Origin: Marilutibacter aestuarii
GTDB taxonomy: Bacteria; Pseudomonadota; Gammaproteobacteria; Xanthomonadales; Xanthomonadaceae
Reading direction: 5' to 3'
NCBI RefSeq assembly: GCF_006546775.1
Contig: NZ_VICE01000066.1
Span: 1-64,000, forward strand
Length of the DNA stretch: 64,000 bases
The notes below the pieces were generated by a model, which was not told the origin of the DNA, did not search any database, and was given only the letters and a program-made list of their open reading frames with translations. Below, piece after piece: positions 1-64,000 of this stretch (its first letter is position 1; each line of letters starts with the position of its first letter). A program made the translations under genes and the position numbers.

Positions 1-296
1 GCAGCGCCACCGGCGGCAACGCCGGCAACGTCGCCTCCACTGCCGGTGACGGCGGTGACGGCGGTGACGGCATGGGCGGCGACGGCATGGGCGGAGCGGG
101 CTCCGGCGGCGCGGGCGCGTCGGGCGGTGCCGGCGGCTCGGTCGGCAACAGCGCCGGTACGTTCAATGCGTCGAACTACATGACGAGCGTGGGCCAGAAC
201 GCGGCAGGCATCACGATCGCGGCGCAGAGCAGCGGCCATGCCTCGCTGATCCAGCAGGGCATCACCGTGCAGGCGAACCTCACGGTCGGCCCGTAA
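1..296 (+). CDS. Glycine-rich Fap-like amyloid subunit/adhesin, 3' part only
   Basis: The open frame enters from the left edge (first full codon at base 3) and ends with TAA at 294-296, so the N-terminus and any signal peptide are missing. The visible 97 residues begin with a Gly/Ala/Ser/Asp-rich low-complexity stretch and end in a polar region carrying QSSGHASLIQQG. The next gene carries the related QNSGSNVLIQSG. Position in front of a C39 peptidase and a FapF-like barrel suggests a secreted fibre subunit in the place of FapB/FapC; that role is inferred from context and composition, not from a recognised domain. Any in-frame ATG inside (such as 72) is internal to the protein. Confidence 0.6.
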   Translation, partial: SATGGNAGNVASTAGDGGDGGDGMGGDGMGGAGSGGAGASGGAGGSVGNSAGTFNASNYMTSVGQNAAGITIAAQSSGHASLIQQGITVQANLTVGP

Positions 297-306
297 GCGG
301 GGCTCC

Positions 307-338
307 GGGACCATGCCGGAGTGGCCCGGCATGGTCCC
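307..338 (+). promoter_or_regulatory. Strong mRNA hairpin between two subunit genes
   Basis: A perfect 13-bp stem (307-319 paired with 326-338, GGGACCATGCCGG arm) with a 6-nt loop lies 10 bases after the upstream stop codon. No T-tract follows, so it is not a standard intrinsic terminator. It could act as a 3' stabiliser or partial terminator that leaves the first subunit mRNA in excess over the downstream export genes. Confidence 0.55.
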
Positions 339-423
339 AGCGACGCCCGGGAGAAGTCCCGCTGCCTCCGGGCAGCGGGCATGGGGGCCCCGGGCCGGTA
401 CGGAAGCGCGCGCTTGAGGAGCA

Positions 424-837
424 ATGCAGATGTTCGCACCCAATCCAATCCAACTGGCAGTGCTGGTACTGGCCGCGGCCCTGGCATGGACCGGCAGCGC
501 CCATTCGGCGCCCCCGCCGGCAATCGTCGTCGCGGCCGGTGACGCCAACGCCAACGCGTCGACGCCCCCTGCGACCGGTACCGATGCCTGGCGCGCCCTT
601 GACCCGGCCGCGCTGGATCGGCTGCGCGGCGGCGACGGCGCCGAAAGCAACGTCGTGATCGACGGACTCGTCGACGGCAATACCGCCGACCATGTCATCA
701 CCGGCGACAACCTGCTCGACGGTGGCGCCTTCGGCCATGCCAGTGGCATCAACACCGTCATCCAGAACAGTGGCAGCAACGTCCTGATCCAGTCGGGAAC
801 CGCAGTCAGCGTGCAGTTCTCGAGCCCCACGCCATGA
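424..837 (+). CDS. Small secreted Fap-like subunit with double-glycine motif
   Basis: This 137-residue protein starts at an ATG with a good ribosome-binding site (GAGGAG at 416-421). It has an N-terminal signal peptide (hydrophobic about 11-25, likely cut after AHSA). After a short linker comes AALDRLRGG (62-70), which resembles the leader consensus cut by C39 peptidases, then a polar Asn/Gly/Asp-rich mature part with INTVIQNSGSNVLIQSG (109-124). That motif matches the end of the preceding glycine-rich protein. The gene overlaps the C39 peptidase gene by 4 bases (ATGA). A minor fibre subunit or nucleator comparable to FapB is the best guess; no database family is recognised with certainty. 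Confidence 0.6.
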   Translation: MQMFAPNPIQLAVLVLAAALAWTGSAHSAPPPAIVVAAGDANANASTPPATGTDAWRALDPAALDRLRGGDGAESNVVIDGLVDGNTADHVITGDNLLDGGAFGHASGINTVIQNSGSNVLIQSGTAVSVQFSSPTP

Positions 838-1529
838 CGCGTGGTTGGCTCGCCCGCTACGCACTGCTGGCGCTGCTGGGCGGCGCCAGTGGCCTTGCCG
901 TGGCCTCGAACACCGAGGTCCGCGTGCCCGGCGCGGGCGCCTACATGCTGCGCGTGACCAGTCTCAAGGAAGCGCGTTTCAAGACCACCGTGCCGCAGCA
1001 GTTCGACTTCAGCTGCGGCTCCGCGGCGACTGCGACCCTGCTCACGTACCAGTATGGGCACCCCGTTTCGGAAGAAGACGTGTTCGTGCGCATGTATACG
1101 CATGGCGACCAGAAGAAGATCCAGGCCGAAGGCTTTTCTCTGCTCGACATGCGCCGCTACCTGGCGACGATGGGCTACGAGGCTGACGGTTTCGAACTCC
1201 CGCTCGAGAAGCTCGAGGAGGAGGGCATCCCCGCCATCGTGCTGTTGAACGACCGCGGCTACCGGCATTTCGTCGTGGTCAAGGGGCTGCGCAACGGCCG
1301 CGTGCTGTTGGGCGACCCCGCGCGCGGCACGCGGGCGATGCCGCGTTCGCGCTTCGAGGCACTCTGGGACAACCGTGTGTTGTTCGTCGTGCACAGCCAC
1401 CGTTCGCTGGCGCGCTTCAACCAGGTCGCGGACTGGCGGACGGCGCCGCCCGCGCCACTGGCCACCGGCGTGCAGCGCGATGGCCTGCGCAACGTGACCG
1501 TGCCGCGGCGCGGTCCCGGGGACATCTAG
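834..1529 (+). CDS. FapD-like periplasmic C39 family peptidase
   Basis: The protein has 231 residues with a signal peptide (hydrophobic about 9-24, AVAS) followed by a papain-like C39 fold. Likely catalytic residues are Cys61 in FDFSCGSAATATLL, His145 in GYRHFVVVKG and Asp161 in LLGDPARG, giving a complete C-H-D set. There is no ABC-transporter part, unlike bacteriocin exporters; a stand-alone secreted C39 domain is the layout of FapD in the Pseudomonas Fap amyloid system. It overlaps the upstream subunit gene by ATGA and precedes the FapE-position and FapF-like genes, the same D-E-F order. The substrate is unproven, but two neighbours carry double-glycine motifs. Confidence 0.8.
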   Translation: MTRGWLARYALLALLGGASGLAVASNTEVRVPGAGAYMLRVTSLKEARFKTTVPQQFDFSCGSAATATLLTYQYGHPVSEEDVFVRMYTHGDQKKIQAEGFSLLDMRRYLATMGYEADGFELPLEKLEEEGIPAIVLLNDRGYRHFVVVKGLRNGRVLLGDPARGTRAMPRSRFEALWDNRVLFVVHSHRSLARFNQVADWRTAPPAPLATGVQRDGLRNVTVPRRGPGDI

Positions 1530-1532
1530 ACC

Positions 1533-2039
1533 ATGCGCGCATCCGCACACCTCGCCATCGTGGCCGGCGGCCTGCTGGCCCTCCTGAATGCCGCATCGGT
1601 GCAAGGCGCGCCGCCCGCGCCCAATGGCCTGGGAGCGGAATGGGCGCCGATCGGGATCGAACGGCTCGCGGACATACGTGGCGGCTTCCAGTTGCCGGGC
1701 GGGCCCGTACTGTCGTTCGGCATCGAGCGCGTGGTACGGGTCAACGGGACGCTGGTCGCACAGGCGAGCGTGCGCATTCCCGACATCGCCAACATTACCG
1801 TCGAACAGGCGCAGGCATTGGCCGAGTTCAACCGCGGCCTCCTGGTCCAGGTGGGCGAGGGCAACCGCGTCGTCGCGGGCACGGCGACCGGCGCGCTGGT
1901 CGTCCAGAACTCCCTGGACGACCAGCGCATCAATGCCATGACGCGCCTGGAGGTCGGCGTCGACACGCTGGGCATGTTCAAGTCGATCAACTTCCACGAT
2001 GCCCTCGTCGACGCGCAACTGGGTGCGCTGGGACGCTGA
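1533..2039 (+). CDS. Secreted protein in the FapE position, with double-glycine motif
   Basis: This 168-residue protein has a signal peptide (about 7-26, ending VQGA) and then IERLADIRGG (42-51), again resembling a C39 leader cleavage site. The rest is rich in Val, Asn and Gln (for example GALVVQNSLDDQRIN, 120-134) and suggests beta structure. It starts three bases after the C39 peptidase stop, so the two are probably co-translated. Its place between the FapD-like and FapF-like genes matches fapE, which is an extracellular minor component in Pseudomonas. Direct sequence similarity to FapE cannot be judged here. Confidence 0.6.
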   Translation: MRASAHLAIVAGGLLALLNAASVQGAPPAPNGLGAEWAPIGIERLADIRGGFQLPGGPVLSFGIERVVRVNGTLVAQASVRIPDIANITVEQAQALAEFNRGLLVQVGEGNRVVAGTATGALVVQNSLDDQRINAMTRLEVGVDTLGMFKSINFHDALVDAQLGALGR

Positions 2040-2071
2040 GTGAGGGCCAGGCGACCACACCGGGAGTTCGC

Positions 2072-3409
2072 ATGAAAGGCAGATCGCACTCAACCCTCCA
2101 CCCCCTCGCCACGGCGGTCGCCTGCTTGCTCCTGCCGGCCGTCCCGGGCATGGCGTGGGCGCAGCAGGCCGCGGACGGCGAGGCCCGCCTGCAGGCCCTG
2201 CAGGCGCAGATCAACGACGAGCGACGGGCGCTGAACGACATGCGCGCGGCCCTGCAACATCGCCAGCAGAACCTCGATGCGCTGCAGCGCGCACTGGACG
2301 ACGAGATCCTGGGCAACGCGCGCGGTCGCGGTGGCGCCGCGATCGCGGCGACCGGCGCCTTCGACCTCCGGGCGCAGGGCGGCACGCAGGCCACCGAGCC
2401 GTTGGCGTCCACGCAACCCCAACCCGTCGGCCAGGCCCCCGAGGCCGATACGCGGCCACCGGAAGTGGCGCAGATCTTCGACCAGCCCGGCGTGCTTACC
2501 CCGGCGCGCAGCTTCATCCTGGAACCCTCGGTGCAGTACGGCTACTACGCCAACGATCGCGTCGCCTTGGTCGGGTACACGGTGATCCCGGCGATCCTGA
2601 TCGGCCTGATCGACGTGCGCCAGGTCAAGACCACGACGACCGTCGCCACGCTCACCGGTCGCTACGGCATCACCAACCGCATGGAGATCGAGGCCAAGGT
2701 GCCTTACGTCTACGCGCACAGCGACACGGTCAGCCGCGAGATCTTCACCGGATCGGCCCAGGACAACGTGTTCAACGCGCAGGGCAAGGGCATGGGCGAC
2801 ATCGAGGCGACCCTGCGTTACCAGATCAACCAGGGCGCCGCCGACAAGCCGTTCTACATCGGCTGGCTTCGCTACAAGAGCCGCACCGGGCGCGACCCGT
2901 TCGAGGTCATCACCGACTGCGTGACCCGCTGCGTCGCCAACGCGACGGGCACCGGCCTGCCGCTGGACCTGCCCACCGGCAGCGGCTTCGAGGCGATCCA
3001 GCCCGGCGTCACCTGGCTGTTCCCGTCGGATCCGGTGGTGTTCTTCGGCACCCTGAGCTACCTGCACAACTTCAAGCGGGACAATGTCTCGCGCACCGTG
3101 CTGGGCGGGCAGACCGAGTTCCTGGGCGAGATCGACGCGGGCGACATCATCGGCCTCAACCTCGGCATGGGCCTGGCGCTCAATGAAAAGGCGTCCATCA
3201 GCATCGGCTACGACCACAACGTCGTCGACCGCACCCAGCAGAACGGGGAGGACCTGCCGGGCTCGGTGCGCCTCAATCTCGGGACGCTGCTGCTGGGCGG
3301 GACCTACCGCTACAACGAGCACGTCTCGCTGAACGTCGTCGTCGGCGCTGGCCTCACCCGCGACACGCCCGACCTCAGCCTGACCGCGCGCATCCCGATC
3401 ACGTTCTGA
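2072..3409 (+). CDS. FapF-like outer-membrane amyloid exporter
   Basis: The 445-residue protein is started at ATG 2072, where a signal peptide (MKGRSHSTLHPLATAVACLL, cut near AWA) begins and GGGAG lies just upstream. Residues about 37-84 are a Leu/Gln/Arg-rich coiled coil, followed by a linker. From about 140 onward alternating aromatic and polar strands run to a terminal Phe (RIPITF), typical of an outer-membrane beta-barrel. A coiled-coil plug before a barrel of this size is the architecture of FapF, the trimeric exporter of Fap fibrils. It is the last gene of the locus and converges with ligD. The barrel assignment is firm; the exported substrate is inferred from neighbours. Confidence 0.75.
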   Translation: MKGRSHSTLHPLATAVACLLLPAVPGMAWAQQAADGEARLQALQAQINDERRALNDMRAALQHRQQNLDALQRALDDEILGNARGRGGAAIAATGAFDLRAQGGTQATEPLASTQPQPVGQAPEADTRPPEVAQIFDQPGVLTPARSFILEPSVQYGYYANDRVALVGYTVIPAILIGLIDVRQVKTTTTVATLTGRYGITNRMEIEAKVPYVYAHSDTVSREIFTGSAQDNVFNAQGKGMGDIEATLRYQINQGAADKPFYIGWLRYKSRTGRDPFEVITDCVTRCVANATGTGLPLDLPTGSGFEAIQPGVTWLFPSDPVVFFGTLSYLHNFKRDNVSRTVLGGQTEFLGEIDAGDIIGLNLGMGLALNEKASISIGYDHNVVDRTQQNGEDLPGSVRLNLGTLLLGGTYRYNEHVSLNVVVGAGLTRDTPDLSLTARIPITF

Positions 3410-3468
3410 CCGAATGGGTGCGTCGACGGAACGCTTGCGCAGGGACTGCCTCCGGTCGCAGCCGGTCG

Positions 3469-5925
3469 CTACACGCCGAAGTCGGGCAGGGCCTGGTCGA
3501 CGCGACCGATGCCGGCCCAGGGATCGTCCTTGAGCCGGGCCGCGCGTCGCCGTGCCCCGTCCAGATCGTAGGCGCCGGGGCCTGCCACGCGCCCGAGTTC
3601 CTCCCAGCGCAACGGCACGGCGACCGGTGCCCCGGGTCGCGCGCGCAGCGACCACGAGGCAACGCTCGTCGCGCCGCGCGCATTGCGCAACCAGTCGATG
3701 AAGATGCGCCCCTTGCGTTTGGCCTTGGCCATGCTGGCCAGGTAGCGATCCGGGGCTTGCGTGGCCATGGCGACCGCAAAGCCCTCGCAGAACGCACGCG
3801 CCTGGTTCCAGTCGACGCCCGGGCGCATCGGCACCACGACATGCAGGCCCTTGCCGCCGGACAGGCGCACGAAGCTCTCCAGGCCGATCTCGCCGAGCCT
3901 GTCCCGGACCTCGCGGGCCGCGGCGACGACGCTCTTCCAGGCCACGCCATCGCCCGGGTCGAGGTCGAAGACCAGCCGGTCGGGTGTTTCCGGGGAATCC
4001 GTGGTCGCGCCCCAGGGATGCAGTTCCAGGGTATTCATCTGGACGAGTTCCAGCACCCCTTCGATGCCATCGACGTACAGGTAGTCCTCGCGGCCGCTCT
4101 TCTGTTCCAGGGCGATGGCATGCACGTGCGGCCCCAGGCTGTCGGCATGATGCTTCTGGAAGAAGCAGGGCGACTGGCTTCCGTCCGGGCAGCGGAGCAG
4201 GGACAGCGGTCGCCGCACCAGTTCCGGCAGCAGGTAATCGGCCACGGCGCGGTAGTAGTCGGCCACGTCCTGCTTGGTATACGGGCTGTCGGCGAACATG
4301 CGCCTGTCCGGATGCGTGATCGGCATGTGGCCTCCTTCGGACCGTTGCGGGGCAGGGGAGGAACGCGTTCCGCCCAGGTCCCCGACCGCCTTGTCGTGGC
4401 GGACCCGCTGGAAGCTGGACTGGCGCAACAAGCCTTCCTTGCCCAGACCGCGATACGCCAGTTGCACCACCACTTCAGGCTTTACCCAGGTCACGCTGGA
4501 GCGGGAGAAGGGCGCGTGGGCCGGAAGCTCGACGGGCGCGGTGCTCTGTTCCAGCGCAATGAGTCTTTCGTGCAGGGCGGCGAGCGTGCGTTCGTCGAAG
4601 CCGGTACCGACACGGCCCATGTACCGCCAGGAGGTACCGTCGGGAGAAGCCACCAGCAGCGAACCGAAGCCCCACCTCGCGCCCTTGGGTTCGGTGAATC
4701 CCACGACGGCGAATTCGTCGGTCGTGGCGTGCTTGGACTTGACCCAGTCGCCGCTGCGTCCGGAGCGGTATGCACTGTCCACGCGCTTGCTCACGACGCC
4801 CTCGATCCCGGCCTTGGCGGTCTCCTCGAACATCTTCGCGCCGTGGCCGACGATGTGGTCGCTGTACGCCACCACGCCCGGTGTCTCGCCCACCAGCGCC
4901 TGTAGCAGGCGCTTGCGTTCGACCAGCGGCGAGTCTCGCAAGTCGACCCCGGCCAGGCCGGGCAAGTCAAACACCAGGTAGCGGAGGCGCGCGCGCGACG
5001 TGCCTTCCAGTACCCGCTGGAGTTCGGCGAAGTCACTCCTGCCATCCGCCTCGAGGACCACGAGCTCGCCATCCAGGCAGGCCTCCGTCACAGGCAGCGC
5101 TTCGACGGCGCGGGTCACCTCCGGCAGGGCATCGGTCCAGTCCAGGCCATTGCGCGAGCGCAGCACGGCCTTGCCCTGGAAGAGATCGGCGAGCACGCGG
5201 TAGCCGTCCCACTTGATCTCGTGCAACCAGTGTTCCCCGGCCGGCGGCGCGTCCCGAGGCGTCGCCAACACGGGCTCGAATCCCATCGGCAAGCCTTTGG
5301 CGCGCGCGCCCTCGAGGTCGGCGGCCTTGCGCTTCCAGCGGCCTCCGTGGGCGCTGGCCTTCGTCGAAGTGCGTCGCCTGGATGGTGCGCGGGCGTGGCG
5401 CGGATTGGGCTTCGCTTCGTCGCCAAGCAGGTCGTCTGCATCCTGATCCGAGGCGTGCGCGTCGTCGCGCTTGATCAACAGCCATTGCCGCTGCTTGCCT
5501 TGCATCCCGGTCCTGACGAGCTTCCAGCCCCCGGAAAGCTTCTCGCCGGCGAGGGTGAAATCCAGTTTCCCCCGGGCGAGGGCGGGCAGGGGATCGCCTT
5601 CCATGGCCCAGTGGCCGTGATCGAACACATCGACATGGCCGGCGCCGTAGTGGCCCTCGGGGATATCGCCTTCGAACCCGGCGTAGTCGAGCGGATGGTC
5701 TTCCACCTCGACGGCCAGCCGCTTCTCGCCGGCCCGGAGGGAGGGCCCCTTGGGTACGGCCCAGCTCTTGAGGACGCCATCCATCTCCAGCCGGAAGTCG
5801 TAATGCCGGCTGCTGGCATGGTGGAGCTGGACCACGAAGACCGGGCGATGGCCGCGACTGACGACACCCGCCAGTGGTTCGGGCGTGCCCGGGCGTCGCT
5901 TTCGCGAGTATTCGTGCAGCGCCAC
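3469..5925 (-). CDS. ligD: ATP-dependent DNA ligase D (end-joining ligase/polymerase)
   Basis: LigD repairs double-strand breaks with Ku by processing, filling and sealing ends. The 818 residues show the three-domain order phosphoesterase-ligase-polymerase. The phosphoesterase has HHASSRHYDFRLEMDG at 35-50. The ligase nucleotidyl-acceptor Lys238 lies in EIKWDGYR. The primase-like polymerase has DLDPGDG (Asp654 and Asp656) and LSGGKGLHVVVP at 688-699. Length and order match Pseudomonas LigD. It is immediately downstream of ku (3-base gap), so the two form one transcription unit. Confidence 0.97.
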   Translation of the reverse strand: MALHEYSRKRRPGTPEPLAGVVSRGHRPVFVVQLHHASSRHYDFRLEMDGVLKSWAVPKGPSLRAGEKRLAVEVEDHPLDYAGFEGDIPEGHYGAGHVDVFDHGHWAMEGDPLPALARGKLDFTLAGEKLSGGWKLVRTGMQGKQRQWLLIKRDDAHASDQDADDLLGDEAKPNPRHARAPSRRRTSTKASAHGGRWKRKAADLEGARAKGLPMGFEPVLATPRDAPPAGEHWLHEIKWDGYRVLADLFQGKAVLRSRNGLDWTDALPEVTRAVEALPVTEACLDGELVVLEADGRSDFAELQRVLEGTSRARLRYLVFDLPGLAGVDLRDSPLVERKRLLQALVGETPGVVAYSDHIVGHGAKMFEETAKAGIEGVVSKRVDSAYRSGRSGDWVKSKHATTDEFAVVGFTEPKGARWGFGSLLVASPDGTSWRYMGRVGTGFDERTLAALHERLIALEQSTAPVELPAHAPFSRSSVTWVKPEVVVQLAYRGLGKEGLLRQSSFQRVRHDKAVGDLGGTRSSPAPQRSEGGHMPITHPDRRMFADSPYTKQDVADYYRAVADYLLPELVRRPLSLLRCPDGSQSPCFFQKHHADSLGPHVHAIALEQKSGREDYLYVDGIEGVLELVQMNTLELHPWGATTDSPETPDRLVFDLDPGDGVAWKSVVAAAREVRDRLGEIGLESFVRLSGGKGLHVVVPMRPGVDWNQARAFCEGFAVAMATQAPDRYLASMAKAKRKGRIFIDWLRNARGATSVASWSLRARPGAPVAVPLRWEELGRVAGPGAYDLDGARRRAARLKDDPWAGIGRVDQALPDFGV

Positions 5926-5928
5926 CGG

Positions 5929-6909
5929 TCACCCGGCCTTGCGGGTGTCCTTCGCGGACGACGCGGAGGCCTTGCCCGCCTTCTTGCGCGTCGACTTCGA
6001 CCTGCTCTTTTTCGCAGCAGGCTTCTTCTTGGCTGCCGACTTCTTCGGAGCGGGTTCCGACTTCCTGGAGGCGGCCTTCTTCGCGGCGGCCTTCTTCGCG
6101 GGCGTGCGCTTCTGGCTGTCGATGCTCTTCTTGAGCAGGGCCATGAAGTCGACGACATTGGTCGTCGCGTCCTCGTCCAGCTCGTGCTCGGATTCCTCGA
6201 TTTTCGCCTTGGCGCCCTTGGACTTCATCTTCCTGCGGATGACGTCCTGCAATTGCTCCCGGAACTCGTCGTGGTAGTCGTCCGGCGCCCACTTGCCCGA
6301 CATGGACTTGATCAGCTGGCGTGCCATGTCGAATTCCTTGTCGCTGATCCGGTACTCGCCCGTCTTGCCGGCAGGCAGCCGATAGTCCGCCGGATCGACC
6401 AGCTCCTGCGGATACCGCAGCAGCAGCAAAAGCAAGGCATCGCCCTGTGGCACCACCGCGCACAGGTACCCACGGGTGCGGATGACGACCCGGGCGACCC
6501 CCACCTGGCCGGTTTCCTTCAGCGTCTCGCGCAGCAGTACGTAGCCTTTCTCGGCCTTCTTCGCGGGCACCAGCACATAGGGCTTCTCGAAGTACTGCAG
6601 CGGGATGTCGCCGGCATCGACGAAGGCCTCGACCTCGACCGTTTCGTGGCTGTCGGGCGCTGCGGAGGCGATGTCCTCCTTCTCGATCACCACGTAACTG
6701 CCCTTGTCGTACTCGAAGGCCTTGACGATGTCCTTCCAGGGCACTTCCTCGCCGGTTTCGGCATTCACTCGCTCGTACCGGATCGGCGTCTTGCTGCGGG
6801 CATCGAGCATGCGGAACTGCAGGTCGGTTCGCCGCTCGCCCGACATCAGCGAAACAGGGATGTTGAGCAGACCGAAGGACAGGGTCCCGGTCCAGATCGG
6901 GCGCGCCAT
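5929..6909 (-). CDS. ku: Ku family DNA end-binding protein
   Basis: This 326-residue protein starts MARPIWTGTLSFGLLNIPV, the usual bacterial Ku opening. The Ku core covers about residues 1-255. The tail from about 268 is Lys/Ala-rich (PAKKAAAKKAASRK and more), an extension common in longer bacterial Ku proteins and thought to add DNA contacts. It forms a homodimer ring that threads onto broken ends and recruits LigD, encoded directly downstream. About 110 bases separate it from the next lipoprotein gene. Confidence 0.96.
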   Translation of the reverse strand: MARPIWTGTLSFGLLNIPVSLMSGERRTDLQFRMLDARSKTPIRYERVNAETGEEVPWKDIVKAFEYDKGSYVVIEKEDIASAAPDSHETVEVEAFVDAGDIPLQYFEKPYVLVPAKKAEKGYVLLRETLKETGQVGVARVVIRTRGYLCAVVPQGDALLLLLLRYPQELVDPADYRLPAGKTGEYRISDKEFDMARQLIKSMSGKWAPDDYHDEFREQLQDVIRRKMKSKGAKAKIEESEHELDEDATTNVVDFMALLKKSIDSQKRTPAKKAAAKKAASRKSEPAPKKSAAKKKPAAKKSRSKSTRKKAGKASASSAKDTRKAG

Positions 6910-7021
6910 CGCATGACCTCATACCGACTGCGGGAACGCGAATCCTCGCACGCAGGCGTGAAGCCGGTGTCGGGGCGGAAAACCGTCGTGGGGCGGCCGG
7001 GCGACGCGAGGCCCACCCCGG

Positions 7022-7399
7022 TCAGCAGCGGCCGTCCTCGACCCATGCATTGCCCTGCTTGCGATAGAGCACGCCGCCAATGCATCGCCCCCCGGCTTCA
7101 CGGCGCGCTTCGCGGGCGCGGTCGGCCTCGAGCCTGGCTTCCTGTTCCAGACGCGCCGCTTCGATGCGCTTCTCGCGGATCTCGGCCAGCCGCGCCTCGC
7201 GGGCGGCGGGCGTCAACGCCGGCGGCACGGGTGGCGCCAGTTGCACCGGTGGCGGTGCGGCGGCAGGTGCCACGACGTCGGCCTCGCTGGAACAAGCCGT
7301 CATCGCCAGCGTGGCAGCCACGCAGGCGACAAGTACCGCTTTCGACCCATGTCCACGTCGCGCCACGCTGACGCGTGCCGCGCTGCCCTTGATTTCCAT
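7022..7399 (-). CDS. Small lipoprotein with Glu/Arg-rich helix
   Basis: The chosen ATG at 7399 gives 125 residues and has AAGGAG five bases upstream. A signal peptide ends in a lipobox LAMTAC with Cys36, followed by a Pro/Ala-rich linker. Residues about 64-105 are an Ala/Glu/Arg-rich helix (EARLAEIREKRIEAARLEQE), probably a coiled coil. The end, CIGGVLYRKQGNAWVEDGRC, has two Cys that may form a disulfide in the periplasm. No function is recognised. The frame stays open upstream of 7399, but that part does not look like protein. Confidence 0.7.
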   Translation of the reverse strand: MEIKGSAARVSVARRGHGSKAVLVACVAATLAMTACSSEADVVAPAAAPPPVQLAPPVPPALTPAAREARLAEIREKRIEAARLEQEARLEADRAREARREAGGRCIGGVLYRKQGNAWVEDGRC

Positions 7400-7525
7400 C
7401 CATTCTCCTTGTCTGTCGGCCGCCCGGTCCCACCGGCATGATGGTAGGCCGGAACGAGCGGTGCGGGGCGCCGTCCGCACCACGCGCCGCGGCCATCCGT
7501 CCGATGGCCCGGGCCACGGCCCACG

Positions 7526-8371
7526 CTACCCCCGGGCTTCGGACAGGAAACCCAGGATCGCGTCGGCCACGATCTCCGGATACTGGTGGTGTGGGGCATG
7601 GCCGGTATCGCCGTAGTAGACGAAGCGGGCGTCCGGCAAGGCCCCGATCAGGGGGAACCAGTTGCCTCCGGCCGTGCTGCTGTCATGGTCGCCGCACAGC
7701 ACCAGGAGGGGCAGGCCGGCTGCGCCCAGCCGGCCGCGACGATCGCCCGGGTCGGCATGGAAGCCCGCCGCGGCGGCGAAGTAGCGCTGGAACTGGTCGG
7801 GCGAGGACGGGATGCGGTCGACGACGCCCTCGCGCGCGTGGATCCGTCCGAAGGACGCTCGCGCCCGTGCACGGCTGTGCTCCGAGTCAGGCACATGGAA
7901 CAGGACGTATTCGTCTTCCAGGTCGTTGACCGGCTTCAGGGCGCGCTCCAGGAACGAGGGCTGGAGTGGGATCTGGAGCTCGCCGGGAGGATTGGTGGCC
8001 AGCAGGACCGCGTGGGTGAGCCGCTGCCCATGCTCGAGCAGGTAGGCCTGGACGGCCAGTCCGCCCCACGACCAGCCAAGCAGGGCGAAACGATCCAGGC
8101 CCAGCGCGGATGCCAGCCCGTCGATGAACGCTGAGGCCAGCGCGATGTCATCGGGAATCTCGCCATCGGAGTAGCCCACGCCCGGGAAGTCGAACACGAT
8201 GACCCTGCGCTCGCGCGCCAGTGCATCGAGGAAGCGCGGGTCCCAGGTATCCAGCGTGCCGCGGAAGCGGTTGGCCATCAACAGCACGGGGCCTTCGCCG
8301 ATGGACCGATACGCGGCGCGCACGCCGGCGACGTCCACATGGTGCGTGGTGGCTTCGAGTGCTGGACTCAT
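7526..8371 (-). CDS. Alpha/beta hydrolase
   Basis: A cytoplasmic alpha/beta-hydrolase of 281 residues with no signal peptide. The nucleophile elbow is GWSWGG (Ser101). The acid is probably in LCGDHDSS and the base His in GDTGHAPHH near the C-terminus. The DFPGVGYSDG segment (61-70) is typical of the family. It is the last gene of a tightly packed minus-strand cluster and overlaps the XapX gene by ATGA at 8368-8371, so it is probably co-translated. The substrate is unknown. Confidence 0.88.
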   Translation of the reverse strand: MSPALEATTHHVDVAGVRAAYRSIGEGPVLLMANRFRGTLDTWDPRFLDALARERRVIVFDFPGVGYSDGEIPDDIALASAFIDGLASALGLDRFALLGWSWGGLAVQAYLLEHGQRLTHAVLLATNPPGELQIPLQPSFLERALKPVNDLEDEYVLFHVPDSEHSRARARASFGRIHAREGVVDRIPSSPDQFQRYFAAAAGFHADPGDRRGRLGAAGLPLLVLCGDHDSSTAGGNWFPLIGALPDARFVYYGDTGHAPHHQYPEIVADAILGFLSEARG

Positions 8372-8601
8372 GGTGGGGGCTCCAGTGGCGGGGCTGGGAA
8401 AGAAGCGCCGGCAACATCCGGCGCGGGAGCCTGGGCACCTGGCCCATGCAGGTGCGCACCGAGCAGGAACCCCAGGGTCATCGCGACCACGAGCAGCGCG
8501 CCCTGCCAGCGCGGCGGCGCCGGCAGCGGCAGGTCGAGCAGGCGACAGCCGACGCCGATCAGCAGGGCCGTGGCGAAACCGAGCGCGAACAGGAAGCTCA
8601 T
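8368..8601 (-). CDS. XapX domain (DUF1427) small membrane protein
   Basis: This 77-residue protein starts MSFLFALGFATALLIGVGCR and has two hydrophobic segments (about 3-20 and 34-49) separated by a Pro-rich turn (LPLPAPPRWQG), the XapX/DUF1427 pattern. It has a Pro/Ala-rich tail of about 25 residues. It overlaps its neighbours on both sides by 4 bases (ATGA). It is a paralogue of the next XapX gene upstream; both share a GALLVVAMTLG segment. Function of the family is unknown. Confidence 0.8.
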   Translation of the reverse strand: MSFLFALGFATALLIGVGCRLLDLPLPAPPRWQGALLVVAMTLGFLLGAHLHGPGAQAPAPDVAGASFPAPPLEPPP

Positions 8602-8825
8602 GGCGCCGCGCCTCGCCCGTGTCCGCTGGGTCCGCCGCAATCGGGTCGATGCCGGGCGGCGCGGCGAGCCAGCCACGCGTCCGCTGCCTGGTAGCCGAGC
8701 GTCATCGCCACCACCAGCAATGCACCGGCGAGCGCCGGCGGCGCGGGTGCGGGAATCCCGGAGAGCCCGCATGCGAATCCGATGCCGACACCGAGCACGA
8801 TCGCGATCACCAGCCGCACGCTCAT
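8598..8825 (-). CDS. XapX domain (DUF1427) small membrane protein, second copy
   Basis: A 75-residue protein, MSVRLVIAIVLGVGIGFACG at the start, with two membrane segments around a Pro-rich turn (IPAPAPPALAG) and then GALLVVAMTLGY. The C-terminal third is charged and probably cytoplasmic. Start and stop are each shared with neighbours through ATGA overlaps (8822-8825 and 8598-8601), strong evidence for translation as part of the operon. With the adjacent XapX protein it may form a heteromeric small membrane complex, but this is inference from pairing alone. Confidence 0.8.
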   Translation of the reverse strand: MSVRLVIAIVLGVGIGFACGLSGIPAPAPPALAGALLVVAMTLGYQAADAWLARRAARHRPDCGGPSGHGRGAAP

Positions 8826-10435
8826 GCCGCGCCATCCCGTGCCCAGGGGGCGCCTGCACCGATGAAATGCCGGACCCGGGGCGGCGATTCGCCCCGGTGC
8901 ATGCGCGCCAGGCGTTCCTGCAGGGCGCGTTCTTCCTGGGTGACCCGCGCGTGCTGCCTGAGGTGCTCGTTCCAGGAAGCCAGCAGGAAGGATTCGAAGA
9001 ACAGGCCCGGCTCGGCGACGTCCTCGAAGAGCATCCATTGCACGGCGCCATCGCGCCGGCGACTCTGGCCGAGCAGGCGCATGCATTCGCCGAACGTGTC
9101 GCGGTCGCTTGCGTCGATCCGGTATTCCACCGTCACCAGCACCGGTCCGCGCTCACCCGGATTATCGGGTGCCACGAGGGGGTGCGGCCAGTGTGCCGAT
9201 GGGGCGAGGTCGAGCGCCTCGCCGGCTGCAAGCCGGAAGCGTCGCGTCGCCAGCGCGGATATCAAGAGACCGAACGCGGCCAGCGCCAGTGCCAGCTGCA
9301 CGCTTGCGGCCTGCGCAACTGCCCCCCAGGCGAGGCTGCCCATGGCCATGCTGGACGCAAACACAAGGATGTAGAGCGAGAGCGCGCGTGCGCGCACCCA
9401 GGCCGGCACCGCCATCTGTGCGCCCACCTGAAGGGTCGAAAGGACGCAGATCCAGCCCACGCCGTGGGCGAGCATCACCGGCACGAGGCCGGCGATGAAG
9501 GGCGCCCACGCCAGGATGCCCATCGTCGCGGCGCACAGCATCGACGCCCACGCGACAAGGCGGTCGCTCGCCAGCCGGGCCCGCAAGCGCGGCAGCACCA
9601 GTGCGCCGGCGATCGCCCCGATGCCGATGCAGGCGAGCAGGAGACCGTAGGCGCCCGCGCCCGCCTCGAGCCGCTGCCGCACGACCACCGGCAGCAACGC
9701 GGGCAGTGCCCCGGCGAACACGAAGAAGCCAGCGGCGCGCGCCAGCACGGCCCGGAAGGCATCGGCATGCATGGCGTAACGCAAGCCCGCCCGGAACGCG
9801 CCGGCGAAGCGCTCGGGCGGCAGGGCCGGCGAGGCAGCTTCGCGCTTCCACCGCATCAGCACGACGGCCACGCCGAGGAAGGTGGCGGCATTGATCGCGA
9901 ACGCCCAGTGGGCACCCCAGCGCGCCACGACCACGCCACCGAATGCCGGGCCGATCGAACGCGCGATGTTCATGCCGAGCGAGTTGAGGGCGATCGCGGG
10001 CGCGAGCATCGGTCGGGGGACGAGTTCGGGGATGATGGCCACCTGCGCAGGGGTGGCCATGGCCGCGCCGCAGCCGAGCAGGAAGGTCAGGCCCAGCAGC
10101 CATTCCGGTGGTAGGCGGTCTTCGCCGGCGAGCAGCGCGAGCAGGGTTGCCACGGCGAACATCCAGCACTGCGCCAGGACCAGCAAGCGGCGCCGGTCGA
10201 CGATGTCGGCGAGCGTGCCGGCGACGAGTGCGAAGAGCACCATGGGCAGCGTGGTCGCGGCCTGCACCGCCGACACCCAGAGCGGCGAGCCGGTGTGTTC
10301 GGTCATCCACCACGCCGCGGCGACGTCGTGCGTCCAGGTCCCGATGTTGCCGACCAGGAGCGCCAGCCACATGGCACGGAACACCGGCTGCCGCAGCGGT
10401 GTCCATGGTCCTGCCGGCGTCGCGGCCGTCGCCAT
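8822..10435 (-). CDS. MFS transporter with C-terminal soluble domain
   Basis: From ATG 10435 the protein has 537 residues. Residues about 20-410 form 12 membrane helices of the major facilitator superfamily, EntS/DUF894-like subgroup (GTLADIVDRRRLLVLAQ is the loop 2-3 motif). The last roughly 100 residues (GPVLVTVEYRIDASDRDTF to RHFIGA) form a soluble ferredoxin-like fold resembling antibiotic-biosynthesis-monooxygenase domains, a known partner in this subgroup. It lies one base downstream of the amidohydrolase gene and overlaps the XapX gene by ATGA. Probably a proton-driven exporter; substrate unknown. Confidence 0.88.
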   Translation of the reverse strand: MATAATPAGPWTPLRQPVFRAMWLALLVGNIGTWTHDVAAAWWMTEHTGSPLWVSAVQAATTLPMVLFALVAGTLADIVDRRRLLVLAQCWMFAVATLLALLAGEDRLPPEWLLGLTFLLGCGAAMATPAQVAIIPELVPRPMLAPAIALNSLGMNIARSIGPAFGGVVVARWGAHWAFAINAATFLGVAVVLMRWKREAASPALPPERFAGAFRAGLRYAMHADAFRAVLARAAGFFVFAGALPALLPVVVRQRLEAGAGAYGLLLACIGIGAIAGALVLPRLRARLASDRLVAWASMLCAATMGILAWAPFIAGLVPVMLAHGVGWICVLSTLQVGAQMAVPAWVRARALSLYILVFASSMAMGSLAWGAVAQAASVQLALALAAFGLLISALATRRFRLAAGEALDLAPSAHWPHPLVAPDNPGERGPVLVTVEYRIDASDRDTFGECMRLLGQSRRRDGAVQWMLFEDVAEPGLFFESFLLASWNEHLRQHARVTQEERALQERLARMHRGESPPRVRHFIGAGAPWARDGAA

Positions 10436-10436
10436 G

Positions 10437-12362
10437 TCAGAACGCGAAGCAACTGCAGCCCAGCGCGCCCCAGAACGCCCGCAGGTCCGCGACGGGCGCG
10501 GCAGGCGCCACCGGCCCGTGGGCATGGACGCAGCACGCGTGAGGCGGCATGGAGGCCGCCACGACCGGCGACGCCGGTCGCGACAGGTTGACCGGCGACC
10601 AGTCGGGCATGGGCCGGGGCAGGGGCGGAGACAGCGGCGCGAAGCCGCCACCGCCGTGCACGATCCGCCCGCCAACCACGGTCAGTTCGCTGTAGAGCTC
10701 GGGAATGCTGGCCTCCGGCACGGTGAAGTAATCGCCCGAAAGCAATGCGAAATCCGCGAGTCGCCCGGGTTCGAGCGTGCCCTTGCTGGCTTCGTCACCG
10801 GAGAACCACGCACTTCCGCTCGTCCACAGGCGCAACGCTTCTTCGCGCTCGAGCCGGTTGTCGTCGCCATACAATTGCGTGCCTCCCACGCCCCGGCCGC
10901 TGACCAGCCAGTGGAGTGCCGCCCAGGGGTTGTAGCTGGCGACGCGGGTGGCATCGGTGCCACCGCCGACCTGCAGGCCTGCTTCCAGCATCCGTCGCAC
11001 GGGCGGCGTGTGGGCAAGCGCTTCACGGCCATAACGCTCGGCAAAGAACTCGCCCTGGTAGGCCATCCGATGCTGGATCGCGATCCCGCCACCCAACGCT
11101 CCAATGCGCTCGATGCTGCGTGCCGAGATCGTCTCGGCATGGTCGACCGTCCAGCGCAGGCCATCGAAAGGCTGGTCGCGGTCGACCCGTTCGTAGACAT
11201 CGAGGATGCGCGTGATGCTCTCGTCGTAGGTGGCGTGGATGCGGAACGGCCAGCGTTCCTGTACGAGCAGGCGCACGACGGACTCAAGCTCGGCCTCCAT
11301 CGTCGGGGGCAGGTCCGGGCGGGGTTGCCGGAAGTCCTCGAAGTCCGCCGCGGAGAACACCAGCATCTCGCCCGCGCCGTTGTGGCGCAGGCGGTCGTCG
11401 CCCTGGCGCGGGCGCAGCATCGAGGTCCAGCGCTCGAAGTCCTCGCGTTCTCCACCCTTGTTCTGGGTGAACAGGTTGTAGGCGATCCGCACCGTGAGCT
11501 CGTCCGCGGCGTGCAGGGCCTGGATGACCTCGTAGTCTTCCGGGTAGTTCTGGAAGCCGCCGCCAGCATCGATGACCGAGGTGATGCCCAACCGGTTCAG
11601 CTCGCGCATGAAATGGCGGGTGGAGTTCGCCTGGTATTCGACCGGCAGCCGCGGGCCCTTGGCGAGGGTCGCGTACAGGATCAACGCATTCGGCTCGGCC
11701 AGGAGCAGGCCGGTCGGTCGGCCGGCCTTGTCACGCTCGATCCGGCCCCCGGGCGGATCGGGCGTCTCCGGGCCATAGCCCACCGCGCGCAGGGCGGCAC
11801 GATTGAGCAGGGCGCGGTCGTAGAGGTGGAGCAGGAACACAGGCGTGTCGGGGGCCAGCGCATTGAGCTCATCCAGGGTCGGCAGGCGCTTCTCGTCGAA
11901 CTGGCGCTCGCTGAAGCCGCCCACGACGCGGACCCATTGCGGGGGAGGGGTCCGATCGACCTGCGCCTTCAGCAGGCCCATGGCGTCGGCGAGACTGCCG
12001 ATGCCATCCCAACGCAGTTCCAGGTTGTAGTTCAACCCGCCCCGGATCAGATGGGTATGGCTGTCATTGAGGCCCGGGATGATCCGCCGACCGCCGGCAT
12101 CGATGACCCGCGTCGCGGGCGACGCCAGGGCCATCACGCGCGCCTCGTCGCCGATGGCCATGATCCGGCCGTCGCGGACGGCCAGCGCCCGCGCTTCCGG
12201 CGGCGTGCCGGTCCCGGCCCGGGCGAGGGTGGAGATCCGGGCATTGTGGATGATGAGCTCGGCCATCGGGCTGCTCCAATGCATCGAGAGTGCGTCCAGC
12301 GGCAGGCCGCTCGCGGCCACCGCCAGTCCTTGCAGGAATCGCCTTCGAGTGGCGTCGGGCAT
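10437..12362 (-). CDS. Exported YtcJ-like amidohydrolase
   Basis: A 641-residue amidohydrolase-3 family enzyme. The start carries a twin-arginine signal (TRRRFLQGLAVAASGLPLDA). The enzyme domain opens with the metal HxH in NDSHTHLIRGG, and DHAETISARS and GTDATRV (metal Asp) follow later. The last 50 residues include a Cys/His-rich tail (HACCVHAHG, then GCSCF) that is not part of the usual enzyme and might bind metal. It is followed after one base by the MFS gene and preceded by the isochorismatase-like gene. The substrate is unknown; N-acyl or ester bonds are typical for the family. Confidence 0.88.
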   Translation of the reverse strand: MPDATRRRFLQGLAVAASGLPLDALSMHWSSPMAELIIHNARISTLARAGTGTPPEARALAVRDGRIMAIGDEARVMALASPATRVIDAGGRRIIPGLNDSHTHLIRGGLNYNLELRWDGIGSLADAMGLLKAQVDRTPPPQWVRVVGGFSERQFDEKRLPTLDELNALAPDTPVFLLHLYDRALLNRAALRAVGYGPETPDPPGGRIERDKAGRPTGLLLAEPNALILYATLAKGPRLPVEYQANSTRHFMRELNRLGITSVIDAGGGFQNYPEDYEVIQALHAADELTVRIAYNLFTQNKGGEREDFERWTSMLRPRQGDDRLRHNGAGEMLVFSAADFEDFRQPRPDLPPTMEAELESVVRLLVQERWPFRIHATYDESITRILDVYERVDRDQPFDGLRWTVDHAETISARSIERIGALGGGIAIQHRMAYQGEFFAERYGREALAHTPPVRRMLEAGLQVGGGTDATRVASYNPWAALHWLVSGRGVGGTQLYGDDNRLEREEALRLWTSGSAWFSGDEASKGTLEPGRLADFALLSGDYFTVPEASIPELYSELTVVGGRIVHGGGGFAPLSPPLPRPMPDWSPVNLSRPASPVVAASMPPHACCVHAHGPVAPAAPVADLRAFWGALGCSCFAF

Positions 12363-12389
12363 GGTCCAGTCCCCCGCGCCGGTGGGGCG

Positions 12390-13043
12390 CTAGTGGCCTT
12401 CCTCGGCGCCGAACATCGACTTGGCGTACTGGATGCCGATCCCGTAGCCGCCGGCATTGCTGCGCGCGATCCCGGTGACCAGGCCATAGGTCGCGGCGCG
12501 CGCCCAGTCGCGTTGCAGTTCGAGCAGGTATTGCAGGCTGGTCATCGGCTCCGCGCCCGCCTGGAGCATCCGCTGGACGGCACGCTCGTGCGCCTCGTCG
12601 CTGACGTCGCCACAGGCATCGGTGATGACATGCACGGGGAAGCCCTGTTCGATCGCCGAGAGCACCGGGCCAACGATGCACACGCTCGTCCACAGGCCTG
12701 CGAAGACCAACCTGTCGCGCCCGATCGCCTCGACACGCGCGACGACGCTGGCGTCCTCCCAGGCATTCATCGTCGTGCGGTCGATGACGTCTGCGTCCGG
12801 GAACACCTCTTCGATCTCGGGGAACAGCGGGCCGGAAAAGCTCGCCATCGCGACGCTCGTCAGGAGCGTCGGTACTTCGAAGCCGGCCGCCGCCTTGCAG
12901 ATCATGCCGGTGTTGGTGCGCAGCAGGGCGACGTCGATGGAGCGGACGGGAAAGGACATCTGCGACTGGTGGTCGACGAGGATGAGCACGTGGTTCGTGG
13001 GCGTGAGAAGCGAAGACGCGGCGGCAGGGGTGGCCTTGGGCAT
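12390..13043 (-). CDS. Isochorismatase-like cysteine hydrolase
   Basis: Start at ATG 13043 gives 217 residues, matching the family; the frame stays open upstream but that part is Arg/Ser-rich and unlikely to be coding. The catalytic pair is visible: Asp24 in LILVDHQSQM and Cys122 in FAGLWTSVCIVGPV. Such enzymes cleave amide or vinyl-ether bonds, for example in nicotinamide or ureido compounds. The C-terminal part (YGIGIQYAKSMFG) is typical of the YcaC-like branch. It sits between wrbA and the amidohydrolase gene in one probable operon. Confidence 0.87.
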   Translation of the reverse strand: MPKATPAAASSLLTPTNHVLILVDHQSQMSFPVRSIDVALLRTNTGMICKAAAGFEVPTLLTSVAMASFSGPLFPEIEEVFPDADVIDRTTMNAWEDASVVARVEAIGRDRLVFAGLWTSVCIVGPVLSAIEQGFPVHVITDACGDVSDEAHERAVQRMLQAGAEPMTSLQYLLELQRDWARAATYGLVTGIARSNAGGYGIGIQYAKSMFGAEEGH

Positions 13044-13089
13044 GGCGACGGTTCCGGAAGCGGGGGAGGAGACGAATGCCGGCGAGGGA

Positions 13090-13689
13090 TCAGCCGTGAA
13101 GCTTGAGGGCGGTTTCAGCGACGACGCGCCCCTGGTAGCGCGCGCCCTGCAATTCGTTCTCGCTCGGCATCCGCGAGCCATCGCCGCCGGCGATGGTGCT
13201 CGCGCCATACGGGGAGCCGCCGGTGACCTCGTCGAGGGTCATCTGCCCGGCATGGCCGTAATCGAGCCCGACGACCACCATGCCGAAGTGCAGCAGGTTG
13301 GTGATGATCGAGAACAGCGTGGTTTCCTGGCCGCCATGCTGGGTGGCGGTCGAGGTGAACGCGGCGCCGACCTTTCCATGCAGCGCGCCGCGCGCCCACA
13401 GGCCACCTGCCTGGTCGAGGAAGTTGGCCATCTGCGAGGACATGCGCCCGAAGCGCGTGCCGGTGCCGACGATGATTGCGTCGTAGTCGGCCAGCTCGGC
13501 CACTGCCGCGACCGGGGCCGGCTGGTCGAGTTTGTACTGGGACGCCTGCGCCACCTCGAGCGGAACGAGTTCGGGCACGCGTTTCACGTCGACCGTGGCG
13601 CCGGCGCCCGTCGCGCCCTCGGCGACGGCACGGGCCATGGCCTCGACATGCCCATATGCGGAGTAGTACAGCACCAGGATCCTGGCCAT
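13090..13689 (-). CDS. wrbA: NAD(P)H:quinone oxidoreductase WrbA
   Basis: A 199-residue flavodoxin-like FMN protein beginning [19 protein letters not shown], the classic WrbA opening with the phosphate-binding loop. [21 protein letters not shown] (about 72-92) and [14 protein letters not shown] are family signatures. It reduces quinones by two electrons and protects against redox cycling. An upstream in-frame ATG at 13713 would overlap the regulator gene; 13689 fits the family start. It lies 7 bases downstream of the AraC regulator and probably shares its transcript. Confidence 0.95.
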
Positions 13690-13696
13690 TGGGGGT

Positions 13697-14185
13697 TCAC
13701 TCGTCGTGGGCACGCCGTGGCGTGCAGGAAGGAACGCAGTCCGGCAAGCGGGGTTCGCTGCGGGACGTGCCGTGTCGTTTCAGGCGCGAGAAGGCCCGTG
13801 GGGGAACACCGGTTGCCCGGCGGAACGTCCGGGTGAAATGGCTCTGGTCGAAGAAGCCCAGGTCGGCCGCCGTCGTGGCGATGCATCGATCGCCCTCGGC
13901 GAGCAGGACCTTCGCCCGCTCGACCCGCAGCCGCATCACGTAGGCCATCGGGCTGGTGCCGGTCCGCTGCCGGAACAGCCGGGCGAAATGGAAGCGGCTG
14001 ATGCAGGCGGTCGCGGCCAGCTCGGCCAGCGAGAAGCGCTCGCCGAGGTGGTCGCCGATGAAGCGGTTGACCCGCTCGAAGGCGCGCGGGTCGAGCCCGC
14101 CCGTCGCATGGGCATCGCCGTGGGGGAGGGGATCGCAGGCAGGCACGGGGGAGCACCTCGAAGGCGGGTGGGGGACTGCGTGCAT
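13697..14185 (-). CDS. AraC-family transcriptional regulator (DNA-binding domain only)
   Basis: The 162-residue protein consists mainly of the C-terminal AraC double helix-turn-helix (about residues 33-132: [20 protein letters not shown], then [19 protein letters not shown]). There is no separate ligand-binding domain, only about 30 Pro/His-rich residues in front and a 30-residue tail. It is the first gene of the minus-strand cluster running to 7526 and is divergent from the sensor-kinase gene, so it probably controls this cluster and possibly itself. The inducer is unknown. Confidence 0.88.
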
Positions 14186-14331
14186 CCAAGGCTGCGCCCT
14201 GGCAGGGCCGGGGCGTTACCCCAATCCGCGTGCCACCCGGATCACCCGAAAGGGGGAGCGGCCGTGACTGGTATTGGCCGCTGGCATCGTTAGGATGACA
14301 AGGCGATCTCCCCCGGCACGGATGACGCGTC

Positions 14332-17300
14332 CTGGCCCTTCGATCCGCTCGACGCTGGCTGGCCTTTGGGCTCGCCCTTGCAGGAGTTGCCTGTGTCTCA
14401 CGGGCGGCGACGGTAGCGCCTGGCCCGGATCCCGGCCTGCCCGACCGGCAGCACACCGCCTGGACCCTCCGGGACGGCGCGCCCGCCGACGTCTGGGCGC
14501 TGGCGCAATCGCCCGACGGCCACCTCTGGCTGGGCACCGGCAGCGGGCTCTACACCTTCGACGGCATCGCCTTTTCGGCGGTGACGCCGCCCAGCGGCGG
14601 GCACTGGCTTTCCGGCAATGTGACGGCGTTGCTGCTTCGCGACGATACCGACCTGTGGGTGGGCTACTTCGGCGGCGGTACGAGCCACCTGCACCATGGC
14701 CGCCTCGAGCATTACCCGCCGGGCCCCGGCTTCCCCGCGGGCGCGGTGTACCGGCTCGCCGAGGATGGCGAGGGCACCGTCTGGGCCGCGACATCCGGCG
14801 GGCTCGCGGCCTGGCGGGGCGGGGACTGGGCGCGCATCGGCGAGGCCGAGGGCGTGCCCGCGGGCCCGGTGTTCTGGGTCCATGTCGACCGCTCGGAGAC
14901 CCTCTGGGCCGCGACCGGCGAACGCCTGCTGCGCCGTCGCCCCGGATCGCCGCGCTTCGAGGCGTCGGACTTCGACATCGGGATCGAGGCGGTGATGGCC
15001 GAAGCCGACGACGGGCAGATGTGGTTGTCGGATGCCACGCACGGCACGCGCCGCATCCTCCAGCAGGACGGCCGCTTCAGCGCGGAAGCCGCCCCGGCCC
15101 TCGCCGACATCGCGGCCAAGCGCATGGCGGTCGCGCGCGACGGCCAGCTGTGGCTGACCGATGCGCGCAATGGCGGCGCGGTGCGTTGGACGCCCGACCG
15201 CGGGGTCGAGGCGTTCGGGCGCCGCGACGGCCTGGGTTCGGACATGGCCGTACCGGTGCTCGAGGACATCGAAGGCAACATGTGGATCGGGACCAACCTG
15301 GGCCTCAACCGTTTCCGTCGACGCGACGCGATGATGCTCGCGCCCACCCTCGAGACGGCGCACCATGGGTTGGGCCTCGCCACCAGCCGGGGTGGGATGG
15401 TGGTGGGGACGGGCGAACGCCTGCTGCGCGAACGCGACGGCACCTGGCGCGATGCCATGGCCATCCCCGAAGTGCTTTCGATCGCCGGCGGCACCGGCGA
15501 TGAGCTCTGGTTGCTGGGACGCGCCCTCTGGCGACTGCGCGGGGCGCGGCTGGAAGAGGTACCGCTGCCGACGCCCACCGCAGTCACCACCTACGACGTG
15601 CTGGCCATGGCCGCGGCGCCCGACGGCGCACTCTGGGTAAGCCTGCTCGACCGCGGACTCTTCCGGCACGCGGCCGGTGCCTGGCAGCGGGTGCTGCCAA
15701 CCACGACGCTCCAGCCGCGCGTGCTCGCCTTCGACGCGGCAGGCAGGCTCTGGATGGCCGAGCGCCATGGCCAGGTCGCCTGGTGGCGCGATGGCCACTT
15801 CCGGCGCATGACGCGCGAGGGACTGGAAATGGGCGATGTCACTGCCCTGTACCCCGGCCGGCGCCACTTCCTGGTCGCGGGCGAACGTGGCCTCGCGCGT
15901 TTCGATGGCATCCGTTTCCGGACCCTGGGCGCGAACGCCGTGCCCGAACTGGGTGCCGTCACCGGTATCGCCGAGGATGCCGATGGCGGCCTGTGGCTCA
16001 ATGGCATCCGCGGCGTGGTCCAGCTCCCTCACCGCGAGGCGACGCGCGCCTTCGCCAGGCTGCAGCCGCCCTCGATCCGCCTCTTCGACGAGCGCGATGG
16101 CTTGCTGGGGGTCGCGGTGCAGTCGAGCTCGACGCCGACCTTGCTGAAGGGCCGCGACGGCCGCGTCTGGGTCTCGACCAACCAGGGCGTCGCCTGGATC
16201 GACCCTGCACGGGTCGGTCGCAACACGCATGCACCGCGCGTCATGATGCGTTCGATCTCGACCGCCAACACGGAATTTCCGGCCGGCCCGCGTGTCGTGC
16301 TGCCACCGCGAACGCGGAACGTGGAGATCGGCTACGGTGCCACCAGCCTCGGCGTGCCCGAGCGCGTCGCCTTCCGCTATCGACTGCTCGGCGTCGATGA
16401 CGGCTGGCAGGAGGCCGGCCCGCGACGGCAGGTGTTCTACACCAACCTCGGCCCGGGCGAATACCGCTTCGAGGTCATGGCGGCCAACGAAGACGGGGTC
16501 TGGAGCCTGGCACCGGCGAGCCAGGCGCTTTACATCCAGCCAGCGTTCCAACAGACCCGCGGCTTTGCCGTGTTGTGCGTACTGGCCATCGTCGCGCTGC
16601 TGTGGCTGGCCTACTACCTGCGCCTGCGCCAGCTCGGCATGCACATCCGCGGACGCCTCCAGGAACGGCATGCCGAGCGCGAGCGGATCGCCCGCGAGCT
16701 GCACGACACGCTGCTCCAGAGCATCCAGGGCCTCATCCTGCGCTTCCAGGCCGTGGCTGACACGCTGCCGTCGCTGGACCCGGCGCGCAGTGCGATGGAG
16801 CATGCCCTGCAGCGCGCCGACGAGGTGCTCGTCGAAGGCCGCGACCGCGTGCTCGACCTGCGCGCCACCGCCCCTGACGCCGGCCACCTGGAAGAGCTCC
16901 TGGGCCAGGTGGCGGCCGAATTGCGCGAGCCCGGCGGACCCGACATCGAGGTCAGCGCACAGGGCGACGCCGAGGCGCTCGACCCGATCGTCCGCGACGA
17001 GCTCTACCGCATCGGACGCGAAGCCATGCTCAACGCCTACCGCCATGCCGGGGCAGGCCGGATCTGCGCCACCGTGGAATACGGACGCCGCGAACTGCGC
17101 CTGCGCATCTTCGACGACGGCGTCGGCATCGCTGACGACACACTGGAGCGGGGCGGCCGACCCGGGCATTGGGGGCTGAACGGCATGCGCGAGCGCGCGT
17201 CCCGCATCGGCGCCCGCCTGCGTATCTGGTCCCGCGCGGGGGCCGGTACCGAAGTCGAATTGCGGATCGACGCGGGAAGCGCCTATCGTCCCTGCCTGCG

Positions 17301-17352
17301 CAGCTCCCGATGGTCCTGGTTGCGCACCGCTTTCGGAGGCACACCGTCATGA
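14332..17352 (+). CDS. Two-component sensor kinase with beta-propeller sensor
   Basis: A sensor histidine kinase of about 1006 residues. A signal peptide (RSARRWLAFGLALAGVACVS) is followed by periplasmic Reg_prop blades with repeated DGxxW motifs (PDGHLWLGTGSGLY and others), a Y_Y_Y domain (about 650-735), one membrane helix (about 745-763), a HisKA_3 domain with phospho-acceptor His791 in ARELHDTLLQS, and a HATPase (DDGVGIADD, GLNGMRERA). The reading frame has no ATG or GTG before the signal peptide: the frame opens after TGA at 14323, and CTG 14332 is the only candidate before it. GTG 14581 would remove the signal peptide. It overlaps the response-regulator gene by ATGA. Confidence 0.85.
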   Translation: MALRSARRWLAFGLALAGVACVSRAATVAPGPDPGLPDRQHTAWTLRDGAPADVWALAQSPDGHLWLGTGSGLYTFDGIAFSAVTPPSGGHWLSGNVTALLLRDDTDLWVGYFGGGTSHLHHGRLEHYPPGPGFPAGAVYRLAEDGEGTVWAATSGGLAAWRGGDWARIGEAEGVPAGPVFWVHVDRSETLWAATGERLLRRRPGSPRFEASDFDIGIEAVMAEADDGQMWLSDATHGTRRILQQDGRFSAEAAPALADIAAKRMAVARDGQLWLTDARNGGAVRWTPDRGVEAFGRRDGLGSDMAVPVLEDIEGNMWIGTNLGLNRFRRRDAMMLAPTLETAHHGLGLATSRGGMVVGTGERLLRERDGTWRDAMAIPEVLSIAGGTGDELWLLGRALWRLRGARLEEVPLPTPTAVTTYDVLAMAAAPDGALWVSLLDRGLFRHAAGAWQRVLPTTTLQPRVLAFDAAGRLWMAERHGQVAWWRDGHFRRMTREGLEMGDVTALYPGRRHFLVAGERGLARFDGIRFRTLGANAVPELGAVTGIAEDADGGLWLNGIRGVVQLPHREATRAFARLQPPSIRLFDERDGLLGVAVQSSSTPTLLKGRDGRVWVSTNQGVAWIDPARVGRNTHAPRVMMRSISTANTEFPAGPRVVLPPRTRNVEIGYGATSLGVPERVAFRYRLLGVDDGWQEAGPRRQVFYTNLGPGEYRFEVMAANEDGVWSLAPASQALYIQPAFQQTRGFAVLCVLAIVALLWLAYYLRLRQLGMHIRGRLQERHAERERIARELHDTLLQSIQGLILRFQAVADTLPSLDPARSAMEHALQRADEVLVEGRDRVLDLRATAPDAGHLEELLGQVAAELREPGGPDIEVSAQGDAEALDPIVRDELYRIGREAMLNAYRHAGAGRICATVEYGRRELRLRIFDDGVGIADDTLERGGRPGHWGLNGMRERASRIGARLRIWSRAGAGTEVELRIDAGSAYRPCLRSSRWSWLRTAFGGTPS

Positions 17353-18020
17353 TCCCGACGTCGATCGCCGGACTCGACCCTCCAGACCCCGCAGTGCACG
17401 GGCCATCGATCCGTGTCCTGGTGGTCGACGACCACCCGCTGCTGCGCGAAGGCATCGCGGCGGTGCTCGGCGCGCAACCCGACATGGACGTGCAGGGCGA
17501 GGCGACCGACGGCCGAGAGGCGGTTGAACTGTATGCACGGCATCACCCCGACGTCGTCCTGATGGACCTGCAGATGCCCGGCATGGACGGCATCGCCGCG
17601 ATCGAGGCGATCCGGCAGCTCGATGCCGATGCGCGCATCGTCGTGCTGACCACGTACCGGGGCGACGTGCGCGCCCTGCGTGCGTTGCGCGCGGGCGCCA
17701 ATGGCTACCTGCTCAAGAGCATGCTGCGCCGCGAACTGGTCGAGACCATCCGCCACGTCCACGCCGGCGGCCGCCGCGTCCCCCCGGAGGTCGCCGAATC
17801 GCTGGCAGCGCACGTGGGCGAGGAAACGCTGAGCACGCGCGAGATCGAGGTGCTGCGCGAAGTCGCCAACGGCAATTCCAACAAGGCCGTCGCGCGACGG
17901 CTCGGCATCACCGACGAGACCGTCAAGGCGCACATGAAGAGCCTGATGGCGAAGCTCGCCGCCAACGACCGCACGCACGCGGTCACCATCGCGATACGCC
18001 GCGGCATCATCCAGCTCTGA
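17349..18020 (+). CDS. NarL/FixJ-type response regulator
   Basis: From ATG 17349 the protein has 223 residues. The receiver domain has the acidic pocket VVDDHP (25-30), the phospho-acceptor Asp73 in [11 protein letters not shown] and a conserved Lys in GYLLKSML. The LuxR-type helix-turn-helix ([21 protein letters not shown] to [12 protein letters not shown]) fills the last 65 residues. It is coupled by ATGA overlap to the upstream HisKA_3 kinase, its natural partner; such pairs dimerise on phosphorylation and bind promoters. Targets are not shown here, but the genes that follow are candidates. Confidence 0.95.
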
Positions 18021-18114
18021 GCCTGCGACTGCGACACCGCACGAAAATGCAATCCGGCAGGGGAGGGAAGCGCCACGCTCGGGCCTTCGCCAACCACACC
18101 GGGTAACGCGGCCG

Positions 18115-19092
18115 ATGCATCACGACCCCGCCTTCGACCTGCACGACGCCCAGCGTCGTCGCCTGCTGGCCGGTGGCCTGGCCGCGGCAGCCGCCTTCGC
18201 GTTGCCGCCCCTTCCGTTCCCCGTGGCTGGCGCGCCCCTTCCTCCCCATCCCAGCGAGGCTCCGCGCATGGCTACCTTCACCACCCGAGACGGCACGACG
18301 CTTTTCTACAAGGACTGGGGCGACGGACCGGTCATCTCGTTCAGCCACGGCTGGCCGCTGTCGGCCGATGCATGGGACCCGCAGGTATTCCACTTGGCCA
18401 GCCACGGCTTCCGCTGCATCGCCCATGACCGTCGCGGCCACGGCCGCTCGAGCCAGCCCTGGGGCGGCAACGACATGGACACCTACGCCGACGACCTCGC
18501 GCAGCTGTTCGAGCACCTCGACGTCAAGGACGTGATGATGGTCGGCCATTCCACCGGTGGCGGCGAAGTCGCCCGGTACATCGGCCGCCACGGCACGTCG
18601 CGCGTGTCCAGGGCCGTGCTGATGGGCGCGGTCCCGCCGATCATGGTGCAGACGCCGGACAACCCCGGCGGCCTGCCACTGTCGGTGTTCGACGGCTTCC
18701 GCGAGGCCTATCTGGCGGACCGCGCCCAGTTCTTCCTCGACGTCGCCAGCGGTCCGTTCTTCGGCTTCAACCGGCCGGGCGCCAAGGTCTCGCAGGGCCA
18801 GATCCGGTCCTGGTGGGAGCAGGGCATGCAGTCCGGCTTCAAGAACGCCTACGACTGCATCAAGGCCTTCTCCGAGACGGACTTCACCGAAGACCTGCGC
18901 AAGTTCGACGTGCCGACCCTCATCATCCACGGCGACGACGACCAGATCGTACCGATCGATGCCGCGGCACGGCGTTCGGTGGAACTGGTGCCCAACGCCA
19001 CGCTGAAGGTGTATCCGGGCGGCTCGCACTCGCTCGGGGACACCAGCCGGGAACAACTCAACGCGGACCTGCTCGCCTTCGCCCGCAGCTGA
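18115..19092 (+). CDS. Exported haloperoxidase/esterase-like alpha/beta hydrolase
   Basis: This 325-residue protein resembles cofactor-free (non-heme) chloroperoxidases, which are esterases with perhydrolase activity. The triad is Ser146 in GHSTGGGE, an Asp in HGDDDQIVP (274-276) and His305 in GGSHSLGD. The first 51 residues are an added twin-arginine signal ([18 protein letters not shown]); without them, from Met52 ([18 protein letters not shown]), the length is the usual 274. The protein is therefore probably folded with care in the cytoplasm and exported. It follows the two-component genes on the same strand. Confidence 0.9.
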
Positions 19093-19141
19093 GGCGCCAT
19101 CGCACCGGGAATCACCCGCCGCCACCTAGCGGAGAACGGCC

Positions 19142-19660
19142 ATGCTCGAGATGCTGAACCTGTCATCCTTCGGCGCGTTCCACACTCTGATCGCGCTGGT
19201 CGCGGTCGCATGCGGGATCGTCGCACTGGTCCGCCACGGCACGCTCGGCACCCGCACGGGATCGGGCCTGGCGTACGTGCTGTTGACGGTCGCCACGTCG
19301 GTCACCGGGCTCTTCATCTTCCGGCACGGTGGCTTCGGCCCCCCGCATGCACTGGCGATCATGACCCTGGTCGCGCTTGCCATCGGCTTCGGCGCGGAGC
19401 GGCGCGCGGGCCGGTCAGGGCCCGCCGCCTACGTGGCCGCGCTCGCCTACCTGATCACGCTCTTCTTCCACCTGATCCCGGGCCTGACCGAGACCGGCAC
19501 GCGCTTGCCGCTCGGATCACCGGCCTTCACCGGCCCCGAAGACCCGATGCTGAAGCTGTGCGTCGGCATCGGCTTCGCGGTGTACCTGGTGGGTGCGGCG
19601 TGGCAGGTCGCACGGCTGCGCCACGCGCGCCAAACCCCGCTGGGGGCGCCGATCTCCTGA
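19142..19660 (+). CDS. Small polytopic membrane protein (DUF2306-like)
   Basis: A 172-residue protein with about five predicted membrane helices (for example FHTLIALVAVACGIVALV at 13-30 and GLAYVLLTVATSVTGLFIF at 42-60) and a conserved-looking FFHLIPGLTETGTRLP segment. The overall pattern, with His residues near membrane edges, resembles DUF2306-type proteins, but this is tentative. It starts 49 bases after the haloperoxidase-like gene with GGAGAACGGCC in front of the ATG. No function is known. Confidence 0.75.
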   Translation: MLEMLNLSSFGAFHTLIALVAVACGIVALVRHGTLGTRTGSGLAYVLLTVATSVTGLFIFRHGGFGPPHALAIMTLVALAIGFGAERRAGRSGPAAYVAALAYLITLFFHLIPGLTETGTRLPLGSPAFTGPEDPMLKLCVGIGFAVYLVGAAWQVARLRHARQTPLGAPIS

Positions 19661-19716
19661 GCGCGACCGGCGAGGTGGCGATCCGAGCGCCCGTGCCGAG
19701 TGCGACCCTTGGGCCA

Positions 19717-21396
19717 GTGGTGCGACTCGCTCGCTTCGCCGTCGCATGCCTGCTGGCATCGCTTTGCGCATGCACGACCACGCCGCCTGCCTCGATATCG
19801 CCGCCGCCCGCCACGGCGGCGGACCCGGGGCTCGAACGCGCCCTGGACCTGGCCCGGGCCGCGGCTCGCCAGCCGCACTCGTCGCGCCGCGCCGATGCCT
19901 GGCTAGGATGCACGCGCGACGCGGAAGCGGCTGCGGGCGATCAGCCCCCGGGCACCGATGCTGCCCCGGCGCTCCGCCTGCTGGCGCATTGTTCCGATGG
20001 CTTCCTGCTCGACCTGTTCCGGCAGCGAGCCGATGGCTGGCTGCCCGGCGTCGCACGCGTGGACGGCGTGCCGCTCAGGGTGCAGATCGTGGGCGCGAGC
20101 CGCATGTTCCGCGGCGCACTGAAGGTCACGCCGGCTGCCGACGTACGCCTGCCTACCGGCTGGACCTACCGACAGCCGGGATTCGGGCTGCCCGTGGTCC
20201 TGCGCACCGATCGCTGCGAGGACGATCCCCGCTGCGAGGTGTACCCCGCGGAAGGGATCCACCAGTGGGCGACGGCCTGGGTCGACTTCGGTGGAGGCCA
20301 GACGCCAACCTTGCATATCGTCGACCCTGTGACCTCACCGCCGATCGTCGTCGCCGGCCATGTCGTCAGTCCCGCGTTCGACGCGCTGTCGTTCTACGCG
20401 GTCGGCGCGACCCGGTCGCGCTTGCCCAGCCAGGGCGTGTTCGGCCTGTTCGGCGGCGATGCGATCGAGGGCAGGGCAGGGGTCTACCTGCTGCGCGACT
20501 ACGACCCCAGGCGCACGCCGGTGGTGATGATCCACGGGCTCGGCAGCCATCCCATCATCTGGGCCGAACTCTCCGGGGCCATCTGGGCCGATCCGGTGCT
20601 CCGCGACGCCTACCAGGTCATGCACGTGGTGTTCCAGACCAACGCGCCACTGCTGGTGTCGCGACGACGCGTCCAGCAGTCGCTCGACCGGATGTGGTCG
20701 CTGCTCGACCCCGAAGGCGACGATCCGGCACGGGCGAAGATGGTCCTGGTCGGCCACAGCCTGGGCGGCGTGGTCGCCCGCATGCTGGCCGTCGACAGCG
20801 GCGACACGCTATGGAACGCCGCCTTCACCGTGCCGCCCGAGCGGCTCCCGGGCAGCCCGGAAGACGTCGAAGGCATCGCATCGACCTTCCTGTTGCGTCC
20901 GTATCCGGGCGTCTGCACCGTCGTCATGCTCGCCGCACCGCACAAGGGCAGTCCACGGGCGCGAAGCTTCACGGGCCGGATCGCCGAGGCCCTGGTGGGC
21001 CGGCGGGCGCCCGAGATCCAGGCCCTCAGGCGGCTCGCGCGGGCCAACCCGGAGTCGATCCAACCCGAACTCGTCGACAGCTACGCGGCATCGCGGCTCA
21101 ACAGCATCATCACGCTCGACGCCGGCCACCCGGTACGCCGCGCGGGCGAATCCCTGCTGCCGGCCCCCGGCATCCGCTACCACACGATCGCAGGCAAGCG
21201 CCCCAACCACGACGGCGACGGCGTCGTGCCACTCGACAGCGCGACCCTGTCAGGCGCGGACTCGACCCTGGTCGTCGACGCCGGACACGACCTGTACAAG
21301 TCGCCGGAGGTCATAGACGAAGTCCTGCGCATCCTACGCGGCGGGCTAGGACAGCCTTGCGCCAATGGGGCAGCAGCGCCGAAGGAGGCGCCGTGA
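19717..21396 (+). CDS. Lipoprotein alpha/beta hydrolase (PGAP1/lipase-like)
   Basis: A GTG start at 19717 (19675 and 19720 are alternatives) gives 559 residues with a short lipoprotein signal (VRLARFAVACLLASLCAC) and lipid-modified Cys19. A roughly 230-residue N-terminal part of unknown fold precedes the hydrolase core: VVMIHGLGSHPIIW (oxyanion region), GHSLGGVVARM with Ser348, and a late His in VVDAGHDLYKSPEV. HGLGS and GHSLGG are typical of esterases and lipases acting on acylated substrates. It probably faces the periplasm or cell surface. Substrate unknown. Confidence 0.85.
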   Translation: MVRLARFAVACLLASLCACTTTPPASISPPPATAADPGLERALDLARAAARQPHSSRRADAWLGCTRDAEAAAGDQPPGTDAAPALRLLAHCSDGFLLDLFRQRADGWLPGVARVDGVPLRVQIVGASRMFRGALKVTPAADVRLPTGWTYRQPGFGLPVVLRTDRCEDDPRCEVYPAEGIHQWATAWVDFGGGQTPTLHIVDPVTSPPIVVAGHVVSPAFDALSFYAVGATRSRLPSQGVFGLFGGDAIEGRAGVYLLRDYDPRRTPVVMIHGLGSHPIIWAELSGAIWADPVLRDAYQVMHVVFQTNAPLLVSRRRVQQSLDRMWSLLDPEGDDPARAKMVLVGHSLGGVVARMLAVDSGDTLWNAAFTVPPERLPGSPEDVEGIASTFLLRPYPGVCTVVMLAAPHKGSPRARSFTGRIAEALVGRRAPEIQALRRLARANPESIQPELVDSYAASRLNSIITLDAGHPVRRAGESLLPAPGIRYHTIAGKRPNHDGDGVVPLDSATLSGADSTLVVDAGHDLYKSPEVIDEVLRILRGGLGQPCANGAAAPKEAP

Positions 21397-21441
21397 AAGG
21401 CGTCTGACGCGCCAGGTGAGACTACCATGGGCCTATCCTTA

Positions 21442-21469
21442 ACTTCGCATAATGCATAAGGGGCGCTCT
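21442..21469 (+). other. Left attachment site (half dif)
   Basis: ACTTCGCATAA (XerC arm) and TGCATA (centre) match a gammaproteobacterial dif. The following 11 bases (AGGGGCGCTCT) do not match the XerD arm TTATGTTAAAT. This is the expected hybrid left by integration of a Xer-using phage whose attP has only a XerC arm and centre. The ATG at 21452 of the following gene lies inside the site. Confidence 0.75.
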
Positions 21470-22213
21470 CGTTCAGCGTCTCGGACCGGCAAATGGGGTA
21501 GGGCGCCGCGTCGGAATCAGATCACCGCCGAGCAATTTAGGGACGCTCGCGTATTCGGCGGACTCACTCGCCAGGACGCTGCCGACTTGCTCGGTGTGAG
21601 CCTGCGGACTATCGGCCATTGGGAAACCGGGAAGTCTCGGCCTAGCTATGCCGCTTTCAAGCTGCTCCGCGTCCTTCGGCATGGCGAGTTCGTGGATCCC
21701 GCATGGCAGAGCTACAGGGTCGTGCGTGGGAAGCTGGTTACGCCAGAGAGTCATGAGTTGGTTCCGGCTGATATGGGGTGGCTGTCTCTGCTGTTCCGGC
21801 GTGCGGATGCCTTTAGTGATCTGCTCCGACAACGTGACAGGAATCAGATGAACGATGGGGGGGCGTTGGCGGACGGCAAGGCCGACTCTAGGCCGCGGCC
21901 GCACGCCCCCATTTCGATCGTGCTACAGTCGTCAGGCGATGCAATGTCGCTGAAAGCTAAGCCTGATGGGCTTCTTGAAACCCCCATAACCCCCTTGGGG
22001 GGGATTGGCGGGGAGGTCACCCGGATAGAACGCCGGGACGGCATGCAGCCCCACTGTTCTGGAAACAAACCCCCTCAACTGGCTTGGGAGGGATTCTCTG
22101 TGGGTGCTTCGTGGTGGGCGCTTCCCCCGTGTAGTAACACGGGGAGGACTCTGGAGCCGCGAAGCGGTGACCCTTCTCCCTTTGATCCCGTCGCTATGGG
22201 GGTGGGCTCGTGA
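21452..22213 (+). CDS. VC1465-family Xer recombination activation factor (XafT-like)
   Basis: The 253-residue protein has an HTH of the XRE type (about 38-80: LTRQDAADLLGVSLRTIGHW followed by ETGKSRPSYAAFKLLRV) and then LVTPESHELVPADMGWLSLL, a signature of VC1465/DUF3653 proteins of TLC-phi-like and Xanthomonas filamentous phages. These activate XerD at dif without FtsK. Residues after about 130 are low-complexity and of unknown role. In the integrated state the only ATG is inside the left att site with no ribosome-binding site and a TAA 9 bases upstream. In the excised circle the frame continues upstream to ATG 22716, adding ten codons and an AGGAGG. Its end overlaps the next gene by GTGA. 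Confidence 0.82.
   Translation: MHKGRSRSASRTGKWGRAPRRNQITAEQFRDARVFGGLTRQDAADLLGVSLRTIGHWETGKSRPSYAAFKLLRVLRHGEFVDPAWQSYRVVRGKLVTPESHELVPADMGWLSLLFRRADAFSDLLRQRDRNQMNDGGALADGKADSRPRPHAPISIVLQSSGDAMSLKAKPDGLLETPITPLGGIGGEVTRIERRDGMQPHCSGNKPPQLAWEGFSVGASWWALPPCSNTGRTLEPRSGDPSPFDPVAMGVGS
22125..22167 (+). repeat. Two hairpins inside the element
   Basis: CCCCGTGT-AGTA-ACACGGGG (22125-22144) forms a perfect 8-bp stem with a 4-base loop, and CCGC-GAA-GCGG (22157-22167) follows 12 bases later. They lie in the 3' part of the Xer-activator frame, whose protein sequence there is low-complexity, so the DNA or RNA fold may be what matters. Confidence 0.55.
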
Positions 22214-22701
22214 CGGGTCATGGGCTTGAGCGGCGGCCTCGGGACTGCTGGGACTGGATTACGCCCGAGCAGGTGATTCGTCACGCGTTCGCTGCGTTCT
22301 ATGCGGCATCTCGACTGCAAAGCCCGCCGCCCGGCGAATCCTTCTTGGATGATGGGTTGCCGTGGGCCAGCCGGGCCGATTTCCGGGACGCTCTTGCAGG
22401 AATCTTCAGGCAACGCATCAATGCCCAGGCATTGGGACTAGGCGTGACTGGTTCCTCGGGCTGCGTTTACCCCGATCTTCCGGAGGGCATGGTTTGGCCA
22501 GATGAGGAATGCGGGGTGTTGGGGGCGCAGCCCCCAACGGATATGGCGCAGGGATGCGCCGCTTCTGCTGTAGGCGCTGGAGCGCCGAGGGCGGAGTCGC
22601 CAGAGGCGGACGAATCCGCCCCTGATGACCCGCTTTTGCGTTGTCCCGAAGGGCAACACTTGCCAGCGGAGGCTACCGCTGGTCACACTCAAACCGCGTA
22701 G
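22210..22701 (+). CDS. Small phage-element protein of unknown function
   Basis: A GTG start at 22210 overlaps the stop of the Xer-activator gene (GTGA), suggesting coupled translation. The first 85 residues (RRPRDCWDWITPEQVIRHAF and FLDDGLPWASRADFRDALAG) look like a genuine folded protein. The last 75 residues are encoded by a run of GC-rich hairpins (22518-22682) and are low-complexity, so this part may be secondary to DNA structure. The TAG stop (22699-22701) is part of the TAGGAGG that would serve the activator gene in the excised circle. No function is recognised. Confidence 0.55.
   Translation: MTGHGLERRPRDCWDWITPEQVIRHAFAAFYAASRLQSPPPGESFLDDGLPWASRADFRDALAGIFRQRINAQALGLGVTGSSGCVYPDLPEGMVWPDEECGVLGAQPPTDMAQGCAASAVGAGAPRAESPEADESAPDDPLLRCPEGQHLPAEATAGHTQTA
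22518..22682 (+). repeat. Cluster of seven GC-rich hairpins
   Basis: Seven inverted repeats lie in 165 bases: 22518-22538 (9-bp stem GTTGGGGGC, loop GCA), 22545-22560 (GGCGCA, loop GGGA), 22573-22586 (GGCGCT, loop GG), 22590-22601 (GGCG, loop GAGT), 22605-22620 (GGCGGA, loop CGAA), 22640-22657 (GTTGTCCC, loop GAA, one bulge) and 22663-22682 (CCAGCGG, loop AGGCTA). The stems differ in sequence, so this is not one repeat copied. In a single-stranded-DNA element such folds could serve as origin, packaging signal or nuclease protection; this role is inference. Confidence 0.65.
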
Positions 22702-22735
22702 GAGGCGGCTTGGCCATGAAATCGTACAACAAGTC

Positions 22736-22763
22736 AGTTCGCATAATGCATATTATGTCAGCC
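22736..22763 (+). other. dif site (Xer recombination site)
   Basis: AGTTCGCATAA-TGCATA-TTATGTCAGCC aligns with E. coli dif GGTGCGCATAA-TGTATA-TTATGTTAAAT: the inner part of both arms and five of six central bases are kept, while the outer XerD end differs (CAGCC for TAAAT). XerC/XerD resolve chromosome dimers at dif near the replication terminus, so this window is probably close to the terminus. It is the right boundary of the 1.3 kb element. Confidence 0.75.
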
Positions 22764-23170
22764 CTCAAGGAGTGGCTCCAACGTCAGCTTCGGCATTTGG
22801 ACGCCCCTGTCACCCTTCGCGCGCTGAGACGGCCCACCCGACAACGTAACGACGCGCATGGACTTCATCGTCAGTCCAACATGCGGAAACGGCTGGAAGG
22901 CCTACTCCTACGCGATGCCGCCGAACTCCGACGCGCGGGCTTCGACTCACGACGACGCGCAGGACAAGGAAAGCCCGCAACGGGACGCCAGCTTGTGAAG
23001 GTCGTGGTAGTCAGCCTTGCGCAAATTCGTCTGCACGACCGGAACGGTGGCTGGAGAAGCGCGCGGCCAACTCGATGGACAGGCATATCCTGGAACCGAA
23101 ATGGAGATGAACTTCGAAGGATTGGACTCGATTCACGACCTCAAGGAGATTTGGCGGATCGCTCGCCGTA
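22764..23170. other. Degenerate stretch right of dif, no gene recognised
   Basis: About 400 bases with lower GC and several short open frames but no recognisable protein. A frame starting at ATG 22716 runs out of the element across dif into this stretch (MKSYNKSVRIMHIMSALKEW), which looks accidental. I see no RNA gene or clear terminator. The stretch ends in a truncated sulfatase fragment, consistent with repeated insertion and deletion at dif. Confidence 0.5.
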
Positions 23171-23310
23171 TCAGTCCGTGAACATCATGCCCTCGCGCGC
23201 GACGCGGTCGATGTTGGGCGTCTGGTAGCCCATCCATCCATGCGAGTAGCAGCGGAGGTTGGAAATACCAATGTCGTCACCCCGGATCACGTGAATGTTG
23301 GGCTTGCGCG
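23171..23310 (-). pseudogene. Fragment of a sulfatase gene (N-terminal piece only)
   Basis: The minus-strand frame encodes about 44 residues with [30 protein letters not shown] and EGMMFTD, then a stop. This matches the first 46 residues of arylsulfatases such as the intact gene at 41819-43369 (KPNILVIWGDDIG, TPNIDRIAKEGMIFTD) and breaks off just before the catalytic Cys motif. The metal-binding Asp pair is kept but the enzyme is absent. It differs enough from the intact gene to come from another family member. Confidence 0.75.
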
Positions 23311-23415
23311 CACGTATGGCGCGCACTCGCCGGCTAGTTTTTTCTCGACTTTGCGGTAGCCATGGACCTGCTCTCCAGTGAGCCGGCCAGGCGTCGAACG
23401 AGGGGCGGCAGGCGC

Positions 23416-24072
23416 TTACCCAGCGGGTGCGGCATCGAGCGCCATGCTGGCGATGGCGAACAGGCCGACCAGCCACAGCAGGCTGGCGGTAATCAGGGTC
23501 AGCGACACCGGATAGGGGCTGTCGCCATGCAGCAGGCCGTCGCGAACCATCTTCGACCGCTCGCTGCGCAAGCTGCGCATGAACTTCACGTGGTAGGCGA
23601 TGCCGAGGGTCAGCAGGACGATCCCGAGCGCCACCAGCGCGAGACCGAAGGTCCGCGGCGCGTCGCTGGCGAGCGCGACGTTGGGCAGGCCGAGGGCCTT
23701 GCTGAAGACCTGGAAGATGGTGAAGCCGAAGCTGATCAGCGAAAGCGAGGTGCGCACGATCGACATCAGCGTGCGATCCGCGCTCATGCGCGTGCGCTGG
23801 AACGACATGCCGGTTCGCCGCATCGACATCTCGGTGCGATTCCCGGAAAGGTCGGTGCGGAACTCGGACAGGTCGGTCCGATGCTCGGACAGCCCCGTGC
23901 GCAGGTTCGACAGGCCGGTGCGGTAGGCGGAATACTCGGTGGAGGCCCGTGGATCGGCGACATCAATCTCCGGCACTGGCGGCACGGGCTCCGGAAGATG
24001 GCGCAGGGGACGTTCCCGGCGTTGCGGTGCGTCGGCGTCGGCGTCGGCGTCGTGAAGCGTGCGCGTGTTCAT
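23416..24072 (-). CDS. DUF202/YidH-like membrane protein with heptad repeats
   Basis: The 218-residue protein has a charged N-terminus of about 45 residues, then nine tandem seven-residue units of the form RTx(L/M)Sxx (about 51-113, such as [14 protein letters not shown]). They run into the first membrane helix ([14 protein letters not shown]), and two more helices follow ([19 protein letters not shown] and [18 protein letters not shown]). DUF202 proteins often carry RTxL(A/S) motifs before their helices; the length of the array here is large. The array probably forms a long amphipathic helix. Function unknown. Confidence 0.8.
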
Positions 24073-24749
24073 CGCGACGCCCCTGCCCTCTCCGGAGCCT
24101 CTCGGGCGAGCCAGCCGACGAGGGGGCGCGCAGGAGCAAGGGCGGACCGAACGCTGGCGCGACCGCGATCACGGCGACCGCAACAAGGGATAGCGGAACG
24201 CCCAAACGCCCTGATCTCGCAGATCGCGTCTATCGCCGCGCCGAACATCATGACGCGAGCGACGGCGGTGACTGGTCCTGCAGCGAAGCGTTCCAATTGC
24301 ACACCCCTGACTAGTGCCATGCGTGGAAAAGGACGTTCGAACTTCTTCCGTGAACGTCGCGTGAAATCTGCGCTAAGGCTTGCGATGATCGTGTGCACGT
24401 CCGCAATGGGCCGGTAGCTGCCCTTCCCTGCCCTCGACAAGCATCCCTTATCGCAGGTCGCGAAGCGAATAATTCAGGGCGTGCCCGGTCGCCATCGCTT
24501 TACCCACGGCTGCATGCCGACCACGGCTTGAATGCATCTTTCGGCGTGAGTAGGAAGGTATACCCTGCAGGTCGCCAAGCAGCCGATTCAATGGAATCGA
24601 CGCCCAGCGCCGCTTCCAGAAGTCGGGCTCGCGGCGCACATCGAACACTGGAAACTGCAGCCAACCAACGGGCCGGTAAGGCAGTACCCAAGCGCGAACC
24701 TCACCGGGGCCCGAAAGTCCCAAGGCTTGGGTGCACCCGCCGCTGTCGC
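24073..24749. other. Long intergenic stretch without a supported gene
   Basis: About 680 bases of mixed composition. A 91-codon minus-strand frame (24448-24723) contains FWKRRWASIPLNRLLGDLQG, but no family is recognised and it lacks a clear ribosome-binding site. No tRNA or terminator hairpin was found. It may be a decayed region between the dif-proximal segment and the copper island. Confidence 0.4.
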
Positions 24750-25211
24750 TTACTTCGCCGCCTCCCTTTGCTCCAGGTCCTCGATCAGTGCCTTCATCTG
24801 GTCGATTTCGCGGACCTGGGCTTCGATGATGCCGTCGGCCAGCTCGCGGACGCGGGCGTCTGCGATGTGGGCGCGTCGGCTGGTGAGCACGGCGATCGAA
24901 TGATGCGGGATCATCGCGCGCATGTAGGAGACATCGTCAACGGTCTCCTGGCTGCGTACCAGCCACAGGGCACCGGCGAACACGAGCGCGCTGCCCGCCA
25001 GGATCACGACGTTGGTGCGGGTGTTGTCGTACATGCCCAGCATGAAGAGCAGCATCACGATGGCCATCGAAGCGCCCATCACCAGCGCCATGTACGCGCG
25101 CGTCTCGCTGAAGAACACGTGGTCCAGGCTGTAGGTGTTGAGGTACATGAGCCCGAACATCACCAGGGTGGACGTGGCGATCATGGCGGCGAATTTCGCG
25201 TACTTGTTCAT
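24750..25211 (-). CDS. DUF305 family membrane protein
   Basis: ATG 25211 has a strong ribosome-binding site (GGAGGAGG) and gives 153 residues. Three membrane helices (starting FAAMIATSTLVMFGLMYL, YMALVMGASMAIVMLLFML and VVILAGSALVFAGALWLV) are followed by a helical DUF305-type part with YMRAMIPHHSIAVLTSRRA, whose HH and Met residues resemble metal-binding positions, and a C-terminal amphipathic helix (IDQMKALIEDLEQREAAK). Such proteins often sit in copper and silver resistance clusters. It lies 25 bases after the copper ATPase gene and is probably co-transcribed. Confidence 0.85.
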   Translation of the reverse strand: MNKYAKFAAMIATSTLVMFGLMYLNTYSLDHVFFSETRAYMALVMGASMAIVMLLFMLGMYDNTRTNVVILAGSALVFAGALWLVRSQETVDDVSYMRAMIPHHSIAVLTSRRAHIADARVRELADGIIEAQVREIDQMKALIEDLEQREAAK

Positions 25212-25236
25212 GCGATCAAACCTCCTCCAAGGAACC

Positions 25237-27653
<2,417 letters not shown>

Positions 27654-27657
<4 letters not shown>

Positions 27658-28052
27658 GCCGCGTCCTCCGCCAATGCGTTGAGGATCGGACAGCGCTTCA
27701 GCGCGCCGTGCCCGGGGCAGGCGTCGACCAGGGTGCGAAGGCCATCGCGCACGCGCGCCAGTTCGAGCATGCGCTGCTCGACGTCGCGCAGCTTTTCCTC
27801 GGCGGTGGCCTTCAACGTGGCCATGTCGTCGTCGCGATTGTCCGACAGCGCCAGCAGTTCGCGGATCTCGACCAGAGTGAAGCCCAACGCCTTCGCCCGG
27901 CGGATGAAATGCAGCCGCGACACGTCCTGTTCGTCGAACAGGCGATACCCGGAAGGCAGGCGCGAGGCCGGACGCATCAGGCCCTGCTGTTCGTAGTACC
28001 GCACCGTGTCAATGCCGACAGCGGTCCTGCGGGCGAGTTCTCCGATCTTCAT
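27654..28052 (-). CDS. MerR-family heavy-metal-responsive regulator
   Basis: Started at ATG 28052, the protein has 132 residues: winged HTH ([19 protein letters not shown] at 2-20), dimer helix and a C-terminal metal loop with Cys112 and Cys121 ([14 protein letters not shown]). There is no Cys at the end of the dimer helix (residues 75-81), a position used by divalent-metal sensors, so a monovalent Cu(I)/Ag(I) signal is favoured as in CueR. It is first in the transcript with the ATPase and DUF305 genes, and a MerR-type promoter lies 39 bases upstream. Confidence 0.9.
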
Positions 28053-28090
28053 GCAGTGCTCCGTCCGTGTCCGGATGTGGGGATCGCTGC

Positions 28091-28122
28091 AGTCTGCAGG
28101 CTGGACCATGGTCCAGAGTCAA
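28091..28122 (-). promoter_or_regulatory. MerR-type promoter/operator
   Basis: On the minus strand TTGACT (28117-28122) and CAGACT (28091-28096) are separated by 20 bases, longer than the usual 17, and the spacer starts with the palindrome CTGGACCATGGTCCAG (28101-28116). Overlong spacer plus central dyad is the hallmark of promoters that MerR proteins untwist. It drives the regulator-ATPase-DUF305 genes. Confidence 0.75.
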
Positions 28123-28171
28123 GCCCCCCCGCCCCGCCCTGTCCCTCGTGCGGCCGCGGGGCGGGACACGC

Positions 28172-28783
28172 TCAATGTTGCACGTAGACCGTGGTCGATC
28201 CGTCAGCGTCGACGCGTTCGACCGCGAACGGCACCTTGCGGCCATCGGGCATCTCCATGCCCGGCGAGCCCATCGGCATGCCCGGCAGCACCAGGCCGCG
28301 GGCGTCGATACGCTCGGCGAGCATGCGCTTGACGTCCTCCGCCGGCACGTGGCCCTCGACGAAATAGCCGCCCACCTCGGCGGTGTGGCACGAGCCCTTG
28401 CCGTACGGGATGCCGAGGCCGCGCTTGAGCGCATCCAGCGCATCGGGCGCATGCTCGCGCGTCTCGACCCTGAAACCAGCCTCGACGAGGTGCTCGACCC
28501 AGAGCGTGCAGCACCCGCAGCTCGGGCTCTTGTGGACGATCACCGGCGGCCATTCCGACCCGGCCTCATGGGCCTTCCCGGCCGCGGACCCGGGTGGGCG
28601 CGCGGTGTCGCTCGCGGCCGCTGCGGCAGGCATCGCCACCGACGGCGCGGCGACGGAAGCCTGCGCGATGCCGGCCGGCGGGCCGACCTCGGCGCAGGCG
28701 ACCACGCCACTTCCGATCGAAAGCGCCAGCAGGATGCGCGTGGACATGTGCCTTGCGCGACGCGGATCAAGTCGTTCGTTCAT
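28172..28783 (-). CDS. DUF411 copper-associated periplasmic protein
   Basis: The 203-residue protein starts at ATG 28783 with AAGGAG seven bases in front. A membrane/signal segment near residues 13-30 is followed by an Ala/Pro-rich linker. The DUF411 domain (about 80-203) has SPSCGCCTLWVEHL with three Cys close together, GSCHTAEVGGYFVEGHVP and LPGMPMGSPGMEMP, a likely Cu-binding set of Cys, His and Met. DUF411 genes typically travel with copper resistance genes. It is 15 bases downstream of copB. Periplasmic copper binding is inferred. Confidence 0.88.
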   Translation of the reverse strand: MNERLDPRRARHMSTRILLALSIGSGVVACAEVGPPAGIAQASVAAPSVAMPAAAAASDTARPPGSAAGKAHEAGSEWPPVIVHKSPSCGCCTLWVEHLVEAGFRVETREHAPDALDALKRGLGIPYGKGSCHTAEVGGYFVEGHVPAEDVKRMLAERIDARGLVLPGMPMGSPGMEMPDGRKVPFAVERVDADGSTTVYVQH

Positions 28784-28798
28784 CGATGTTCTCCTTGT

Positions 28799-29821
28799 TC
28801 AGAACCAGAAGCGCACGCCCAGGACCAGGCGCGTGTCGTCGCGGTCTTCGCCCTCGGCCGCGCGGTAGTCGGCGGTACCGCCGTAGGCCCGCTCCCAGCT
28901 CACGCCCACATAGGGCGCGAATCGCCGGCTGAACTCGTAGCGCAGGCGCGCGCCGGCTTCGAGGTGGCCGAGCCCACTGCCGATGCCACGGCGCGGGTCG
29001 TCCTTGCCGTTGAATTCGGCCTCGGCCGACCACTGCAGGATCAGGCGGTTGGTGAGCAGGGTGTCGTACTCGGCTTCCAGCGTCGCCGCGCTCTGCCCCG
29101 ACTCGCCCAGATACGCCGTCCCGGACACTTCGAACTTGTACGGCGCCAGGCCCTGCACGCCGAGGGCGGCGAATGTCTGCGACGGCCCTTCGCCACCGAA
29201 GTCGTGTCGGATGCCCGCCACCACGTCCCACCAGCGGGAGGCGCCGTGGCCGTAGAGGACCTCGAGGTCGGCCGACTCGGTGCCGGCGTCGCTGCGTTCG
29301 CCCTCGCTTCGCAACCAGATCCGGTCGACGTCGCCGCCGATCCACGCCAACGCTTCCCAGGCGGTGCCGGTGCCGTGCTCGTCGGCGTCCCAGGCCTCCA
29401 GGCGGTCCATCGACCAGTAGCTGTGCACGCTGTCGCCGTGCATGGCATGCGCATGCAGATCGGGGAACGCCGCCCGCAGGTCGGCTTCGCTGACGGGCGG
29501 GATCGGCGTTCGAGGTGCTTCGCTTGCGGTCCCACTCCCGGACGCGCCATGTCCCATCGCAGCATGATCCATCTTCGAATGGTCCATGTTCGAGTGGTCC
29601 ATCTTCGAATGATCCATTGCCGGCTGTTGCGCGGCTGGCGTCACAGGGTCGGGCGCCTCGGCCGGATCGTTATCCAGCACATCCTGCGCGGTCGCGGATG
29701 CCGCGGCGCGGTGGTGCGTGTGCGGGTCCTGCGCCAGGGCCGCCGAAGACCAGGCGATGGCCACCAGGGACGTGGCGAGTGCGACGGAAAGCGTCGCGCG
29801 CTTCGATTCGGGCGTGCTCAT
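28799..29821 (-). CDS. copB: Copper resistance outer-membrane protein CopB
   Basis: From ATG 29821, 340 residues: a signal peptide (ATSLVAIAWSSAALA), then His/Met-rich repeats (MDHSKMDHSNMDHSKMDHAA, about 69-88) for copper binding, then a beta-barrel of about 210 residues with strands such as KFEVSGTAYLGES and a terminal Phe (LGVRFWF). The copB family sequesters or passes copper at the outer membrane. Its ATG overlaps the copA stop (ATGA), so both are translated together. Confidence 0.95.
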   Translation of the reverse strand: MSTPESKRATLSVALATSLVAIAWSSAALAQDPHTHHRAAASATAQDVLDNDPAEAPDPVTPAAQQPAMDHSKMDHSNMDHSKMDHAAMGHGASGSGTASEAPRTPIPPVSEADLRAAFPDLHAHAMHGDSVHSYWSMDRLEAWDADEHGTGTAWEALAWIGGDVDRIWLRSEGERSDAGTESADLEVLYGHGASRWWDVVAGIRHDFGGEGPSQTFAALGVQGLAPYKFEVSGTAYLGESGQSAATLEAEYDTLLTNRLILQWSAEAEFNGKDDPRRGIGSGLGHLEAGARLRYEFSRRFAPYVGVSWERAYGGTADYRAAEGEDRDDTRLVLGVRFWF

Positions 29822-31620
29822 GCCTCGATCCTCACTTCCCGCATCATCCCGGCTTCCATGTGGTACAGCAGGTGGCAGTGGTAGGCCCAGCGACCCAACG
29901 CGTCTGCGCGCACGCGGTAGCTGCGCCGCGTGCCCGGCTGCATGTCGACGGTGTGCTTGCGCACCATGAAGTTGCCGTTCTCGTCCTCCAGGTCGCTCCA
30001 GACGCCGTGCAGGTGGATCGGATGCGTCATCATCGTGTCGTTGACCAGCACGATGCGCAGGCGTTCGCCATAGTTCATCCGCAGCGGTTCGGCGCTGGCG
30101 AACTTGATGCCATCGAAGGACCAGGCGAACTTCTCCATGTGACCGGTCAGGTGCAGTTCGACCGTGCGTCCGGGATCGCGCCCATCCGGATCCTCGAACC
30201 GGCTGCGCAGGTCGGCGTAGCTGAGCACGCGCCGGCCGTTGTCGCGCAGGCCGACGCCCGGGTCGGCGAGGCGCGGCTCGGGCGACATCGTCTGCATGTC
30301 GACGAGTGGATTGCCCTCTTCGCTGGCTGGATGCGACTGCATGGTGTCGCCATGCGACATCGCCGACATGTCGTGGCCGTCGCCGTGCCCCATGTTCGCC
30401 CCGCAGCCGCCCTCCATGCCCTTCATCGCGCCCATGTCGTGGTCCATGCCGCCGTGGCCCATGTCGGCCATGGTGAGGATGGGACGCCGGTCGACCGCCG
30501 GCACCGGCGCGCGCAGGCCTTCGCGGGTCGCGAGCGTGCCGCTGACATACCCGGTGCGGCCCATGTCCTGCGCGAAGATCGTGAACGCGTCCTGCCCGCT
30601 CGGCTCGACGATGACGTCGAAGGTCTCGGCGACGGCGATGCGGAACTCGTCGACGGTGACCGGATGCACGTACATGCCGTCGGACGCCACCACGGTCATC
30701 TTCAGCCCGGGGATGCGGACGTCGAAATACGTCATCGCCGAGCCGTTGATGAAGCGCAGGCGGACCTTCTCGCCGCTGCGGAACAGGCCCGTCCAGTTGC
30801 CCAGCGAGGTGGTGCCGTTCATCAGGTAGGTGTAGGTGTTGGCGTTGACGTCGGACAGGTCGGTCGGCGTCATCCGCATCTCCCCCCACATCCCGCGGTC
30901 GTCCAGGGTGTCGGCCAGGCCCTTGCGTTCGACGTCGCGCACGAAATCACCGACGGTGCGCATGTAGGTGTTGTCGTAGCTGGCCATCTTCTTCAGGCGC
31001 GCGAACAGGGCCGCCGGATCCAGGTCCGTCCAGTCCGAGAGCATCACCACGTAATCGCGATCGAAGGCGAAAGGCTCCGGCGCGATCGGGTGGATCACCA
31101 GCGGGCCGTACAGGCCGGCCTGCTCCTGGAAACCGGAGTGGCTGTGGTACCAGTAGGTGCCGCCCTGGTTGACGTCGAAGCGGTAGTGGTAGGCCTCGCC
31201 GCGCGCGATGCCGTCGAAGCTCAGCCCGGGCACGCCGTCCATGTTCGCCGGCAGGATGATGCCGTGCCAATGGATGGACGTGGCATCGCCGTGCGTGGAG
31301 CCCGGCGGCAGGCGGTTGTGGACGCGCAGGTTGACGGTGGTGCCTTCGCGCCAGCGAAGCAGCGGCGCGGGAAGGCGGCCATTGACCGTGATGGCCGGCC
31401 GCGTGCGGCCGGTGAAATTGACCGGCGACTCACCGATGGCGAGATCGAACTCGGTGCCGGTGAGGACGGCGCCGGGCACCGTGGTGGGCGACGACCATGC
31501 GCGACCGGCCCAGGGGGCCAGGCCGGCGACGACGCCACCGGCGGCCAGGCCCTGGACGAAACGTCGGCGCGAGAGGGCGCTGGGGACTGCGTCCGCGCCC
31601 TTGGGGGAAAAGAAAGACAT
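29818..31620 (-). CDS. copA: Copper resistance multicopper oxidase CopA
   Basis: The 600-residue enzyme starts at ATG 31620 with a twin-arginine signal (SRRRFVQGLAAGGVVAGLA). Copper ligands of the multicopper oxidase fold are all visible: HWHG (117-120), YHSHSG, HPIHLHG and HCHLLYHMEAGM. A Met/His-rich insert (about 395-440, MGHGGMDHDMGAMKGMEGG) marks the PcoA/CopA branch. It oxidises Cu(I) and binds excess copper in the periplasm. copL lies upstream and copB overlaps downstream. An earlier in-frame ATG exists but lacks a signal-like sequence. Confidence 0.96.
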   Translation of the reverse strand: MSFFSPKGADAVPSALSRRRFVQGLAAGGVVAGLAPWAGRAWSSPTTVPGAVLTGTEFDLAIGESPVNFTGRTRPAITVNGRLPAPLLRWREGTTVNLRVHNRLPPGSTHGDATSIHWHGIILPANMDGVPGLSFDGIARGEAYHYRFDVNQGGTYWYHSHSGFQEQAGLYGPLVIHPIAPEPFAFDRDYVVMLSDWTDLDPAALFARLKKMASYDNTYMRTVGDFVRDVERKGLADTLDDRGMWGEMRMTPTDLSDVNANTYTYLMNGTTSLGNWTGLFRSGEKVRLRFINGSAMTYFDVRIPGLKMTVVASDGMYVHPVTVDEFRIAVAETFDVIVEPSGQDAFTIFAQDMGRTGYVSGTLATREGLRAPVPAVDRRPILTMADMGHGGMDHDMGAMKGMEGGCGANMGHGDGHDMSAMSHGDTMQSHPASEEGNPLVDMQTMSPEPRLADPGVGLRDNGRRVLSYADLRSRFEDPDGRDPGRTVELHLTGHMEKFAWSFDGIKFASAEPLRMNYGERLRIVLVNDTMMTHPIHLHGVWSDLEDENGNFMVRKHTVDMQPGTRRSYRVRADALGRWAYHCHLLYHMEAGMMREVRIEA

Positions 31621-31750
31621 GCTGGACTCCGTGGGAGCATCGACGGGACCTTCCGCAACGAAAGGTCGGCAGGCTGCCGCTCGACCGGCCAATGCGACGT
31701 CAGCCGCAATGGCGATCGAGCCTGGCGCGGCACGAGGGTGCCGTGCGGGC

Positions 31751-32188
31751 TCAGGCGATCGGCGGTCGGATCAGCTGCGTGCGCAACGGATCGGGCGCAC
31801 CCTCGCCGGCACGGGCGAGCCGGAGCGGTCCGGGCGCCGGGCGCATCGCCTCGAAGACGCCCGGGGGCAACGCGGAGGCGTGCAACAGGCAGGCGCAGAC
31901 ACAACTGTCGCCGGCGCAGCAGTCGTCGCCGCCGGCATGGCCGGCCTCCGCCGCCGATGTCGGAACGGTGGCGGTCGCGACGGGCGCGGACGCCCCGTCG
32001 TCGTGGCAGGGCGCCGATTCGATTGCCGCCATCGCGCCCGACGCGGTCCCCGCATCGACCGCGGTCTCGTGGATACCGCCGTGCACGAACGCCATGCGCA
32101 CCGACGCCGCAGCGCCACCGGCCCCATTGAGGACCAGCAGCAACGCGACCAGGACACGCAACGCGAACGAACGGAGTGGCATGGGCAA
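31751..32188 (-). CDS. copL: CopL-family metal-binding regulatory protein
   Basis: A 145-residue secreted protein (signal LRVLVALLLVLNGAGGAAA) with CHDD, GGDDCCAGDSCVCACLLH and several His, a Cys/His-rich metal site. Length, the LLVLNGAG signal core and the position 130 bases upstream of copA match CopL of Xanthomonas copLAB, which is needed for copper-induced expression of copA and copB. Start could be 32188 or 32182. The next 390 bases upstream hold no gene, so the operon promoter is expected there. Confidence 0.85.
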   Translation of the reverse strand: MPMPLRSFALRVLVALLLVLNGAGGAAASVRMAFVHGGIHETAVDAGTASGAMAAIESAPCHDDGASAPVATATVPTSAAEAGHAGGDDCCAGDSCVCACLLHASALPPGVFEAMRPAPGPLRLARAGEGAPDPLRTQLIRPPIA

Positions 32189-32581
32189 ATCGTACGCCAG
32201 GACGGGTTAACGGCGCGAATACTGCGCCATGCACGCCGGCCACGGCAACTCTGGAGGGCGCCCGGACTCCGCGCGCCCTGCCCCGTCTAGACGCCAGGCG
32301 GGAAAAAACAGAAGCCAGCGAAAAGTGGACTTCTGCTTCGTTATATGGCGCTCCCACCGGGATCCGAGCTCGACCCCCGACTTTTTTCCCGCTCGGAACC
32401 CTCGTCCAAATCGAGCCCAAACGATTGAGAAACAGCGGGTTACGACTCAGGCGAAAACCTCTATGAACCGTCAAATCATTCAATTCGCAAACTTCACGTG
32501 CACGCCTGGGAAGGTCGGCAGACTTGTTGCGTGGCGAGCCCCGCCCTAAGCTCAGCGCAAACGTCCTTGGGAAGGGCTCCC
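32189..32581. other. Intergenic stretch with promoter space and a tRNA-like remnant
   Basis: The copL promoter must lie in the left part, divergent from the TPR lipoprotein gene. At 32347-32380 the plus strand reads TGGCGCTCCCACCGGGATCC, like the reversed 3' end of a tRNA preceded by a hairpin (CAGAAG/CTTCTG near 32309-32335). The T-stem does not pair, so it is at best a decayed tRNA end. No protein-coding gene is supported. Confidence 0.4.
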
Positions 32582-33676
32582 ATGAGAAATTCCTACAGGC
32601 CTAGGCGCGGGTCCGTGTCCGGCTTCGCGCGCAAAGGCTACTGCCTGTTTCTGGCCATTTGCATGGTGCTTGGTGCATGCAAGTCGGACCCATCGGCCAA
32701 GGAGTCGTGGAAGGAGATCTACGCGCAAGCGGATCGTGCTTACGCGCAAGGGGACTTCGTTGGAAGCGTCGCTTTAGCGGACCGAGCCGCGCAGCGGGCG
32801 CGTGAGCAACAGGGCGACACCAGCTTGGCCTTTGCCAAAGCGGCGACCCTGGCTGGCGCAGCGCATTTGGCTCTGGCCCAGTACACCGAAGCCCAGCTCA
32901 GTTTCGAGCAGGCGTTGCCGTCCATCGTTTCATCCCCGGGTTCCAGTGCCGAAGACAGATCGACGGCCTACAACAATCTCGCCGAGGCGTATCGCGAACA
33001 GGGGCGGTACGACCGCGCCCTGACCCTTTATCAACAGGCGCTGGCTTCGGTGGAAGCGGCCTATGCCGCCGACTCGCGGGAGGTCGCCGACGCCACGGCT
33101 GCATTGGCGCTGGCTTATCACAGCCAGGGGGAACTTGACCGCGCGGAGGCCTTGTATCGAAGCGCGCTGGGGATCCTTGATCGCGAAGGCTTCGCCGACA
33201 GCGATCTCTCCTCACTGCTCGGCAACATGGCAGACCTCATGTGGAGACTGGATCGACTTGAAGAGGCCGAAAGTATTGCCCTGCGCGCACTGGCGATCGA
33301 GACGCGAGAACTTGGCCCCGAGCATCCCAGCGTCGCTGGCTACTTCAATACCCTTGGTGTCATCTACGACCAGGGCAAGCGGTACGACAGGGCACTTGAA
33401 TCGTATGGGCGCGCTCTCGCGATCCGCCAGGCGGCGCTGGGACCTGACCATCCGTCAGTTGCGACCACCCATAGCAACATCGCCGTGACCTGCGAGGCCC
33501 TGAAACGCTATGAACAAGCGGAAGCGCACTTCGTCCAGGCGATCAGCATCTTCGAGTCGATTCCTGCCCGGCAGTCCGACGCGCGAGCAAACAGGCGCGC
33601 GCTCGCCGCTATGTATCGAGCGACCAACCGGCCTGCAAAGGCCGAGGCCGTGGAAGCGCCATTGAGCAAATCGTGA
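32582..33676 (+). CDS. TPR-repeat lipoprotein
   Basis: The 364-residue protein has a lipoprotein signal ending LAICMVLGAC (Cys33). From about residue 45 it is built of tetratricopeptide repeats of the 42-residue kinesin-light-chain type, for example STAYNNLAEAYREQGRYDRA and PSVAGYFNTLGVIYDQGKRY. ELGPEHPSVA and ALGPDHPSVA are typical repeat joints. It probably acts as a protein-protein scaffold at the periplasmic face of a membrane. It is a single gene with no partner on the same strand. GC is a little lower than the neighbours. Confidence 0.85.
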   Translation: MRNSYRPRRGSVSGFARKGYCLFLAICMVLGACKSDPSAKESWKEIYAQADRAYAQGDFVGSVALADRAAQRAREQQGDTSLAFAKAATLAGAAHLALAQYTEAQLSFEQALPSIVSSPGSSAEDRSTAYNNLAEAYREQGRYDRALTLYQQALASVEAAYAADSREVADATAALALAYHSQGELDRAEALYRSALGILDREGFADSDLSSLLGNMADLMWRLDRLEEAESIALRALAIETRELGPEHPSVAGYFNTLGVIYDQGKRYDRALESYGRALAIRQAALGPDHPSVATTHSNIAVTCEALKRYEQAEAHFVQAISIFESIPARQSDARANRRALAAMYRATNRPAKAEAVEAPLSKS

Positions 33677-33990
33677 ACGTCCGTTTGCGATCAAGGCCAT
33701 GCACCTGCCCCGGCAACATGGGGACGGAACGCCGCGTCTGAGCGGGCGCATCTTCACGGAGCGAGTTGTCACCGCTCGCCTCAACTTGGCGGCAATGAAC
33801 TTCGCACGAGGATCAAAGGCCTCGCGCGCGCGGAAGCGATCACCTGGCGTCGGGACTCGGGTGGCATCCGGGGGGCGATGCGCGCCCACGCCATGCGCCT
33901 CGCTCCTGCAACGACCGCCAGTAGAGGCATCCGGCACTGTGCGTGCAAGAACACCGGCGAAGAATCGAGTCGCCAGCCCCGAATGCAAAA
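33677..33990. other. Intergenic stretch, nothing recognised
   Basis: About 310 bases between the TPR lipoprotein gene and the tRNA terminator. Short open frames occur on both strands but none has a ribosome-binding site or recognisable sequence. Confidence 0.4.
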
Positions 33991-34030
33991 GAAAAAAGCC
34001 CTGACGAATCAGGGCTTTATCTTTTTTGTT
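33991..34030 (-). terminator. Intrinsic terminator of the tRNA pair
   Basis: A perfect 10-bp stem AAAGCCCTGA (33995-34004) with TCAGGGCTTT (34009-34018) and loop CGAA. Read on the minus strand after the tRNA-Glu end it is followed by a T-run (33992-33997 complement). A T-rich run also follows on the plus strand (34018-34027), so it may stop transcription from both sides. Confidence 0.85.
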
Positions 34031-34106
34031 TGGCGTCCCCACGGGGATTCGAACCCCGGTCGCAACCGTGAAAGGGTTGTGTCCTAGGCCTCTAGACGAT
34101 GGGGAC
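34031..34106 (-). tRNA. tRNA-Glu (UUC)
   Basis: The minus strand folds into a full cloverleaf: acceptor GTCCCCA pairs with TGGGGAC, the anticodon stem CAACC/GGTTG encloses CTTTCAC (anticodon TTC), the T-arm is CGGGG-TTCGAAT-CCCCG, and the CCA end is encoded (34031-34033). 76 bases. It is downstream of tRNA-Ala by 38 bases and shares its promoter and terminator. Confidence 0.97.
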
Positions 34107-34144
34107 GAGGTGCTGCTTTAGAGGTACTTCTATTTCCAGGAAAG

Positions 34145-34220
<76 letters not shown>

Positions 34221-34239
34221 ACGTGCTGGAAAGACGGCT

Positions 34240-34268
34240 ATGTTAGGGGCCGTTTTCGAAGTCGTCAA
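34240..34268 (-). promoter_or_regulatory. Sigma-70 promoter of the tRNA-Ala/tRNA-Glu operon
   Basis: On the minus strand TTGACG (34263-34268) and TAACAT (34240-34245) are 17 bases apart, about 20 bases before the 5' end of tRNA-Ala. The -35 box overlaps the stop region of the upstream DUF1249 gene. Confidence 0.8.
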
Positions 34269-34759
34269 GCGGTTTTGATGACTTCTTCCGAAACAATTTC
34301 CGGCCCCCGCAACGTCGCGATGCCGTGGCCGCGTTCGCCCAGGTATTCGAGCCATTTGCCGAGGAAGGTGTTCATCCGCATGCGATGCCCGATGACCTCG
34401 GCCGGCGGCGGATACAGGCCGATCACGTCCTGCCAGCGCCGTCCGATGTAACAGTGCGTGGCCTCGAGCTGGCGGGTGTCGTGGTAGACGCGCAGCCATG
34501 CCGAAGGATCGGGCTCGCCGGTCACCGGGTCGGGCATCGCGTAGGTCAGGCGCAGCTCGGTCGTGTAGCGGTGCTGCTCGATCACGTCCAGGCACAGGTC
34601 CAGGCCGTCGCCCACCGATGAGCGATGCCGGCCCAGGCCCAGCCGGGCCGGCGCGAACAGGCGCTGGAAGCGCCCGTGGTTCTCGCCATAGAGCCCCATC
34701 AGCCAACCGAATCGGTTGAGGCGCGGCAGGCGTTCGGCGGTGGCGGCAAGCATCGGCAT
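34265..34759 (-). CDS. DUF1249 domain protein
   Basis: Taken from ATG 34759, 164 residues. DUF1249 features include RFGWLMGLYGENHGRFQRLF near the start, DLCLDVIEQHRYTTELRLTY in the middle and WLRVYHDTRQLEATHC. It lacks signal or membrane segments and is probably a small cytoplasmic protein of unknown role. It ends at the promoter of the tRNA pair. An extension upstream to 34822 is open but unlike protein. Confidence 0.88.
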   Translation of the reverse strand: MPMLAATAERLPRLNRFGWLMGLYGENHGRFQRLFAPARLGLGRHRSSVGDGLDLCLDVIEQHRYTTELRLTYAMPDPVTGEPDPSAWLRVYHDTRQLEATHCYIGRRWQDVIGLYPPPAEVIGHRMRMNTFLGKWLEYLGERGHGIATLRGPEIVSEEVIKTA

Positions 34760-34873
34760 GGCTTCGATCCTACACGGGCAACGGCGCCCGCGGCAGCGTT
34801 GACCGCGGCCGCCGTCGGGCATACCTTCAGGATTCAGCCCGCTCGAATGGGCACGCCGTCGGACCGCCCCGCC

Positions 34874-35692
34874 TCAGAACATCTCGCGGCGGATGCCCAG
34901 GGTCGAGAGGACCTTGCTGGAGATTTCCTCGATCGAGGTATGGGTGGTGCTCAAGGTGGGAATCCGTTCTGCGCGGAACATCATCTCCGCAGCGGCCACC
35001 TCGCGCTTGCAGGTCTCCAGGCGCGCATAGCGCGAATCGGGGCGCCGCTCCTGGCGGATCTGCTGCAGGCGCACCGGGTCGATGGTCAGGCCGAACAGCT
35101 TGTTGCGGTACGGGCGCAGGCGCGGCGGCAGGCGGTCGTGCTCCAGGTCCTCCTCGGTCAGCGGATAGTTCGCCGCCCGGATGCCGTAGTGCAGCGCCAG
35201 GTAGACGCAGGTCGGCGTCTTGCCGGCCCGCGACACCGCCACCAGGATCAGGTCGGCCTCGGCGTAGTCGATGCTGGCGCCGTCGTCGTGGGTCAACGCG
35301 TAATTCATCGCGTTGATGCGCCGGTGATAAGTCTCGAAGTCGACCAGGCCGTGGGCCTGCCCGACCGCGTGGCGGCGGGTCTCGCCGAATTCCTCTTCCA
35401 GCGGCGCGATGAACGGGGCGAAGACGTCCAGCAGCAGGCCGCCGCTCTCCTCGAGCACCGCGCTGACCTTGTTGTCGACGCAGGAATTGATGATCACCGG
35501 ACGCACGCCGTGCATCTCGGCCGCCTTGCGGATGCGCTCGGAGGCTTCACGGGCGCGCTCGACGCTGTCGACGAAGGAGATGCGCTCGCTGACGAAGCGG
35601 GTCTCCTGGAACTGGGTCAACAGGGTGTGGCCGATGGTCTCGGCGGTGATGCCGGTGCCGTCGGAAATATAGAAAACCGGTCGCAAACCCAT
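34874..35692 (-). CDS. ppsR: PEP synthase regulatory kinase/pyrophosphorylase
   Basis: A 272-residue DUF299 protein that switches PEP synthase off and on: an ADP-dependent kinase phosphorylating a Thr next to the catalytic His, and a Pi-dependent phosphorylase reversing it. From ATG 35692, [19 protein letters not shown] is the family opening, and the P-loop-like [12 protein letters not shown] carries the nucleotide site. Its target gene ppsA is divergent, 160 bases away, the usual arrangement in gammaproteobacteria. Confidence 0.96.
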
Positions 35693-35852
35693 GCCTGGCT
35701 CCCCCGGAGAATGCCGTGCCCATACGAAAAAGCCCGCCGGATCAACCTTGTAAGCGCCCGGCGCACAGGCGATCATAGCGGCTTGTCCGCGGGACATGTG
35801 CGCCCGCCCCGCCCCAGCCCCGATCGTTGCGCCGTACCAGGAGTCCCCCGTC

Positions 35853-38234
<2,382 letters not shown>

Positions 38235-38289
38235 AGCGGTGGCATGACGTTACGCTAACGTGCCGGTCTATATGCTTGCCGGCACAACC

Positions 38290-38314
38290 AGAGCCCCGCA
38301 TCAAGCGGGGCTCT
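38290..38314 (+). terminator. Hairpin after ppsA
   Basis: AGAGCCCCGC and GCGGGGCTCT form a perfect 10-bp stem around ATCAA. No strong T-run follows (GCATTTG), so termination may be partial or factor-dependent. A second small palindrome, ACGTTA-CGC-TAACGT, lies at 38247-38261. Confidence 0.6.
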
Positions 38315-38340
38315 GCATTTGAAGAATCCGGAGATGGCGA

Positions 38341-39246
38341 ATGGATTGGTTCAACGACCTTGAATCGACGCAGGTGACCGCGTTCCTGGTGACCTGGGGG
38401 ATGAAACTGCTCTGGGCCCTGCTGATCTTCGTGATCGGCATGCGCCTGGTGAAATGGGTGGCCGGCCTGGCCGAAAAGGGGCTTTCGCGCGCCCAGGTCG
38501 AGCCGACCGCGGTGATGTTCCTGCGCAAGGTGGCCTACGTGGCGCTGCTGGTGCTGCTGGCGCTCACCTCGTTGAGCATCCTCGGCGTACCGATGACCTC
38601 GGCCTTCGCCCTGCTCGGCGCGGCGGGCCTGGCGGTCGGCCTGGCGCTGAAGGATTCGCTGTCGAACATCGCCTCGGGCGTGATGCTGGTGACGCTCAAG
38701 CCGTTCAAGGTCGGCGACGTGGTCACGATCAACGGCGAGACCGGCAAGGTCGAGTCGATCAGCATCTTCCAGACCCGGCTGCGCGGTCCGGACAACAACA
38801 CCATCGTGCTGCCCAACAGCCTGATCACGACCGACTCGATCATCAACCTCACCCCGGACGTCATGCGCCGCGTCGAGATCGTGATCGGCATCGGCTACGG
38901 CGACGACATCGACGAGGCGCGCAGGATCGCGCTGGAACTCATGAACGGCGACGAGCGCGTGCTTCCCGAGCCGGCGCCCGACGTGCTCGTCTACGGACTG
39001 GGCGACAACAGCGTCAACCTGGGCATCCGCTGCCACGTCGGCAATGCCGACTACTTCGTCACCAAGTGCGAGCTGACGGAGTGGATCAAGAAGGGCTTCG
39101 ACCAGGCCGGCGTCAGCATCCCCTTCCCGCAACGCGACGTGCACATGTACCACCACCTCGATGGCAAGGTGGTCGAGGGAGCGCCGCTGCCGCCGGGCGT
39201 CCAGGAGCGCCTGGCCGCGCCTTCGGACCCGGGCGCCGGCGCTTAG
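38341..39246 (+). CDS. mscS: Small-conductance mechanosensitive channel MscS
   Basis: 301 residues. Three membrane helices (about 13-36, 61-82, 89-108) are followed by the pore helix with LGAAGLAVGLALKDSLSNIA and then the cytoplasmic beta domain (FKVGDVVTINGETGKVESI; TRLRGPDNNTIVLPNSLITT). Length and motifs match E. coli MscS (286). It opens under membrane tension to release solutes on hypo-osmotic shock. GGAG lies 8 bases upstream of the ATG. It lies downstream of ppsA after a hairpin. Confidence 0.95.
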   Translation: MDWFNDLESTQVTAFLVTWGMKLLWALLIFVIGMRLVKWVAGLAEKGLSRAQVEPTAVMFLRKVAYVALLVLLALTSLSILGVPMTSAFALLGAAGLAVGLALKDSLSNIASGVMLVTLKPFKVGDVVTINGETGKVESISIFQTRLRGPDNNTIVLPNSLITTDSIINLTPDVMRRVEIVIGIGYGDDIDEARRIALELMNGDERVLPEPAPDVLVYGLGDNSVNLGIRCHVGNADYFVTKCELTEWIKKGFDQAGVSIPFPQRDVHMYHHLDGKVVEGAPLPPGVQERLAAPSDPGAGA

Positions 39247-39283
39247 GTCCGCGCCCCGGTTTCACGCGCTACCGCGGCGTCGC

Positions 39284-39856
39284 TCAGGCGCCGTCGATGC
39301 CCGACAGGCGGCCCATGAAACCGCGATAGTGGCGCAGCTCGGCGATGGAGTCGTGGACGTCGCTCAGGGCGGTGTGGCGCGCCTGCTTCTGCACGCCCGA
39401 CAGCACGCTGGGCGCCCAGCGTCGAGCAAGCTCCTTGATCGTGCTCACGTCCAGGTTGCGGTAGTGGAAGTGGCGCTCGACCGCCGGCATCAGGCGGTGA
39501 AGGAACCGCCGGTCCTGGCAGATGGAATTGCCGCACATCGGCGAGGTGCCCGCCGACACCCACTCCTGCAGGAAGGCGAGCGTGCGCGACTCGGCCTCGG
39601 CCATGTCCACGCCGCTCTCGACCACGCGCTTCCACAGGCCGGAGCCGCCGTGCTGCCGACGGTTCCAGTCGTCCATCGCCTGGAGACGTGCCTCGCTGTG
39701 GCGGATCGCCAGCTCGGGTCCCTCGGCCAGGATCTCCAGGTTCGCATCGGTCACCAGCGTCGCGATCTCGAGGATCGAGTCGGTGTCGGTGTCCAGCCCG
39801 GTCATTTCCAGGTCGATCCAGATGAGCCGGTCGCCCTTCCCTGTCTTCGTCGTCAT
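39284..39856 (-). CDS. orn: Oligoribonuclease
   Basis: 190 residues of the DEDDh exonuclease family that degrades 2-5-nt RNAs, including pGpG from cyclic-di-GMP turnover. [10 protein letters not shown] holds the first Asp and Glu (15, 17); [14 protein letters not shown] carries the last His/Asp. It is slightly longer than E. coli Orn (181) at both ends. The gene is divergent from the DUF2721 gene across about 60 bases and converges with mscS. Confidence 0.96.
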
Positions 39857-39916
39857 GTCTCGCCGCTGTTGTCGTCTCGGGGCATGATAGCGGCAACCCC
39901 GCCATCGCGTACCGCC

Positions 39917-40396
39917 ATGCTCCAGGACGCCGCCGCCCACTACACCATCCTGACCGCGATGCTCGCGCCCGCGTTCTTCCTGACCGCCACCGCGTCGCTG
40001 CTGATGTCGGCGAACGCGCGCCTGGCCCGCGTGATCGACCGGGCGCGGACGCTCCTGCAGGAACTGGAGAGCGCATCCGATGACCAGGAGCTGCGCAGGA
40101 TCGAAAGCCAGATCGCGATCCAGCGCCGGCGCAGCCGGATCACGCTCTATGGCGGCCAGCTCCTGTACATCGCCGTCAGCTGCTTCGTCGGCACCAGCCT
40201 GACCGTGGCCGCGGACGCTTTCCTGGGCTATCGCTTCGTGTCCGCGCCCACGGCGCTCGCGGCCCTGGGCGTGACCATGCTGTTGGCTGCGAGCGTGCTG
40301 CTCGCCTACGAGTCGACCCTGGCCGTACGCGTGATCAACGACGAAATGGACCACGGCCACGCCCGCGCGACGGCCCGGCGCAACCGGGGGCGCTGA
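39917..40396 (+). CDS. DUF2721 membrane protein
   Basis: 159 residues from ATG 39917. A first membrane helix ([17 protein letters not shown]) leads into a cytoplasmic Arg-rich helix ([17 protein letters not shown], later [19 protein letters not shown]), then two more helices ([20 protein letters not shown] and [17 protein letters not shown]). This is the usual DUF2721 shape. Function is unknown. It ends directly against the convergent methyltransferase gene with no gap. Confidence 0.88.
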
Positions 40397-41623
40397 TCAG
40401 GCGGCGCCTTTCGACGCGTCGATGGCGACCTGGTCATGGCGCCATAGCGCCTCGAAGAAGGCGCGCGGCCCCGCAGGCGCAGGCGAGCCCGCCATGCTGG
40501 CGATCTCGCCGATCGTGCGCTGACCGTCGATCGCTTCGAGCATCCGCGCCTCCTCCGGCCCGACTGGAAGGACGATGTCGTGGAAGCGGTGGCTGCGATT
40601 GAACAGTACGCCCACTGCGCCCGGCGGCACCTGCTCGCGTTCGCAGGCGGTCGCCGGCAGCCTGATCGGCACGTAACCCATCCAGTCTTCCCCCTGGAAA
40701 TCGACCGGGTGGCCTGCCTCCTCGTCGTCCCGCCCGAGTACGACGCTATGGGTGGCCATCGCGCCGCGCCAGAGCTCCATCGCGGCGAATTGCGCCTGGG
40801 GCGGCAGCGCGCGGACCCGGGCGGCGTGGGACGTCCTTGCCATCGCACCGCAGTGCGGCAGATAGGGCGCCTGGCGGTACCACCGGCGGAATGCAAGGCC
40901 GGACGCCGCGATGAGCTCGAACAGCTGCGGCACGCTGTAGGCCCGGTCGCGTGGATTGAGCAAGGCATCGGCCAGCGCATCGCGATCCAGGAAATCGCGC
41001 GACTGGCCGAGCACGGCCATCAGCGGGTGCTGCCAGGGCAGCGCCTCGACGACCTCGACCAGTCCGTCGATCTCTTCGGCCGACGTCCCGATGCCCAGCT
41101 GGCGGCAGTACGCCTGCAACAGGTAGATGCCCGTGCGGCCATGGGGCGCATAGACCATCAGGTAGAGCGCCCCGCCCGGCTTCAGCACCGACCTCAGCGC
41201 GCGCAGGCCAAGCCCGGGGTCGGCGAGATGGTGAAGTACACCCGTGCAGACGATGAGGTCGAACTGGCGGCCGGACTGGCCGACGTCCTCGATCGCGCGC
41301 ATCTCGGTCTCGAGGTTGTCCAGCGCGTATCGCTGTTTCAGCCGCCGGGTCTCTTCGAGGCTCGTCGCACTGACATCGATCCCGGTGACGCGCGACCCGG
41401 GCCAGCAGATCGCATGCCGCGCCGCCTGCGAGGTGCCGCAACCGGCGACGAGGATGTCGAACTCCGCCCGGAAGGGGCGGTCGGGCCAGAACAGGTGGAA
41501 TTCAGACCTGCTACGGCCGGGGTCTCGCCAGCGCTCGCGCACGCGGTCGAGGTCGGGGACCGGCGGCGGATAAGGATGCGCGTTGTAGAACGCCCGGATC
41601 GGATCTGTGGATGCTGGGTCCAA
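40397..41623 (-). CDS. Class I SAM-dependent methyltransferase
   Basis: 408 residues. The N-terminal part starts with DPIRAFYNAHPYPPPVPDLD. The SAM-binding fold has ILVAGCGTSQAARHAICWPG (motif I, about 56-75), GIDVSATSLEET and VCTGVLHHLADP. The C-terminal 180 residues form a separate domain of unknown role that ends with a helix-rich segment (GQRTIGEIASMAG), similar to a PqqD-like wing. The target is unknown. The gene stands alone between convergent DUF2721 and the sulfatase. Confidence 0.85.
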   Translation of the reverse strand: MDPASTDPIRAFYNAHPYPPPVPDLDRVRERWRDPGRSRSEFHLFWPDRPFRAEFDILVAGCGTSQAARHAICWPGSRVTGIDVSATSLEETRRLKQRYALDNLETEMRAIEDVGQSGRQFDLIVCTGVLHHLADPGLGLRALRSVLKPGGALYLMVYAPHGRTGIYLLQAYCRQLGIGTSAEEIDGLVEVVEALPWQHPLMAVLGQSRDFLDRDALADALLNPRDRAYSVPQLFELIAASGLAFRRWYRQAPYLPHCGAMARTSHAARVRALPPQAQFAAMELWRGAMATHSVVLGRDDEEAGHPVDFQGEDWMGYVPIRLPATACEREQVPPGAVGVLFNRSHRFHDIVLPVGPEEARMLEAIDGQRTIGEIASMAGSPAPAGPRAFFEALWRHDQVAIDASKGAA

Positions 41624-41818
41624 GGGGATACGCCGCGAAGGAGACAGGGCTCATGCCGTGGCAGGCAGGATCGCTGCGGGGCCGCGTCGGCGTCAATGCG
41701 GCGGCGCACCGCCGCAGGGCATCGACGCCCTGCGCTGGAGGGCGCCAGGGGGCGAGGAACCGGGCGCCCTGCCCGATCCCCGCCCCGCGTGCCGGAACGC
41801 CGCGGCGGGCAGGCCCGG

Positions 41819-43369
41819 CTAGTTGCTGCTGGCCCCCGGGTTGTCCAGCAACGCCATCGCCTTCTCCAGCGCGACATGCACGCTGAGCGTGTCCGCGCCC
41901 TGCCGCGGCGGGTATTCCTTGATGCTCTTCATGTGCGCTTCGATGAAGGGGGTCGCCGCGGTGGGCGCCCAGAGCTTCGACGCCACGAACTTGCGGCCGA
42001 TGTAACCCCACTCGTGACTTTCCGGGTCCATCTTTTCCAGTGGATCCATCCGCAGGTTGAAGATGTAGGGCACCGAAGGCCAGTACTTCGCGTTCCACCA
42101 GATGCCTTCCTTCTTCACGCCGATGTGCATCTTCCAGTTGCCGACGCGCACGGCCGTGAGATCGGTTTCGTCGTAGTAGAACAGGGCACGGCGCGCCGAC
42201 TCGTCGGTCTTGCCCGTCCACATGTCGAGCTGGTTGAAACCGTCGAGATGGACCTTGTAGGTGATGCCGTTGGCTTCATAGCCTTTCAGCAGCTTTTCCT
42301 TGACGTCGGGAAGGCCCGCCGCCGCGGCCAGGGTCACGAAGACATCCTCGTGGCTCTGCAGGCCGTTGGACTTGCTGCCGGCCGGGATGTTGCCCGGCCA
42401 GCGGGCCAGCATCGGCACGCGCACGCCGCCTTCCCAGGTGCAGCCCTTCTCGCCGCGGAACGGGGCGTAGCCGCCGTCGGGCCACATCATCAGCTCGTTG
42501 CCGTTGTCGGTCGAGTAGATCACGATCGTGTCGTCGGCCAGGCCGTTGTCGTCCAGCCACTTCAGCAGGACGCCGACCTGCTCGTCGTGCTCGAGCATCT
42601 TGGCGCGGACCAGGTCCTCTTCGGCACGGCCCTCGGCGACCGCCATCTTCTTGTACTTCTCCTGGGGATGCGACCAGATGTGGATCGCCGTGGTGTTGAA
42701 CCACATGAAGAAGGGGCCTTCCTTGTTGCGGTCCAGCCAGTCCACCGCCTTCTCCAGCACCTCGCCGTCGAAGGTCTCCATGCGCTTGCGGGTCAGCATG
42801 CCGGTGTTCTCGATCTTCTGCTTGCCGCGCCGGCCGAACACGCCGTCTTCGGTGTCGTCGTCCTCGTCGGTCGCCCAGGCGTGCAGGACGCCGCGCGGCG
42901 CGTACTTCTTCTTGTACTCGGGGTCCTTCTGGCCCGGATAGTCGAGCTGTTCCGGCTCTTCTTCCGCATTCAGGTGGTACAGGTTGCCGAACCACTCGTC
43001 GAAGCCGTGGGCGGTCGGAAGGAACTCATTGCGGTCGCCCAGGTGGTTCTTGCCGAACTGGCTGGTCTTGTAACCGGCGGCCTTGAGCACTTCGGCGAGC
43101 GTCGGGTCTTCCTTCTGGATGCCTCGCGGCGACCCCGGGATGCCGATGGTGGTCATGCCGGTGCGAATCGGCAGCTGCCCGGTGATGAAGGCCGCACGGC
43201 CTGCCGTGCAACTGGGCTGGCCATAGTGATCGGTGAAGATCATGCCTTCCTTGGCGATTCGATCGATGTTGGGCGTGTCGCCCATCATGCCGTGGGTATA
43301 GGCACCCACGTTCCACATGCCGATGTCATCACCCCAGATGACGAGGATGTTGGGCTTCTTGCTTGGCAT
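41819..43369 (-). CDS. Arylsulfatase
   Basis: 516 residues from ATG 43369, which has AGGAGT seven bases upstream. Metal ligands Asp14-Asp15 lie in VIWGDDIG, and the formylglycine site is Cys54 in SCTAGRAAFITGQ. This has Ala at the +2 place where many sulfatases have Pro; C-x-A-x-R is accepted in bacteria. YSTDNGNELMMWPDGG holds further metal ligands. No signal peptide is seen, so it is probably cytoplasmic. No maturase gene is in the window. A fragment of a related gene lies at 23171-23310. Confidence 0.92.
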   Translation of the reverse strand: MPSKKPNILVIWGDDIGMWNVGAYTHGMMGDTPNIDRIAKEGMIFTDHYGQPSCTAGRAAFITGQLPIRTGMTTIGIPGSPRGIQKEDPTLAEVLKAAGYKTSQFGKNHLGDRNEFLPTAHGFDEWFGNLYHLNAEEEPEQLDYPGQKDPEYKKKYAPRGVLHAWATDEDDDTEDGVFGRRGKQKIENTGMLTRKRMETFDGEVLEKAVDWLDRNKEGPFFMWFNTTAIHIWSHPQEKYKKMAVAEGRAEEDLVRAKMLEHDEQVGVLLKWLDDNGLADDTIVIYSTDNGNELMMWPDGGYAPFRGEKGCTWEGGVRVPMLARWPGNIPAGSKSNGLQSHEDVFVTLAAAAGLPDVKEKLLKGYEANGITYKVHLDGFNQLDMWTGKTDESARRALFYYDETDLTAVRVGNWKMHIGVKKEGIWWNAKYWPSVPYIFNLRMDPLEKMDPESHEWGYIGRKFVASKLWAPTAATPFIEAHMKSIKEYPPRQGADTLSVHVALEKAMALLDNPGASSN

Positions 43370-43640
43370 TTCACGACTCCTGTTGGCGTACGACCTGGGA
43401 AACGATGACGTGCGAGAAAGCAGGGGAAGCGGGTGTGCGATGGCGCGAACCCGGCGCGACGCGCTTGTACATCCCTGCGCCAAGCGAGTGGCAGGGAATG
43501 GTTCGCGGAGGCCATCGGCGGAGGCCTTGCAGATGACTGCCGCGGCATGCCATCGCAGCTAAATGCGGACTGAATTGATCCCACAAAGCGCGTGACGGAC
43601 AGGTGATTCGGAGATGTCGCCCAGGTGTCGGCGGGCCGCG

Positions 43641-43967
43641 TCAGAGCGACCGCCCGAACACGAGCGCGAACTTGCCGGGACGCCCTTCCCACTTGGCCGC
43701 ATCCGCCGGCGGCTCGCCCTTGCGGGTGATCACGGGGGCATGTGCCGCCTGTTCGGCGGCGAATGCGATCCAGGGTCCCAGCGCGTCCTCGCCGTCGCGC
43801 TGGATGGCCTCGACGGGACACTCGGGCTCGCAGACGCCGCAATCGATGCAGGCCTCCGGGTCGATGACCAGCATCGCCTCGAGCTCGTGGAAGCAGTCCA
43901 CCGGGCAGACCTCCACGCAGTCCATGTACTTGCAGCGGATGCAGTTGTCGGTGACGACGTAGGTCAT
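43641..43967 (-). CDS. fdxA: 7Fe ferredoxin FdxA
   Basis: 108 residues. The first cluster region is [18 protein letters not shown] (Cys9, 12, 17, 21, 25), the second [16 protein letters not shown]; this spacing fits one 3Fe-4S plus one 4Fe-4S cluster. The C-terminal 45 residues are the usual helical extension of the proteobacterial FdxA type. It is an electron carrier of unknown partner. It diverges from the GntR regulator gene with 58 bases between the two starts; a palindromic operator lies between them. Confidence 0.95.
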
Positions 43968-44000
43968 GGGCGGAAGAAACGCGCGGCATTGATTGTCCGT

Positions 44001-44021
44001 TGATATTGTCTGACAATATCA
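44001..44021 (+). promoter_or_regulatory. Palindromic operator of the GntR regulator, overlapping a promoter
   Basis: TGATATTGTC-T-GACAATATCA is a perfect 10-1-10 inverted repeat of the TTGTCnGACAA type bound by FCD-type GntR regulators. It ends four bases before the gntR ATG (44026). TTGATT (43989-43994) and GACAAT (44012-44017) are 17 bases apart and could be -35 and -10, which would put transcription start almost on the ATG. Binding would block gntR and possibly fdxA. Confidence 0.75.
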
Positions 44022-44025
44022 GGCG

Positions 44026-44721
44026 ATGCAAGCCGCCCCGTCCAAGCCCAGCCACGCCGCCGCCATCCCTTCGGTCGAATCGCCTTCGGCCGTGGACGCC
44101 GTCGTCGGCGCGATCACCCGTGCCGTCCGCGAAGGCCATGTCGTTCCGGGACAGCGCCTGGTCGAACTGGACTTCGCCCGTCGGCTGGCGGTCTCGCGAT
44201 CGTCGGTACGCGAGGCTTTCCAGCGGCTGGTCGCCGACGGGCTGCTCGCGGCGATACCCAACCGCGGCGTCACCATCCGCCAGCTGTCGCGCGCCGAGGT
44301 CGAGCAGTGGTTCGAGCTCCGGATCGCGCTCGAATCGCTCGCCATCCGCAAGGCCACGCCCGTACTCGCCACCGACCCGGCCGCCCTGCGCGTACTGCTC
44401 GATGCCATGGACGAGGCGGTCAGCGATGGCGACATTCGTCGCTACTCGGACCTCAACCGCGATCTGCATGAGCGCTGCACGCGCGCGGCCGGCAATCCCC
44501 AGCTGGCCGCCGTCCTCGAGCGGCTCGGCCATTCGATCCATGGGCTGCAGTTCCGCTTGATGGTCGAGCCCCGCAAGGCCTTCGAGACGCATGCGCAGCA
44601 CCACCGGCTCGTCGAGGCCATCCTCGCCAACGACGCGGACGCGGCCGAACGCGAGGTGCGCGCGCACCTCGAAACCACGCGGCGCCTGATCCAGGCCCTG
44701 CCCGACCACCACTTCGCCTGA
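44026..44721 (+). CDS. GntR-family regulator (FCD/FadR type)
   Basis: 231 residues: a winged HTH (about 24-88, [40 protein letters not shown]) and an all-helical FCD ligand domain (about 95-220) with metal-site candidates [10 protein letters not shown] and [11 protein letters not shown]. Such regulators sense small organic acids. The palindrome right before its ATG indicates autorepression. The following nitroreductase gene starts 20 bases later on the same strand and is probably part of its unit. The inducer is unknown. Confidence 0.92.
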
Positions 44722-44740
44722 CGCCAGCAAGGACACGCCG

Positions 44741-45430
44741 ATGCCTGTCGCCCCGACCCACGAGTACGTGCCCATTCCCCTGCCCGACTACGAGGAGCTT
44801 CCGGTCGAGCAGATGCGCGCCAATGCAGAGGCCTTCCACGCGCGCATGCGCACGCGTCATACCGTGCGCGACTTCGACAGCCGCCCGGTGCCGCGCGACA
44901 TCATCGAAGCCTGCCTGCGCGCCGCGGGCACTGCCCCCAACGGCGCCAACCACCAGCCCTGGCATTTCAGCGTCATCGGCGACGCCGGCATGAAGCGCCG
45001 GATCCGCAAGGCCGCCGAGCGTGAAGAACGGGCGTTCTACGAAGGGAAGGCCGGCGAAGAGTGGCTGGACGCCCTGAAGCCCTTGGGCACGGACGCCGAC
45101 AAGCCCTTCCTGGAGGAAGCGCCCTGGCTGATCTGCATTTTCGGCGAGCGCAAGAGCGCCTCGGCGGACGGCGTGCTGCGCAAGAACTACTACGTGCCCG
45201 AGTCGGTGAGCATCGCCACCGGCTTCCTGATCGCCGCGCTCCACCATGCCGGACTGGCCACGCTGACGCACACGCCCAACCCGATGAACTTCCTCAACGA
45301 AGTCTGCGCACGCCCGGCGCACGACAAGGCGTACATCCTGCTGGTGGTGGGCTATCCCAAGGCCGGTGCCACCATTCCCCGGCATGCGACCGAGAAGCGG
45401 CCGCTGGACGAAATCGCGACCTTCTTCTGA
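44741..45430 (+). CDS. Nitroreductase-family flavoprotein
   Basis: 229 residues. [16 protein letters not shown] binds the FMN phosphate, [17 protein letters not shown] and [16 protein letters not shown] are typical of the branch that includes iodotyrosine deiodinase-like enzymes. FMN-dependent NAD(P)H reduction of a nitro, halo or quinone substrate is expected; the natural one is unknown. The gene lies 20 bases after the GntR gene and may be its target. It ends 7 bases from the convergent tadA. Confidence 0.92.
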
Positions 45431-45436
45431 CGGGCC

Positions 45437-45922
45437 TCAGCCCGCGCGGGGCTTGCCGCGCTTGGCCCTGAAATAAGCGGTCAGCCGCGCGCCGGCCTCC
45501 TCGCCGAGCACCCCACCGACCACCTCGATGCGATGATTGTGGCGGGGGTCGGCCAGCAGGTCGAACACGCTGCCCGCCGCGCCGGTCTTGGGGTCGCTGG
45601 CGCCATACACGACACGCGCGACCCGGGCGTGGACCATCGCCATCGCGCACATCGCACAGGGCTCCAGGGTGACGTAGAGCGTGCTGCCGATCAGTCGGTG
45701 GTTGCCCAGCCGCAATCCCGCCTGGCGCATGGCGACGATCTCGGCATGGGCGGTCGGGTCGTGTTCGGTGATGTTGCGGTTCCAGCCCTCCCCGAGCACT
45801 TCGCCCTCGGCCGACACCAGCACGGCGCCCACGGGGATCTCGTCGTCCTCTCGCTCCGCCCGCGTGGCCAGGGCCAGGGCGTGGCGCATCCAGCGCTCGT
45901 CGCCGGTCATCGCCTCATTCAT
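45437..45922 (-). CDS. tadA: tRNA-specific adenosine deaminase
   Basis: 161 residues from ATG 45922 (45910 is an alternative). It converts A34 to inosine in tRNA-Arg(ACG). The zinc site is complete: His59 and catalytic Glu61 in [10 protein letters not shown], Cys89 and Cys92 in [19 protein letters not shown] and [17 protein letters not shown] are family motifs. Its start overlaps the end of the upstream alpha/beta-hydrolase gene by 8 bases. Confidence 0.95.
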
Positions 45923-46949
45923 CGGCGGTCTCGACCAGGGCGTCGAGCAGGGCCGCGTGGAAGCGCGCCGGCGCCTCGACCTGGGGCGAATGGCCCAACT
46001 CGGGGAACTCGACAAGGGTCGCATCGGGGATCGCCCCAGCCGCCCAGCGGCCCAGCACGGGATAGTCGCCCAGGCGCGCGGCGACCTCCGGCGGCGCACG
46101 CCCGGCGCCCGGCGCGGTCCGGTCCTTGCCGCCGATCATCAGCACGACGGGCACGCGGATGGACCCGAATTCGTGCACGACCGGCTGGGTGAACAGCATG
46201 TCACTGGCCAACGCCTGGTTCCAGGCGACCTGCCGTCCGCCCGGCCCGGCATACATGCCGGCGAGCATGTCGACCCAGCGGTCGTATTCCGGCTTCCACG
46301 CGCCGTTGTAATAGAAGCGCGACTGGTAGGCCTTGATGGACGCGGCGTCGGTGCGCAGTTCCTGCGCGAACAGCGCGTCGATGCTCGCGTAAGGCACGCC
46401 CTCGGCCTGCCAGTCCTCGATCCCGATCGGATTGACCAGCACCAGGCGCTCGACCGCGTCGGGGAAGTCCAGCGCATGGCGCGTGGCGAGCATGCCGCCC
46501 ATCGAGTGGCCGATGACAATGGCGCGCTCGACACCGGCCTTGGCCAGCAGCGCATGCGTGTTGGCCGCGAGCTGGTGGAAGCTGAACTGGTAGGCGGCGG
46601 GCTTGCTGGACTTGCAGAAACCCACCTGGTCCGGCGCGATGACGCGGAACCCGGCGCCGGACAGCACCCCGATGGTGGCCTCCCAGGTCGCCGCGCAGAA
46701 GTTCTTGCCGTGCATCAGCACGACGGTCCGGCCATTGGGCGCGCCGTCCGGCGGCACGTCCATGTAGGCCATCTCCAGCGCCTGCCCCTGCGACTGGAAG
46801 CGGTAGGTCGACACCGGATGCGGATAGTCGAAGCCCTCCAGCCGCGCGCCATGCACCGGCAATGCCCCGGTGGCCAGCCCTCCGTTGGCCGCACATCCTG
46901 CAAGACCCAGGATCCACCCCAAGCACCACACGCGTGCACCTGTCCTCAT
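45915..46949 (-). CDS. Lipoprotein alpha/beta hydrolase
   Basis: ATG 46949 is chosen because GAGGAG lies 8 bases upstream and a lipoprotein signal ([16 protein letters not shown], Cys19) follows; 344 residues. Oxyanion region [14 protein letters not shown], nucleophile GHSMGGML, acid in GGKDRTAPG and base His in [11 protein letters not shown] complete the triad. It is similar to epoxide-hydrolase/haloalkane-type hydrolases acting on periplasmic substrates. It overlaps tadA and is probably co-transcribed, though no functional link is known. Confidence 0.9.
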
Positions 46950-47024
46950 CGATCGGTCTCCTCGCTCAAGGCCGCGGCAGGATCGCGCCACCGGGGCATC
47001 ACGGCACGGGACGCAGTCGCGTGC

Positions 47025-47522
47025 TCATTCCACGTAGACCCAGTTCCTGGATTCGCTCGCCGAGATCTTGATGCGTCCCACGTGGCGTACCAGGGTATCG
47101 GTCGAGCGGGTGCGTGCCAGCAGCGTCTCGCCCACCTTCAGCGTCGACACGCTCTCCACTCTCGCCGACTTGCGGTCGGTCGCCAGCTCGACGCGGGTGA
47201 TCCGTACATCGAAGCGTGGCTTCAACAGTCCACGGCTGGCCTGGTCGAGCCTGCGAAAGAGTTCGACCGAGGCTTCCAGGTCGCGACAGGCCCGTTCCCG
47301 CCCCACCGTCTCACGGGTCGCCTGCTCGCCCTGGATCGAAACGACTTCGCCCTGGTAGTCGGTCGCCAGGCTGGCGCACAGGGCCGCGGCTTCATGCCGG
47401 TCCAATGCCGCCAGTTGTTCGACATGGAACGCCTCGATCGACGCTTCCGTCATCTTGCGACTGCCATCGAAGTACCACCAGCCCAGGACCAGCAATACGG
47501 CCAACAGGAACAGCTTCCTCAT
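47025..47522 (-). CDS. Hypothetical membrane-anchored protein
   Basis: 165 residues from ATG 47522 (the in-frame ATG 47546 would add eight). A membrane anchor (KLFLLAVLLVLGWWYFDG) is followed by a periplasmic domain of about 140 residues: IEAFHVEQLAALDRHEAAAL, DYQGEVVSIQGEQATR, and beta-rich SARVESVSTLKVGETLLART. The shape resembles an NTF2-like/SnoaL-type fold, but no family is recognised. It lies between guaA and the lipoprotein hydrolase gene. Confidence 0.7.
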   Translation of the reverse strand: MRKLFLLAVLLVLGWWYFDGSRKMTEASIEAFHVEQLAALDRHEAAALCASLATDYQGEVVSIQGEQATRETVGRERACRDLEASVELFRRLDQASRGLLKPRFDVRITRVELATDRKSARVESVSTLKVGETLLARTRSTDTLVRHVGRIKISASESRNWVYVE

Positions 47523-47571
47523 CCTCTCTGCGCCCCCCCGTCGCATGGTGCCGCGAAATCGCGCGCCCGCG

Positions 47572-49137
<1,566 letters not shown>

Positions 49138-49246
49138 GGTGGGTGATGGGTATTGGGTGATGGGTGATTCGATTGGCGGCGACAGCCTCGGGTCCGGATG
49201 TTCGCGAATCACGAAACCCCGAATCACCAATCACGCCGTGCCGGCG
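49138..49246 (-). repeat. Short direct and inverted repeats between guaB and guaA
   Basis: GGGTGATGGG occurs at 49140-49149 and 49156-49165 on the plus strand. GGTGATTCG (49163-49171) is followed by its inverse forms near 49205-49230 (CGAATCACG, CGAATCACC, AATCACG). The arms can form a hairpin across the gap. It may be a small intergenic repeat of this lineage or an attenuating structure between the two genes. Confidence 0.5.
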
Positions 49247-50731
<1,485 letters not shown>

Positions 50732-50836
50732 TCATTGTAACCTGTTCGGCCCCCGCTGGCGCTGCCCCGTGGGGCAACCGGGCGTTCCAGCGGCGATGCC
50801 GCGCGACCCGGCTTGGCCGCCGTTCAGCGACGGCCG

Positions 50837-51745
50837 TCAGGCGACGTCGCCGTCGGCCGCCTCCGCCGCCTCCAGGGTGTTCTGCATCAGCGTGGCCACC
50901 GTCATCGGGCCGACGCCACCGGGCACCGGGGTGATCCAGCTGGCCCGCTGCAACGCCGCCTGGAAGCCGACGTCGCCGACCAGCCGGCCATCGTCGAGGC
51001 GGTTGATGCCCACGTCGATCACCACCGCACCGGGCTTGACCCATTCGCCCGGGATGAGGCCCGGGCGCCCCACCGCCACCACGAGGATGTCGGCGCCGCG
51101 CACCGCGGCCTCCAGCACGCCGGGCGGGGTGAATTTGTGGCAGCTGGTGACGGTGCAGCCCGCGATCAGCAGCTCCAGCGCCATCGGCCGGCCGACGTGG
51201 TTGGACACGCCGACGATGGTCGCGCTCTGGCCCCGCACCGGGCGGTCGGTATACGCCAGCAGCGTGGTGATGCCACGCGGGGTGCAGGGGCGCAGGCCGA
51301 ACTGGCGCAGGGCCAGGTGGCCGACGTTCTCGGGATGGAACCCGTCCACGTCCTTGGCCGGGCTGATCCGGTTGATCAGCGCGGTGGCGTCGCGCCGGTC
51401 CGGCAGCGGCAACTGCAACAGGATGCCGTGGATGGCGGGATCGGCATTGAGCCTGTCGATCAGCGCCAGCAGCTCGGCATCGCTGGCATCGGCCGGCAGG
51501 TCGTGGTCGATCGCACGGATGCCGACCTTCTCGGCCGCCCGGCGCTTGTTGCGCACGTAGACCGCGGACGCGGGGTCGTCGCCCACCAGCACCACCGCCA
51601 GGCCGGGTCGGGACTTGCCGGCGGCCAGGCGCGCGTCGACCTGCGTCCCCAGCGAGTCGAGCAGGTCCTCGGCGATGCGCTTGCCATCGAGGATCCTTGC
51701 GGTCCCGGCCAGCGCGGCGGGTCGGGGGGCGTGCGAGTCGGTCAT
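50837..51745 (-). CDS. folD: Methylenetetrahydrofolate dehydrogenase/cyclohydrolase
   Basis: 302 residues. Interconverts methylene-, methenyl- and formyl-tetrahydrofolate with [18 protein letters not shown] carries the cyclohydrolase Tyr and Lys; [10 protein letters not shown] and [14 protein letters not shown] are folate-site signatures; [15 protein letters not shown] is the NADP loop; [17 protein letters not shown] closes the fold. It lies upstream of guaB on the same strand, 132 bases away. Confidence 0.97.
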
Positions 51746-51829
51746 GCGGTTTCCGGGAGGCTGCGCTAGAGTCGTGGCCAGCCATTATCGCCCATCCGGC
51801 CGACGAGGCCGAGCCCGACGGACCGCCCC

Positions 51830-52135
51830 ATGACCGACATCGACCACGAAACCCTCCACCTGGAGGCCGCGGCCTTCCGCCGCCTGCGCGACCACCTCGT
51901 GCAGGCGCGTCCGGACGTGCAGAACATCGACCTGATGATCCTCGCCGGCTTCTGCCGCAACTGCCTCTCCGACTGGTATCGCGAAGCGGCCGAGGCCCGC
52001 GGCATCACCATGACGCGCGACGAAGCCCGCGAGGCCGTCTACGGCATGCCCTTCGCCGAATGGAAAGCGCTGCACCAGCGCGAGGCCAGCGCCGAACAAC
52101 TGGCGGCCTTCGAGGCGGCGCGGAAGCGGGAATGA
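51830..52135 (+). CDS. DUF1244 small helical protein
   Basis: 101 residues with the family core FRRLRDHLVQARPDVQNIDL, LAGFCRNCLSDWYREAAE (conserved Cys pair) and MTRDEAREAVYGMPFAEWK. Structures of the family are small helical bundles; function unknown. Its stop overlaps the ATG of the next gene (ATGA), suggesting coupled translation with the hydrolase. It diverges from folD. Confidence 0.93.
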   Translation: MTDIDHETLHLEAAAFRRLRDHLVQARPDVQNIDLMILAGFCRNCLSDWYREAAEARGITMTRDEAREAVYGMPFAEWKALHQREASAEQLAAFEAARKRE

Positions 52136-52917
52136 ACGGTGGCCGCATCGCCCTGGGCGCGCTTCTCCTGCTGGCCCTGGGCTATGCCGCCGTCTGCGCC
52201 TGGCTGTATGCCGGACAGCGCCAGATGGTCTATTTCCCGACGGCGACGCGGGTGGCGGCGCGCGAGACGGACTTCGTGCTGCGGCACGAGGGCGAGACGC
52301 TGCGCGGCTGGGTGCTGAACCGAGACGCCGAACGCGCCCTGCTCTACTTCGGCGGAAATGCCGAAGCGATCGACGCCCATCGCGACAGCTTCGCCCGCTG
52401 GTTCCCCGACCATGCCGTCTACCTGCTGGCCTATCGCGGTTACGGCGCCAGCACGGGCACGCCGGATGAGGCCGCGCTGGTCTCCGACGCGCGCTTCCTG
52501 TTCGACGTCGTCTCCAGCCGGCACCGCCCGGTCGACGTGATCGGCCGCAGCCTCGGCAGCGGGGTCGCCAGCCAGCTGGCCGCCAGCCGCCCCGTCGCAC
52601 GCCTGGCGCTGGTGACGCCCTTCGACAGCCTCGCCGCCGTCGGCCAGGCGCACTATCCATGGCTACCGGTGCAGTGGCTCGCTCGCGACCGCTACGACTC
52701 GGCCCGCCACCTGGCCGACTACCGCGGACCGGTGCTGATCGTGCGCGCCGAGCACGACACGCTCATCCCGGCCGACAGCACGCGGCGGCTGGCCGAGGCA
52801 TTGCCGCAGCCGCCCCGGATCGTGGTGCTAGAGGGCGCCGGGCACAACGGGTTCGATGCCAGCCCGGCGTATGCGCGGGCGCTGCAGGCCTTCCTGGACG
52901 GTCGACCCGCCGATTGA
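52132..52917 (+). CDS. Membrane-anchored alpha/beta hydrolase
   Basis: 261 residues. An N-terminal membrane helix (ALGALLLLALGYAAVCAWLY) is followed by QRQMVYFPTATR, a start typical of the YsgA/BEM46-like serine hydrolases. YRGYGASTGTPDE, nucleophile region IGRSLGSGVAS (Ser in GRSLGS), acid in RAEHDTLIP and His in EGAGHNGFD form the active site. The substrate is unknown. It overlaps the DUF1244 gene by 4 bases and ends 7 bases from the convergent DUF2272 gene. Confidence 0.9.
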   Translation: MNGGRIALGALLLLALGYAAVCAWLYAGQRQMVYFPTATRVAARETDFVLRHEGETLRGWVLNRDAERALLYFGGNAEAIDAHRDSFARWFPDHAVYLLAYRGYGASTGTPDEAALVSDARFLFDVVSSRHRPVDVIGRSLGSGVASQLAASRPVARLALVTPFDSLAAVGQAHYPWLPVQWLARDRYDSARHLADYRGPVLIVRAEHDTLIPADSTRRLAEALPQPPRIVVLEGAGHNGFDASPAYARALQAFLDGRPAD

Positions 52918-52924
52918 GGGCCGT

Positions 52925-53947
52925 TCAGTCGCGTGGCACGGGCACGCTGCTGGCCGGCTTCGGGCAACGCGGCACCCCCGAGCCCACCACGCAGTTCACG
53001 CAACACTGCTGCGGCCGGGGCGTTGCGTCCCATGCAGGCGTCGAGGGCGGCGCCAGCATCGGCAGGCCCGGCTTGAGCTTGAGCAGTGCCGCCCAGTTCT
53101 GCTGGTTGAAGCTGCAGGCCTTGGGGTTGGCGGGATTGCACGCGGTGCTGGGCCCGCGCGGCAGGTTCCAGAAACGTCCGTTGCGGTTCACCGGCAGCAT
53201 GCGCATCGTGACGCTGTGCTGGACATTGCCACCGACCAGGTCGGCCTGTTTGCCGTCCACGTTGACGACGACATCGCAATGCATCGCGAGTGAACTGGAC
53301 GGGTTCGCGGCCAGCCAGCGCACCAGGCCGGCGTGGCCATCGACCGAGGATGCGTCGCCACGAACGTAGCAGAGCAGGTCGCCCCTGGCCGGCGAGGCGC
53401 TGTCGGGATCGAGCAGGGTGAAGGGACTGTCGGGATTGCGATAGGCATCGCGCACGTAGTCGACATGGCTGGGGGACGACCGGAAGCCGGGCACGCCCGA
53501 TTGCACCATCACGTAGGAAATGAACGCCGCCGACCAGGGCGTGTCGACCAGGAATCCGCGGCAGTTGGGCGATGCATAGCTGTCGTTGTTGACGTATTCG
53601 CAGGTGCTCGCCCCGGGACGCGAGGCCATCGCGTGCAGCAGGCCGCTACCGCGCCAGTAATCGACCACGCGCTTCCAGGCCGGCGTCGCGCCATCGCTCA
53701 GGCGCGAGGCTTCCATCTCGGCGACGCCGGCGCTGGCCAGGCGTCCGTCGGTGTCGATGAACGGCTCGTACCACAACCGGTTCTCGCGGCAGGCGACCGC
53801 GGAAATCCGCGACGGCAGGTCGCGTGCATGCGCCGGGTCCATGAATCCGCAACCCGCTGCGAGCGCGGCACCGGGCCACGACAGCCACGCGGCGGCGGCG
53901 AACAGGGCGATGATCACGACCGTTCCGGCAAGACCCCTGTTCCGCAT
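52925..53947 (-). CDS. Secreted DUF2272 protein
   Basis: 340 residues with a signal peptide (VVIIALFAAAAWLSWPGAALA). The DUF2272 domain shows TPWSAAFISYVMVQSGVPGF, HVDYVRDAYR, RGDLLCYVRG and MHCDVVVNVDGKQADLVGGN, with spaced Ser/Cys/His like a papain-type amidase; residues are not proven. The C-terminus has PRPQQCCVNCVVGSGVPRC, an unusual Cys cluster. Probably a periplasmic cell-wall enzyme, by fold only. Confidence 0.82.
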   Translation of the reverse strand: MRNRGLAGTVVIIALFAAAAWLSWPGAALAAGCGFMDPAHARDLPSRISAVACRENRLWYEPFIDTDGRLASAGVAEMEASRLSDGATPAWKRVVDYWRGSGLLHAMASRPGASTCEYVNNDSYASPNCRGFLVDTPWSAAFISYVMVQSGVPGFRSSPSHVDYVRDAYRNPDSPFTLLDPDSASPARGDLLCYVRGDASSVDGHAGLVRWLAANPSSSLAMHCDVVVNVDGKQADLVGGNVQHSVTMRMLPVNRNGRFWNLPRGPSTACNPANPKACSFNQQNWAALLKLKPGLPMLAPPSTPAWDATPRPQQCCVNCVVGSGVPRCPKPASSVPVPRD

Positions 53948-54025
53948 GGCGCACTCCCCCGGCTCGACTGGCCTCCATCGTTCCAGAGCCGATGTCGGCG
54001 GCGGGTGAGCGCGGCCGCGGCGGGC

Positions 54026-55162
54026 TTAGTCGCCCGCGCAGAAGCGGGTGTAGTCGATATAGCCGGGGAAGCTGCGTCCCGCCGCGCAGACGGGGCAGTC
54101 GGGGTCGGCGGACAGGCGCGTCTCGCGGAAGCGCATCGCCAGCGCGTCGAAATGCAGCAGGCGGCCGCGCAGCGGCTCGCCGAGCTCGAGCAGCAACTTG
54201 ATCGCCTCGGTGGCCTGGATCATGCCCACCACGCCCGGCAACACGCCGAGCACGCCCGCCTCCGCGCAGTTGGGCGCATCCTCCGGCGATGGCGGTTCGG
54301 GGAACAGGCAGCGATAGCAGGGCGCGCTGCCACGATGGCGCCCGGCATCGAACACGCTGGCCTGGCCCTCGAAGCGATGCACCGCGCCGTAGACCAGGGG
54401 CTTGCCGAGCTTCACGCAGGCGTCGTTGAGCAGGTACCGGGCCGGGAAGTTGTCGGCGCCGTCGATCACCACGTCCGCTGCCCCGATCAGGGCCTCGACG
54501 TTGTCGGAAGTGACGCGCTCGGGAAAGGCCTCGATCCGGACGCGCGGATTGAGGGCCGAAAGGGCCAGTCGTGCCGACTCGACCTTGGCCATGCCGACGC
54601 GGGCCTCGGTATGCAGGATCTGCCGCTGCAGGTTGCTGCGGTCGACGACGTCGTCGTCGGCCAGCACCAGCGTGCCCACGCCCGCCGCGGCCAGGTAGTA
54701 GGCGGCCGGGGACCCCAGGCCGCCGGCGCCGACCATCGCGATGCGGGCCGACTGCAGCCGTTGCTGGCCGGCCTCGCCGATCTCCGGCAGCCGGAGGTGG
54801 CGCGAGTAGCGCTCGAAGTAGTCGCGATCGCCGTCGGGCCGTTCGATGGGCAGGCCCTCGGCCTTCCAGCGCTCGGTCCCGCCCTCGACCGAGGCCACGC
54901 TCAGGTAACCGGCCTCGAGCAGGATCTGGGCTGCCTTCAGCGAGCGCCCGCCCACCTGGCAGATCAACAGGAGAGACTGCCCGGGGGGCACCGCGTGCGC
55001 GTCCAGCCCCTCGGTCAGCACGCCCAAGGGAACGCCGAGTGCGGAGGCCGCATGCCCGAGGGCGCGCTCATGCGACTCGCGCACGTCCACCAGCAGCGCG
55101 CCGGCGCGTTGCCGGCGCAGTGCCTCGCCCGGTTCGATGCGCTCGATGCGGGGCTCAGGCAT
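54026..55162 (-). CDS. moeB: Molybdopterin-synthase adenylyltransferase with rhodanese domain
   Basis: 378 residues from ATG 55162. A rhodanese-like domain comes first (about 12-108; active-site loop with Cys69 in LICQVGGRS), then the E1-like adenylation domain (VGAGGLGSPAAYYL, about 144-157; DFPARYLLND-like NFPARYLLND), with zinc Cys pairs CYRC and CPVC. It activates MoaD or ThiS C-termini; the rhodanese part may supply sulfur. It overlaps moeA by 8 bases in a moeB-moeA-mobA set. A ThiF role cannot be excluded. Confidence 0.92.
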   Translation of the reverse strand: MPEPRIERIEPGEALRRQRAGALLVDVRESHERALGHAASALGVPLGVLTEGLDAHAVPPGQSLLLICQVGGRSLKAAQILLEAGYLSVASVEGGTERWKAEGLPIERPDGDRDYFERYSRHLRLPEIGEAGQQRLQSARIAMVGAGGLGSPAAYYLAAAGVGTLVLADDDVVDRSNLQRQILHTEARVGMAKVESARLALSALNPRVRIEAFPERVTSDNVEALIGAADVVIDGADNFPARYLLNDACVKLGKPLVYGAVHRFEGQASVFDAGRHRGSAPCYRCLFPEPPSPEDAPNCAEAGVLGVLPGVVGMIQATEAIKLLLELGEPLRGRLLHFDALAMRFRETRLSADPDCPVCAAGRSFPGYIDYTRFCAGD

Positions 55163-56375
55163 AGACCAGCACCTCGACGGCACTGCCGGCCGCCAGCGAT
55201 TGCGGGCCTTCGGGCACCACGATCAGCGCGTTGGAGTCGGCGACCGCGCGCAGCCGGTTGGAACCGGTCGCCGGGTTGGGGTCGGCCCACAACACGCCAT
55301 CGTCCGAGGCCGAGAGGCGCGCGCGCTGGAACTCCCGTCGTGCGTGCGGCTTCTCGATGGGTGCAGCCAGCCGCGCGCGCCACGATGGCCGCGACTCCTC
55401 CAGGCCCTGCATCGCATCGACCAGCGGCCGTCCAAGTGCCAGCCAGGTCGCCAGGACCGATACCGGGTTGCCGGGCAAGCCAAGGAAACGGCAGCGGTCC
55501 ATGCTGCCAAACAGCAGTGGCATGCCGGGCTTCATCATCACTTTCCAGAAGTGCACCTCGCCGAAGCGCTGCAGGACGTCCGGGATATGGTCCTTCTCCC
55601 CCGCCGACACCGCGCCGCAGGTGATCACCAGGTCGAAGGCACAGGCGGCGTCGCGCAGGGCGACTTCGACCTGGCGGGGTTCGTCGGGCAGGCGCGGCCA
55701 TGCCGTCGGCTCCAGGCCTTCGGCGCGCAACAAGCCCATCAGCAGTTCGCGGTTGCTGTCGTGGATCTGGCCCGGCTGCAGCGGCAGGCCGGGCTCGACC
55801 AGTTCGTCGCCACTGGTGAACACCGCCACCGTCGGGCGGCGAGAGACCGTGAGAGCGGGCAGGCCCAGCGACGCGGCCAGCGACACGCGCGCCGGCGACA
55901 GGCGCTCGCCGGCATGCAGGACGGTGTCGCCGGCGGTGACATCCTCACCGGCTGCGCGCACATGCGCGCCGCGTGCGATGCCCCCGGGTATCCAGACGGT
56001 ATCGCCCGAGACCTTCGCGTCCTCCTTGATGACCACCGTATCCGCGCCTCGGGGCATGGGCGCCCCGGTGGTGATCCGAAGGCATTGCCCCGTCGCGACG
56101 GGCTGCCCCGTGGCGACACCGGCGAACTGTTCGCCGGCAAGCGCGAGCCAAACGCCCTCGCCCGCCAGGTCGGCATGGCGCACAGCGAAGCCGTCCATCG
56201 CGCTGTTGTCGAAGGGCGGCAACGCGATCGGCGCCACGACGTCGGCGGCCAGTGCGCGTCCGTGGCAATGGCGCAGCGGCACGGTTTCGGTCTCCAGGCG
56301 ATGGCGTGCACCGACCTCACGGACGATGGCCAGGGCGTCGTCGAAGCGCAGCCGGCTCGGGAATTCGTGGGTCAT
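55155..56375 (-). CDS. moeA: Molybdopterin molybdenumtransferase
   Basis: 406 residues. Inserts molybdate into adenylated molybdopterin. IALPPFDNSAMDGFAVRHAD is the MoeA N-terminal signature; GDELVEPG, the HDSN segment and the SAGEKDHIPDVL loop of the MogA-like domain follow, and LPGNPVSVLATWL is near the C-terminus. It overlaps mobA (ATGA) and moeB. Confidence 0.96.
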   Translation of the reverse strand: MTHEFPSRLRFDDALAIVREVGARHRLETETVPLRHCHGRALAADVVAPIALPPFDNSAMDGFAVRHADLAGEGVWLALAGEQFAGVATGQPVATGQCLRITTGAPMPRGADTVVIKEDAKVSGDTVWIPGGIARGAHVRAAGEDVTAGDTVLHAGERLSPARVSLAASLGLPALTVSRRPTVAVFTSGDELVEPGLPLQPGQIHDSNRELLMGLLRAEGLEPTAWPRLPDEPRQVEVALRDAACAFDLVITCGAVSAGEKDHIPDVLQRFGEVHFWKVMMKPGMPLLFGSMDRCRFLGLPGNPVSVLATWLALGRPLVDAMQGLEESRPSWRARLAAPIEKPHARREFQRARLSASDDGVLWADPNPATGSNRLRAVADSNALIVVPEGPQSLAAGSAVEVLVYA

Positions 56376-56980
56376 GGGAGGCGCGCCTCCATTGGCGGGG
56401 GCATGGGCAGGCCGGCATCAGCCAGGTCCTGCGGCGTGTTGAGGTTGCCCAGGCGCACGCCCGGCAGGCGGCAGGCGGGCATTCCCAGGCGCGCCTGCAG
56501 CTCGCGGACGGCCAGTCGACCGGCGTCCAGTGCGTCGGCGATCTCGGGTCGCAGCATCGTCACGTCCCACAGCGCCACCAGCGGCTGCAGGCCCTCGTCG
56601 TCTTCGGCCACGCCGCCGCCTGCACCGACCCCGGCGAGCAGCAGGTCCAGGCCCGGCTCGAGCGCCACGAGGTCGACGGGCAGTGTCAGCAGCCAGGGCG
56701 TCGGGCAGGTATCGGCCAGCGCCGCGATGCCTGCCAGCGGCCCCTGGTCGGGGCTGCGATCGGGGATCGCGCGCAGGCCCAGTTCGCGATAGCGGCCGGC
56801 ATGGGTGTTGGCGCTGACGAGGACGGGCCACGCGCGGCATGCCAGTTGTCCGGCCAGCCACGCCACCTGCGACTGGCCATCGCGCTCCAGCCAGGCCTTG
56901 TCGACGCCGCCCAGGCGCGTGCCCCTCCCCCCGGCCAGCAGGCCGACGGTCACCGTATCGGGGGAAACTCGAGCAGGCAT
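56372..56980 (-). CDS. mobA: Molybdenum cofactor guanylyltransferase
   Basis: 202 residues from ATG 56980. Links GMP to molybdenum cofactor to form the dinucleotide form used by DMSO-reductase-type enzymes. LLAGGRGTRLGGVDKAWL is the nucleotidyltransferase loop; PDQGPLAGIAAL and LPVDLVAL (the usual CD is VD here) follow. It overlaps moeA by 4 bases. No molybdoenzyme is encoded in the window. Confidence 0.92.
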   Translation of the reverse strand: MPARVSPDTVTVGLLAGGRGTRLGGVDKAWLERDGQSQVAWLAGQLACRAWPVLVSANTHAGRYRELGLRAIPDRSPDQGPLAGIAALADTCPTPWLLTLPVDLVALEPGLDLLLAGVGAGGGVAEDDEGLQPLVALWDVTMLRPEIADALDAGRLAVRELQARLGMPACRLPGVRLGNLNTPQDLADAGLPMPPPMEARLP

Positions 56981-57048
56981 CGCAAACCCAGCGCGCAAAG
57001 TGCCATTGTGCCGCGCCCACCCGGGCCCGGCCAGCGCGGAACGGGCCG

Positions 57049-58446
57049 TCAGCGACGCTTGACGTGCTTGATCAGCCTGCGCTTCTTGGCGATCTGCCGC
57101 TCGGTCAGCGTGTTCTTCTTCCCCTCGTAGGGGTTGCTGCCTTCCTTGAACACGAAGCGCACCGGCGTACCCACCAGCTTGAAGCGCTTGCGGAAGAAGT
57201 TCTCCAGATAGCGCTTGTAGCTCTCGGTCAGGGTCCGCAGGCGCGTGCCGTGGATCACGAAGGTGGGCGGATTGGTCCCCGAGGGATGGCCGAAGCGCAA
57301 CTTGGCCACGTGGCCGCGCACCGTCGCCGGTGGATTGCTGGCGTAGGCCGCCTCCAGCGCGTTGTTCACCTCGGTGGTGCCGAACACCCGGGTGGCCGAC
57401 GCGTGCGCGCGATGCACCGCACGGAACAGCTCGCGCAGGCCGGAGCCGTGCTTGGCGCTGATGCGCACCGCCTCGGCCCAGCTGACGAAGCCGAGCTTGC
57501 GGGCCAGCATCGCTTCGGCCTGCTCGCGCTGGTAGTCGGTCAGCCCGTCCCACTTGTTGATCGCCACGACCAGGGCGCGGCCGGCGTCGAGCGCCAGGGC
57601 CAGCACGGTGGCGTCCTGGTCGGTCACGCCCTCGGTTGCGTCGAGCATGATCACCGCGACCTGGCATTGCTCGATCGCCTGCAGGGTCTTGATGATCGAG
57701 AACTTCTCCACGGCCTCGTCGACGCGCGACTTGCGGCGCACGCCGGCCGTGTCGACCAGCCGGTACAGGCGCCCGTCGCGCTCCATGTCGATCGCGACCG
57801 AATCGCGCGTCGTGCCCGGCACTTCCGAGGCGATCATGCGCTCCTCGCCCAGCAGGCGGTTGACGAGGGTCGACTTGCCCACGTTCGGACGGCCGATGAA
57901 GGCGATGCGGACCCGGTCGGGATCGCTGTCGAGTTCGACCTGCGTCCCCTCCTCCGGCAGCCGTCCGATCACCTCGTCGATCAGCTCGTCGATGCCGCGG
58001 CGATGCGCCGAGGCGACGTCGACTGCGTCGCTGAACCCATAACGCGAGAACTCGTTGATCGCCGCGTCGCTGTCCAGGCCGTCGGTCTTGTTGACCACCA
58101 GCAACGTCGGCCGGGCCGTCTTTCGCAGCCAGGCCAGGATCTCGTCGTCCAGCGCCGAGGCACCCTCGCGCCCGTCGACGATGAACAGGACCAGGTCGGC
58201 CTCCTCCGCGGCGGCGCGCGCCTGGCGGGTGGTGGCGCCGACCAGGCCCTCGTCCTCGCCGGCGATGCCGCCGGTGTCCACGACCGCGAAATGGCGCCGC
58301 CCCTCGGGTCGGCACACGCCGTAATGGCGATCACGGGTCACGCCCGGCTCGTCGTGGACGAGCGCGTCCCGCGTGCGGGTCAGGACATTGAACAACGTGG
58401 ACTTGCCGACGTTGGGGCGGCCCACGAGGGCGACGAGCGGGAGCAT
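57049..58446 (-). CDS. der: Ribosome-assembly GTPase Der
   Basis: 465 residues from ATG 58446. Two tandem G domains, each with GRPNVGKST (about 8-16 and 180-188), DTGG and DTAG motifs, and NKTD and NKWD base-recognition motifs, then a KH-like domain and a basic tail ([17 protein letters not shown]). Essential for 50S subunit maturation. The 602-base stretch to mobA side is short; bamB lies upstream, the usual gammaproteobacterial order. Confidence 0.97.
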
Positions 58447-58634
58447 AGGACGAGCCTGGCAGGTTGCGGTCGCAGGCGTCGGGGACGCGTGCGGTGGATG
58501 GAAACGACAACGGTCGGCAGGCACCGGGGCGCCCGTCGACCGTGGCAGTGTGTATCAAAGCGCGGGCGCGCGCATCCGGACCGCCCGCAAGGGGACCCTG
58601 TCGCCCCCGTCGGGGCGCGACCGGGACGTGTCGC

Positions 58635-59825
58635 TTACCGCAGCGCGAACGCGCTCAGCCGGCCGTCGACGTTCTGCACGAGGAGGATGCCGTCGGCCAC
58701 GACCGGCGCCGCCCGCAGCGGATCGCGTCCCGCGCGGACGCGGGCGGCGAACTCGCCGTTGTCGAGCTTCATCCAGTGCAGGTAACCCTCGAAGTCGCCC
58801 ACGACCGCGTAATCGCCCTGCACCGCGGCGCCGGTCGGGTTGCGGCGTGCCAGCGCGGGCTGCTGCCAGAAGGCCGAACCACTGCGCTTGTCCAGTGCGT
58901 AGACACTGCCTGACGGCGAGGAGACGACCAGGCGGTCGGACGCGACGCCGATGCGACCGGCACCACCTTCCTCGGCAGCCCACATGGGACGGCCGCTCGG
59001 CCCGTCGATGGCCAGGGTGCGGCCTTCGTAGCTGGTCGCGAAGATGATCTGCCCGTCCAGGACGGGGGTGCCATCGACGTCGGACATGCGGTCGAGTTCG
59101 GTACGTCCTTCCTGCTGGCCGACGGCCTGCTCCCACAGCGGGCGGCCATCGTTGAGCGACAGCGCCGACACCGTGCCGTCGTCGTTGCCGACGAAGACGA
59201 AGCCGGGTCCCAGCAGCGGGGCATCGTTGCCGCGCACCGACAGGGTCGGCACGTCGTGGTTCCAGAACCAGCGGCGCTCGCCGCTGGCGGCGTCGAACGC
59301 GGTGACGCGATTGTCGTTGGAGCGCACCAGCACCAGGCCCATGCCGATGGCCGGCGCAGCGATCACTTCATTGGGCACCTCGGCCTGCCAGCGTTCGGCA
59401 CCGGTCTCGGCGTCCAGGGCGATCACCACGCCGTCGAGCGTGCCCACGACCACCAGGCCATCGCCCACGCCGGGGCCGCCGCTGACGGGCAATTCGCTGT
59501 CGTAATGCCAAAGCCGGTTGCCGCTCTGCAGGTCCAGCGCCGAGACCCCGCCTTCCACTGCGGCGGCATAGACGCGGCCATCGAGCACGACCGGCCCCTG
59601 GCGCGCGCCCATGCGGCCCTCGCCCTTGCCGACGTTGGTCGACCACAGTTCGGCGACGGTCTGGCTGGGTGCGAACTCCACCAGTTCAGCCGGTTCGTTG
59701 GGCTTGACCTTGCCTCCGCCGAACCAGCCCTTGACGGTGCTGCAGGCAGCCAGGGCGAACACGCAGGACACCACCAGGGTGCCACGGAGCAGGAAGGACA
59801 GCGGACGCTTGGGGGCGGACTTCAT
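58635..59825 (-). CDS. bamB: Outer-membrane assembly lipoprotein BamB
   Basis: 396 residues. Signal ending VFALAACS with lipid-modified Cys28, then an eight-bladed PQQ-type propeller with repeated blades such as SALDLQSGNRLWHYDSEL and ALDAETGAERWQAEVP. It is the scaffold lipoprotein of the Bam complex. The ATG overlaps the stop of yfgM by one base (TGATG). Its place between yfgM and der is conserved. Confidence 0.96.
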   Translation of the reverse strand: MKSAPKRPLSFLLRGTLVVSCVFALAACSTVKGWFGGGKVKPNEPAELVEFAPSQTVAELWSTNVGKGEGRMGARQGPVVLDGRVYAAAVEGGVSALDLQSGNRLWHYDSELPVSGGPGVGDGLVVVGTLDGVVIALDAETGAERWQAEVPNEVIAAPAIGMGLVLVRSNDNRVTAFDAASGERRWFWNHDVPTLSVRGNDAPLLGPGFVFVGNDDGTVSALSLNDGRPLWEQAVGQQEGRTELDRMSDVDGTPVLDGQIIFATSYEGRTLAIDGPSGRPMWAAEEGGAGRIGVASDRLVVSSPSGSVYALDKRSGSAFWQQPALARRNPTGAAVQGDYAVVGDFEGYLHWMKLDNGEFAARVRAGRDPLRAAPVVADGILLVQNVDGRLSAFALR

Positions 59826-60454
59826 CAGGACTTGGCCTCGTCTTCGGCAGGCGTACCACCGACTTCGGTGAGTTTGAGTTCGAGCAGGCGACGCAGCGGC
59901 GAGCCCACGTCCATCTTCGCCAGGGCCTTTTCGTAAGAGCCCCGGGCGGCGGCGTGGTCGCCAAGTGCATAGTGGGCGTCGCCGAGCACTTCCAGGCCGC
60001 TGGCGCTGTCCTCGGCGGCCATCAGGCGGGCGGCTTCCGCGGCTTTGCCGGCATCGATCAGCAGGCGCGCCTGGCGCTGGTCGATCACGGACTTGAGCGC
60101 GGGATCGGCTTCCTGGATGCCCTGCAGGGTGGCGATCGCCTTGTCGGCTTCGCCGGCGGCGGCCTGCGACTTGGCCAGTTCGAGCGCGGCCAGCGTCGAC
60201 AACATGCCCGGCTGCAGTCCGGCGCCCAGTTCGGCGGCGTTGGGCTGGCCGGCATCGATGGCCTCGACGGCCACGGCATAGCGGTCGGCCTCGGCCAGCT
60301 TCTCCTGGGTGGCCTGGTGCTGCCACCACTTCCAGCCACCGATCGCCCCGAGCCCCAGTGCGATGCCACCGAGCAACCCCAGGGCGTTGTTGCGCAGCCA
60401 CTGCAGCACGCGCTCGCTTTGTTCGTGTTCGTCGAGAAGTTCGTCGATTGCCAT
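59825..60454 (-). CDS. yfgM: YfgM-like periplasmic TPR chaperone
   Basis: 209 residues. A short cytoplasmic start (MAIDELLDEHEQSERVLQWL) leads to a membrane helix (ALGLLGGIALGLGAIGGW) and a periplasmic TPR-like helical domain (AELGAGLQPGMLSTLAALEL; LEVLGDAHYALGDHAAARGS). In E. coli YfgM works with PpiD at the Sec translocon. The gene order with bamB and der supports the identity. Confidence 0.93.
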   Translation of the reverse strand: MAIDELLDEHEQSERVLQWLRNNALGLLGGIALGLGAIGGWKWWQHQATQEKLAEADRYAVAVEAIDAGQPNAAELGAGLQPGMLSTLAALELAKSQAAAGEADKAIATLQGIQEADPALKSVIDQRQARLLIDAGKAAEAARLMAAEDSASGLEVLGDAHYALGDHAAARGSYEKALAKMDVGSPLRRLLELKLTEVGGTPAEDEAKS

Positions 60455-60575
60455 TGGGTATGCGCTACCTGCACGGTCGGGGGAAACACCGCAGCCGGCC
60501 TTTCGGCCGGCTGTCGGGTCCCGGTCTCTGGCCTGGGCCAGTGGAGGGATTCAAGCCGCGATGGGCCGGAATCGC

Positions 60576-61418
60576 TTACTCCGATGCCGGCACCACGGAA
60601 CCGTCAGAGGATAGCTTAAAGCGCGCCACCGTGCCTCGACTGAACGGTGCCAGATCGAGGGATTCGCCGTCCGCGGTGACGTCGACGGCAGCGGCATTGC
60701 CCAGCTTGACGCTGGCGACTTCGCCGGCCTCGAAGCGGCGTTCCTCGCCGGCGGCGAGCAGCCCCTTCTCGACCGAGCGGCCCTGGGCATCGAACAGTTC
60801 CACCCAGCTTTCGCCGGTGAACTTCAGCACCAGGTCGCCATCGGAGTCATCGACCGAAGCGGCACGCGGGGTCATCGACGCCACCACCGGCGTGCGATGC
60901 ACGGTCGGTGCCTGGCTGGGTTCCGCCGGCGCCGGCGAAAGCACCGCGATGTCGTCGGGCACTTCCAGCGACTGCGTGGCCGGCGCCTTCCTGCCCAGGT
61001 GGGGTCCGGTGTAGAACCACACCGGAACCGCCAGCGCGAGGGTCATGACGATGTACACCGCGCGCTTGGTGGCCTGCTCCATCACGCGGCGATAGCGCGG
61101 CGTATGGGAGTAGCTGACCAGTTCGGGCGGCGCCACCGGCGCCACTTCGGCGCGGTCCAGGCAGGCGTCCACGTCCAGGTCGAGCTTGAGCAGGCGCGCA
61201 TAGCTGCGCAGTTGCCCGCGGACGAAGATCGTCGCGCCCAGGGCACTCCAGTCGTCGTTCTCCAGGGCCTGGACGATCCTCGCGGGCATCTTCAGCCGGG
61301 AGGCGACGTCCTCACGGGTGAGACCGGCGGCCTCGCGGGCAAGCCGCAGGCGAGCGCCGCAACTCACGTCCGCGCCCCCGGACGCAGGACCGGATTGGGT
61401 TGGGTTCAACTCATTCAT
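60576..61418 (-). CDS. rodZ: RodZ-like cell-shape protein
   Basis: 280 residues. An N-terminal helix-turn-helix (about 20-85: LRLAREAAGLTREDVASRLK, FVRGQLRSYARLLKLD) binds MreB in RodZ. One membrane helix (about 118-137, RAVYIVMTLALAVPVWFYTG) follows, then a Pro/Ala-rich linker and a periplasmic DUF4115 beta domain (LVLKFTGESWVELFDAQGRS). It overlaps pilF by ATGA. Between pilF and yfgM it takes the conserved place of rodZ. Confidence 0.93.
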   Translation of the reverse strand: MNELNPTQSGPASGGADVSCGARLRLAREAAGLTREDVASRLKMPARIVQALENDDWSALGATIFVRGQLRSYARLLKLDLDVDACLDRAEVAPVAPPELVSYSHTPRYRRVMEQATKRAVYIVMTLALAVPVWFYTGPHLGRKAPATQSLEVPDDIAVLSPAPAEPSQAPTVHRTPVVASMTPRAASVDDSDGDLVLKFTGESWVELFDAQGRSVEKGLLAAGEERRFEAGEVASVKLGNAAAVDVTADGESLDLAPFSRGTVARFKLSSDGSVVPASE

Positions 61419-62281
61419 GGTGTACCACTCTCCCCCGTATCGGAGCCACCCGCAGCCGGGAACTCCGCCCTCAGTCTCTGAACATAGCGATCCGCGGCGA
61501 CGTTGTCGCCGAGTTGGCGCTCAATCTGTGACGCAAGCATCAGCGCTTGCGGATCGGCCGGTGCCGCTGCCAGCCTGCGCTCGGAAAAAGCCCGCGCCTG
61601 GAAGGCGCGACCGGCCCGGAATTCGCGTTCGGCCATCACCCCGAGCGCCACCGGATTGGCCGGGTCGACCTTCAGTGCGGCCTCCAGGTACTGCTGCGCG
61701 CGATCGGGCATGCCGGCCTTGTCGGCGCAGGCGCCGGCGTTGGCCATCGCGAACGATGGCGTGGCGTAGCCCGGGTCAGCCAGCGCGCGGTTGAACCAGT
61801 CCAGAGACTCGGCCTCGCGCCCGGCCTGCCGGCACATCCAGATGCCGTAGTTGTTGAAACTGTTCCCGCGCGGATAGACCTCGGCCGCCTTGCGGTAGTA
61901 CTCACCGGCGCTCGAATCGCGTCCACGACGGGACTGCACGGCCGCCATCAGGGTCAGGCCGGCGACCGAGCGGTCATCGAACCGGAGGGCCTTGCGCGCC
62001 GCCGCTTCGGCATCGTCCAGGCGGCCCTCGGCCAGGGCCTGCTGGCCCTTGCGCGCTTCGAGGAGCGCGCGGGACGAGGATTGGCCGCGATCGCCGTCGC
62101 TCGCCTGGTAGTCCGGCGCCACCTGGGTGTACTCGACGTCATTGAGGTCGGGCCGGACGAAACTGAGCCGGCTGCAGGCGCTGGCGGCGAACAGCACCAG
62201 CGCGGACAAGAGGAGTGGGCGGGCCAGTCGGGCCAGCCCGGTTGAAGTCGTCGGCAATCGGGCTTCACGCCGCGGCATCAC
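61415..62281 (-). CDS. pilF: Type IV pilus assembly lipoprotein PilF/PilW
   Basis: 288 residues. Signal ending LFAASACS (Cys36), then six TPR-like repeats ([60 protein letters not shown]). PilF is needed to bring the secretin PilQ to the outer membrane. No other pilus gene is in the window. It overlaps rlmN by 17 bases at its start and rodZ by 4 at its end; ATG 62278 is an alternative start. Confidence 0.94.
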
Positions 62282-63551
62282 CTGCTCCCTGCGACTGCAG
62301 TGTCTTGAGGAAGGCCGCCTGGCGGCGGGTCTTGTCGGTCACCTGGCCCTTGAGCTGCCCGCAGGCGGCGTCAATGTCGTCGCCGCGGGTGCGCCTGACC
62401 GTGGTCAGGACGCGCGCGTCCTGCAGCAGCTTCTGGAACACGTGGATGTCGGCGTCGTCCGAGCGCTCGAAACGCGTGCCCGGGAAGGGGTTGAAGGGAA
62501 TCAGGTTGACCTTGGCCGCGTCCTTCATCTGGACCGCGTTGCCGAACTGCCGCATCAGGCGGGCGAGCTCCCGCGCGTGCTGGGGCTGGTCGTTGACGCC
62601 CTTCATCAGGGTGTACTCGAAGGTGATCGACGAGCGCGGCTTGCGCTTGACGTAGCGTTGGCAGGCCGCCATCAGCTCGTGGATCGGGTACTTCTTGTTG
62701 AGCGGCACCAGTTCGGTGCGCAGCTCGTCGTTGGCGGCATGCAGCGACACCGCCAGGGAGACGTCGCTCTCCTGGCCGAGGCGGTCGATCATCGGCACCA
62801 TGCCGGCGGTGGACAGGGTGACGCGCTTGTTGGCCAGGCCGTAGCCCAGGTCGTCGCGCATGATGCTCATGGCGCGCACGACGTTGTCGAAATTGGCCAG
62901 CGGCTCGCCCATGCCCATCATCACCACGTTGGTGAGGCGACGCTGCTGGTGCGGCACGTTGCCCAGGTGGCGCGCGGCGACCCAGACCTGGCCGATGATC
63001 TCGGCCGTCGACAGGTTGCGGTTGAAACCCTGGGTGGCGGTCGAGCAGAACTGGCAGTTGAGCGCACAGCCCACCTGCGAGGACACGCACAACGTGCCCC
63101 GGCTCTTCTCGGGGATGTAGACCGTCTCGATCGCGTTCTTCGCGTCCATGCCCAGCAGCCACTTGTGGGTGCCGTCGGCGGAGGGCTTGTCGAACAGTAC
63201 GATCGGCGCGCGCACCACCGCGCGTTCCTCGAGCTTGGCGCGCAGCACCTTGCCCAGGTCGGTCATGTCGGTGAAATCGGTGACGTGGCGGTGGTGGATC
63301 CACTTCATCACCTGGTGGGCGCGATAGCGCTTCTCGTCCAGCTCCTGCTCGAAGAAATCCTCGAGCGAGGTGCGGTCGAGGTCGAAGATGTTGCGGCGGC
63401 CATCGACCGACGCGCCCGTCTTCGCGGAGGGCGGAGCCGCGACCGGCTCCGCCTTCGCCGCCTGCCCCTCGAGCCCCACGATGGCATCGGCGGCGACCGG
63501 GTCCACGGTGCCGTCGTGCGCGTTCGGGTTGTCGTGCTGCGTGGACATCAT
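62265..63551 (-). CDS. rlmN: 23S rRNA/tRNA adenine-C2 methyltransferase RlmN
   Basis: 428 residues; about 50 residues longer at the N-terminus than E. coli RlmN, with a low-complexity Ala/Pro-rich start. The radical-SAM cluster is CALNCQFC (CxxxCxxC); [12 protein letters not shown] and [12 protein letters not shown] are SAM-site motifs; the late Cys in [12 protein letters not shown] is the mechanistic Cys. It methylates A2503 of 23S rRNA and A37 of some tRNAs. Confidence 0.96.
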
Positions 63552-63568
63552 CGGGCAGGCGTCTTGGA

Positions 63569-63994
63569 TCAGCGTGCGAACACGTCGGTGGCCGGGAAGA
63601 AGTACGCGATCTCGACCGCGGCGTTCTCCAGGCTGTCGGAACCGTGCACCGCGTTCGCGTCGATGCTGTCGGCGAAGTCGGCGCGGATCGTGCCCGCCTC
63701 GGCTTCCTTCGGGTTGGTCGCGCCCATCAGCTCGCGGTTCTTCAGCACGGCGCCCTCGCCCTCGAGGGCCTGCACCATCACCGGGCCGGAGATCATGAAC
63801 TCCACCAGGGCATTGAAGAACGGACGCTCGCGGTGCACGGCATAGAAGCCTTCGGCCTCCTGGCGCGACAGCTGCTTCATCTTCGCGGCAACGACCTTCA
63901 GGCCCGCCTTCTCGAAGCGGGAGTAGATTTCGCCGATGACGTTCTTGGCGACGGCATCGGGCTTGATGATCGAAAGGGTGCGCTCCAGCGCCAT
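63569..63994 (-). CDS. ndk: Nucleoside-diphosphate kinase
   Basis: 141 residues, complete. Catalytic His117 lies in [27 protein letters not shown] opens the fold and [14 protein letters not shown] binds nucleotide. It balances nucleoside triphosphates. It is followed after 17 bases by rlmN, and ndk-rlmN-pilF-rodZ is a conserved gammaproteobacterial order. Confidence 0.98.
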
Positions 63995-64000
63995 GGAAAT

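Follow-up and report, generated by a model that had tools for sequence, protein, structure and literature searches.

The closest described relative of the locus analyzed here is the Fap system of Pseudomonas, in which, according to the excerpts of a 2017 paper drawn on here (PMC5557850), the catalytic Cys of the peptidase FapD as well as FapE are required for secretion, the N-terminus of FapE is absent from mass spectra, and the target of FapD is stated to be unclear. FapE was suspected as this target in the same paper and in a 2018 review (PMC6173800), and FapF was proposed in the 2017 paper as a further one, at about the place of a site-like block described below. The 2018 review, as excerpted, calls the FapD substrate yet to be determined and reports fapD-fapF pairs in five more phyla, while excerpts of a 2025 review (PMC12822426) state that FapD is thought to process FapE and FapF. 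The excerpts of PMC3792158, PMC3684753, PMC12392863, and PMC11787515 give no site.

For the C39 domains of ABC transporters (LahT, PCAT1, and ComA), structures and mutations show that leader positions -4, -7, and -12 as well as the double Gly matter (sections of PMC6959990 and PMC6363468). The same sections give the consensus of the eLife 2020 paper on PCAT1, L(-12)xxxE(-8)L(-7)xxxxG(-2)G(-1), in which residues -10 to -4 are helical, -7 and -12 form a hydrophobic knot, and specificity resides at -4, and they report that Glu -8 was dispensable in the mutagenesis of LahT. A third system, the Acinetobacter-type Fil system (FilA, FilB, and FilC), is of distant relation only.

Here, we analyzed a stretch of 64,000 nucleotides from Marilutibacter aestuarii (the window), which starts at the first base of its contig and carries, according to the list of open reading frames (ORFs), a five-gene operon entirely on the + strand (Table 1). 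The initial annotation had proposed that a FapD-like C39 peptidase trims a pro-segment from both proteins flanking it, a role that it described as not established for FapD. As a proposal, this role is not wholly new, since FapE and FapF had already been suspected as targets (PMC5557850 and PMC6173800, in excerpts), and with the 168-aa protein being the FapE-position protein, half of it amounts to a refinement of that earlier suspicion. What appears to be new is the 137-aa protein in the role of a second substrate: in the literature searched, whose scope excluded subscription papers and bioRxiv, we found no report of the site, a second substrate, or the co-variation described below.

Materials and methods

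Near loci were taken from a scan of named genomes (22 loci, 21 of which belong to Lysobacter, Pseudoxanthomonas, or a related metagenome bin), and the loci of three further relatives were added, resulting in 25 near loci including the window. Of 369 genomes of the class searched for FapD, 45 contained matches; 52 of 57 places were fetched, with the window among the 5 unfetched ones. From these 52 class loci, 28 (L070-L097) entered the main set, and 22 (L100-L121) were set apart as distant. Loci were dropped if they repeated others (L098 repeats L036, L128 repeats L028) or had a broken reading frame (L099). The Pseudomonas-type set was assembled by searching, at family level, the surroundings of a genome in which PrrF RNA, a Pseudomonas-specific marker, is strong, so that we take this set to represent the family of Pseudomonas; 19 of 79 genomes contributed a total of 20 FapD genes, all above the FapD cut-off. 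The main set of 77 loci (25 near, 13 middle relatives of the window, 19 other Fap-type, and 20 Pseudomonas-type) was fixed after the first motif scan. A second sample of 32 loci, drawn from the phylum, was split after inspection into 25 hold-out loci (L172-L196) and 7 Fil-type loci (L197-L203). Left out were L039 (unrelated), L013 and L014 (weak matches), L130 and L131 (RNA matches), as well as short versions of places covered otherwise (L001-L012, L015-L017, L040-L069, and L152-L171; L124 replaced L009).

Positions are counted backward from the predicted cut, with -1 as the last residue removed. The strict FapE pattern was written after the first examples and requires Gly at -2. For the published leader consensus, L or M was allowed for L and E, D, or Q for E, with Gly at -2. 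Profile-profile comparisons were performed with hhalign. The charge pair -8/121 was noticed in the first 77 loci, and 24 later pairs served as hold-out; the tree used for the co-variation was built without column 121.

Results

The peptidase scored 75.2 bits against the C39 profile PF03412 (cut-off 22) and matched a solved C39 structure (6mpz) with an E value of 8.2e-9. Its catalytic residues Gln55, Cys61, His145, and Asp161 are invariant in 77/77 main-set loci. A signal peptide was judged by eye, and the enzyme is therefore presumably periplasmic. The best NCBIfam model is FapD (NF058616), with FilB second (E 2.1e-35); the FapD score of 141.3 bits lies below the cut-off of 330, and likewise the pore scored 151.5 bits against FapF (NF058560, cut-off 700), so that neither is assigned to Fap by these models. 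The FapE model (NF058559) did not match the 168-aa protein of the window at E values up to 1, nor its L018 homologue at values up to 10; a control FapE, one downstream protein of the Pseudomonas-type set, scored 346 bits (cut-off 250) and carries the site described below.

Table 1. Features of the Fap-like operon, in positions of the window.
Feature	Position	Strand	Basis or remark
Gly-rich exported protein, 3' end, candidate main fibre subunit	3..296	+	open ORF, cut by contig start
137-aa exported protein, candidate second FapD substrate	424..837	+	syntenic homologue in 25/25 near loci
C39 recognition site of 137-aa protein, residues 59-70, LDPAALDRLRGG	598..633	+	predicted cut after 633
FapD-like C39 peptidase, 231 aa	834..1529	+	PF03412 E 5.7e-21; NCBIfam FapD E 2.6e-41
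Catalytic Cys61 codon of peptidase	1014..1016	+	invariant column
Other peptidase codons	Gln55 996-998; His145 1266-1268; Asp161 1314-1316	+	invariant columns
Glu121 codon, peptidase residue co-varying in charge with site -8	1194..1196	+	charge co-variation
168-aa exported protein, FapE position, candidate first FapD substrate	1533..2039	+	gene order
C39 recognition site of 168-aa protein, residues 40-51, IGIERLADIRGG	1650..1685	+	predicted cut after 1685
FapF-like outer-membrane protein, 445 aa	2072..3409	+	NCBIfam FapF E 2.9e-44
Weaker site-like block in FapF-like protein, residues 75-86, LDDEILGNARGR	2294..2329	+	possible third target

With Pseudomonas Fap, the operon shares the order of peptidase, FapE-position protein, and FapF-like pore, the top NCBIfam models FapD and FapF, and the register of the FapE site. 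However, its peptidase and pore score far under the Fap cut-offs, its sites end in GG whereas the Fap FapE site ends in G[RK], it encodes an additional site-bearing protein of 137 aa, and, with regard to FapB/FapC repeat subunits, two homologues of its Gly-rich upstream protein gave no match in general scans of Pfam and NCBIfam. Moreover, the peptidases belong to a sister clade, since in the peptidase tree the 38 loci with RGG and the 39 loci with [RT]G[RK] form two sister clades (support 99/97 and 99/95, respectively). In a later tree, the 102 peptidases counted here form one clade to the exclusion of 29 distant and Fil-type ones (support 0.999). Taken jointly with the functional explanation given in the Discussion, the operon probably represents a Fap-like amyloid secretion system of a lineage sister to Fap.

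When the near and middle relatives were compared with Fap-type FapE at the profile level, the probability was 91% for the site together with the 31 columns after it, and the near loci alone reached 58% against the Pseudomonas-type FapE profile over the same extent. Without the site, these values fell to 10% and 1.4%, respectively, and homology of the mature part by itself is not significant. The 168-aa protein is likely descended from FapE. Predicted structures of the peptidase and the 168-aa protein, based on 21-row alignments, were too poor for use (mean pLDDT 45.6 and 48.8).

Regarding the layout of the locus, the 3' end of the 137-aa ORF overlaps the start of the peptidase, the 168-aa gene follows the peptidase and precedes the FapF-like gene in the near loci, and 21 near loci have the same gene order as the window. 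Relatives encode longer homologues of the Gly-rich protein at the corresponding place, with lengths of 366 to 508 aa in the first eight loci inspected, and neither an RGG-type nor a GG-type C39 site was found in 20/20 homologues scanned over their length. For the 137-aa and 168-aa proteins, there was no match in Pfam or PHROGs and no relevant one in NCBIfam. The C-termini of the three exported proteins look alike, with a VIQNSGSNVLIQ-type stretch that may serve as a pore-targeting or assembly signal. The 137-aa proteins have in common a C-terminal NxGxNVxIQ-like stretch, to which, as judged by eye, the end of the Gly-rich protein is similar as well. Beyond the operon, a long ORF and an adjoining one on the - strand (3469-6909) resemble, by eye, a LigD/Ku end-joining pair.

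The translated ORFs bear out what the initial annotation had read from the sequence: AALDRLRGG at residues 62-70 of the 137-aa protein and IERLADIRGG at residues 42-51 of the 168-aa protein, in two ORFs on either side of the peptidase (Table 1), each behind a signal peptide. By eye, these signal peptides end at about residues 28 and 25, respectively, which places GG approximately 41 residues past that end in the 137-aa protein and approximately 25 residues past it in the 168-aa protein. Both sites have the same register, with a hydrophobic residue at -12, Leu at -7, Leu, Met, or Ile at -4, Arg at -3, and Gly-Gly at -2/-1. The motif by itself is weak evidence: on the DNA level, the pattern L..[hydrophobic]RGG matched 6 times in the window, with 1.84 matches expected, and 6 matches were reached in 1 of 100 shuffles. 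Among background signal-peptide-like ORFs, a generic -12/-7/-4/GG site occurred in 9/596 and the RGG form in 0/596.

The conservation of GG and its preceding residues, which the initial annotation had named as the check to be made, was then decisive for us, as we judged the site to be real because it is conserved in both proteins of all 25 homologous loci. Both proteins have Leu -7 and RGG without exception, within the pattern L-x-x-[LIM]-R-G-G that is preceded by a hydrophobic residue five places ahead of Leu (25/25). In the 137-aa family of the near loci, -7, -3, -2, and -1 are the sole invariant columns among the 65 from -40 to +25, followed in constancy by -4, which is either Leu or Met, and -12, where Val, Leu, and Ile occur. 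The remainder of the pro-segment is variable both in sequence and in length. The conserved positions correspond to the published contact positions of C39 leaders plus Arg -3. Accordingly for double-glycine leaders, hydrophobic residues at -12/-7/-4 and Gly-Gly at -2/-1 were found in both proteins of 25/25 loci; the Glu -8 of such leaders was not, with A in the 137-aa protein and R in the 168-aa protein of the window, and most near FapE-type sites carry R at -8, their -12 residue being mostly V or I. The peptidase shares with the C39 domains of ABC transporters its sequence family and these contact positions but differs from them in being stand-alone and exported, in that its putative substrates have a Sec signal peptide before the leader, and in that the five-gene operon contains no ABC transporter.

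Within the main set, the site was found in the FapE-position protein of 77/77 loci. This count holds partly by construction, because the strict pattern was post hoc and demands Gly -2, and the hold-out provides the fairer figure: 24/25 loci carry the site (15 by the strict pattern and 9 by a looser reading), with L195 as the miss. In total, 101 of the 102 loci sampled from the FapD clade have the site. For comparison, the strict pattern occurred twice in 587,588 background residues, i.e., about 0.005 times per locus searched. All 20 Pseudomonas-type FapE proteins match [EQ]-[LM]-x-x-L-R-G-[RK]-[FY], with 19 Glu and 1 Gln at -8, approximately 20 residues past the signal peptide as judged by eye. 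Applied literally (L/M at -12 and -7, E/D/Q at -8, and Gly at -2), the published consensus matched 17/20 Pseudomonas-type, 9/19 other Fap-type, and 4/13 middle sites, and 0/25 near FapE-type sites. Thus, going by these sequences, the canonical site that the 2017 paper, as excerpted, had not seen in Fap proteins (PMC5557850) does exist in FapE, with G[RK] replacing GG.

The ending of the site is RGG in the 13 middle relatives and [RT]G[RK] in the 19 other Fap-type loci; one hold-out FapE site ends in HGK. Since RGG and [RT]G[RK] split exactly along the two clades, this represents one event, and a candidate link between the -1 preference (G versus R/K) and single peptidase residues was dropped for this reason. 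In L092, an ORF downstream of the peptidase looks by eye like a fusion, in which a membrane segment and a long coiled coil precede the FapE-like domain and the RGG site sits where the membrane-anchored coiled coil meets that domain. Duplicate neighbouring fapD-fapE copies were observed at L175/L176 and L184/L185.

The variation at -1 (G, R, K, T, M, or Q) next to a near-invariant Gly -2 would also fit a cut one bond earlier, after R-G, with the following residue free to vary. We consider this unlikely, as in solved structures of C39 domains with their leaders, the distance from the -12/-7/-4 contacts puts the nucleophile after -1 (sections of PMC6959990/PMC6363468). On this spacing, the bond cut would be the one after Gly-Gly.

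Further information on how site and peptidase relate came from the charge at -8. This residue is Arg in 21/25 near FapE-type sites and mostly Glu elsewhere, and FapD 121 (window numbering) is Glu in 24/25 near loci and Arg or Lys in 43/52 others; the sole near locus with Arg121 (L124) has Glu -8. Across 101 loci, the signs at -8 and 121 are opposite in 75, both negative in 5, and both positive in 0, with an uncharged partner in 21. Among the 24 hold-out pairs, 14 are opposite, 8 have an uncharged partner, and 2 are the same (L175 and L176 from one genome, the only hold-out loci that are acidic at both positions). On the tree, the charge class changes on 16/200 branches for -8 and on 14 for 121, with 7 shared branches, and all 7 shared changes are opposite in direction, among them each of the four gains of positive charge at -8. 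With a hypergeometric P of 1.3e-5, the pair ranks 1 of 828 testable charge pairs; a branch-length-weighted control was weaker, reaching 7 shared branches in 41 of 20000 cases. By raw opposite-charge correlation, four pairs outranked (121,-8), but these are not outstanding on the tree, and (121,-8) is second of 1982 pairs when centred by group. In solved C39 domains, the place aligned with 121 is occupied by Arg (LahT) or Lys (7n87), and the consensus published for their substrates has Glu -8. Based on this co-variation, we read the FapE site as being in physical contact with FapD. The second-ranked charge pair on the tree, FapD 128 and FapE -14 (6 shared opposite changes, P 2.6e-4), is perhaps another contact.

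C-terminal comparison covered the 137-aa against the 168-aa family and gave a profile similarity of 83.5% over 30 columns, because of which the two families may be distant paralogues. The motif could then belong to the structure of the mature proteins and have nothing to do with the peptidase, its C39 likeness being due to chance or to shared descent of the two proteins. This reading is highly improbable in light of the exact register of the known C39 contacts, the -8/121 charge co-variation, and the free variation of the residues on either side of the site in the 137-aa family.

Homologues of the 137-aa protein were identified in the 25 near loci, the 13 middle relatives, and 7/13 hold-out loci scanned (n=45), with none found in the other 6/13. 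The site is in register in 44/45, with Leu or Met at -7 in 44, Arg at -3 in 41, Gly at -2 in 40, and Gly at -1 in 32; the homologue of L085 is without the site. Outside the near clade, 7/19 site-bearing homologues, whose sites were picked by eye, have the RGG ending. The signs at -8/121 are opposite in 26, the same in 2, and uncharged in 16, and, because only one change falls on a shared branch, this is agreement rather than independent proof. We regard it as likely that the 137-aa protein is a second FapD substrate in this lineage.

The FapF-like pore was at first regarded as site-free, a view that was given up after a recheck revealed a site-like block behind a predicted coiled coil. In the window and L018-L038, this block has Leu -12 and Leu -7 in 22/22, Arg -3 in 21/22, Ala or Thr at -4, and Ala or Gly at -2 with Arg at -1 in 22/22. 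Because the pore carries this block, the 137-aa and 168-aa proteins may not be the sole targets, and the pore may be a third target of FapD; the leucine pattern of a coiled coil is a simple alternative for the block. Beyond the near loci, its strict form, L....L...R[GA], is rare (1/6 middle, 1/16 other Fap-type, 0/17 Pseudomonas-type, and 4/14 hold-out candidates).

The block bears on whether FapD cuts at the site in FapE and the 137-aa protein at all, as the site could serve for docking only, with FapD acting there as a chaperone or tether and cutting something else, e.g., FapF. An analogue exists in type I secretion with its catalytically inactive C39-like domains, the -1 residue is highly variable across the 137-aa family and in Fap is R/K, which is unusual for a C39 scissile site, and besides the block conserved in 22/22 near pores, FapF has been named as a possible target (PMC5557850 and PMC12822426, in excerpts). 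Nevertheless, docking without cutting appears distinctly improbable: the catalytic residues are invariant (77/77), a Cys mutant stops secretion in Pseudomonas Fap (PMC5557850, in excerpts), the strict pore block is rare beyond the near loci, and Gly -2, needless for a pure docking helix, is retained in FapE sites (77/77, where the pattern requires it, and 24/24 in the hold-out). Recognition of FapE by FapD at the site is very probable, and cutting at the site, to which we return below, is still probable.

Among the more distant exported C39 peptidases, FilB being the second-best model for the window peptidase is one link to the Fil system, and another is a FilA-like neighbour of such a peptidase (L103) with a leader-like site right after its signal peptide. 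The FilA-like proteins of L103 and L101 matched the NCBIfam model FilA with E values of 9e-32 and 0.0018, both below the cut-off, and their leader-like sites are LNDTGLEQATGQ and MDESAMSDVSGQ, respectively. By contrast, no FapE-like site was found downstream in any of the seven Fil-type loci (L197-L203), which branch outside the FapD clade. Leader-like sites such as LSDQEMKNTEGA and LSEAEMLETQGE were also found behind the signal peptide of Sec-exported neighbours of distant exported C39 peptidases (L107, L108, L109, L111, L112, L113, L116, and L118-L121); several of these neighbours are small (79 to 132 aa). In the 22 distant loci, 12/109 neighbouring signal-peptide-like ORFs (from 11/22 loci) match the published consensus compared to 11/857 background ORFs (Fisher P 1.1e-6).

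Discussion

The proposal that the FapD-like enzyme trims the pro-segments of both flanking proteins is supported by the conservation of the site in 25/25 near loci, its C39 register, and the co-variation of -8 with 121, from which cleavage as such is inferred. Our best explanation, which we consider probable as a whole, is that the operon products would be exported by Sec and that the FapD-like peptidase would dock a short helix (approximately -11 to -4) of its two partner proteins in the periplasm. This helix would occupy the hydrophobic groove used by bacteriocin-type C39 domains, aided by a charge contact of site -8 with peptidase residue 121, and a cut after Gly-Gly would remove pro-segments of approximately 41 residues from the 137-aa protein and approximately 25 residues from the 168-aa protein. 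For FapE, the gap in mass spectrometry (PMC5557850, in excerpts) spans about 70 residues, more than the approximately 40 predicted. The trimmed proteins would then exit via the FapF-like pore, which is possibly cut too, and would initiate, anchor, or cap the fibre that the Gly-rich protein encoded upstream forms. Most likely, trimming would act as a checkpoint that licenses secretion or assembly.

By placing a canonical-register C39 site in FapE itself, our analysis offers a candidate answer to the question of what FapD cuts, and with FapE -8 and FapD 121, it provides a residue pair open to charge-reversal testing. It also adds a second candidate substrate in the sister lineage. If this is right, cutting by FapD is directly testable and could explain the need for both FapD and FapE before amyloid export. 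Beyond Fap, it seems to us an even call whether stand-alone Sec-exported C39 peptidases (FapD, FilB, and more distant relatives) form a general periplasmic maturation class, whose operons encode Sec-exported partners with a bacteriocin-type leader site. If they do, double-glycine leader processing would also take place outside ABC transporters, serving surface fibres and small secreted proteins.
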